From positions 1 to 33,350 of the forward strand of contig PHEU01000022.1 in NCBI GenBank assembly GCA_002841295.1: a stretch of 33,350 bases of DNA. The letters are read 5' to 3'. Below are positions 1 to 33,350 of the stretch, in pieces. Source of the DNA: Actinobacteria bacterium HGW-Actinobacteria-6 (lineage in GTDB: Bacteria > Actinomycetota > Coriobacteriia > Anaerosomatales > Anaerosomataceae). Below the pieces are notes generated by a model. That model was not told where the DNA came from. It did no database searches and saw only the letters and a list, made by a program, of their open reading frames with translations. Positions within the stretch are counted from its first letter, which is position 1, and every line of letters begins with the position of its first letter. Position numbers and translations under genes: made by a program.

Positions 1-819
1 GCCCGCGATCCATTCGTTTCGGGCATCCTCAAGCCGCTGGCGCTCCGTGGCAGTCGATCGGAGCTCCGCGGTGAGCACATCGAGCGCGTCGAAGACCTCG
101 CGATACGTGCGATATGGACGCTTGCGAGCACCCTGTGCCGAGGAACGACTTGCCGGAGTGCCCCGACGGTCGAGCGGCTCGGCGAAGTCACCTTCTGCCA
201 AAGCCGAGAGCCACGTCATCATGTGCACCAGCGGTCGCGCCAGTGCTCGGCCAGAGAGCCACGCGGTGCCGAGGACAACAGCCGCTCCGCCAGCCAGCAA
301 CGCCACCATGAGCATCCAGAGCCGGGGCTGTGAGACGGGAGCGTCCCCGCCGAGGTAAACCTGTGGTCCCGACGGTGACTCCTCAACCGACCTGCCGAGA
401 ATGAACGTGAGCTCGCGGCTGTCGATGGTCTCGACCCAGGTCGAGATCTTGGCCATGCCGACCGTTGCCGGCTTCTGACGGGCGAGCACGAGGCCGCCCG
501 GCGTGTAATGTACTGGCGCGTCAGCAGGCCGTGCGCTCTGGGCGATCTCGTCGCCGCTCTCGTCCAGAACCTGGACCCAGTATCCGGCCTTCCTGGCAGC
601 AGCGATTGTATCTGCGCCAAGCACCACGGTGTCGCTAGTAACACGTGTATCGGTGACCGCAGTGCGCAGGATGTCCGCGGACGGCGCGACCGCCTCGCGG
701 GTCTGATACGCCGACAGCGCCAGGCCGCCGACCCACAGCAAGAAGACGAGGCCGAGGCCGCCGACGAGCAGCACCACGCGCGTGAGGAAGTGGCCACTGA
801 GGCGACCCTCGAGCCTCAT
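1..819 (-). CDS. Sensor histidine kinase, 3' part cut by window edge
   Basis: This is the membrane sensor of a two-component system, and it should phosphorylate the response regulator encoded just upstream. Reading the minus strand from ATG at 819 gives 273 codons without a stop. They encode a transmembrane helix at about residues 13-38, an extracytoplasmic sensor region of roughly 130 residues, a second helix at about 173-197 and a HAMP-like linker. The last residues in the window (ERQRLEDARNEWIAG) are the usual lead-in to the HisKA phospho-acceptor box, so the His itself and the ATPase domain lie outside the window. The start overlaps the regulator stop as TGATG, which implies translational coupling. 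A GTG three bases earlier (822) is an alternative start. The ligand cannot be judged. The frame is easily missed because no stop falls inside the window. Confidence 0.88.
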   Translation of the reverse strand, partial: MRLEGRLSGHFLTRVVLLVGGLGLVFLLWVGGLALSAYQTREAVAPSADILRTAVTDTRVTSDTVVLGADTIAAARKAGYWVQVLDESGDEIAQSARPADAPVHYTPGGLVLARQKPATVGMAKISTWVETIDSRELTFILGRSVEESPSGPQVYLGGDAPVSQPRLWMLMVALLAGGAAVVLGTAWLSGRALARPLVHMMTWLSALAEGDFAEPLDRRGTPASRSSAQGARKRPYRTYREVFDALDVLTAELRSTATERQRLEDARNEWIAG

Positions 820-1541
820 CACCGCGCACCTGTCTCGGGCGGCAGCAGCTTGTAACCGAGGCCGCGCATCGTCACGAGGTACTGAGGCTGGCCGGGCCGC
901 GGCTCGATCTTCTCGCGCAGACGATGGATATGCACCTGCACGGTGTTGTCGTCGGATTCGCCGAGCGACTCCTCGCCCCAGACGAGGCGATAGAGCTGGC
1001 GCTTCGAGAAGACGCGCCCGGGATTGCGGCACAGATACGTCAGCAACTGGAACTCACGAGCGGGAATCGCCACTGCGCGGCCGTCGACTTCGAGGACTCC
1101 CTCAGCTTCGGACAGGCGGAAGCCGCCCCAGTCGAACACCTCGGTCGCGTTCTCGTCGGGTGCAAGGATCGATACCGCCGAGCGGCGCAGATGCGCTTTG
1201 ATGCGCGCGACCACCTCAAGCGGGTTGAATGGCTTCGTGACATAGTCATCGCCGCCAACACCGAAGCCCGTCAGCTTTTCGAGATCGCCGCTGCGGGCCG
1301 TGAGGAACAGGATCGGTGCCGAGGTGAACTCCCTGAGGTGAGTAGCCAGCGTGAAGCCATCACCATCGGGAAGCATGACGTCGAGCAGGATGAGCGCAGG
1401 CGAAGAGGCTTTGGCCGACGCAAGCGCTTCCGCGACCGTATTCGCCTCGGCAATATCGACGAGCCCCTCACGTTCCAGCACAAGGCGCAGCAGATCGATG
1501 ATCGGCTGCTCATCTTCCACTATGAGGATGCGCTCGGACAT
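819..1541 (-). CDS. OmpR/PhoB-family response regulator
   Basis: This is a 240-residue DNA-binding response regulator. The receiver domain (about 1-120) shows the acidic pair in ILIVEDEQ, the phospho-acceptor Asp in LLDVMLPDGDGF, the switch Thr in LFLTARSG and the conserved Lys in YVTKPFNPLEV. The C-terminal winged helix (about 140-235) has the hallmark VQVHIHRLREKIE and RGLGYKL segments. I place the start at 1541 because GGAGCAGGG lies just upstream. A longer reading to 1592 adds 17 residues with no homology and would run into the adapter-like sequence at 1592-1603. Its stop overlaps the kinase start by one base. Target genes are unknown; the divergent PadR operon is a neighbour but need not be a target. 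Confidence 0.93.
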   Translation of the reverse strand: MSERILIVEDEQPIIDLLRLVLEREGLVDIAEANTVAEALASAKASSPALILLDVMLPDGDGFTLATHLREFTSAPILFLTARSGDLEKLTGFGVGGDDYVTKPFNPLEVVARIKAHLRRSAVSILAPDENATEVFDWGGFRLSEAEGVLEVDGRAVAIPAREFQLLTYLCRNPGRVFSKRQLYRLVWGEESLGESDDNTVQVHIHRLREKIEPRPGQPQYLVTMRGLGYKLLPPETGAR

Positions 1542-1572
1542 GCCCTGCTCCGCTGTCGGGGTCGCGTCCATT

Positions 1573-1586
1573 GTAGCGACCGCTAC
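1573..1586. promoter_or_regulatory. Inverted repeat upstream of the response regulator
   Basis: GTAGCG-AC-CGCTAC is a perfect 6-base inverted repeat 32 bases upstream of the regulator start. Its place in the promoter/leader region fits an operator, possibly for autoregulation, but no second copy was found in the window. Confidence 0.35.
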
Positions 1587-1590
1587 CGCC

Positions 1591-1614
1591 AAGATCGGAA
1601 GAGTTCAGGCCGAG
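1591..1614. other. Illumina-adapter-like sequence
   Basis: AGATCGGAAGAG at 1592-1603 is identical to the first 12 bases of standard Illumina adapters. It is followed at once by TTCAG and GCCGAG, two words found in the same order in the older paired-end adapter tail. It lies in the gap between the response regulator and the PadR gene, where a small assembly error would not break a reading frame. It may be an adapter relic in the assembly, or chance. Confidence 0.4.
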
Positions 1615-1645
1615 TTCATGTACGACGCCAGTCTGACCTCGTCTC

Positions 1646-1684
1646 ACATAGTACCTTGACAGACATAGTACTCTGCCGCACACT
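1646..1684 (+). promoter_or_regulatory. PadR promoter with direct-repeat operator
   Basis: A perfect TTGACA -35 box lies at 1656-1661, with a weak -10 (CACACT) 17 bases on at 1679-1684. The -35 is bracketed by two exact copies of ACATAGTAC at 1646-1654 and 1663-1671, 17 bases apart. Half-sites of this type, containing ACATAG, also occur at the second PadR promoter near 8194-8227. I infer autoregulation by the PadR protein encoded downstream. Confidence 0.6.
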
Positions 1685-1705
1685 ACAGCCATTGGAGGTG
1701 ACCAC

Positions 1706-2059
1706 ATGGGCGACACACCGATCTCAAGCGATCTGATGCGAGGACATATCGACACGATCATCCTCGGCCTGCTCTCGGGCGAAGACCGCTACGGCTATGA
1801 CCTATGCAAGCAAGTCGCGCTGCTCTCGGACGGCGAGTACGAACTCAAAGAGCCCACGCTGTACTCGGCGTTCCGGCGGATGGAACCCGCAGGGCTGATC
1901 CGGTCGTACTGGGGCGAGGGCTCGCAGGGGGCACGGCGCAAGTACTATGCGATCACGGATGAGGGCAAGGCGGCGTATCGCCGCAACCTTGAAGACTGGA
2001 AACGTGCGCGGACGCTGATCGACCGACTGGTCTCAGGCGAGGGCGAGAAGGAGTTGTAA
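1706..2059 (+). CDS. PadR-family transcriptional regulator
   Basis: This 117-residue winged-helix repressor belongs to the PadR family. The N-terminal PadR fold covers about residues 13-90, with the typical DTIILGLLSGEDRYGYDLCKQV helix start, the KEPTLYSAFRRME recognition region and the wing segment GSQGARRKYYAITDEGKAAY. The short C-terminal helix suggests the compact subfamily-2 type. GGAGGTG lies 7 bases before the ATG. The stop codon overlaps the start of the next gene by one base (TAATG), so the two are translationally coupled. Such PadR genes commonly control the membrane protein behind them; the direct repeats around the -35 box support autoregulation. The inducer is unknown. Confidence 0.93.
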   Translation: MGDTPISSDLMRGHIDTIILGLLSGEDRYGYDLCKQVALLSDGEYELKEPTLYSAFRRMEPAGLIRSYWGEGSQGARRKYYAITDEGKAAYRRNLEDWKRARTLIDRLVSGEGEKEL

Positions 2060-2742
2060 TGGAAGCAATCAAGTATTACGTGAAGGGCGCCTTTCAGGGT
2101 GCGGCCGAGACCCCGGAGACGCTCGAGCAGCAGGAGGAACTCATTGCTGACCTCACCGCAAAGGTCGCGGACCTCGTGGCCGAGGGCAGGTCAGCCGACG
2201 AGGCGCTCGGCATCGCAATCGCGTCGCTCGGCGATCTCTCGGAACTTGTCGCTGAGTTCGCGCCAGCAGGTGGAGCTTCTGCGGTGCAACCGGTCCCGAC
2301 AGCACACGTGCAAGCGGCACGGCTAGACTTCCACGTCACGCTCGCGGCGATTGGCCTCGACGCCGCGTTCATGCTCTTCTGCACGGTGCTGGGCGCGATC
2401 ACGCACACGATCGAACCCGGCGCCGGCCTCGTGTTGTTCGCGCTGCTCGGCGCTACGGCCTGGTGGATTCGCACCGCATATGCGGCCTACATGGCGGACC
2501 CCGATACCGCCGAGATGCGCGAACTTGTATACAAGCCGCGCATCATGAAGGCGCTCGGCCTGTGGGCCGGCGCGTGCTTCGTTGCGATGGTAATGAATAT
2601 GGCAACGGGAACCGACTTCTGGTTCTGGCCGGTTTGGGTCGCCGCAACGGTGCTCCCGATCCGCGTGCTCGTCGAGCGCTGGGTAACCCGTCGGGGGATG
2701 TTCGCATCCGCGGTCGCGCCGGAGGGCGCGGCCGCCGCGTAG
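2059..2742 (+). CDS. Permease-prefix (HAAS) domain membrane protein
   Basis: This 227-residue protein has an N-terminal helical domain at about 1-75, with the TPETLEQQEELIADLTAKVADL and SADEALGIAIASLGDLSEL pattern of the permease prefix/HAAS domain. Two pairs of membrane helices follow, at about 95-135 and 165-205. It is translationally coupled to the PadR repressor (stop/start overlap TAATG). PadR-plus-HAAS-membrane-protein pairs are common in Gram-positive bacteria, and the HAAS domain is thought to link the membrane protein to the regulator. The transported or sensed compound is unknown. The same two-gene arrangement recurs at 6403-8163 with a larger membrane protein. The gene converges on the histidine kinase gene with a 16-base gap. 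Confidence 0.82.
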   Translation: MEAIKYYVKGAFQGAAETPETLEQQEELIADLTAKVADLVAEGRSADEALGIAIASLGDLSELVAEFAPAGGASAVQPVPTAHVQAARLDFHVTLAAIGLDAAFMLFCTVLGAITHTIEPGAGLVLFALLGATAWWIRTAYAAYMADPDTAEMRELVYKPRIMKALGLWAGACFVAMVMNMATGTDFWFWPVWVAATVLPIRVLVERWVTRRGMFASAVAPEGAAAA

Positions 2743-2758
2743 TCCGCTGCCCGTTGTG

Positions 2759-4807
2759 CTAGACCGCTGACGGTGCCTGCGCCGGAAGCGTGAGCGTGAA
2801 AGTCGAGCCGGCGCCTGCCTCGCTCTCAATCGTGATCTCGCCGCCGAGAAGGCGGGAGAACTCGCGAGAGATGCTTAGACCCAGACCGGTACCCGGGGGC
2901 GAGACAAGATCGGGCGTGGCGATTTGTGTGAATGCGTCGAAGATCCTCGGCAGGTCCTGCGCGGCTATCCCGCGCCCTGTATCAATCACGCCGATCGACA
3001 CGTCACCGTCTTGGTTGCGTCGCATCTCAACCGCAACGTATCCGCGATCCGTGAACTTGAGTGCGTTTCCGACCAGGTTAAGTAGAATCTGGCGTATCTT
3101 GTCGGCATCCGAGAGCAGCGTCCAGTCAACCTGATCGACCTGCAGGCGAAGATCGAGACCCTTCTCATCAGCCATAGGGCGCACGATTTCAAGGGTTTCC
3201 CGGACTATGGCCTCCACGTCAACCGGGTCCACGTGCACCTCGACCACTCCCGCCTCGATCTTGGACACGTCGAGCACATCGCTGACAAGCGCCAACAGGT
3301 GCTTGCCTGAGCGGTTGATCATGGCGACTTGCCGGCCCTGTTCCTCATTGAGTGTCCCGGCCATACCGCGGTAGAGGATATCCGAGAAACCGATGATGGA
3401 GTTGAGCGGCGTTCGCAGCTCGTGGCTCATCGATGCCAGGAATTCGCTCTTGGCGGCGGTCGCCTCTTGCAGGCCCTCGTTCGCCGCGACGAGTTCGGAC
3501 GTGCGCGCCTCAACAAGCGCCTCGAGGTTCTCTTGGTGCGCCTTAAGATCCCGCTCGGCCGCTTTTCGCTGACTGACGTCTTGGACTATGACGTGTATTA
3601 CCGGTCGGCCACCCAGCCTGATCAGGCTTGAGGCCACCTCCACATCGCACAGCGACCCGTCGGCCAGCCGGTGCTGAACCTCCAGTCGGGCGCGTCCCTC
3701 AGCGTTCACCCTGCGAAACGTGCCTTCGATCTGCTCAGGAGACAACATTGACAGATCTCGGATGCTCAACTGCTTGAACTGCTCGGCGGAATAGCCGTAG
3801 AAGTCGAGGGCGGCGGCGTTAGCATCGAAGATGTGACCATCGTTGGCGTCCATCAGGAACATCACGACCGAGTTGGCTGCGAATTGCTCGCGATACGAGC
3901 TCTCGCTTTCTCTGAGCGCCTGCTCTGCTGCTTGCCTTTCGACATCGGCGGTATCGACGCGTCGACCAATCCTGGACGCTGAGCGAAGAACCACGAGGGT
4001 TACCGTCACGACAACGATCACGATTGCGACCGACGTTGGAATCGGTCCACGCGACAAGCTGAACCTCACGTCAACGATCCCGAGTGCGCCGAAGGCGACG
4101 GCGGCGAAAGCGACCACCGGCAGGATTGCTCGCATGAGTTGTGCGCGAACCGTGTCGCCGAGGAAGAGCGAGAATGGGCGGCGATCGAGACCGAGCGCGG
4201 CTGTCCCAAAGCCCATCAACAGCATCCCAAGCGCTGCGAAGGCCGCGGGTGGGTACGGAGAGAGATCCAGAAGCAGAGGCGCGTCGTAGGCGTACCCGAC
4301 GACAAGCGAGAATCCGGCACCTGCGACTATCATCGACAGAACAACCGCGAGACGCCTGTGCCTGGGTTCCCTCGACTCGTACAGCATGAGTGTCGTCGCC
4401 AGCATCGCGAAGAGCAGCGCGACAACGGGCGACATGCGGCCCACCTGGCGCCCCTCGGTCATTTCGGCCGCCGTCACAAAGAACCGGTCAGGCGAAACCG
4501 GGATGCGGGCCAAGAAATCCAACAACTCAAGGACCACGACCGTCCACACGCTGAGGCCGACACCGAAAACCACGACACGTCCGCGCGGGCGAGAGACTCG
4601 GAGCCGAAACAGGAGTGCTGCGCTGAGGGCCAGGAAGACGAGTGCCGTGACGGGCACCATTGCGTCGTACCTCACTGTGCGACCGGCCAGCTCGAGGTCC
4701 CCCGCGACCCACCCAGCGAGCGAGATGCACGAGATTGCGCCCATGGTGAGCGCCGCAGCATACTGCATACCGCGAATTCGCACCTCGGTACTGGTCGCTC
4801 CTGCCAT
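2759..4807 (-). CDS. Orphan membrane PAS sensor histidine kinase
   Basis: This 682-residue kinase has about eight hydrophobic segments in residues 14-276, none of which I can place in a named sensor family. A PAS domain follows (about 303-415), then a coiled coil (415-455). The HisKA domain carries the phospho-acceptor at His462 in SMSHELRTPL, and the HATPase_c domain (about 565-675) has an N box around Asn577/Asn581, a G1 box DTGRG at 609-613 and a G2 box GTGLGLS at 639-645. All catalytic motifs look intact. No receiver domain is fused and no response regulator lies next to it, so the partner is elsewhere. The membrane region suggests sensing in or at the membrane and the PAS domain adds a cytoplasmic signal. 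No strong ribosome binding site precedes the ATG at 4807. Confidence 0.92.
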   Translation of the reverse strand: MAGATSTEVRIRGMQYAAALTMGAISCISLAGWVAGDLELAGRTVRYDAMVPVTALVFLALSAALLFRLRVSRPRGRVVVFGVGLSVWTVVVLELLDFLARIPVSPDRFFVTAAEMTEGRQVGRMSPVVALLFAMLATTLMLYESREPRHRRLAVVLSMIVAGAGFSLVVGYAYDAPLLLDLSPYPPAAFAALGMLLMGFGTAALGLDRRPFSLFLGDTVRAQLMRAILPVVAFAAVAFGALGIVDVRFSLSRGPIPTSVAIVIVVVTVTLVVLRSASRIGRRVDTADVERQAAEQALRESESSYREQFAANSVVMFLMDANDGHIFDANAAALDFYGYSAEQFKQLSIRDLSMLSPEQIEGTFRRVNAEGRARLEVQHRLADGSLCDVEVASSLIRLGGRPVIHVIVQDVSQRKAAERDLKAHQENLEALVEARTSELVAANEGLQEATAAKSEFLASMSHELRTPLNSIIGFSDILYRGMAGTLNEEQGRQVAMINRSGKHLLALVSDVLDVSKIEAGVVEVHVDPVDVEAIVRETLEIVRPMADEKGLDLRLQVDQVDWTLLSDADKIRQILLNLVGNALKFTDRGYVAVEMRRNQDGDVSIGVIDTGRGIAAQDLPRIFDAFTQIATPDLVSPPGTGLGLSISREFSRLLGGEITIESEAGAGSTFTLTLPAQAPSAV

Positions 4808-4978
4808 CCTTCACCGCCGAAATCCTCTGGCCAGCCTCCACGCTATCGTATACCGAATGCCACTTGATTGTGGGAAGTCGCCCGTCGCACCGGGATTGTG
4901 CAGTGCCTGACGCACCTTCACATCAACCACACACCTCCACCGGCCCGCTGGCATAGAGGTTGCGTAATACCCCCACGC

Positions 4979-4995
4979 GGTGGCGACTCGCCACC
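4979..4995 (+). promoter_or_regulatory. GC-rich hairpin ahead of the Cys-rich small protein gene
   Basis: GGTGGCG-ACT-CGCCACC forms a perfect 7-base-pair stem with a 3-base loop, 46 bases before the ATG at 5041. It is not followed by a T-run, so it is more likely a leader structure or an operator than a terminator. Confidence 0.4.
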
Positions 4996-5040
4996 GAAGG
5001 TGAGATGAAACGTCGGTATGGCGAAGTTATGGAGGCAGCT

Positions 5041-5349
5041 ATGAACACTGGAACCAGAATCGCCGTCAGCGCGATCGGCGGGTTTCTTGTGGCGGTGTTG
5101 CTGTTCGGTGCAGGACACGCGATGGTGCTCGCGCACGGGCTCGCAAGTTCGTGGCGCGGCAGCGTGACGAGCGTCCAGTCATCCGAGTGCCCGGTGTTCG
5201 GACAAGAGTCCAGCGACCCCACTGGCCGAGGACGCGGTAGCCGCATGGGTTATGACCGCAATGACTCCAGCGGTTGCTGTGGCTACGGGAGTGGCTACTC
5301 CGACCTTAGCCAGCGGGGATCCTGTAACCCGGGCACGGGTCGCTACTAG
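5041..5349 (+). CDS. Small membrane-anchored Cys-rich protein, unknown function
   Basis: I do not recognise this 102-residue protein. It has one hydrophobic segment at about residues 6-32 (signal anchor or uncleaved signal peptide). An exported, polar, Gly/Ser-rich tail follows with four Cys: one near ECPVFG, a CC pair in SGCCGYGSG and one in GSCNPG. The ATG at 5041 is preceded by GGAGGCAGCT. An in-frame upstream ATG at 4960 would add 27 residues but has no ribosome binding site and would swallow the hairpin at 4979-4995. Thirty bases separate it from the next gene, which is also a small single-helix protein with vicinal Cys, so the two probably work together. A metal-binding or redox role is possible but unproven. 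Confidence 0.65.
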   Translation: MNTGTRIAVSAIGGFLVAVLLFGAGHAMVLAHGLASSWRGSVTSVQSSECPVFGQESSDPTGRGRGSRMGYDRNDSSGCCGYGSGYSDLSQRGSCNPGTGRY

Positions 5350-5379
5350 CCAACCAATCCGCACAAAGGAGTGATCCGC

Positions 5380-5592
5380 ATGCTGTTCTTCTGGATACTC
5401 ATTTCACTCGCGATCTTCTTGCTCTTGCGTCAGGGCGACATTGTCGATGGTTGCTGCGGCGAACGTGTCGCGCAGGAGCAGCCACCCGGTGCGCCTGACA
5501 GCGACCCGATGTCTATCGTGCGTCAGCGACTCGCTCGCGGCGAAATCACCGCCGAGGAGTACGCCACTATCCGCAGAGCGTTGCAGGGCTAG
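5380..5592 (+). CDS. Small membrane protein with C-terminal SHOCT domain
   Basis: This 70-residue protein has an N-terminal membrane helix (about 2-18), a CC pair shortly after it, a short Pro-rich linker and a C-terminal SHOCT module. That module reads DPMSIVRQRLARGEITAEEY and then the usual basic helix end. SHOCT domains are short helical oligomerisation or tethering modules found at the ends of many small membrane proteins. I take ATG at 5380 as the start because AAAGGAG lies 8 bases upstream; the GTG at 5371 overlaps that ribosome binding site. It follows the Cys-rich gene by 30 bases and probably shares its transcript. The gene converges on the exonuclease gene with 14 bases between them. 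Confidence 0.78.
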   Translation: MLFFWILISLAIFLLLRQGDIVDGCCGERVAQEQPPGAPDSDPMSIVRQRLARGEITAEEYATIRRALQG

Positions 5593-5606
5593 TCCGGGTA
5601 GCGCAC

Positions 5607-6167
5607 CTACACGCGCTGCACCCGAACTCCGAGCTCCTTGATTGCATCATGCACGCTTCCGGCACCGATCGCATCTCGGCAATTGAGCGCAATATGCGCA
5701 CAGGCGATCGCGTCGGAAGCGGCGTCATGGTGCTGGAGTTCGATCCCACAATGCGCGCACACGGTTGGAAGCTTGTGGTTGTAGAGCCGGGGAAACGCCC
5801 GGCGGGCTAGCGCAACCGAGCACGCGTAGTGAGTGTTCGGCAGTGGGATGCGGTAGTGGTCGTGGAGCGCTCGCAGCACCGAGACGTCAAAGCTTGCCGA
5901 GTGCGCGAGCACGTACTGGCCGGCCAGGAACGGTTCGATGGCACCGTAGAGCTCGGCATAACTCGGAGCGAGAAGCGTCTGCGACGGCTTGATGCCGTGC
6001 ACGCTGATGTTGCGCGGGTCGTAGCGGTTGCCTGGCGGCCGAATCAACCAGGAAGCCGTCGAGGTAAGCTCCCCGTTCTCGATGACCGCCACGCCAAGCG
6101 CGCACGCTGAGTCTCGCGATGCTGTCGCCGTCTCGAAGTCGATTGCGACCCAGGTGTCGGGCATCAT
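5607..6167 (-). CDS. DEDD-family 3'-5' exonuclease (DnaQ-like)
   Basis: This protein of about 186 residues has the fold of DNA polymerase III epsilon-type exonucleases. Motif ExoI is AIDFETA (Asp and Glu, about residues 8-14). ExoII is AHSASFDVSVL. ExoIII is HHDAASDAIACAHI, with the His and Asp of the DEDDh subtype. The four acidic residues that bind two metal ions all appear present. Small stand-alone members act in repair or DNA/RNA end trimming; the substrate cannot be told from sequence. I place the start at ATG 6167, overlapping the stop of a small upstream gene as ATGA; ATG 6164 is equally possible. A longer ATG at 6227 would cover the C-terminal third of that gene without homology. Confidence 0.9.
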   Translation of the reverse strand: MMPDTWVAIDFETATASRDSACALGVAVIENGELTSTASWLIRPPGNRYDPRNISVHGIKPSQTLLAPSYAELYGAIEPFLAGQYVLAHSASFDVSVLRALHDHYRIPLPNTHYACSVALARRAFPRLYNHKLPTVCAHCGIELQHHDAASDAIACAHIALNCRDAIGAGSVHDAIKELGVRVQRV

Positions 6168-6337
6168 CCGATCGGCCGCCCAAAGAGCTTTCGGAGGCGC
6201 CCGGAGAGTGTGAGCTTCGGCTCGCATGGGCGCGAGTCAGGTGAGCGGTTGCTCGCCGGCGAGACACACATGCCCGTGCCCGCCTGCCGGTTACGCTCGG
6301 GATAGTAGACGCAGTACTTGCACCAGACTTTAGGCAA
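6164..6337 (-). CDS. Tiny Cys-rich protein coupled to the exonuclease
   Basis: This 57-residue reading frame is too short to appear in ordinary ORF lists. It starts at TTG 6337, with GGAAAGG 6 bases upstream, and ends in TGA overlapping the exonuclease ATG (ATGATG), a typical coupled junction. It begins MPKVWCKYCVYYPERN and has a CxxC pair followed by Cys in GMCVSP and in PCEPKL, then a basic tail (GRLRKLFGRPIG). The four Cys suggest a small zinc or iron-sulfur site, and the basic tail could touch nucleic acid. A TTGACG element and an ACACT-C-AGTGT palindrome (6380-6390) lie upstream, but a convincing -10 is missing. The function is unknown. Confidence 0.55.
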   Translation of the reverse strand: MPKVWCKYCVYYPERNRQAGTGMCVSPASNRSPDSRPCEPKLTLSGRLRKLFGRPIG

Positions 6338-6402
6338 AGCGAGCCTTTCCGAGGAGTGCGGAGCCAGCGAGATGCCGCCACACTCAGTGTAGCGTCAACC
6401 GG

Positions 6403-7773
6403 CTAGATGAAGCCAAACAGCGGCGGGAAAGCCACTACAACGATTGCCGCCCACACCGCATAGACAGGCACATAGTCGGTCTGCCATTTCTCGATTGCAG
6501 CGAAGGTCCCTCGGCGCATCAGGAAGCGAACATAGAGCACTCCCGACCAGGCCAGGTTGACCAGCAGGATCACGTTCTCGCCCAGGGCGGCTACCCTGTT
6601 GGGCGAGAAGCCGAACTCGCTGATACGCGCCGCGATGGCCCAAAGCGCGATTCCATTGGCGGCGAGCGCACTCACCACAAGCACAACCTGAAGCACGTCG
6701 AAGAATCCCGGAGGCGCTAACCGGTCGCGAGCTGAAACCGAGTACAGCAGAAGCCCCAGGACCACCGCCAGGAGCAAGTCGAATGCGATGAGCACCTCGC
6801 GGTCGACGTTCACTCCCCTTCCGGTCCAAAGCACGGTTCCCAGGAACATGAGCAGCGCAACGGTGAAGAGCGGCGTGAATAGTCGTGTGAGCACCGGCGC
6901 CATGTTCTCTATCACACTCTGTTTGGCCTCTACCAGCCAGGAAGCCACCAGTACCGCACCGGCCGCACCGCACGGGAGCACCCAGGATCCGAGGAGGGTA
7001 TCGACGCCAACGCCGATGGCCTGGAAGATCATCGCTGTGAACCCCATGAGAAGGCCACCGCCGAGCGCGATCAGGACGTAGTAGATGAACAACTCGCCTG
7101 AGAAGCGGATGAAGTCCATCCGCCCGTCGACTTCCCTCCAGCGACCACCGGCGTAGGCAACGCCGACCACGAGCCACAGCGCAATCGGCAGGTGGAGCGC
7201 CGCGAGCACCAGCGTGCTGCCCTCGGAGGCGAAGGGGAAAGCGTTGACGACCACTGCAGCCACCACGAATGCGCCCGCCAGCCAGCGGACGGTCGAGCTA
7301 CTGAGCCGCCGCTTCCACACGAAGTAACCGGTCAGGAGCGGCAGCACGAACAGGCTCAGGTTACGCGCGTAGAAGCCGAATTCGCTATCCATCGAGATGC
7401 CGAGAAGCGCTGGCAACTTGATGAACACCGCAGCTGCCACTGCAAGCGAGAACGCGACTAGCGCGTCCGTGAGCACCGCGCTCTTGGAACCCTTGTCATC
7501 CGGGCCCATCACGACGAGTTGCTTCCACAGCCGCTCCGAGTGCTCGCGCGCGAACTCCCGGGACAGAGTGTCCAAGTCGCCCATGCGCTTGACCGCCACG
7601 AGGAACGCTTCGTCCGTATCGAGTCCGGCCGCGATGAGTCCGCCTATCTGCTCTCGCATGTGGTCTTCGAGCTCAGCCACATCAACCGGATGGATCGCCT
7701 GTCGGCGGCTGAGGTAGTCGCGCCACTGGTCGATTTGCGCCTCGAGTGCTGTGTCGTGATCTATGTTGGGCAC
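6403..7773 (-). CDS. Large permease-prefix (HAAS) domain membrane protein
   Basis: This 456-residue protein has an N-terminal HAAS/permease prefix domain (about 1-80, with VDVAELEDHMREQIGGLIAAGLDTDEAF and KRMGDLDTLSREF). Roughly twelve membrane helices then run to the C-terminus, which ends FPPLFGFI. The membrane part resembles DUF4153-type polytopic proteins, though I am not certain of the family. It starts at GTG 7773, with AAGGAG 8 bases upstream and only 3 bases after the PadR stop, so the two form an operon. It parallels the PadR/HAAS pair at 1706-2742 but with a much longer membrane part. A role in transport or in envelope stress is likely; no substrate-binding motif is recognisable. 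Confidence 0.8.
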   Translation of the reverse strand: MPNIDHDTALEAQIDQWRDYLSRRQAIHPVDVAELEDHMREQIGGLIAAGLDTDEAFLVAVKRMGDLDTLSREFAREHSERLWKQLVVMGPDDKGSKSAVLTDALVAFSLAVAAAVFIKLPALLGISMDSEFGFYARNLSLFVLPLLTGYFVWKRRLSSSTVRWLAGAFVVAAVVVNAFPFASEGSTLVLAALHLPIALWLVVGVAYAGGRWREVDGRMDFIRFSGELFIYYVLIALGGGLLMGFTAMIFQAIGVGVDTLLGSWVLPCGAAGAVLVASWLVEAKQSVIENMAPVLTRLFTPLFTVALLMFLGTVLWTGRGVNVDREVLIAFDLLLAVVLGLLLYSVSARDRLAPPGFFDVLQVVLVVSALAANGIALWAIAARISEFGFSPNRVAALGENVILLVNLAWSGVLYVRFLMRRGTFAAIEKWQTDYVPVYAVWAAIVVVAFPPLFGFI

Positions 7774-7776
7774 GGT

Positions 7777-8163
7777 TCAGGCTCCTTGCGGAAGAAGGGT
7801 GTTCGAGGGTGAGCCGCTGACCGGACCAGGGAGAGAGACAAGCTGCCAGATCCCACGAAGTGTTTCGTCCACCGCTTGCCATTGTCGGCGCTGCTCTGCG
7901 AGCTGCGCGGTGCCTTCGGTCGTGATTCGGTAGTACTTGCGACGGCGGCCCGTGTCAGCCACTTCCCATCGCGCCTCGACATAGCCGAGCCGGCCTAGTC
8001 GGTGCAAAACGGGATAGAGCATTCCGTCCGTCCAATCCAGATGGCCGCCGGACAGCTCCCGGACGCGCTGGAGGATGGCATAGCCGTAGCTGTCCCCCTC
8101 GGCCAGAATCGCGAGGACGATGGGTGTCGACGACGCGGCCGTCAGATCCTTGTTGATTTCCAT
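7777..8163 (-). CDS. PadR-family transcriptional regulator
   Basis: This 128-residue winged-helix repressor has the PadR pattern STPIVLAILAEGDSYGYAIL, WTDGMLYPVLHRLGRLGYVEA and TGRRRKYYRITTEGTAQL in order, followed by a dimerisation helix (about 88-110). AGGTGAG precedes the ATG at 8163. Three bases separate its stop from the GTG of the HAAS membrane protein. The promoter has an inverted repeat laid over the -10/-35 region (8194-8233), which predicts autorepression with release by an unknown effector. It is clearly diverged from the PadR at 1706-2059, so the pairs are not a recent duplication. Confidence 0.93.
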   Translation of the reverse strand: MEINKDLTAASSTPIVLAILAEGDSYGYAILQRVRELSGGHLDWTDGMLYPVLHRLGRLGYVEARWEVADTGRRRKYYRITTEGTAQLAEQRRQWQAVDETLRGIWQLVSLPGPVSGSPSNTLLPQGA

Positions 8164-8193
8164 GACTCACCTACTGTGACATTCAGCGGGGCT

Positions 8194-8233
8194 TACATAG
8201 CAGCACTATACATTGTGGTGCTATGTATGTCGA
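8194..8233 (-). promoter_or_regulatory. PadR promoter with inverted-repeat operator
   Basis: On the minus strand a -35 TCGACA (8233-8228, 5 of 6 to consensus) and a -10 TATAGT (8210-8205, 5 of 6) are separated by exactly 17 bases. Perfect 9-base arms TACATAGCA (8194-8202) and TGCTATGTA (8219-8227) place one half-site in the spacer and one just downstream of the -10. A bound dimer would block polymerase. Confidence 0.7.
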
Positions 8234-8382
8234 GTGACTATCGGCCACTCAAGAACCTCGCCTCGGGGGTGTTTCCGCTGTGCCCAGAGTCCGGCCGCTC
8301 TCCCTCGCCTTTCCTGACCGCTGTGCTACCGTGGCTTTGAGGTCGGCATTGGTCGGCTTCTCGGGGACTACAAGGGGCTTCC

Positions 8383-9264
8383 ATGAAGCGGATTCTGGTC
8401 TCGGCAATCATTATCTGCATCTGCCTGACGCTAGCGGGCTGCGGTACCGCGACGCCGGACGTGACGGGCATGACCATCGCTCAAGCCACCACAACGATCG
8501 AGGCCGCCGGCTTCTCGGTCGGCCAACTCTCGTACGATGAGACCTCCGCCGAGGCAACAGGCACAGTCCTGGCGCAGACGCCGGAGGCCGGCAAGCGCGG
8601 GAAGGCCGGAGCTCCGGTCGACCTGACCATCGCCGGACCGGCGCCTGTTGTCGTGCCTGATCTGCTCGGCATGGAGAAGGGCGCGGCCGAGGCGGTCCTG
8701 ACGAAGGCCGGACTTGTCGTCGGAGACGTGACCGAGAGCTACGACACGTCGGTCTCGGCGGGGAGCGTCGCGACCCAGACACCAGCGCCGGGAACGATGC
8801 TCGAACGCGGTCTTGGCGTCGCGATCATCGTAAGCAAAGGCCCGGAGCCCGTTGCGATTCCTGCCGTAGTGGGCAAGCCTGAGGCCGAGGCCCGCACGCT
8901 TCTCGAGACGGCCGGCTTCAAAGTGAAGGTCGAAGCCAAGGACGATGCCGCCGACAAGGGCACCGTCATCGCGATCGACCCCAAAGACAAGACCGCCGTC
9001 CCGGGGACGACGGTCGTTATCTCGGTATCAACGGGCGTCGATATAGTGACGGTGCCCAAAGTGACCGGCATGTATCCGGATGACGCAGCCGCAAAGCTGC
9101 GCGCCGCCGGTCTCACCGTGAAAGAAGTCTACATTCACGGGCCGCTCGACTCCGACGCGTTCAAAGAATTCATCGGGCAGGTGTATCGCCAGACGCCCAA
9201 AGCCGGCTCGCTCGTCCCCAGGGGCACGATGGTCGAGATTCGCTCCTGGTGGGAAGCGGGCTAG
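8383..9264 (+). CDS. Lipoprotein with four PASTA domains
   Basis: This 293-residue protein starts with a lipoprotein signal peptide (residues 1-19) and lipobox LAGC, so Cys20 should be lipidated. Four PASTA domains follow at about 24-86, 89-153, 157-217 and 222-290, each with the TP-x-PG or D-P-K-D turn and the alternating beta pattern. PASTA domains bind muropeptides or lipid II and are normally found on Ser/Thr kinases of the PknB type or on high-molecular-weight penicillin-binding proteins. Here they sit on a lipid anchor with no enzyme domain, so the protein could sense, sequester or scaffold peptidoglycan. AAGGGG precedes the ATG. It converges on the DUF805 gene with 8 bases between, and no kinase gene is near. 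Confidence 0.9.
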   Translation: MKRILVSAIIICICLTLAGCGTATPDVTGMTIAQATTTIEAAGFSVGQLSYDETSAEATGTVLAQTPEAGKRGKAGAPVDLTIAGPAPVVVPDLLGMEKGAAEAVLTKAGLVVGDVTESYDTSVSAGSVATQTPAPGTMLERGLGVAIIVSKGPEPVAIPAVVGKPEAEARTLLETAGFKVKVEAKDDAADKGTVIAIDPKDKTAVPGTTVVISVSTGVDIVTVPKVTGMYPDDAAAKLRAAGLTVKEVYIHGPLDSDAFKEFIGQVYRQTPKAGSLVPRGTMVEIRSWWEAG

Positions 9265-9272
9265 GCCGAGCG

Positions 9273-10154
9273 CTACAGCGGATCGCTTGAGGTAACACCC
9301 ACGTCCGAGACGTGACCCGTCCATGCACGCGAATCCCAGTAGCGCAGCTCGTGGCGACCGGTTGGGTCCGCAAGCCACCCTGCGGGGATCGCTTGCGCGG
9401 CGACGTACGCTGGCCGAGCGCCGGGGCTGTACTGGTTCTCGCCGTTGCTGTTTTGCAGCAAGAAGACCAGCAAGATGATCGAGCCAACCGCTGGGACAAG
9501 CGAGATGAAGTACCAGCCGCCGCTCCGACCGGTGTCGTGAAGCCGGCGCACCGTGATCGCGATCGAGGGCAAGAGCACCGCGAGACTGTAGAGCGGGTAT
9601 GCGAAGCTCAGGTTGTAGAGCCAGCCAAGCACATATGTGCCGAGGTAACGATCAATAACCGGCAAGGCCATGATCAAGTACAGCACGAAGTTCACAATCG
9701 CGAAGCTCCAGAACTCGTGGAGGTCTGCTCGGCCCGAGAACGTGGCGTACTGCTTGAAGGCCTTACGATAGTCGACGCACCACGCCGCCTTGCAGCGGAT
9801 GATTGCCATCGTCGCGACGACAACAATGGCGATCGAGAGGATGATCTCGACGGCTCTGGCGATGTCCCACCAGCCCGCCTCATACATGGGGAGTGGGCCG
9901 AAATAGAGCACGACCAGCAGTCCCACGAGCACACCCGCAAGCACACCCGCACCACCCTTTGGCTTTGCTGGCGCTGCGGCGTACACGGGCGCGGGTGCCA
10001 CGTACGCAGGGGCGACGTATGCGGGCGCAGGTGTGGGTATGCCCTGCGCTTCAACCGGAGCTGCAACCGCCGCGCTCCCAACCTTTGATCCACATCCCGC
10101 ACAGAAGCTGTCGCTCGCGGCATGTTCGCCGCCACACGTTTGGCAGTACGGCAT
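9273..10154 (-). CDS. Zinc-ribbon/DUF805/DUF2510 membrane protein
   Basis: This 293-residue protein begins with a double-CxxC zinc ribbon (YCQTCGG...FCAGCGS, residues 3-24). A Pro/Ala/Val-rich linker of about 40 residues follows, then a membrane domain of the DUF805 type with its RRLHDTGRSGGWYF signature. A DUF2510 module (PAGWLADPTGRHELRYWDSR...) closes the protein. DUF805 proteins are small polytopic membrane proteins of unknown function; DUF2510 is a short Trp-rich module common in Actinobacteria. AAGGGGACATC precedes the ATG. It lies 46 bases downstream of another zinc-ribbon/DUF2510 gene and may share its transcript. The DUF2510 segment is nearly the same in both proteins but is at the C-terminus here and near the N-terminus there. 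Confidence 0.87.
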   Translation of the reverse strand: MPYCQTCGGEHAASDSFCAGCGSKVGSAAVAAPVEAQGIPTPAPAYVAPAYVAPAPVYAAAPAKPKGGAGVLAGVLVGLLVVLYFGPLPMYEAGWWDIARAVEIILSIAIVVVATMAIIRCKAAWCVDYRKAFKQYATFSGRADLHEFWSFAIVNFVLYLIMALPVIDRYLGTYVLGWLYNLSFAYPLYSLAVLLPSIAITVRRLHDTGRSGGWYFISLVPAVGSIILLVFLLQNSNGENQYSPGARPAYVAAQAIPAGWLADPTGRHELRYWDSRAWTGHVSDVGVTSSDPL

Positions 10155-10200
10155 GATGTCCCCTTCGTTCTGTGGTCAGTGCGATCAAAGGCTTCTAGAC

Positions 10201-10869
10201 CTACTGCTCCCCGGTTGAAACGGTCATCGCGCTGACGCCGTCACGGGTGAATTGGACCGTGCCAGACAACGGCTCTGGCCCCTGAATGGTTTCGTAGAAG
10301 TAGAGCGGGTCAACCGACTCCTCGCCATCCACAACAACCATTCCGACCTCGTCCGGCCACAGTTCATAGCGCCTGCTTGAGTGATCGGCATCGTAGAACA
10401 CGTAATTCCCGCTGAAACCGCTTGCCTCATTGTCATAGACGATGTCTAGAACCGCCGTTGTGCCGTCTCTCGGAGCCCTACGCATCAGCTTCTCATCACT
10501 GCTGAGCGAATTGCCCGGCGTGCCGTTTCTCCACACTGAGAGCCCGCCGAGCGAGAGCGCGAGGACTGCAACGATGACAACAACCGCAACGATTAGCAGT
10601 CTCTGCACCCGAGAAATCCGAATCGTCGGCACGACTTCGACGGATTGCGGTTGCACCGCTGCCTGCGGTTCCGCCTCGAGTGAGGCAACTCCGGCGTCGG
10701 AGACGTGGTTCGTCCACTCTCGGGAATCCCAGTAGCGAAGCTCATGGCGACCGGTTGGATCGGCGAGCCACGCGGCGGGAGCCGTCTCGGCTACAACACC
10801 AGCGCCGCACTTCGGGCAGAAGCCCGAGCCCTCGGCATGCTCCTCGCCACACGATTGGCAACCCGGCAT
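10201..10869 (-). CDS. Zinc-ribbon/DUF2510 single-span protein
   Basis: This 222-residue protein has a zinc ribbon (CQSCGE...FCPKCGA, residues 4-23), a DUF2510 module directly after it (PAAWLADPTGRHELRYWDSREWTNHVSD, about 33-62), a variable linker, one membrane helix (about 90-112) and an extracytoplasmic domain of about 110 residues that I do not recognise. The start is ATG 10869 with GAGGGGG upstream; a longer reading to 10914 adds 15 residues without support. It sits upstream of the DUF805 gene on the same strand. The intracellular zinc ribbon and DUF2510 with an outside domain suggest a sensor or assembly factor, but there is no direct evidence. Confidence 0.83.
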   Translation of the reverse strand: MPGCQSCGEEHAEGSGFCPKCGAGVVAETAPAAWLADPTGRHELRYWDSREWTNHVSDAGVASLEAEPQAAVQPQSVEVVPTIRISRVQRLLIVAVVVIVAVLALSLGGLSVWRNGTPGNSLSSDEKLMRRAPRDGTTAVLDIVYDNEASGFSGNYVFYDADHSSRRYELWPDEVGMVVVDGEESVDPLYFYETIQGPEPLSGTVQFTRDGVSAMTVSTGEQ

Positions 10870-10995
10870 TGCGACCCCCTCTTTGCGCGTACAGCCGCCG
10901 CGTGCCCGCCGCACCTGCGACTCAGCTGCATTAATCTACCTGTGCCGAGAATACCGTTGCCGGGCCTCGGTGTCTGCAGGCAATTTCAGGCGCGC

Positions 10996-11415
10996 CTAGG
11001 CGCGAAGCATGGTGACGGTTGCATGCATGCCGAGGACTGCCCACAGCAAGACAGCGTCCACCAGCAGCGGAACGATTGCCCAGCCCGAGATCCAGATGAC
11101 CTGCAGGCCGACGGACGCCACGGCACCGGCGACGACGAGCCACGGGAACCATTGCGCCGGCACGAGCCAGCCGATGAGTGCGGCGGCGGCGAGCAGGAAG
11201 CACGTGGCCGCTGCGATGCCGAGGAGCGGCGTGAACGTTTCGCGGAGGCTGCTGCCCGCAGGGAGCAAACCGTGTGTGTCGGTGAAGAACGGCCACAAGA
11301 TGCCGCCACCGGTCCACCATGGTGGCGGGGCTTGTCCGGCAGCTGCCGGCACTAGGGCGGACAGGTTGACCTGCGCGCCAATCAGCAAGAGCACTATCGC
11401 GACTACCTTATTCAT
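10996..11415 (-). CDS. Small four-helix membrane protein under TetR control
   Basis: I do not recognise this 139-residue protein. It has hydrophobic segments at about residues 3-26, 63-84, 88-107 and 112-135, so four membrane helices, with a Pro/Trp-rich loop between the first two. The start is ATG 11415 with AAGGAG 8 bases upstream; a longer reading to 11538 would run through the operator. The operator GGAAACT-N12-AGTTTCC at 11439-11464 lies just upstream and is the same site found twice before the TetR gene. It should therefore be repressed by that TetR protein. Small four-helix proteins under TetR control often concern efflux or membrane stress, but no transporter signature is present. Confidence 0.7.
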   Translation of the reverse strand: MNKVVAIVLLLIGAQVNLSALVPAAAGQAPPPWWTGGGILWPFFTDTHGLLPAGSSLRETFTPLLGIAAATCFLLAAAALIGWLVPAQWFPWLVVAGAVASVGLQVIWISGWAIVPLLVDAVLLWAVLGMHATVTMLRA

Positions 11416-11438
11416 GACACTCACTCCTTGATCGGTGT

Positions 11439-11464
11439 GGAAACTCAGACTGGTTGGAGTTTCC
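11439..11464. promoter_or_regulatory. TetR operator 1, before the four-helix membrane protein
   Basis: GGAAACT at 11439-11445 and AGTTTCC at 11458-11464 form a perfect 7-base inverted repeat around a 12-base spacer. It lies 24 bases before the ATG at 11415, over the expected promoter. The same arms and spacing occur at 12068-12093 (one mismatch in the first arm) and 12099-12124. Confidence 0.8.
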
Positions 11465-11479
11465 AATGGGCCTGACAAA

Positions 11480-11499
11480 GGCCGCGCCTGAACGCGGCC
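11480..11499 (-). terminator. Intrinsic terminator of the TetR gene
   Basis: GGCCGCG (11480-11486) pairs with CGCGGCC (11493-11499) around a 6-base loop. On the minus strand it comes 7 bases after the TetR stop and is followed by TTTGTC, a short T-run. It would separate TetR transcription from the membrane protein gene downstream. Confidence 0.6.
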
Positions 11500-11506
11500 G
11501 TGCTTC

Positions 11507-12046
11507 CTAACTAACGAACCTACCGATACGCTCCGCAAGCTCCTCGTCGCGGTCGTACGCCGGATCTGCGTTCACCATCAGAAGGTACTCGACCACCATC
11601 GCGGCAATCATCTTCTCCACCAGCGCGGCATCCCCACTCCTGAACTCACCCGCGTCCATCCCGACCTGCACGAGCTCGCGGAGCAGGTCGCCCGTCGCCT
11701 TAGTGAATGCATCCGCCGCGATCTCGTACTCGTGCAACCACTCATCTTCAGCCGTCTCGGCAATGTGAGCACGGCCCATCGCAAGCACGGATCGCACCGC
11801 TGCCTCCATTCGCGCCGCGCACGTTGGCAGCTTGGCGACCTCGGCGGCCAGGCGCTTCTTCTCAGCCGATGCCTGCCGAGCGACGATGTGCGCGTAGATG
11901 TCACGCTTGCCGTCGAAGTGCACGTAGATGGTCTTCTTCGAAATCCTAAGCTCACGCGCGAGGTCGTCGAGATTCGCCTTGTCGTAGCCGACGGCGCGGA
12001 CTTGGCGCTCAAAGGCATCGATGACCTGGTGCTGTGTGGCGTTCAT
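11507..12046 (-). CDS. TetR/AcrR-family transcriptional regulator
   Basis: This 179-residue repressor has an N-terminal helix-turn-helix (about 5-50) with the family pattern VGYDKANLDDLARELRISKK and TIYVHFDGKRDIYAHIV. An all-helical ligand-binding and dimer domain follows. The start ATG 12046 lies 22 bases from operator 2. Two operators overlap its promoter (12068-12093 and 12099-12124) and one lies before the divergently regulated membrane gene at 11415. It is therefore very likely autoregulated and controls that gene. The upstream neighbour (12112-12591) ends inside operator 3. The ligand is unknown. Confidence 0.93.
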   Translation of the reverse strand: MNATQHQVIDAFERQVRAVGYDKANLDDLARELRISKKTIYVHFDGKRDIYAHIVARQASAEKKRLAAEVAKLPTCAARMEAAVRSVLAMGRAHIAETAEDEWLHEYEIAADAFTKATGDLLRELVQVGMDAGEFRSGDAALVEKMIAAMVVEYLLMVNADPAYDRDEELAERIGRFVS

Positions 12047-12067
12047 GCGACTGTCCCGCTTCCGCTT

Positions 12068-12093
12068 AGAAACTCGTTACTCACACAGTTTCC
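12068..12093. promoter_or_regulatory. TetR operator 2, at the TetR promoter
   Basis: Arms AGAAACT (12068-12074) and AGTTTCC (12087-12093) flank a 12-base spacer. The right arm covers the predicted -10 region of the TetR promoter (12092-12087 on the minus strand). Its start is 31 bases from the start of operator 3. Confidence 0.78.
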
Positions 12094-12098
12094 TACGC

Positions 12099-12124
12099 GG
12101 AAACTCGTGTGTCAAGCAGTTTCC
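12099..12124. promoter_or_regulatory. TetR operator 3 with the TetR -35 box
   Basis: Perfect arms GGAAACT (12099-12105) and AGTTTCC (12118-12124) flank a 12-base spacer. On the minus strand the spacer holds TTGACA (12115-12110), the consensus -35 box, so binding would block the TetR promoter. The site overlaps the last codons and stop of the gene ending at 12112. Confidence 0.8.
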
Positions 12125-12591
12125 GTCGAAGAGGTCTCTTGCGAGCGGAGAATTCCGGAAATCGAGTCGGCTGATGCGATGCCCATCAGCAGTAGAAGTA
12201 CAGACGACTCGGCCGCATAGAGCGCTGGGGCGGCAAGCAAGTAGATAGAGGTGTCCAATCCGTCGAACCAGCCGTTCGCACCACCGAATACCAACGTGAA
12301 GACGAGGATTACCCACTCCGCAATCATGACTCGCGCAAGGTTCCGTGCAATGCCAAGCCAGCGCTCATCCACGCCGCGCCACCGCCGAGAGAGGCGGGTC
12401 ACCACGAGCACGAGCACCGGGGCCAGGTCGAAGGCTGGTACGAATGCAAAGAGGAGGATCACTGTGCTCAGCTCCAGGAAGAGCATCGCAGGGACCACGC
12501 CCAGGAACATCGCCAACGCAAGCTTCGGCCAACGTGGTTCAATCCGGATGCGATCCGTGACCACTAGTCTATCCACCCCGATCGCGTTCAT
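12112..12591 (-). CDS. Hypothetical membrane protein, four helices
   Basis: I do not recognise this 159-residue protein. It has hydrophobic segments at about 24-45, 48-66, 92-112 and 120-142. The ATG at 12591 follows GGGGGAG at a distance of 5 bases; a longer reading to 12756 adds 55 residues of no clear character. It is transcribed away from the radical SAM operon, sharing a 217-base divergent promoter region. Its stop lies inside TetR operator 3, and read-through into the TetR gene is possible because no terminator separates them. Confidence 0.62.
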   Translation of the reverse strand: MNAIGVDRLVVTDRIRIEPRWPKLALAMFLGVVPAMLFLELSTVILLFAFVPAFDLAPVLVLVVTRLSRRWRGVDERWLGIARNLARVMIAEWVILVFTLVFGGANGWFDGLDTSIYLLAAPALYAAESSVLLLLMGIASADSISGILRSQETSSTETA

Positions 12592-12808
12592 GTTCGCTCC
12601 CCCCTCAAGAACATGGTCCCTGGTTACAGAAGACCACGCACGCACGGACGGCGCAGCACCAGTTCTTAGGGTGGCTGCGCTTCCTGGCGCAAGAGGAGCG
12701 CAGCGCACCTTTACCCTCGGCCATATCGTCGCTACTGTTGAGCAGGGAAACACCACCCATTCGCGACATCTCGCGCCCCGTCCGGCTCACACCACGAGAG
12801 TGGGTTGC

Positions 12809-14176
12809 ATGCTCAGGGATTACATCTTCCACGACGCTACCAGGAGCTTCTGCAGTAAGTGCCAGCACCTGTGCGACGCGAAGATCATCATCAAGAACGG
12901 CAGCGCTTACCTTCTCAAGAACTGCCTGACCCATGGCGAAGAGCTGGAGCTCTTTGAAGAGGACGCAAGTTACCTCTTCGAGAAGCACCGCTACGACAAG
13001 CCCGGCAACAAGATCAAGACCGAGACCGCCATCAAGGACGGCTGCCCGCAGGACTGCGGCCTGTGCCCGGACCACGAGCAGCACACCTGTATCGGCCTGA
13101 TCGAAGTCACCCGGCGCTGCGATCTTGCCTGCCCGGTCTGCTACGCCAGCTCCGGCGACGGCGAGCACCTGCCGCTCGACCAGATCGAGCGCATGATGGA
13201 CTTCTATAAGGCACGCGAAGGCGGCAAGGCCGAAATCCTCCAGATCAGCGGTGGCGAGCCCACCACGCATCCTGAGATCGAAGCGATCCTCAAGCTGGCC
13301 AAGCGCAAGCGCTTCAAGTACGTGATGCTCAACACGAACGGCCTCCGGCTTGCCGAGGACACGCAGTTCGCGGCGTTCCTCAAGTCGCTCACACCTGGCT
13401 TTGAGGTCTACCTGCAGTTCGACGGTCTGAGCGACAAGGTCTATCAGAAGCTACGGGGCCGCAAGCTCCTCGACATCAAACGCGCCGCAATCGGCAATCT
13501 CCAGGCTGCCGAGGTGCCCATCACGCTCGTGGCGACGATCACCCGGGGCGTCAACGACGGCCAGGTTGGCGAGATCACCGAGTTCGGCATGCAGAGCGAC
13601 TACATCCGAGGCGTGAACTTTCAGCCCGTCGCCTTCTTTGGCCGAGGCACGCAGGAAAGCCTGAAGAACCGCGTGACCCTCTCGGGAATACGGCGCGATA
13701 TCGAACTTCAGACAGGCGGCGTCTTCAAGCGGGAGGACATCGTTCCGCTGCCGTGCAATGTGGACCGGGTCGCCGTCACCTACGCGATCAAGAACGGCGA
13801 CGGTTACGTGCCCATCACGAGCAAGATCAAGGTCGGCAACTACGTCGAGCTCATCGACAACACCATGGATTTCCGTGCCGAGGATGTCGTCAAGAACGCC
13901 ATCACGAAGTCGATCACCAAAGGTGCCGTCTGCGACTGTCTCAAGCTGAAGAACGACATCACGTCGCTGCTTCCCACCGACTACCTGAAGTGGACCCCTC
14001 GTCAGCGGGCGGACTTCATCGACAAGAACACATTCCGGATTACCATCTCGTCGTTCATCGACATGTACAACTACGACGCGAAGTCCATCAAGAAGGAGTG
14101 CGTGCACGTCATCACGCCCGACCTGAAGCGGATTCCCTTCTCGGCGTACAACATGCTGCACCGGAGCCAGACGTGA
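12809..14176 (+). CDS. Tes-like radical SAM protein (MJ0619 family)
   Basis: This 455-residue radical SAM enzyme resembles the archaeal tetraether lipid synthase and its bacterial relatives, which join lipid tails by C-C coupling. An N-terminal rubredoxin-like site is seen as FCSKCQHLC (Cys15, 18, 22) with Cys39 in NCLTHG. A second group is Cys79, 83, 86 and 94 (GCPQDCGLCPDHE). The SAM cluster is CDLACPVC (Cys104, 108, 111), followed by SGGEPT (148-152). A C-terminal group is Cys316, 375, 377 and 431, near IDMYNYDAKSIKKECVH and IPFSAYNM. In archaeal Tes the latter segment has PFC where this has PFS. It heads an operon whose next gene overlaps it as GTGA. The start ATG 12809 has only weak GAGAG upstream; GTG 12800 is possible. 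Whether it couples tails or makes another lipid change is inference. Confidence 0.82.
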   Translation: MLRDYIFHDATRSFCSKCQHLCDAKIIIKNGSAYLLKNCLTHGEELELFEEDASYLFEKHRYDKPGNKIKTETAIKDGCPQDCGLCPDHEQHTCIGLIEVTRRCDLACPVCYASSGDGEHLPLDQIERMMDFYKAREGGKAEILQISGGEPTTHPEIEAILKLAKRKRFKYVMLNTNGLRLAEDTQFAAFLKSLTPGFEVYLQFDGLSDKVYQKLRGRKLLDIKRAAIGNLQAAEVPITLVATITRGVNDGQVGEITEFGMQSDYIRGVNFQPVAFFGRGTQESLKNRVTLSGIRRDIELQTGGVFKREDIVPLPCNVDRVAVTYAIKNGDGYVPITSKIKVGNYVELIDNTMDFRAEDVVKNAITKSITKGAVCDCLKLKNDITSLLPTDYLKWTPRQRADFIDKNTFRITISSFIDMYNYDAKSIKKECVHVITPDLKRIPFSAYNMLHRSQT

Positions 14177-14805
14177 ACCTGCTCGACACGCTCAAGAACT
14201 CGCCGCTCCTGTCACAACCGCCGCTGGCGATTGTGGCCAACGTTGTGATGTTTCTCGCCTTCGTGCTGGTAGCTGCTGCGGTCATAGCCGACTTCAAGGC
14301 GTACCACCACCAGGACAAAGAGGTCGCGAAGAGCGACCGTAGCTTCGTGGAGACCGGCAGCATGACGGCGTTCTTCGTCGCCTACTACGTTGTGCTCAAG
14401 CTGCAGCTGGGCGTGTTCGTTGCGTCCGATGCGCTGCGGCAAGTGATGATCATCGCGGGCCTCATCGTGGTTGTGGTCGGCGCCGTGTTCAACGTCTGGG
14501 GCCGAGCAGTGCTCAAGTCGCGATGGGCCAACCAGATCAAGATCTACGAGGATCACACGCTCGCGACGACCGGTCCGTACGCCATCGTGCGTCATCCGCT
14601 GTATGCTTCGCTCATCTGGATGTGCGTGGGTGGCTCGATGGTCTACTCGAATGTGCTGTCGCTCGTGCTCACGTTCAGCGTGTTCGTCCCGATGATGTAC
14701 GTCCGGGGCAAGAAGGAAGATGCGCTTTTGCTCGAGGTGTTCGGCGAGCAGTTCGTGCAGTACCGGGCCAAGACCGGGATGTTCTTCCCGAGAGTATGGG
14801 GGTAG
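14173..14805 (+). CDS. Isoprenylcysteine methyltransferase-like membrane protein
   Basis: This 210-residue integral membrane protein starts at GTG 14173, overlapping the radical SAM stop by 4 bases (GTGA). It has about five hydrophobic segments. The C-terminal half carries the methyltransferase signature TTGPYAIVRHPLYAS (about 132-146, with Arg140-His141-Pro142) and the EDALLLEVFGEQFVQY segment (about 182-197) typical of the Icmt/PEMT fold, in which the methyl donor SAM binds near the inner membrane face. Bacterial members of this fold methylate lipids or small hydrophobic molecules, or carry out unknown steps. Its overlap with a Tes-like enzyme and an Lgt-like enzyme suggests a lipid substrate. 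The N-terminal 60 residues with a HHQDKE loop are unlike standard Icmt. Confidence 0.83.
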   Translation: MNLLDTLKNSPLLSQPPLAIVANVVMFLAFVLVAAAVIADFKAYHHQDKEVAKSDRSFVETGSMTAFFVAYYVVLKLQLGVFVASDALRQVMIIAGLIVVVVGAVFNVWGRAVLKSRWANQIKIYEDHTLATTGPYAIVRHPLYASLIWMCVGGSMVYSNVLSLVLTFSVFVPMMYVRGKKEDALLLEVFGEQFVQYRAKTGMFFPRVWG

Positions 14806-14807
14806 TC

Positions 14808-15248
14808 GTGGCGAACGTGACCATCCAACGCAACGCGTTTCTGTTCTGCCGGTATTCGGTGGCGCTCATGGTATGGGGTGCGCTCTTCTTCGAGGGTCCG
14901 CGCGCGTATCTGCTCGGCGCGGTGTTCGTCATCATGGCGCTCTCGGCGATCCTGACTGTCCAGTGGGCGCCGATGGTTTGGATCTACACGAAGACCGCGG
15001 GCCGCTTCATCGCATCGAAAGACGTGGTCCTCGACATCAAGGCGATGCGCGTGGCACATGGCCTCGGCGCTGTGCTGGCGCTTGTGTGCCTGTCGCTCGT
15101 GCTACACGACAAGCCGTATGCCGTCTACGTCGTCGCCGCGTTCGCGGCCCTCAAGACCGCAAGCGCGCTTGGTGCATGTCCGGCCTACAAGATCTACGGA
15201 TGCCTCACCAAGGGTGGCGGCTGCTGCGCGATAACGGGCAAGCGGTGA
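14808..15248 (+). CDS. Small membrane protein, DUF4395-like
   Basis: This protein of about 146 residues has four hydrophobic segments (about 12-28, 35-52, 82-99 and 105-122) and a Cys-bearing tail: GACPAYKIYGC (Cys124, Cys132) and GGGCC (Cys139, Cys140). The pattern of four helices with a C-terminal C...Y..GC resembles DUF4395, a family of unknown function; I am moderately sure of the assignment. I take GTG 14808 as the start because GGGGGT precedes it, but ATG 14796, which overlaps the previous gene, is in frame and possible. The stop overlaps the next gene as GTGA. Its tail could pass electrons or bind a metal for the radical SAM enzyme, or form disulfides, but this is speculative. Confidence 0.68.
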   Translation: MANVTIQRNAFLFCRYSVALMVWGALFFEGPRAYLLGAVFVIMALSAILTVQWAPMVWIYTKTAGRFIASKDVVLDIKAMRVAHGLGAVLALVCLSLVLHDKPYAVYVVAAFAALKTASALGACPAYKIYGCLTKGGGCCAITGKR

Positions 15249-16018
15249 TCCCGGACCTCCACGCGCACCCCGCAGTGTGGGGCGTTCGACCTGTGCTGTT
15301 CACCATCGACGGACAGCCTGTGGCCACGTACTCGTTCTTCGTGACGCTCGGGCTGGTGGTGGCGGTGCTGCTCTACCGCTACAACACCAAAGACCGCGCG
15401 GTCGGCAACAACGGGCTCTATATCGCACTCGCTGCGGTGGTCGGCGGAATCGTCGGCGCCAAACTGCCTATGTGGATCGTGAACCTACCGCAGATCATCG
15501 CAACCCCGCTGGATCCCGCGGTCTGGCTCTCGGGTCGCACGATCGTGGGCGGCATCATCGGCGGAGTGCTGGCGGTCTGGCTCGTGAAGCGGAAACTCGG
15601 AATCAAACAACGACTGGGGAACTATCTGGTGCCCTCGCTGACCGCAGGCATCTTCTTCGGGCGCATCGGCTGCTTCTTAGCCGGATGCTGCTACGGCACC
15701 GCGACGGCACTTCCCTGGGGCGTGAACTTCGGCGACGGCGTGCTCCGCAACCCGACGCAGCTTTACGAAGCGCTGTTCGTGCTCGGATTGTTCGTCTATT
15801 CGCAGCTCATGAAGGACCGCTTCGCGCCCGGCGAGCTCTTCCGCTTCTTCATGATCACGTACTTCAGCTGGCGGTTCCTCATCGAGTTCATCCGAGTCAA
15901 TCCTGTATGGATGCTGGGACTGACGTATTATCAGGTTGTAGCGTTGGGGGTCGTGGTCGCGTACGTCATCAAGGGCATGTACAGGAAGGCATCTGGTTCT
16001 GCTATAGGGGGTTCCTAA
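15245..16018 (+). CDS. Lgt-family protein (divergent prolipoprotein transferase)
   Basis: This 257-residue membrane protein belongs to the prolipoprotein diacylglyceryl transferase family. Seven or so helices are seen. Family signatures are GRTIVGGIIGG (97-107), GRIGCFLAGCCYG (139-151), NPTQLYEA (169-176) and WRFLIEFIR (209-217). Classical Lgt enzymes have HGG with an essential His where this has VGG, and Asn where this has Ala145. It is therefore a family branch that may transfer diacylglycerol, or another lipid group, to something other than a lipoprotein Cys. It starts at GTG 15245, overlapping the preceding stop as GTGA. A canonical Lgt should be elsewhere in the genome if this is not it. 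The operon context with a Tes-like enzyme suggests lipid processing. Confidence 0.85.
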   Translation: MIPDLHAHPAVWGVRPVLFTIDGQPVATYSFFVTLGLVVAVLLYRYNTKDRAVGNNGLYIALAAVVGGIVGAKLPMWIVNLPQIIATPLDPAVWLSGRTIVGGIIGGVLAVWLVKRKLGIKQRLGNYLVPSLTAGIFFGRIGCFLAGCCYGTATALPWGVNFGDGVLRNPTQLYEALFVLGLFVYSQLMKDRFAPGELFRFFMITYFSWRFLIEFIRVNPVWMLGLTYYQVVALGVVVAYVIKGMYRKASGSAIGGS

Positions 16019-16459
16019 ATGGACGAGACGAATCTTCCCGAGAACGGAAGCACACCCGAGACGCCGCCTGTACAGGTGTCTGAGAAGCGATACTTCACGC
16101 CAGAGCCACCGGTGAAACCGAAGGCAAAGACTGACGCCGGCTTTCTCATTCTGGGCTTCTTCGCCCCAATCGTGCTCAATGTCCTGACGGGCATGATCGG
16201 AGGGTTGATCAGCGGGGTCTTCTCAGGCATAAACGGCGACGCGAGCGTTGTCTTCTACTGGCTGGCGGCAGTCCCTGCTCCTGTGCTGTTCGTTGCGGTG
16301 CTTGTGTCGTTCATCGTTGGGAAACAGAAGGACAACGTTCGCCTCAAGAGCTTCGGGCAAGGCGGGCTGATCTTCTACGCAGTCAGCCTGCTACTCGCAC
16401 TACTAATCTTCGGAACCTGCGTTGTCGTGGGAGCTGGCGGCGGGCTGTTCGGCATCTAA
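16019..16459 (+). CDS. Small membrane protein ending the lipid operon
   Basis: I do not recognise this 146-residue protein. Its first 40 residues are polar and rich in Pro, Glu and Lys, so probably disordered and cytoplasmic. Three hydrophobic segments follow, at about 42-66, 80-101 and 117-142, separated by a Lys-containing loop. The ATG directly follows the stop of the Lgt-like gene (TAA-ATG) with AGGGGG 9 bases upstream, which places it in the same operon. It converges on the DUF3465 gene. It could be an accessory of the upstream lipid enzymes or a passenger. The weak inverted repeat 16432-16467 at its end has no T-run. Confidence 0.75.
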   Translation: MDETNLPENGSTPETPPVQVSEKRYFTPEPPVKPKAKTDAGFLILGFFAPIVLNVLTGMIGGLISGVFSGINGDASVVFYWLAAVPAPVLFVAVLVSFIVGKQKDNVRLKSFGQGGLIFYAVSLLLALLIFGTCVVVGAGGGLFGI

Positions 16460-16473
16460 CGCCAGCTTCGCGG

Positions 16474-16932
16474 CTACTGGTACAGCTGCCCGTTGTGCTT
16501 GAGCCATCCGGACACGTGGCTGCCGTCCGGGTCGTGGTGCGTCCAATGGATAACGCCACCCTCGGCGTTGTACTCGTACACGCCGTGGAACTCAACGCTG
16601 TCTCCCACCGCAAGACCCGCCACTCTCGGCGCGATGTCGATGTTGTGCGATACGAGCACGGTCTGCCCTGACGATAATCGCAGGATGAAGCGCTGATGCC
16701 GGCTGCCATCATTGTCGTCGGCGAGGAGCCGCTCGACAACGCCCGCGCCCGACATCTGGACGTCGCTCGCTTGATCTCGGAACGCGGCAGCGGCTGCGTC
16801 AGTAGCGGCGACCGGAGCTGAGGATGAAGGCTGTCGGAGTCCGCCAACAACGGCGACCAGCACCAGCGAGACCGCGATGAAGGCAACAACCGCCAGCAGC
16901 ACCGTGAACTGACGCCTGTTCAAACCTGCCAC
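16474..16932 (-). CDS. DUF3465 family membrane-anchored protein
   Basis: This 152-residue protein has an N-terminal membrane helix (about 11-31) and an exported domain of the DUF3465 type. The signatures are GVVERLLADDNDGSRHQRF, LVSHNIDIAPRV, GDSVEFHGVYEYN and the C-terminal HWTHHDPDGSHVSGWLKHNG. The domain has many His and Asp residues in HQ, HN and HWTHHDP, which look like a metal or nucleic-acid site, but the function of the family is unknown. The start is GTG 16932 with GAGAGGG 4 bases upstream. Most DUF3465 members I know of are proteobacterial, so an actinobacterial copy could have been acquired by transfer; that is memory-based and unchecked. Confidence 0.85.
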   Translation of the reverse strand: MAGLNRRQFTVLLAVVAFIAVSLVLVAVVGGLRQPSSSAPVAATDAAAAAFRDQASDVQMSGAGVVERLLADDNDGSRHQRFILRLSSGQTVLVSHNIDIAPRVAGLAVGDSVEFHGVYEYNAEGGVIHWTHHDPDGSHVSGWLKHNGQLYQ

Positions 16933-16951
16933 GTGGCCCTCTCGTCCCGTG

Positions 16952-18148
16952 CTAGATGATGCTCTTCAGCGCCTCAAGCACGCGGTCGACATCCTCGGCA
17001 CAACTGTACGGGGCTAGGCCGAGGCGAACTCCGCCGGCATCGCCCAGCCCAAGCGCGCGCGATGCTTCAAGCGCGTAGAACGAGCTCGCGGGTGCGTTGA
17101 TGTTGTACTCGGCAAGACGCGCCGTCAGCTCGATCGGCTCCATGCCGTCCACTGTGAAGAGCAGCGTTGGCGTGCGCACCTGCGCGCGCGAGTAGACGGT
17201 GACGCGCGGGTGCTCGGCCAGGCCGACTTCAAGCTTCCGGCGCAGGGCATCCTCGTGTGCCTCAAGCACGGTCATCGCACTCTGCAGCTGTTCGCGCCGG
17301 GTAGGTGCTGCCTCGCCGAAGCTCGCCAGGAAGTCGACGGCTGCGGTCGTGCCGGCCAGGAGCTCCCACGACGGAGTACCGAGCTCGAACCGCTCGGGCA
17401 CGGTGTTCGCCGAAGGAAGCAGCTTCTCAGGCGCGAGCGTCTCGAGAAGCGCAGGGGATGCGACCAGCACGCCGATGTGCGGACCGCAGAACTTGTACGG
17501 CGAGCATACATAGAAGTCGGCGCCCATCTCGGACACATCTACAAACGTGTGCGGCGTGTTGTGCACTCCGTCCACGTACAGGAGCGCGCCGCGTGCGTGA
17601 ACGCGCTCGGCGATCTCGCGGATTGAGGGACGCGTGCCGATGAGGTTCGACGCCGCAGTGATGGCGACCAAACGAGTACGGTCGCTCAACTGCTCCTCGA
17701 CGTCATCGGCAGTGATTTCGCCGGTCGCCGGGTCGAACTCGGCGTAGCGCAGCGTTGCGCCTGCACGCTTGGCCGCATACTCCCACGGGCGGATGTTCGC
17801 ATCGTGATCCAGCCGCGAAACAACAACCTCGTCGCCAGGTCCCCACGACTGCGCGATCGTCCGCGCGAAGTCGAAGGTGAGCTGCGTCATGCTGCGCCCG
17901 AAAACGACACCGCCAGCATCCACGCCGAGGAGATCCGCGATTGCCTGACGCGCGCCGAGAACGATAGCGTCGGTGCGCCTCTCGGTAGGCGTGATCGTCC
18001 CGCGCTGGCACGTCGCCGACACCATCGTGTCGCGAACAGCCTCGGCCACGACGGTCGGCATGAGCGTGCCGCCTGGCGCATCAAAGTGGGCGGCACCCTC
18101 ACGGAGTGCCGGGAATGCTGCTCGGACCGCGTCTACGTGAAACGTCAT
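16952..18148 (-). CDS. Cysteine desulfurase-like PLP enzyme (TIGR01976 type)
   Basis: This 398-residue fold-type I aminotransferase class V protein has the PLP Lys in CSPYKFCGPH and the Asp/His that contact the cofactor in LYVDGVHNTPH. It also carries the family features DAPGGT, RLDHDANIRPWEYAA, ASNLIGTRPSI and RFELGTPSWE. These match the cysteine desulfurase-like group TIGR01976, which differs from IscS/SufS and whose activity is not firmly known. The C-terminal Cys in APYSCAED does not by itself match the IscS/SufS catalytic Cys. The start ATG 18148 has AAAGGA upstream; a longer reading to 18277 has no support. It stands alone, 168 bases after the next surface-protein gene, so no Fe-S assembly partners are near. 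Confidence 0.9.
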   Translation of the reverse strand: MTFHVDAVRAAFPALREGAAHFDAPGGTLMPTVVAEAVRDTMVSATCQRGTITPTERRTDAIVLGARQAIADLLGVDAGGVVFGRSMTQLTFDFARTIAQSWGPGDEVVVSRLDHDANIRPWEYAAKRAGATLRYAEFDPATGEITADDVEEQLSDRTRLVAITAASNLIGTRPSIREIAERVHARGALLYVDGVHNTPHTFVDVSEMGADFYVCSPYKFCGPHIGVLVASPALLETLAPEKLLPSANTVPERFELGTPSWELLAGTTAAVDFLASFGEAAPTRREQLQSAMTVLEAHEDALRRKLEVGLAEHPRVTVYSRAQVRTPTLLFTVDGMEPIELTARLAEYNINAPASSFYALEASRALGLGDAGGVRLGLAPYSCAEDVDRVLEALKSII

Positions 18149-18316
18149 GGGTGCGTCCTTTGCTTGGGAATGGAGCTGGAGCAAGTGTAGCCTGTGGACG
18201 CCGCCATGCAACGCACAGATTCCACACGTTGGACGGGCAGCGTGATCAACATGACGCGCGCTTACAACCCGCACCATGTCGACAAGCGCCTATGTGAAAC
18301 TGCGTGCGCGCGCTAG

Positions 18317-21300
18317 CTAGCGGGCGAGCGCAGCCTCCACCGCATCCCGCACCACCTGACTCACCGCAGCGGTGCTGCCAAGATAGCGGACCTCGTTGAT
18401 GGCAGCTTTGTTGGCCACAAGGGTGGATCGGACCGTGCTGTCCAGTGCCGTGCCCGGCGTTAGCAGCATGACGCTGCTGTCGCGCCCCTGCAGAACACCG
18501 CCGGCCAGTGCATCCGGGAAGTTGGTGCCAGTCGCAAACGCCACCTTGTCCCAGCCGAGTTCGGCGTGATCGACACCGTAGACTGCCACCGCAACCGCAG
18601 TCGAGTAGCGGTTCGCGCCATAAAGACGATCGACGCTCAACGAGCCGTAGATGCCGTTGAGGGCAGTCTCCACACCTGCCGGAATCGCCGCCGTGCTCCC
18701 GAGGACAATGGGGTGATCTACCCCACCCGAGGCCATCGCGTTGCGTGTCGCCGCATCAAGGCCGGCGGTGGGGTTCACCAGGTAGATCGGCCAACCGTTG
18801 GCAGCAGCAAGCGGAGACGCGCCGAGCGCGTCCGGGAATTTCACGCCGGTGGCAATGAAGCACGTCCCGTCGTAGGAACCATCGAGGACGTCGATAGTCT
18901 TCGCCGCGATGGCCCGCGCAGTCTCGTAGCGGTTGGCACCCCAGATGCGGGTCACATTTCCGGCGCCCAAGGCTCCCTTGAGCGCGTTCTCCACAGCGGT
19001 GGAAACCGAAGGCGTCCAACCCAGGATGTAGGCCTTTGTCGCACCGAGATGCTCGATCTCGCGAAGCACTTCTGCCGGTAGGGCGGCCGTTGGCGTGAGC
19101 AGGATTGGAGCATTCAGGGCTCCTGCAAGCGCTGCGCCCCCAAGTGCGTCAGGCCAGTTGTACGCGGTCGCGATCACTACCGCCCCGGCACCCGTGGGGA
19201 ACGACTCTTCCGCTGCTGCGATGGCCGTTCCAATACGGTTTGCCCCCTGGATTGGGGTGACAACAAGCGGTGGCGGAACCTCACTGATCGTGAAAACGAC
19301 CGTCTTCGTCGCCGGGTTGCCGGCCGTATCCTCGGCAGTCACAACGAGCGTATGAACACCCAGCGCCGAGACTGACGAGCCGCTCGTGAACGCCACGCTG
19401 TCGAGGGTCGCTTCTGCCAGCACCGGTCCATCCACAGCATCAAGTGCCGAGAAGGTGATGGTGACGGGCGACGTGTACGTACCCCCGTTCGTCACGCCGG
19501 ATACCGTGATGACTGGCGCAACGACATCTGGGGGCGCGAGGGTGGTCGCCGGTGCGTTCGCACTCGCGCCAGAGGTGTTGGCAGCAGGAGCGTTGTCCAC
19601 CGCCTTCACGTAGTAGGAGTAGCTCGTGGAGGGGGTGAGGCCGCTGATGGTTGCCGTAGTCCCCGTGACCGTCGCCTTCAGAAGGTTGGTTGCAGCATCG
19701 TAGACGAGGTAGTGCTTGATGCCGGAAGCATCGATCGAGGCTGACCAGGACACCTGGATTGCGGTCGAGGAGACGGCATGCGCGGACACTCCCTGCGGCA
19801 CGGTGGGAGGGGTGACGTCCACGGCCGCCTCACCGGCGGTGCCGAAGAGTCCGACTGACACGGTGGTCTCTTCAGAGTCATTGCTCCCGATCTGCAAGGC
19901 GGCGTCTGCCACCCTGATGTATGCAACACTCCGAAACTCGCCGAGCAGATCCTCAAGCTCGAAGCCTTGTGTGACGGGCTCGAGCACCTCGACCAAACCC
20001 GACCCCATCGAGTAGCTTTCGACAACCTCCATTACGTACTTTCCGCCCGAAACCACGGCACCGCTGCCGGTGTAATCGACCCCGTCGATCCGCACATGCC
20101 ATGCGAGATCACCGCCACCTCCGCGGTTCTCGAAGCCCGTGAACAGCGAAATACTATCGAGGTGCCCCTCAACGTAGTTATACCGGGCGATGGTACTCGT
20201 GTAGCTCGTCTTCACCGGGACGGGTTCGCCTGAGTAGGCGATAGTGGGCGAGTACCTCACCACGACGTCGTGGGATTCATCAGGAGCGATCGTTTCACCG
20301 CTCGGGTTCCCGCTCGCTATCGAGAAGTCGGCGCCCACAAGCCGCACTTCCCCGATATCGAGTGGCGCGGCGCCCACGTTGCTGACCGTGATCGTCCTCT
20401 GCGTACTGCTCCCCACCATGACGGTCCCGAAGTCCATGTTCTGCGTGACACTGATCATAGGAATCGGGATAGCGGTGGCCCAGAGAGTGTACGTGCTTCC
20501 GAGAAGCCATCCACCGGTCACTCTCGCGTACACGGTCTTGTCTGTCTTGGCGGTGTATTCGATGCGAGAATACTCGCCCTCGCCTCCGTGATCATAGGAG
20601 TCGATCAGTGTTGTTCCGTCCGAGTCGTAAAGGTCGAGTATGGTGTCGGTGTCCTCAAGCGGCGTACCGGGGCCCGTCTCGATCGTGTATCTCCACCCTC
20701 GGATGACCGGAATCGAGACCCAGTCCTCATCATCACTCGGGAGCAGAGTGCGCTCCTGCACTGATCCGTTGACCGCTAGCGGCTTCGCTGCGCTGTGGGA
20801 ATCATCCGGCTCGTAGTCGTCCGAGATCACAACAGCGCTGACCTCGTACTCCTCCTCCTGGAAAGCGAGGTAGCCCGTGATCCTCGCGTAGACCGTCTTG
20901 TCCTCATCAGCCTTGTACTCGAGGAACGTGTCCGCGGCGACGAACTCGCCAGGAACCAGTTCTGTCACCCCGTCGGAGTCGAACAACGCCGTACGGGTGA
21001 ACTCAGCGGGCTGGGCATCAGCAGTGCACGCGACACGATAGGTCAGCCCCGCAGCGACCTCGAAGGATACCCAGTCCTGGTCGTCAGCCGGGGCGATGTT
21101 GTGCTGCTGCGAAGCCCCACCAACCGCAATCGGATTCGCTGCGGTGTAGATGTCGTCCGGCTCGTAGTCGTCCGAGAGCTCAACGACGCTGACCTCGTAA
21201 GCAGCTCCCTCATCGGCCCAGTAGCCCGTGACCCGTGCGTAGACCGTCTTGTCCGCATCGGCCGTGTACTCGGCGATCGTGTCCGAGCCGGTCCACAGGC

Positions 21301-22375
21301 CGATTTCGGTCGACCCGTCGGAGTCGTACAGCGTCGTCCGAGTGAAATCATCCGGCCATTCCACCCCGGATGAGACGCGGTATGTCCGCCCCTCGGCGAC
21401 ATCGAATGAGACCCAGTCCTGGTCGTCCTGAGGATCCAGTGTGTGCTGCTGAGGAGCAGCGTCTACCGTAATCGGGCTGGCCGTGTCGTAGGAGTCGTCG
21501 GGCTCGTAGGAGTCGCCCACCCGTTCGACGCTGATGGAATAGGCGCCCGTCTCGCCACTGTAGTAGGCCGCCACCTGCGCGTATAGCGTCGTATCCGCAG
21601 TCGCCGTGTACACAACTTGCTCGTCAGGGTCGATGCCGTTGCCGCTCCCCGTGAGCGGAGTCGTACCGTCCGAGTCATAGAGCCCGAGAGACACGCCGAT
21701 GTCCTCGGCGGGTATGCCGGAAGCTGTCTTGATTCTGTAGGCTACGCCTGCACTGACCGAGAACGAGATCCAGTCCTCATCACCCTCGGGGGCCAGCGTG
21801 TGTTGCTGGGAGACGGCTCCTACCGTGATCGGAGTCGCAGTGGTGTAAGAGTCGTCCGGCTCATATCCGTCCACGCTCGTTGGCACTCTCACCGCAACGC
21901 TGATGGAGTAGGTACCCGTGGCACTGCTAAAGCCAATCACCTTCGCGTACAAGGTCTCGTTCGTGTCCGATGTGTACTCAATGCGAGAATACAGGTCCGC
22001 ACCGCCATCATCGTCAGAGTCGATAAGCGTGATCCCGTCTGAGTCGTACAGCTCGAGTATGGTGTCAGCGTGCTCGACCGGCGTGCCGGGCGCCGTCTCG
22101 ATCCAGTAGATCTCGCCTGCACTGACCGAGAACGAGACCCAGTCCTCATCACCCTCGGGGGCCAGCGTGTGCTGCTGCGCGACGGCTCCTACCGTGATCG
22201 GAGTCGCCGTAGTGTAAGAGTCGTCCGGCTCATACGCATCCGCAACAGTAGCCATCGCGGGTAGCGGCATCAACAACATCGCCGGCATGATCGTGATGAC
22301 AAGTAGAACGGCGATTGCCTGTTGGAGTCCCCCGCCAGCTACGAAACGTGCGGGACTTCTCGGCGGTGCGTGCAT
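18317..22375 (-). CDS. Large cell wall-binding surface protein with PPC-type repeats
   Basis: This 1352-residue exported protein starts at ATG 22375 with GGGGGAAG upstream. A signal peptide (about 1-44) ends at AMA. Five pre-peptidase C-like beta repeats follow (about 48-625), each starting YEPDD and containing DEDW/DQDWVSF. Then come a choice-of-anchor-D-like domain (about 635-705), an unassigned region, an FN3 domain (about 835-925) and an Ig-like domain (VITVSGVTNGGTY, about 930-1015). Three cell wall-binding type 2 repeats (PF04122) occupy the C-terminus, with the NWPDAL, KFPDAL and NFPDAL marks and AxRIGTA/NRYETA/NRYSTA segments. PF04122 repeats anchor proteins to cell-wall polymers in Clostridioides. 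It probably acts as a cell-surface adhesin or scaffold; no enzyme domain is seen. The repeats are DNA-level duplicates in part. Confidence 0.92.
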   Translation of the reverse strand: MHAPPRSPARFVAGGGLQQAIAVLLVITIMPAMLLMPLPAMATVADAYEPDDSYTTATPITVGAVAQQHTLAPEGDEDWVSFSVSAGEIYWIETAPGTPVEHADTILELYDSDGITLIDSDDDGGADLYSRIEYTSDTNETLYAKVIGFSSATGTYSISVAVRVPTSVDGYEPDDSYTTATPITVGAVSQQHTLAPEGDEDWISFSVSAGVAYRIKTASGIPAEDIGVSLGLYDSDGTTPLTGSGNGIDPDEQVVYTATADTTLYAQVAAYYSGETGAYSISVERVGDSYEPDDSYDTASPITVDAAPQQHTLDPQDDQDWVSFDVAEGRTYRVSSGVEWPDDFTRTTLYDSDGSTEIGLWTGSDTIAEYTADADKTVYARVTGYWADEGAAYEVSVVELSDDYEPDDIYTAANPIAVGGASQQHNIAPADDQDWVSFEVAAGLTYRVACTADAQPAEFTRTALFDSDGVTELVPGEFVAADTFLEYKADEDKTVYARITGYLAFQEEEYEVSAVVISDDYEPDDSHSAAKPLAVNGSVQERTLLPSDDEDWVSIPVIRGWRYTIETGPGTPLEDTDTILDLYDSDGTTLIDSYDHGGEGEYSRIEYTAKTDKTVYARVTGGWLLGSTYTLWATAIPIPMISVTQNMDFGTVMVGSSTQRTITVSNVGAAPLDIGEVRLVGADFSIASGNPSGETIAPDESHDVVVRYSPTIAYSGEPVPVKTSYTSTIARYNYVEGHLDSISLFTGFENRGGGGDLAWHVRIDGVDYTGSGAVVSGGKYVMEVVESYSMGSGLVEVLEPVTQGFELEDLLGEFRSVAYIRVADAALQIGSNDSEETTVSVGLFGTAGEAAVDVTPPTVPQGVSAHAVSSTAIQVSWSASIDASGIKHYLVYDAATNLLKATVTGTTATISGLTPSTSYSYYVKAVDNAPAANTSGASANAPATTLAPPDVVAPVITVSGVTNGGTYTSPVTITFSALDAVDGPVLAEATLDSVAFTSGSSVSALGVHTLVVTAEDTAGNPATKTVVFTISEVPPPLVVTPIQGANRIGTAIAAAEESFPTGAGAVVIATAYNWPDALGGAALAGALNAPILLTPTAALPAEVLREIEHLGATKAYILGWTPSVSTAVENALKGALGAGNVTRIWGANRYETARAIAAKTIDVLDGSYDGTCFIATGVKFPDALGASPLAAANGWPIYLVNPTAGLDAATRNAMASGGVDHPIVLGSTAAIPAGVETALNGIYGSLSVDRLYGANRYSTAVAVAVYGVDHAELGWDKVAFATGTNFPDALAGGVLQGRDSSVMLLTPGTALDSTVRSTLVANKAAINEVRYLGSTAAVSQVVRDAVEAALAR
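21751..21865. repeat. Near-identical DNA repeat, copy B (PPC repeat 2)
   Basis: This 115-base segment differs at about six positions from 22120-22234, which lies 369 bases (123 codons) away. Both lie in phase inside the large surface-protein gene and encode the start of pre-peptidase-like repeats. The other three repeats are less similar, suggesting a recent duplication or gene conversion. Confidence 0.8.
22120..22234. repeat. Near-identical DNA repeat, copy A (PPC repeat 1)
   Basis: Partner of 21751-21865, at about 95% identity by eye. Because the period is a multiple of three, recombination between the copies would change the number of repeats without breaking the frame. Confidence 0.8.
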
Positions 22376-22517
22376 GTCTTCCCCCTGCCCGCCCAGAACC
22401 AAGAGGTCTCACACCTCACGAACGAGCCGACACCGGATGAAGCTCAAGGCCCGCCGCTCTGAGCTGTCCACACCGTCTCTATACCCGGTTTGCGAAATCG
22501 GTCGGCCGAGATGGAAC

Positions 22518-23378
22518 CTACCGCATCGGCCGCTCGGTCTCGTATACGACGCCCACGGCGGGCCCAACGTGCAGACCGACCACCGGATGGATCGGCACCA
22601 CAGACACCTCGCCGCCGACGATAGGCGCAATGAACTGGGTCAAAAAGCGCGCCGCGTCCTCGCTGTCACCGAAGAACTGAACGGCGGCTTGTCGAATGCC
22701 GTACCTCTCCACGTCCTTGCGCATCAGCGCCCCGATCTTCGTCCAGGCAGAGCCCACGTTCCTAGCAACGGTCGCCACGCCGGTTGCACCCTTGTCGGCG
22801 GTGAGCACCGGAGCAATGTGCAGCATGATACCGAGCAGCCCGGCCGCACCCGAAATCCGCCCGCCTCGGCGTAGATACTCAAGACTGCGTAGGGCGAAGA
22901 GGAACCTCGTACGGCGGATCGTTTCCTTCGCGGCACGAACGCATTCACCGAGAGGTTCGCCGAGCGCGGCCGCCTCCGCTGCCGCGAGCACCGCGAAGCC
23001 CTCCTCGAGGCTGTTCGACCGGCTGTCTACGACCTCGATGCGTGCATTCGGTCGCTCGGAGCGCACCAGGGTGGCGGCCAGCTCGGCTGATTGCACGGTG
23101 CCGCTCATGCCCGCCGAGATGAGAATCGCAAGCGCCTCATCGCCGCCATCGACGATGCGCCGGAATACCTCGGCAAAGTCCTCGGGTGCAGGCTGAGACG
23201 TACGCGGGAGCACTGGCAGACCGGCGAGTCGCACATGGAAGTCGGTTGCGCGGAGCTCCGCCTCGGGAACCGCGATCCCGTCCACGAGCACCAAGATGGG
23301 AATAGTCGTAATGGACAGTCGCTCATTGTCCGCATTGCTGATACTACTAGCTGAGTCGGTCACGACGCGGACTGCCAT
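22518..23378 (-). CDS. DegV-family fatty acid-binding protein
   Basis: This 286-residue protein has the two-domain DegV fold. Early signatures are VVTDSASSIS and a TSQPAPEDF segment, then the loop ISAGMSGTVQSA whose backbone and Ser hold the fatty acid carboxylate. Later it has FALRSLEYLRRGGRISGAAGLLG, the usual helix near the acyl tunnel. In firmicutes DegV/FakB proteins present fatty acids to the kinase FakA for phosphorylation and entry into phospholipid synthesis; no FakA-like gene is in the window. The start ATG 23378 has GGAG 5 bases upstream. It is divergent from the DUF1295 gene, so both may share a control region (23379-23475) containing an imperfect palindrome at 23411-23429. Confidence 0.92.
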   Translation of the reverse strand: MAVRVVTDSASSISNADNERLSITTIPILVLVDGIAVPEAELRATDFHVRLAGLPVLPRTSQPAPEDFAEVFRRIVDGGDEALAILISAGMSGTVQSAELAATLVRSERPNARIEVVDSRSNSLEEGFAVLAAAEAAALGEPLGECVRAAKETIRRTRFLFALRSLEYLRRGGRISGAAGLLGIMLHIAPVLTADKGATGVATVARNVGSAWTKIGALMRKDVERYGIRQAAVQFFGDSEDAARFLTQFIAPIVGGEVSVVPIHPVVGLHVGPAVGVVYETERPMR

Positions 23379-23475
23379 TTGCTCTCCGATCCAGACAACG
23401 GCCACTATCTGTAGAGGATGTCCATCTACTGAAAGTCACTAACCTAAAATAAGGAATCGCTGAAGGGAAGGCACC

Positions 23476-24354
23476 ATGGCCGAGAAGCGAGGCCGCGCGG
23501 TGGCGGCAGCAATCGCTGCCGTTGCGATCGGCGGCGCCATAGCATGGGCGGGTTCCCAGGGCGGCGCCACGATTGGCGGCGTGCCCGTCTTCGCGATCGC
23601 CGTGGGCATTGCATTCCTCGTGCAGTGGCTGGTGTTTGTTCCGTCGTTCCTGTTGCACACCGAGCGCTACTTCGACATCACGGGGGCCGTGACGTACGTC
23701 TCGGTGATGGCGTTCGCCGTATTCGCGAGCGGAGCCGTCGGCGCTCGATCGCTTCTGATGCTAGCGCTCGTCGTCGTCTGGGCAGGCCGCCTTGGGATCT
23801 TCCTCTTCCGCCGCGTGCATCGCGCCGGCAAGGACGTGCGCTTCGACTCCATCAAACAGTCGCTCCCCGACTTCCTCATGACGTGGACGTTGCAGGGGCT
23901 ATGGGTGAGTCTGACGCTGGCCGCGGCGCTCGGGGCAGTAACATCCGGCGGCGGCGAGCTCGATGTCTTCACGGCCGTGGGCTTCGGCGTATGGGTCCTC
24001 GGCTTCGGCATCGAGGCCACGGCGGATCGCCAGAAGGGTCGATTCCGCGCTGATCCCGCGAACAAAGGACGCTTCATAAGCTCGGGCCTGTGGGCGCTGT
24101 CCCGTCACCCGAACTACTTCGGGGAGATCATGCTGTGGACCGGCGTCGCGATCATCGCGCTCCCGGTGCTCAGCGGCTGGCAGTTCGCCACGCTCATCTC
24201 GCCAGTCTTCGTGTACCTGCTGCTTTCGAGAGTCAGCGGCGTCCCGCTTCTGGAGAAATCCGCCGAGGAAAGATGGGGCGGCCAGGACGACTACGAAAAG
24301 TACAAGCGACAGACGCCCGTGCTCGTGCCCTGGCTGGGCCGCAAGGCCAAGTAA
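23476..24354 (+). CDS. DUF1295 family membrane protein
   Basis: This 292-residue polytopic membrane protein has about seven helices. The C-terminal block SRHPNYFGEIMLWTGVAI and LLEKSAEERWGGQDDYEKYKRQTP is the hallmark of DUF1295, which shares the steroid 5-alpha reductase C-terminal fold. Members are predicted to act on lipid-soluble substrates using a nucleotide cofactor, but most have no known reaction. The start ATG 23476 has AGGGAAGG upstream. It is the only plus-strand gene between 16459 and the window end. It is divergent from DegV and convergent with the hypothetical gene at 24364 (9-base gap), so it stands as a single-gene unit. A lipid link with its DegV neighbour is possible but not shown. 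Confidence 0.9.
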   Translation: MAEKRGRAVAAAIAAVAIGGAIAWAGSQGGATIGGVPVFAIAVGIAFLVQWLVFVPSFLLHTERYFDITGAVTYVSVMAFAVFASGAVGARSLLMLALVVVWAGRLGIFLFRRVHRAGKDVRFDSIKQSLPDFLMTWTLQGLWVSLTLAAALGAVTSGGGELDVFTAVGFGVWVLGFGIEATADRQKGRFRADPANKGRFISSGLWALSRHPNYFGEIMLWTGVAIIALPVLSGWQFATLISPVFVYLLLSRVSGVPLLEKSAEERWGGQDDYEKYKRQTPVLVPWLGRKAK

Positions 24355-24363
24355 GGCTGGCGA

Positions 24364-24795
24364 TCAGAACAGCTTGCGCAGACCGTCCCTGTCCGCGTTG
24401 CGAGCCAGCCACTCCCTGGCCTCCGAGAGTACCCGCGCGTCAACGCCTGGCCGACGCCGATCAGCGCTCCCGGCGCGCAGCTCGTGGCGGCGGATGTCGT
24501 CGTACTCGTCCTCCAGCATCAGCAGCGCGCCTATGTCGTGAGACTCGCCCGGCCGCTTGTACATGCTGTGCGCCATACCCGCCGGCCGAATCACCTCGGA
24601 GCTGATCACATGCATGCCTTCTTCGGGGCGAAGCTTGCCCGAAGCGATGTCGCTGATGTGAAGCTCGAGCAGCGTCCATGCGGCCTGGCTCACGCTGGGA
24701 AGCGGTATCCCGTGCTCACTCAAGAGCGGATCCGGCGCGCAGAGCCCCAGTGCAGCACGCGCGGCCATTACGTCTAGGCTGAAGTCCTCAGTCAC
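24364..24795 (-). CDS. Hypothetical protein, coupled to the phosphoesterase gene
   Basis: I do not recognise this 143-residue soluble protein. It starts at GTG 24795 with GGGAGCG 7 bases upstream, 17 bases after the phosphoesterase stop, so the two are an operon. It looks mainly helical. A conserved-looking core is PSVSQAAWTLLELHISDIASGKL and a His/Asp-rich stretch SHDIGALLMLEDEYDD. The C-terminus is Arg-rich. No signal peptide or membrane helix is seen, and no enzyme motif stands out. Its base composition matches the neighbours. Confidence 0.68.
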   Translation of the reverse strand: MTEDFSLDVMAARAALGLCAPDPLLSEHGIPLPSVSQAAWTLLELHISDIASGKLRPEEGMHVISSEVIRPAGMAHSMYKRPGESHDIGALLMLEDEYDDIRRHELRAGSADRRRPGVDARVLSEAREWLARNADRDGLRKLF

Positions 24796-24812
24796 TCGCG
24801 GTCGCTCCCTCG

Positions 24813-26192
24813 TTACTCGGCAAGCTCCAGGACCACGTCGTTGTCCCCAGGCTCGACGTCGACCCAGAGCCCATCTACCACATAGACCTGCTGCGACCAG
24901 ATGAACTTGCCCCAGAGGCTCAGCTCGCCGGTGTCAACGGCGACCTCCTCGGAGGGATCCTCGTCGCCGTTGTAGTGCGCAACAAACGCCGGAGCGACGT
25001 TCTCGGCGATGTACTGGGAGTCGACCTCGGAGACCTTGTAGCCACGCGACACGTCGAACGCCTCGGACGCGATGGTGGCGAGCACGAAATCGCGTGCCTT
25101 CGAGCCGAAGTCGGTACCCGGTCGGAGCTCATCGACGATCATCGCCGAGTCGATCGCCAGCTTCTGCCCGCCCAGATCGCAGTAGCGAACCGGACATGGC
25201 GCGGTGGCAAGCGAGCCGGTCTCGATGTCGTAGATGAAACCACTGTCACCGTAGTCGGCCCGCGCAACGTCCTGCGCATGATAGTGGCCAGTGAAGACCA
25301 GTCGGACGCCATACGATGCCAGCAGCTCGCCGACGTACGGGTAGTCTGCGACGAGATACTCGGGGTGGAGCTTTGCCTGGCCCTTCCAGTGCTCGACGAC
25401 CCCGTGATGCATCATGCAGATCACGGACTTGTTCTGGGCCTGCGCATCCTTAAGAACCTGTTCGATCCACGCCACTTGCTCCTGCGTGAAAGCGCCGGCT
25501 GTGACTTCCTCTCCTCCCGGCTCGTTCTCCTCGGAACGTGTCGAGTCGAGCGCGAGGAGCCACAGGCCATCGACCGGCTCGGCGACGTAGCGCGAGGTGC
25601 CCTCGTCGCGAAGGATCGCATCTCCGTAGCCGAAGTCGTTGTACAGCTCAGGGAACTCCGTCTGTGTCACAGCCGCAACGGGGATTTTCCTGTCGCCGTC
25701 GAACTCGAACGCCTCGGGGTTGTTCGCATCATGATTACCGGGAACGACGTAGGTCTGCACTCCGGCGTCGCTCAACCGCGAGAGCGCCGTGGCGACATCG
25801 TCGTGATTGACGACCTCGCCGTCTTTCGTGAGGTCACCCGGGATCAGCACGAACTCGACCCCCGACGCGAGAATGTCGTCGATCGCCAGGTCGAGCAACC
25901 CGGCGGTTTCCTTGAGCAGCTTTCGGTCCGAGCCGAGCACCTCTTCAAACGAAGCGCCCGTCGTTCCAAGCGATGTGTCGTAGTAGTGCAAGTCACTCAT
26001 GACCGCAAACCGGGCGCTCGGATAGCCGTCCACGTTCTTCACGGCAGGCTCGGCCATTGCGTAGTCGAGCGAAGGCCTACTCGCCAGGTAGCGCGACACC
26101 ATCGTGTACCCAGCCCCGATCACAACAAGCGCCAGCACGATGCCGAGAATGACGTTGCGGGTGCGCACTCTGCTCTTCACGGTGTCTCCCAT
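24813..26192 (-). CDS. Membrane-anchored metallophosphoesterase
   Basis: This 459-residue protein has an N-terminal membrane helix (about 14-34) and an exported calcineurin-like phosphoesterase domain. The five metal-binding motifs are present in order: SDLHYY (Asp67, His69), IPGDLTKDGE (Asp120), VPGNHDANN (His154 region), CMMHHGVV and FTGHYHAQD. All expected metal ligands are there, so it should be a two-metal hydrolase acting outside the membrane. The substrate could be a phosphodiester, nucleotide or cell-wall phosphate; it cannot be told. A C-terminal extension of about 90 residues (from about 370) has no recognised domain. The ATG at 26192 lacks a clear ribosome binding site. It is followed by the hypothetical gene at 24364-24795. 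Confidence 0.9.
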   Translation of the reverse strand: MGDTVKSRVRTRNVILGIVLALVVIGAGYTMVSRYLASRPSLDYAMAEPAVKNVDGYPSARFAVMSDLHYYDTSLGTTGASFEEVLGSDRKLLKETAGLLDLAIDDILASGVEFVLIPGDLTKDGEVVNHDDVATALSRLSDAGVQTYVVPGNHDANNPEAFEFDGDRKIPVAAVTQTEFPELYNDFGYGDAILRDEGTSRYVAEPVDGLWLLALDSTRSEENEPGGEEVTAGAFTQEQVAWIEQVLKDAQAQNKSVICMMHHGVVEHWKGQAKLHPEYLVADYPYVGELLASYGVRLVFTGHYHAQDVARADYGDSGFIYDIETGSLATAPCPVRYCDLGGQKLAIDSAMIVDELRPGTDFGSKARDFVLATIASEAFDVSRGYKVSEVDSQYIAENVAPAFVAHYNGDEDPSEEVAVDTGELSLWGKFIWSQQVYVVDGLWVDVEPGDNDVVLELAE

Positions 26193-26283
26193 GTTGCGGT
26201 GGCGGGTTCAAGTGATTATGCCACGCCATCGCAGTGCAGTTGCTAGCCCGTGGTCAATCTCAGCCGTTGGCGCGAGTCTCGGC

Positions 26284-28179
26284 CTATCGACCGGCGCGTG
26301 CGGTCTTCCGGCCAGAGAACCTCAGCCACACGCCGACACCGGCGAAGCATACAACCGCCAGGAGCAGAGGCAACAACTCACCGCCCGTATGTGGAAGGCC
26401 GTCATCAGTCGCGGCCACCTCGAAGTCATCGCTCGACTGAGGCTCCACGTTACCGGCCACGTCCACGGCGTAGTACGTGATCGTGTGATCGCCGAGTGAG
26501 GTGACTTCGATCGGGCTTACATACTCCTCGAAAGCAGCACCGTCGAGGCTCACGAAGATCGCATCGACTCCGGACAGAGCATCCGTGGCCTCCAGCGAGA
26601 TCTCCCCGCCGTCTTTGTACTTGGCCGCAGTATCAGCTGTCGTGACAGGCGGTGTGAGGTCGAGACGCACCTCTGCCGACCGCGTGGTCTCGATGTTGCC
26701 GACCATGTCGACGCTCCCGTATGTGACTGTGGTGGTCCCCTCGGCCGACACGGCGAACGCCGTACCGTCGTACTCCGCTGACGTGCCTCCGTCCAACGCG
26801 TACCAGGTGGAGTCCACGCCCGACAATGGATCCTCGGCAGTCAGTGTCACCAGAACTGATGCCGACTGCCATGTGGAAGGAGCGTTGTCGGTGGTGACCG
26901 GCGGAGTGAAGTCGAGTCCGATTGGGACTTCAACCGTTTCCTCGATTCCGCCCGCGAGATCCACCGAGTAGAAGCTGACCAGCGTGGTGCCCTCGGCTGA
27001 AATGATGAACGGGTTCGAATAGAGCTGGACGGTGTCTGATCCCAGGAAGTAGTACGTTCCGGCGACACCGCCCGCATCGGTTGCGGAGAGCTCAACGGTC
27101 ACTGGTGCAGCGAACCAGGCACCGACCGGAGAAAGACTCGTCACTGGCGGAACGGCGTCGAATTCGTAGGCGCCCATATCGAGAGCTGCGACCGAATCGG
27201 CGTTACCGTCGAGCGGTCTCGCGGTTCCCAGGATGTCGGTCGTCATGGAGGCAAGCGGGTCGGCGGCGTCGATGCACGACGATCCGGCTGTCAGGGCGTA
27301 GTCCTGGGTTGCCTGAGACTTGAAGAGCGGAGCGCCATGAACGACACCAATACCCGAGTCGGGATCCTCAATGCAGGAGTAGCTGGCGGTGGCACCGTTG
27401 CCGATGTCGTCGCCGTTGCCCCACACAACCGAGTTGGCGATAAGGGGCGTCGATCCCGCGCCCATGACGCCGTTACCGGTGTTGAAGGCAATCGTTGAGA
27501 AGGTGATCGTCGGTGCGCCGGGGCTCAACAGGTAGAAGACGCCCCCACCGTTCATCGCGGTGTTGGAGTCGATAACGCAGTTGGTCACGACAGGCGAGCA
27601 GTACATTGCCATGAGCCCGCCACCGAAGAAACCTGACACGTTGTTCCGAATGCGACACCCCACGATCACCGGCGTAGCGCTGCTCGCGCCGATGCCCGCT
27701 CCGTAGTCGGAAGTGTTCCCGGTGATGAGGCAGTCCTCGATGGTCGGCGACGCGTTCTCGCAGAACACTCCGCCTCCCAGCATCCGACCGTTCATGTCCG
27801 TAGTGCCCACACCGTTGGTGATGCGGAAGCCCGAAATCAGCGCTCCATCCGAGCCGCTGACGAATCTGACAGCCGAGAAGCCCGTCCCCTGGGCATCGAT
27901 GGTGCATACGCCCGAGCCTGCGCCCAGAATCGAGACGCGCTTGGACACCAACAAGCTTTCCGAGTACGTGCCAGCGGCGACCAGGAGCGAATCATCCGTT
28001 GTCGATGCGGTGACGGCTGCGGAAATCGTCTTGTACGGCGCGCCTGCGCTACCGTTACCGCCGGCAGCTGCGTTGGCGTCGATGTACAGGTTGGCGGCGA
28101 GCGCCGGAGTGGCGAACATCACAGCACTCACGAATACCGATGCGAGAACGAGACGTCGTGTACGCGTGCGCAGTTGCAT
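26284..28179 (-). CDS. LPXTG-anchored beta-helix surface protein
   Basis: This 631-residue exported protein has a signal peptide (1-28, ending ALA). A right-handed beta-helix follows (about 30-310, opening with NLYIDANAAAGGNGSAGAPYK) and ends in a choice-of-anchor-Q-like segment (ARPLDGNADSVAALDMGAYEF). Three OmpL47-like repeats come next, with the PPVT opening and SVDMVGN/AVDVAGN endings (about 320-580). The C-terminus has LPHTGG, a membrane helix and an Arg/Lys tail, the standard sortase A sorting signal. The beta-helix fold often binds polysaccharide or acts as a lyase, but no catalytic residues can be named. The start ATG 28179 has GGGGGA upstream. No sortase gene is in the window. It is one of three giant surface proteins in this region. 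Confidence 0.9.
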   Translation of the reverse strand: MQLRTRTRRLVLASVFVSAVMFATPALAANLYIDANAAAGGNGSAGAPYKTISAAVTASTTDDSLLVAAGTYSESLLVSKRVSILGAGSGVCTIDAQGTGFSAVRFVSGSDGALISGFRITNGVGTTDMNGRMLGGGVFCENASPTIEDCLITGNTSDYGAGIGASSATPVIVGCRIRNNVSGFFGGGLMAMYCSPVVTNCVIDSNTAMNGGGVFYLLSPGAPTITFSTIAFNTGNGVMGAGSTPLIANSVVWGNGDDIGNGATASYSCIEDPDSGIGVVHGAPLFKSQATQDYALTAGSSCIDAADPLASMTTDILGTARPLDGNADSVAALDMGAYEFDAVPPVTSLSPVGAWFAAPVTVELSATDAGGVAGTYYFLGSDTVQLYSNPFIISAEGTTLVSFYSVDLAGGIEETVEVPIGLDFTPPVTTDNAPSTWQSASVLVTLTAEDPLSGVDSTWYALDGGTSAEYDGTAFAVSAEGTTTVTYGSVDMVGNIETTRSAEVRLDLTPPVTTADTAAKYKDGGEISLEATDALSGVDAIFVSLDGAAFEEYVSPIEVTSLGDHTITYYAVDVAGNVEPQSSDDFEVAATDDGLPHTGGELLPLLLAVVCFAGVGVWLRFSGRKTARAGR

Positions 28180-28261
28180 GTGAGTCCCCCGTGAGCGTCA
28201 ATGAATCGTCTTCATACCTTACGGGAAAACGCCGCTCCGTGCCGAACGGGATTCATGCTCG

Positions 28262-28280
28262 TGCCGAGGGGCGCTCGGCA
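28262..28280. other. GC-rich hairpin between TetR gene and surface-protein gene
   Basis: TGCCGAG (28262-28268) pairs with CTCGGCA (28274-28280) around GGGCG. It lies about 60 bases past the TetR stop (28342) and has no T-run, so it may be a weak or factor-dependent terminator. Confidence 0.35.
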
Positions 28281-28341
28281 GAGGCTACGATGGTTGCCTG
28301 TCCACAGCCTTCGTACCCGGCCACGCCCTGAGTCGGCCGAC

Positions 28342-28947
28342 CTAGGGTTCCAGCCCGCCAAGTACTACATCGAGGGCGCCCATGATGTCTGCGCTCTGTG
28401 TAATAGTCACGCCCCGCATCATCCGGGCGCTCGTGACCGCTGTGAATGGGATCGCAAATAGAGCGAATGCGGCTCGCTCCGGGTCGATGCCCGCCTTCAC
28501 CCGACCAAGCTCCTGCTCGGCGGCGAGGTAGGCAGCAAGCGGCACCAGCGGCGTGGTGGGAACGCCGCCCGCGCCACCCTCGACCGGGAGCGCCAGCGCC
28601 TCCAGCAGTTGCATGTCCGACGACATCGCCGCCTGCAGGGGTGCGATGGCCGCTTCTGCCTCTTCAAGAGCCAGCACTAAACGTCGCAGGTTCTCGCGCA
28701 CGGTGTTCTGCCCGGCAAGCTCAGGAAGCCTGTCGAGCGTATCCGCGCGCATGAGCGCGGTTCTCTCCGCGAACGCGGCCTTGAACAGCTCGCGCTTATC
28801 GTCGAAGTGCCGGTAGATGGTGCCCTCGGCGACGCCTGCGGACTTCGCTATCTCTTTGGTGGTCGCGCGGGCGTAACCACGCTCCGAGAAAACCGCGGCG
28901 GCGGCGTCGAGCAACCGCTGGCGTGTCGTTGCTGCCTTATCGCTCAT
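28342..28947 (-). CDS. TetR/AcrR-family transcriptional regulator
   Basis: This 201-residue regulator has the classical N-terminal helix-turn-helix (about 8-55) with RQRLLDAAAAVFSERGYARAT, EIAKSAGVAEGTIYRHFDDK and ELFKAAF. A helical C-terminal ligand-binding domain follows, with many Ala and Leu. GAGAGGCG precedes the ATG at 28947. It lies 18 bases after the stop of a truncated ABC-2 permease. TetR genes of this kind usually control the exporter beside them, so this may be a regulator that has lost its target. Because the permease remnant is upstream, the original order would have been permease then TetR on one transcript. Confidence 0.93.
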   Translation of the reverse strand: MSDKAATTRQRLLDAAAAVFSERGYARATTKEIAKSAGVAEGTIYRHFDDKRELFKAAFAERTALMRADTLDRLPELAGQNTVRENLRRLVLALEEAEAAIAPLQAAMSSDMQLLEALALPVEGGAGGVPTTPLVPLAAYLAAEQELGRVKAGIDPERAAFALFAIPFTAVTSARMMRGVTITQSADIMGALDVVLGGLEP

Positions 28948-28965
28948 CTGCTGCGCCTCTCAACA

Positions 28966-29220
28966 TCAGTTGGTTATCTCTCGGCGCCTCGTGATCACGC
29001 CTGCGATGACAACACATACGACAGTGTAAATTGCTGCAAGCAAGAGTGCCGCGTCGAACTCGACGGCGGGCGTGTCTCCGGCCGCAAGCGCTGTCAGCAT
29101 CGCTCCGGGCATCATGTCCGCCACATCCGGCGCAACCCCCACGAGCATCGTCTCGAAGACCACTACCCATCCGATGCCGACGGCGATCGATGCGCCTCTT
29201 GAAGAAGCGTCTAAGCGATC
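28966..29220 (-). pseudogene. 3' remnant of an ABC-2-type permease
   Basis: An open frame running from about 29220 to the stop at 28966 encodes the last 80 or so residues of an ABC-2 exporter permease. It includes ASIAVGIGWVVVFETMLVGV, a loop with PGAMLTALAAGD, the last helix AALLLAAIYTVVCVVIAGV and a basic end with TRRREITN, the usual C-terminal arrangement. The full permease would be about 250 residues or more. The frame has no ribosome binding site or plausible full start, and the stop of the cell wall-binding protein gene abuts it at 29219. An ATG at 29163 could give a 65-residue product, but nothing supports expression. The ATPase gene that should accompany it is absent. The TetR gene follows. 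Confidence 0.65.
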
Positions 29221-32200
29221 ACGGCCTGATCAGGTAGATGTTCACCTGCTCCGTCGGCTCGGCTATGGAGGCCACGATGTCACTCCCATACACGTCGTAG
29301 TCGTCGAACATGTAGTCATCCGGGAGTAGTAGTGGCTTCCAGCGCACGGGGTCCTTCATGAGATCGCCCGCCCACAAGCCGGATGCGGAATCGTAGGCAA
29401 CGATGCTTGTGCCGTAGAGCTCAAACCTGTCCCACGAGGCCGTCGGATCCAGCAGCTCGCGCGCCACCGGCGTCTCCTCGCTCAGGTCGAAGACGAGGAT
29501 GCGCTCCGAATTCTCGAGACACACGACGCGACCGTCGTCGATCCGGATATTTGAGAGGTTCCGCGGTTCGCCCGTTAGCGTTCTACGCACGCCGGTAGCA
29601 AGATCCACGACGTCGATGGAGCCGTCCCAGTAGAGCAAACACGCCTTGCCATCCCCGAGCGTCCGCTCTTTGAACTCCGACGCGTCGTCGGACAGAGCCA
29701 CGGTATGCGAAGATCCGTCCGCGTAGACCCAGGGCACGTAATCCTCGGTCTCGTACATGAGCCAGCCGTCGGCAAGCTGCGGTTTCAGTATGTTCTGCGA
29801 GTACAGTGCGCTCACCCCGGAAGGCAGCGCCTGCATCCAGACCTCGGCGGGGTAAACCTCCGCAAGACCGTCGTAGTACCAGACGGCAGTGTCCCCCGAC
29901 ACACCGAGATCCGCTGGCCAGTTGTCGCAGAGAATCGTACCCGCCATCTCCCCGGCAAGGTCGTACCAACCGATGTCCATGCTTGAGCCGGGGTAGTCTC
30001 TCCACACGACGTAGCGCGACTCGCCGTCGAAGCCCGAGATGTCGGGCGTCGGCGGACCCCATCCAACGTCCGCGGCGATGGTCGTGAGCTCCGCCGGATA
30101 CGCAGCCATGTACGGCTTGTGAATCAGTGCATTCGGCCTGGGCACGAAGTCTGTAACAGCCCCTTGATCACACTTGAGCCAGTAGCACTCCTGCGTCTGC
30201 TCGGCAGTTTGGATGCGCACGTGACCCTCGCCGAGACACGACACGCCGAGGATACTCAGCAGCGCGCCACCGGGGTCCTCACCTGCGGTGATGTGGAACT
30301 TGGAGGGAGTCACCGTCAGGTCATGCCCGGGCACTGTCTTGAAGTACACGTCGACCGTCGATGCATCTCTCGGGATCAGCGCCTCCAGTGATGGCGCTTC
30401 CCCGGGCGGAACAGGCGGCGCGCTATATTCGTACAGATGGAAGGTGGCCAGGCGAATCGGCCATTCCTTTGAGACGCTCAGGACGGTGAACTTCCAGATC
30501 TTCACCTTCACAGCGACACCGGGCACCAGGTCCACGAAGGCGTTCAGGTCGCATGTGTATCCCGATGTCGAGCCCGGCGGCTTCGGTGGAAAATCGGGCG
30601 AGAACACTGGCGTGCTCGCCTCGAACTCAAGCCCGGCATTGAAGCCGACGTACGGGCCTCCGATGCCATAGAACTTCACATCGAGTTGGACTCTCCCATA
30701 GGCTGTGGCCTCGCAGTTCGCCCATATCTCCGGACCGGTCCTGCTCCAGCCGAATTTCCTCTCCCGAATCTGCCTCCAGCCGTCACCGTTGTCGCCGTAG
30801 GTCCCCCGTTGGTATTCGTAGCCATACCGGAATGAAGCACTCTGCTCCATGCCTGCCATGAATCCGACCTCGCCGGAGGCCTCGAACACGACCTTGCCCG
30901 AGAGTACGAAATCGATAGTCACCGGGACGGGGCCCACCGAGAACCGCGTTCTGGCGACCCGCTTCGAGAACAGCTCGCGTTCCTTCTCGATATTCGCGGT
31001 CAGCCACGCGTTGACTTCAAGATCGAGGTCCTCTCCGCCATAGACCCCTGCGGCGAACGTCTGGAGCTGCCAACTCTTGATCGAGACGTTGATGTACGCC
31101 CCGCCGGTCACGTGCAACAGGCCGGTCGCTTTCACGCCGGTCTCGAGATTGTCGTTGCCCTTGGCAAGCTGGAATTCGTAGGACTCCGAGATATCAAAGC
31201 CGATCTCGAACCCCGCGAGCGGGCTGACCCGACTTGAGGCAACGAGAACACCATCGACCACGGCAAGGCCTTGGATCTGGGGAATCTCCTCAATAGGTTC
31301 TGAGTAGTCGATCGAACCCTGCTCGAAGACTTCCTCGAGGGATACCTCGGTTGTCTCTACCGATGCTCCAGCTACGGCGATCCCAATGCCGGTCGTTCGC
31401 GGAGCCGACACGACCTTTCTCAGGAAGCCGTCCGGAGCCCCTGAACTCCCGGGCGTGCCGTCCTCGGTTCCGCCTGCCGAGAGAATCGAGCCCGGCTTGA
31501 GGCTCAGAACCTGGGCCGTCGCCAAGTCGAACACCATCGTGCCGCTCGGTGTGATGGTCACAAGCGCACTTTCGGTGGAGGCATCCGCGACTTTCACCGC
31601 GCTGTTCACACGCGTCTCCGACGCAGTCCGGATTGCGGCTCGCACACCGGAACCGACCGACGGCAGGCCCCCTACGAAGTGGATCGTCTGGATCGTCGAA
31701 CAGTGACGCGAGACAAAATCTCCGGTGGCTTTCGGCAGCACATCCCGGGAAACCAGCACCAGCGTGCCGCCCGTCTTTGCAGCCAGCGGTCCAACGGCAA
31801 GGGCGTCCGGGAAGTTCAAACCGGTCGCGACGTAAAGGTTCTCAGAGCTAAGCCCGAATCGAGTCGCGTACTCGCCCAGAAGCGTCGCGGTCTCGTACCG
31901 ATTCGCTCCGCCGATGCGAACCGGGTTTGGCAGCTTGTCGGCGACGGCACGTGAGATGGCCGCCTCGCTGCCCGCGACAAGCGTCTCGGTCGTCCCGCAC
32001 GTGCGGAGCACCTCGGCCGCAGCCGGGGACAGCTCATCGCCTCGCGTCAGGACGATCGGCATGCCGATCCGACTGGCCAGAACGGACACCGAAAGCGCGT
32101 CGGGGTAGTTCGTTCCGACCGCGACCGCTACACGCTCCCCCAACCCCGTTGTCTCGCATACCCGATGCGCGACAAGGCGGGCGGTGTCATACCTGTCCGC

Positions 32201-32710
32201 ACCGCCGATGCGAACGATCTGTGCCCGAGGGATGCCGAGCCGGACAAGATCACTGATCACTGCATCGCTGATAGCAGCCTTTGACCCGAGAAGAACCGCA
32301 CTCGATGCTCCCAGGCGCTTCACCTCGGCCACCACTGCAGTTGGCAGGTAACCGGGTTCGGTCAGCAATATCGGGGCATCGAGCAGGGTCGCCAGGGGAG
32401 CTCCAACGAGCGCGTCAGGGAACTTCCGGGCGGTGGCGATCACGACGGAGTCGGAGTGGCTCCACCCAAACTTCGAGACCTCGATGGCCGTCTCGATTCG
32501 CGTCGCCCCGGCAAGCTGGACCGTGTCAGGCGCGTAGACGGTAACGGCCGTCGCAGTCGGACTCAGGTCATCGGATGGCACGAGCGCCGCGTCCGGTGGC
32601 TGGAGCGGACGGAGCACCGCGAGCGCAGCACCCGCCGGAGAAACGAACAGAAGTGAGAATACGAGCAAGAAGACGAAGAACGACCGAAGCGAACGCGCAG
32701 CAGGCCTCAT
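29219..32710 (-). CDS. Large cell wall-binding surface protein, N-terminal CWB2 repeats
   Basis: This 1163-residue exported protein starts at ATG 32710 with GGGGGG upstream (a longer reading to 32848 has no support). A signal peptide covers about 1-30. Three cell wall-binding type 2 repeats lie near the N-terminus (about 55-345), with KFPDAL, NYPDAL and NFPDAL marks and RIETA/RYDTA/RYETA segments. A long beta-rich middle region (about 450-760) has no recognised family and holds FDISESYEFQLAKGND, a Gly-rich stretch and few Cys. The C-terminus (about 830-1160) looks like a beta-propeller of repeating short strands (e.g. GESRYVVWRDY, DGKACLLYWDG). It is attached by the N-terminus, opposite to the 1352-residue protein. 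No catalytic residues are evident. Its 3' end abuts the permease remnant. Confidence 0.9.
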   Translation of the reverse strand: MRPAARSLRSFFVFLLVFSLLFVSPAGAALAVLRPLQPPDAALVPSDDLSPTATAVTVYAPDTVQLAGATRIETAIEVSKFGWSHSDSVVIATARKFPDALVGAPLATLLDAPILLTEPGYLPTAVVAEVKRLGASSAVLLGSKAAISDAVISDLVRLGIPRAQIVRIGGADRYDTARLVAHRVCETTGLGERVAVAVGTNYPDALSVSVLASRIGMPIVLTRGDELSPAAAEVLRTCGTTETLVAGSEAAISRAVADKLPNPVRIGGANRYETATLLGEYATRFGLSSENLYVATGLNFPDALAVGPLAAKTGGTLVLVSRDVLPKATGDFVSRHCSTIQTIHFVGGLPSVGSGVRAAIRTASETRVNSAVKVADASTESALVTITPSGTMVFDLATAQVLSLKPGSILSAGGTEDGTPGSSGAPDGFLRKVVSAPRTTGIGIAVAGASVETTEVSLEEVFEQGSIDYSEPIEEIPQIQGLAVVDGVLVASSRVSPLAGFEIGFDISESYEFQLAKGNDNLETGVKATGLLHVTGGAYINVSIKSWQLQTFAAGVYGGEDLDLEVNAWLTANIEKERELFSKRVARTRFSVGPVPVTIDFVLSGKVVFEASGEVGFMAGMEQSASFRYGYEYQRGTYGDNGDGWRQIRERKFGWSRTGPEIWANCEATAYGRVQLDVKFYGIGGPYVGFNAGLEFEASTPVFSPDFPPKPPGSTSGYTCDLNAFVDLVPGVAVKVKIWKFTVLSVSKEWPIRLATFHLYEYSAPPVPPGEAPSLEALIPRDASTVDVYFKTVPGHDLTVTPSKFHITAGEDPGGALLSILGVSCLGEGHVRIQTAEQTQECYWLKCDQGAVTDFVPRPNALIHKPYMAAYPAELTTIAADVGWGPPTPDISGFDGESRYVVWRDYPGSSMDIGWYDLAGEMAGTILCDNWPADLGVSGDTAVWYYDGLAEVYPAEVWMQALPSGVSALYSQNILKPQLADGWLMYETEDYVPWVYADGSSHTVALSDDASEFKERTLGDGKACLLYWDGSIDVVDLATGVRRTLTGEPRNLSNIRIDDGRVVCLENSERILVFDLSEETPVARELLDPTASWDRFELYGTSIVAYDSASGLWAGDLMKDPVRWKPLLLPDDYMFDDYDVYGSDIVASIAEPTEQVNIYLIRP

Positions 32711-32849
32711 GGCAATCCCCCCAAAAATGCCGAAAGCCGCGCGCGATCGGAACACCCCAGGACCCGATCGTTGCGGCCGCGTTATGCAATACCCTATACC
32801 CTTCGGCTCACGAGCGCACACTGCAGTCAGGAGACCGTCTGCACGCAAA

Positions 32850-32876
32850 ACGGGCCGAGCGGTTCGCTCGGCCCGT
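32850..32876 (-). terminator. Intrinsic terminator of the SHOCT-like gene
   Basis: ACGGGCCGAGCG (32850-32861) pairs perfectly with CGCTCGGCCCGT (32865-32876), a 12-base-pair stem with a 3-base loop. Read on the minus strand it comes 22 bases after the stop at 32898 and is followed by TTTTGCG, including the stem's last T. It is the strongest terminator in the window. Confidence 0.85.
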
Positions 32877-32897
32877 CGGATTGTCGTATGCCCCGCG

Positions 32898-33335
32898 TTA
32901 CTCCGCGTAGACGCGGACTTTCTCGCCCTTGGAGCCGTCGACGTTGATCTCCATCTCGCGGAGCGCCTCGATAAGCTCGTCGATGTCCTCCGGCTTGAAG
33001 TTGTTGAAATCGATCGACATGCCGCTCTCGGCCATCTGGGTGTTGAGCTGCTCCATCGCCTGCGGCGGGATGAGCGACGTGAGCTTGAGCCCCGAGCGCA
33101 CGAGCGCCAGCGGGATCTTCACGTTGACCTTCTCGCCCTCGTCACCGTCGACCAGCACGTGCAGGAACTTCGGGAGCGCGTTGATCAGCTGCGTTGGGTC
33201 GCCCTTGATCGCCGGGCCGGCCGCCGGCGCTGCGGCCGAGCGCGAGTCCATCGCGTCGAGCAGCCGCTCGGCCTCCTCGGCATTGATCTTGCCTTCCGCC
33301 AGCATGTTCAGGATGCGGGCACGGTCTTCACTCAT
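32898..33335 (-). CDS. SHOCT-like domain protein
   Basis: This 145-residue cytoplasmic protein begins with a SHOCT-like helical module (DRARILNMLAEGKINAEEAERLL, about 4-27) as found at the ends of DUF2089 and YvlB/LiaX-type proteins. An Ala-rich linker follows, then a mixed alpha/beta domain with PKFLHVLVDGDEGEKVNVKIPLALVRSGLKL and a helical end (PEDIDELIEALREMEINV). The latter domain is typical of small actinobacterial and firmicute regulators of membrane stress, but the exact role is unknown. The start is ATG 33335 with GGAAAGGTGAG upstream. A strong terminator follows at 32850-32876. The upstream gene lies beyond the window. Confidence 0.8.
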   Translation of the reverse strand: MSEDRARILNMLAEGKINAEEAERLLDAMDSRSAAAPAAGPAIKGDPTQLINALPKFLHVLVDGDEGEKVNVKIPLALVRSGLKLTSLIPPQAMEQLNTQMAESGMSIDFNNFKPEDIDELIEALREMEINVDGSKGEKVRVYAE

Positions 33336-33350
33336 GGTTCTCACCTTTCC

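Follow-up and report, generated by a model that had tools for sequence, protein, structure and literature searches.

Five plus-strand genes follow one another closely in the window, the whole 33,350-nucleotide stretch of Actinobacteria bacterium HGW-Actinobacteria-6 that was analysed (Table 1). The coordinates confirm the gene order given by the initial annotation, and its family calls (radical SAM, Icmt, DUF4395 and Lgt) are borne out by HMM matches. It had also described the genes as packed throughout by GTGA overlaps or abutments. Two such overlaps were found, where the radical SAM stop runs into the GTG start of the methyltransferase gene and where the DUF4395 gene meets the Lgt-like gene, as was one abutment, in which the TAA of the Lgt-like gene directly precedes the ATG of the small membrane protein; the DUF4395 start, however, is separated from the methyltransferase gene by a 2-base gap.

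Table 1. Positions of the operon genes and of the conserved cysteine codon in the window
Feature	Position	Strand	Start or basis
Tes-like radical SAM enzyme, 455 aa	12809..14176	+	Radical_SAM HMM 3e-21
ICMT/PEMT-family integral membrane methyltransferase	14173..14805	+	GTG start; ICMT HMM 4e-13
DUF4395 membrane protein	14808..15248	+	GTG start; DUF4395 HMM 6e-8
Lgt paralogue	15245..16018	+	GTG start; LGT HMM 1e-37
Small 3-TM membrane protein, proposed acceptor	16019..16459	+	ATG start
Cys134 codon (conserved G-x-C motif, small protein)	16418..16420	+	sequence

The operon and its distribution

Three related genomes carry orthologous five-gene operons, at a radical SAM protein identity of 73-84% and with dN/dS of 0.14-0.25 for the four enzyme-like genes, which are under strong purifying selection, and 0.31-0.58 for the small protein. 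Since the operon is kept in these relatives at low dN/dS and recurs across phyla, it is more than a chance arrangement. The order radical SAM-Icmt-DUF4395-Lgt, whose conservation had been proposed as a check, was indeed found in Armatimonadota, Patescibacteria, Acidobacteriota and one woesearchaeal bin. In cyanobacteria, Bacillota, Bacteroidota, Proteobacteria, Spirochaetota and Acidobacteriota a smaller core recurs, made up of the Tes-like radical SAM enzyme, the Lgt paralogue and a small membrane protein. Gene orders vary among lineages while the linkage is kept (Lgt-rSAM-small; rSAM-ICMT-DUF4395-Lgt-small; ICMT-DUF4395-rSAM-Lgt; Lgt-small-rSAM; small-Lgt-rSAM).

An Lgt gene lay within about 4.5 kb of the radical SAM gene in 101 of the scored loci, which, as with the locus counts generally, are mutually related and were chosen as best hits. 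A gene for a small multi-TM protein, in which a membrane cysteine comes after a small residue, followed the cassette in 76/101 Lgt-linked loci as against 2/52 others, a contrast whose Fisher value of 8e-19 is not a true probability given this relatedness and best-hit selection; in at least 10 of the remaining Lgt-linked loci the small-protein gene sits elsewhere in the cassette. Thus the constants of the cassette are the Tes-like radical SAM enzyme, the Lgt paralogue and the small cysteine membrane protein, the last being as constant as the enzymes, and the ICMT-family methyltransferase and DUF4395 protein form an optional added pair. The window methyltransferase matches PF04140 (50 bits, cut-off 24) and also the PEMT family, carries the RHPLY motif and falls below the isoprenylcysteine methyltransferase equivalog cut-off (83/160 bits). 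Its partner, which matches PF14340 (DUF4395; 33.5 bits, cut-off 24.5) and bears a C-terminal CPAYKIYGCLTKGGGCC cysteine cluster, is fused to ICMT at one locus (L073).

No paper describing this gene set was found in the open-licence PMC literature, in agreement with the initial annotation, which knew of no described system of this kind. A search for PADLOC anti-phage defence components returned weak partial viperin-model matches to radical SAM residues 100-215 and none for the other operon proteins; a defence-system reading was rejected, as the matches are limited to the generic radical SAM core.

The radical SAM enzyme and the Lgt paralogue

The first gene had been described as coding for a Tes-type radical SAM protein. 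The full Tes fold is there, with a Foldseek TM-score of 0.84 and a VIA-align Z of 41 against Tes (7tom), and so are metal-site ligands of the form CxxC...CxxH (C15, C18, C39, H42), an N-terminal auxiliary cluster site (C79, C83, C86, H89) and the radical SAM CxxxCxxC (C104, C108, C111), all of these N-terminal and radical SAM ligands being kept in 96/96 family sequences. Nonetheless the protein is not Tes. It scored 305 bits against the cut-off of 450 for NF045702 (Tes) and 338 bits against 490 for NF045646 (TrsS), for which its relatives scored 301-359. In a tree built by a short search, with SH-aLRT support and without bootstrap, a 50-row Lgt-linked side was split from the side holding Tes and TrsS by a branch of length 0.64 (SH-aLRT 100), and 0/20 of the Tes/TrsS-side rows had an Lgt neighbour. 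A position among Tes or among bacterial lipid-coupling enzymes was therefore not upheld.

The cysteines tell the same two sides apart. Tes and TrsS have three C-terminal cysteine columns in common, lying before TY, in [KR]C.IH and in IPFC, which, judging from the alignment, are probably the cluster ligands. The IPFC column holds Cys in 12/12 Tes and 29/29 TrsS-side sequences and in 0/96 of the cassette family; the [KR]C.IH column is Cys in all Tes/TrsS-side rows, the cassette family having its Cys one column further on; and the column before TY exceeds 90% Cys in Tes and TrsS only. The window protein has family-specific cysteines at C94, C316 and C431. Cut-offs, tree and cysteine columns together rule out an identity as Tes or TrsS.

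The fourth protein matches PF01790 (1.3e-37), and its only confident structural match was PDB 5azb (probability 1.00, TM-score 0.66). Arg143 and Arg239 of Lgt bind lipid, and these were kept in 105/105 and 100/100 of the paralogue rows aligned there. The position of the catalytic His103 (HGGL motif), in contrast, is V, L, M, I, A or F in 108/108 paralogues and never H, Glu151 is lost in every aligned paralogue and Asn146 throughout; in the window protein the three are replaced by Val, Cys and Cys (His103 to Val, Asn146 to Cys, Glu151 to Cys). In E. coli Lgt, His103 was shown to be essential and irreplaceable (PMC4728403). The loss of His103 in all 108 paralogues and of Glu151 in all those aligned makes ordinary lipoprotein diacylglyceryl transfer unlikely. 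The window protein also misses the Lgt equivalog cut-offs (NF000778, 125/334 bits; TIGR00544, 66/118.9), and the same genome encodes, on another contig, a canonical Lgt that has both SFHGG and GRITNF, which together with the missing His103 rules out that the fourth gene is the housekeeping lgt. Since this paralogue from a phospholipid-binding family is a near-constant partner of the radical SAM enzyme, the proposed link of the operon to lipids is strengthened.

The small membrane protein and the proposed modification

The initial annotation had left the role of the fifth gene unexplained and had missed its conserved membrane cysteine. The C-terminal membrane helix of the window protein ends IFGTC-VVVGAGGGLFGI, the conserved cysteine being Cys134 of 146, and the small proteins in general have this residue towards the outer end of one of their membrane helices, mostly within a G-x-C motif not far from the C-terminus. 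Across 44 non-redundant sequences of this kind the last Lys/Arg stands a median of about 20 residues ahead of the Cys, and the net charge averages +2.2 on the N-terminal side of the helix and +0.1 on the other, a pattern from which the cysteine is predicted to face the outer side, where Lgt works. Gly occupies position -2 in 28/44 of them, against 4/14 when controls were picked by the same selection rule (p = 0.03), a modest enrichment that comparing the pre-selected set with unselected controls would overstate; the main weight is therefore put on the contrast between Lgt-linked and other loci (76/101 and 2/52). A PROSITE-style lipobox was not enriched (12/44 small proteins, 26/134 control cysteines), and with Cys134 in the last helix the protein was rejected as a canonical lipoprotein. 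No HMM family matched the window protein, nor did any family reach its cut-off in a Pfam scan of ten and an NCBIfam scan of three small proteins, which share helices and charge pattern with little sequence likeness. Evolutionary rates of the small protein exceed those of the operon enzymes two- to threefold, and the small-protein gene is duplicated, also in tandem, in several loci; fast evolution and duplication are common among enzyme substrates.

With a small cysteine protein as constant as the enzymes, a modified membrane protein becomes a likelier product than a free lipid. From the gene content, synteny, fold and the residues kept and lost we infer a substrate, an order of steps and a product: the cassette most likely serves to load the small-protein cysteine with a radical-modified group of phospholipid origin. 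We give the proposal as a whole, that a conserved cassette modifies this cysteine with a lipid group, a probability of roughly 40%. The small membrane protein would be the acceptor. The Lgt paralogue may use its kept arginines to hold a phospholipid, probably phosphatidylglycerol, on the outer face of the inner membrane and deliver the lipid group to the G-x-C cysteine, whose placement would resemble that of a lipoprotein cysteine except that its helix is C-terminal. The task of the radical SAM enzyme would be to make a C-C or C-S bond, either on the lipid tail or on the cysteine itself, and in operons of the window type the ICMT enzyme may methylate the product afterwards. The radical SAM enzyme should be cytosolic, yet the cysteine is predicted to lie on the outer face, so the two must share a lipid or act at different times. 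That the two enzymes, Tes-like and lacking His103 respectively, build a covalent lipid-cysteine structure in the C-terminal helix of a dedicated small protein, possibly with the Cys sulfur joined to a lipid carbon by radical chemistry, as an undescribed post-translational lipidation system across many bacterial phyla, is a more tentative suggestion and rather doubtful in that full form.

A conserved membrane cysteine could also serve assembly or lipid presentation. The small protein might thus be a scaffold or lipid-presenting partner while the enzymes modify a phospholipid, for example by chain methylation, cyclisation or desaturation, and the ICMT enzyme methylates the head or chain end. Helices and charge pattern shared with little sequence are in keeping with this, and the PEMT match places the methyltransferase in a family that includes lipid methyltransferases, but a scaffold is expected to keep more than one residue plus local context, and tandem duplicates and fast evolution better fit a substrate; we consider it unlikely, though the least so of the alternatives. 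Less probable still is the product first envisaged, a free membrane-spanning or coupled lipid whose tails are joined by the Tes-like enzyme and whose head or ends are finished by the others. It would account for a Tes fold in which each of the four metal-binding regions can be recognised and for a partner from a phospholipid-binding family, and ester phospholipids are bound by Tes, which can also process them (PMC9433317). It is opposed by the separate clade, by the loss of the three C-terminal cysteines and by the small cysteine protein, which it leaves without explanation. The genome also gave no match to DUF2229 (PlsA/Ger-type, ether lipids), on which ground an ether-lipid operon was rejected, and among the carriers are many cyanobacteria, Paenibacillus and flavobacteria, which are not known to have membrane-spanning lipids. 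Thus, the claim that the operon makes a modified lipid stands in its link to lipids, and a free membrane-spanning lipid is less likely than a modified small protein.

A RiPP-like system, in which the radical SAM enzyme crosslinks the small protein internally, by a thioether or otherwise, and the Lgt-like protein acts in membrane docking or insertion and transfers no lipid, appears similarly improbable. A small, fast-evolving protein with an invariant-type cysteine, the lost Lgt histidine and next-best fold matches to RiPP maturases such as SuiB and SkfB would suit it, yet such maturases match the radical SAM core only (Z about 20 as against 41 for Tes), and both lipid-binding arginines are kept in every aligned Lgt paralogue. 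If the preferred reading, a lipid-modified cysteine, is true, bacteria would have a second route to membrane-protein cysteine modification, by radical chemistry, beside the lipoprotein pathway, and cultured carriers, including Paenibacillus, Flavobacterium, Sphingomonas and cyanobacteria, make direct testing possible. Mechanism aside, the result matters for lipid biomarkers. Surveys have used BLAST thresholds to count "bacterial Tes homologues" as potential producers of membrane-spanning lipids (PMC8941075, PMC11868695) and likely include the cassette clade, which is without the three Tes cysteines; the cysteine columns and the Lgt neighbour provide a simple test separating the two.

Comparison with known systems

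Tes joins lipid tails in archaea. The window enzyme resembles Tes (GDGT-MAS; MJ0619, NF045702, PDB 7tol and 7tom) over the full length of the fold (433 aligned residues, rmsd 3.1, 32% identity) and agrees with it in the metal ligands of the N-terminal CxxC/CxxH site, the N-terminal cluster and the radical SAM cluster. It differs in that the three C-terminal cysteines are replaced in the cassette family by C94, C316, a CC pair (83%) and C431, in its separate clade below the curated cut-off, and in the Lgt neighbour, which was absent from the Tes loci examined. TrsS (NF045646), a radical SAM (seleno)protein, gave the window protein its best NCBIfam score and has the same domain layout, but belongs to a different clade with a different cysteine set, and Coriobacteriia loci on the TrsS side of the tree were without an Lgt neighbour.

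The paralogue shares with Lgt, the prolipoprotein diacylglyceryl transferase (PF01790, PDB 5azb), the fold and both arginines, and differs from it by the three lost residues and by scores below the equivalog cut-offs. With ICMT-family methyltransferases (PF04140, PDB 4a2n) the match spans the whole catalytic half, including the RHPLY segment, whereas the window protein stays below the isoprenylcysteine methyltransferase cut-off and no prenylated protein substrate is apparent. Like bacterial lipoproteins, the small protein combines positive charge, a hydrophobic helix and a cysteine after a small residue at the outer face; unlike them, with their N-terminal lipobox, its helix is usually the last, its cysteine lies near the C-terminus and its motif is G-x-C rather than the PROSITE lipobox.

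The operon and its spread across phyla

All five plus-strand genes of the initial annotation lie where it had placed them, and HMM scans returned the families it had named. Their packing is as tight as had been described, apart from a 2-base gap, and no overlap, between the ICMT and DUF4395 genes. The source genome is a bin of 2.35 Mb (69 contigs, 95% completeness) whose nearest named relative is HGW-Actinobacteria-1. The same five-gene operon is present in three related genomes. In comparisons with these, dN/dS (Nei-Gojobori) ranged from 0.14 to 0.25 among the four enzyme-like genes and from 0.31 to 0.58 in the small-protein gene; the operon is real and maintained.

Location of the operon genes, their neighbours and selected genes of other loci
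Feature	Location	Strand	Remarks
Radical SAM protein	window 12809-14176	plus	HMM scan: Radical_SAM, HMPTM zinc ribbon
ICMT protein	window 14173-14805	plus	HMM scan: ICMT; under the isoprenylcysteine methyltransferase cut-off
DUF4395 protein	window 14808-15248	plus	HMM scan: DUF4395
Lgt paralogue	window 15245-16018	plus	HMM scan: LGT
Small membrane protein	window 16019-16459	plus	HMM scan: no family match
Cysteine desulfurase-like (class V aminotransferase) protein	window 16952-18277	minus	convergent to operon; by eye
Large secreted protein	window 18317-22402	minus	repeated PPC-like segments, C-terminal cell-wall-binding-type repeats; by eye
Third Lgt-family protein of source genome	G000 contig C3:4256-4945 (L154)		GYSLYGG, without His103; GCFLNGCCYG
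ICMT-DUF4395 fusion, Patescibacteria bin	L073:7364-8383		single frame, 340 codons
Two near-identical tandem small cysteine proteins, Armatimonadota (G414)	L251:7772-8452		after Lgt

Relatives were sought in a single scan of 84,980 genomes, using an alignment of close orthologues as the query; at least 517 were confirmed and at least 80 loci kept. The order radical SAM-ICMT-DUF4395-Lgt, reported in the initial annotation, recurs in at least 7-8 of the 80 kept loci, at 48-53% identity, in Armatimonadota, Patescibacteria (including Moraniibacteriota) and one woesearchaeal bin; one such locus lacks DUF4395 and L073 carries the fusion. The remaining kept loci, about 40% identical over the full length, belong to Bacillota, Cyanobacteriota, Bacteroidota, Pseudomonadota, Spirochaetota and an acidobacterium, and in nearly all of them an Lgt homologue adjoins the radical SAM gene, mostly just upstream. 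Exactly one radical SAM gene of this kind was present in each carrier genome tested (22/22). Among sampled genomes, the relative was found in about 13 of 199 Acidobacteriota (full-length identity at least 39%) and 8 of 194 Cyanobacteriota (E < 1e-60), while 151 Armatimonadota held 7 window-type genes and a further, more distant radical SAM set, likewise Lgt-linked. The cassette has a sporadic distribution. Where a carrier is a metagenome bin, as several are, a single lineage call such as the woesearchaeal one may reflect a binning error; Paenibacillus, Flavobacterium, Aequorivita, Sphingomonas, Nostoc and other carriers are free of this doubt because they are isolates.

The ICMT and DUF4395 genes occur paired, both in window-type loci and in a distant group of Armatimonadota; in that group, unlike in the window type, the pair stands upstream. 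Their fusion in L073 suggests that the two proteins act together, and the pair looks like an optional finishing step.

The small protein and the Lgt paralogue

The small membrane protein lies nearly always directly 3' of the cassette: window-type loci have it after Lgt, widespread-type loci after the radical SAM gene. When 154 loci were scored by one rule, a small cysteine ORF was found downstream in 76 of 101 Lgt-linked loci versus 2 of 52 loci without Lgt, one of the latter two being a cyanobacterial member of the Lgt-linked radical SAM clade; at least 10 of the 25 exceptions have the small ORF in another place, either ahead of Lgt, in the interval from Lgt to the radical SAM gene, or barely outside the scoring limits. 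The sequences are highly divergent and have one common local pattern, in which positive charge is followed by a helix of about 20 residues and a cysteine after small residues (IFGTC in the window protein; LFGAC, AFGAC, FLLNAAC, LLNGGC, SLGIC, GFGSC and SGLC in others). Of 44 non-redundant small proteins, 28 have G at position -2 to the cysteine and 35 have either G or A there; in 32 the C-terminus is reached within 15 residues of the cysteine, and the last Lys/Arg mostly stands 16-24 residues ahead of the cysteine. Of 37 control small multi-TM ORFs from other parts of these loci, 14 had a hydrophobic cysteine of any kind and 3 the G/A, short-tail pattern, which 25 of the 44 small proteins show. 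Several loci hold a tandem pair of small-protein genes (L251; two copies likewise in L131, L094, L091 and L114). Net charge is +2.2 ahead of the helix and +0.1 past it. As the positive-inside rule relates flanking charge to the orientation of membrane helices, the cysteine is predicted from this hydropathy pattern to lie at the outer face.

The model of the Lgt paralogue (pLDDT 87) had E. coli Lgt as its sole confident structural match. Aligned with the canonical Lgt of the source genome as reference (E. coli numbering), the paralogues have V, L, M, I, A or F at the His103 position (108/108), Cys for Asn146 in all sequences aligned there and never Glu at position 151, and Arg143 and Arg239 are retained in every sequence that aligns at these positions. 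Substituting His103 (H103A/N/Q/R/Y) or Glu151 (E151A/Q) inactivates E. coli Lgt, whose lipid pocket is lined by the two arginines and whose HGGL motif is the proposed binding site of the lipobox peptide (PMC4728403). Since the arginines are kept and His103 and Glu151 lost, the paralogue probably retains lipid binding with a changed peptide side, which would suit another acceptor, for example a C-terminal helix cysteine; loss of transferase activity would equally give this residue pattern. The third Lgt-family gene of the source genome (L154) adjoins genes for a subtilisin-like protein and a RecQ-like helicase, with no radical SAM neighbour in the stretch read.

The radical SAM enzyme, candidate mechanisms and known systems

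The AlphaFold model of the radical SAM protein (mean pLDDT 85.7) is weak in loop 77-88, the N-terminal cluster region, modelled without metal. Its top structural match is the tetraether synthase (Tes) of M. jannaschii, over the full length (TM-score 0.84; Z 41.1, 433 residues, rmsd 3.1); other radical SAM proteins matched in the core only (Z about 20 or less). The Tes-like label did not extend to phylogeny: in a tree of 70 rows (short IQ-TREE search, SH-aLRT support only), a branch of length 0.64 and support 100 divides the Lgt-linked family, with the window protein, from Tes (MJ0619, DPANN, acidobacterial) and Coriobacteriia TrsS-like sequences, and 0 of 20 rows on the Tes/TrsS side had an Lgt neighbour. 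Tes/TrsS-like frames in loci L181, L209 and L235 contain an in-frame TGA, which may either encode selenocysteine, as in TrsS, or stem from a damaged frame.

At a probability of roughly 0.42, we favour a reading in which the small protein accepts a lipid-derived group, which would be attached to it, and the Lgt paralogue and radical SAM enzyme share a target, either the same lipid or the cysteine. Synteny, folds, kept and lost residues and the topology pattern read from hydropathy are shown here; the small protein as substrate, the lipid attachment, the sequence of the steps and any part played by methylation are inferred. The chief obstacle is geometric: the radical enzyme is presumably cytosolic and the cysteine is predicted to point outward. 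It would be eased if the enzyme treated the lipid before transfer. That the small protein is instead a scaffold seems rather unlikely. A RiPP-like system is improbable, and so is a free lipid as product, the coupled or membrane-spanning one proposed in the initial annotation.

The metal ligands of Tes at its N-terminal sites and radical SAM site are known, and in Tes a sulfur of a cluster bonds to the substrate carbon (PMC9433317). The ligands at these sites are retained in 96 of 96 members of the Lgt-linked family, whereas three other C-terminal cysteine columns, held by all or nearly all Tes/TrsS rows, are absent from it; its own cysteines are C94 and C431 (invariant), C316 (95/96) and a CC pair (83%). 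The gene set was undescribed in the open-licence literature searched, and no NCBIfam or Pfam model names it. Judged against that literature, the novelty lies in the system and not in the folds, since each enzyme comes from a known superfamily.
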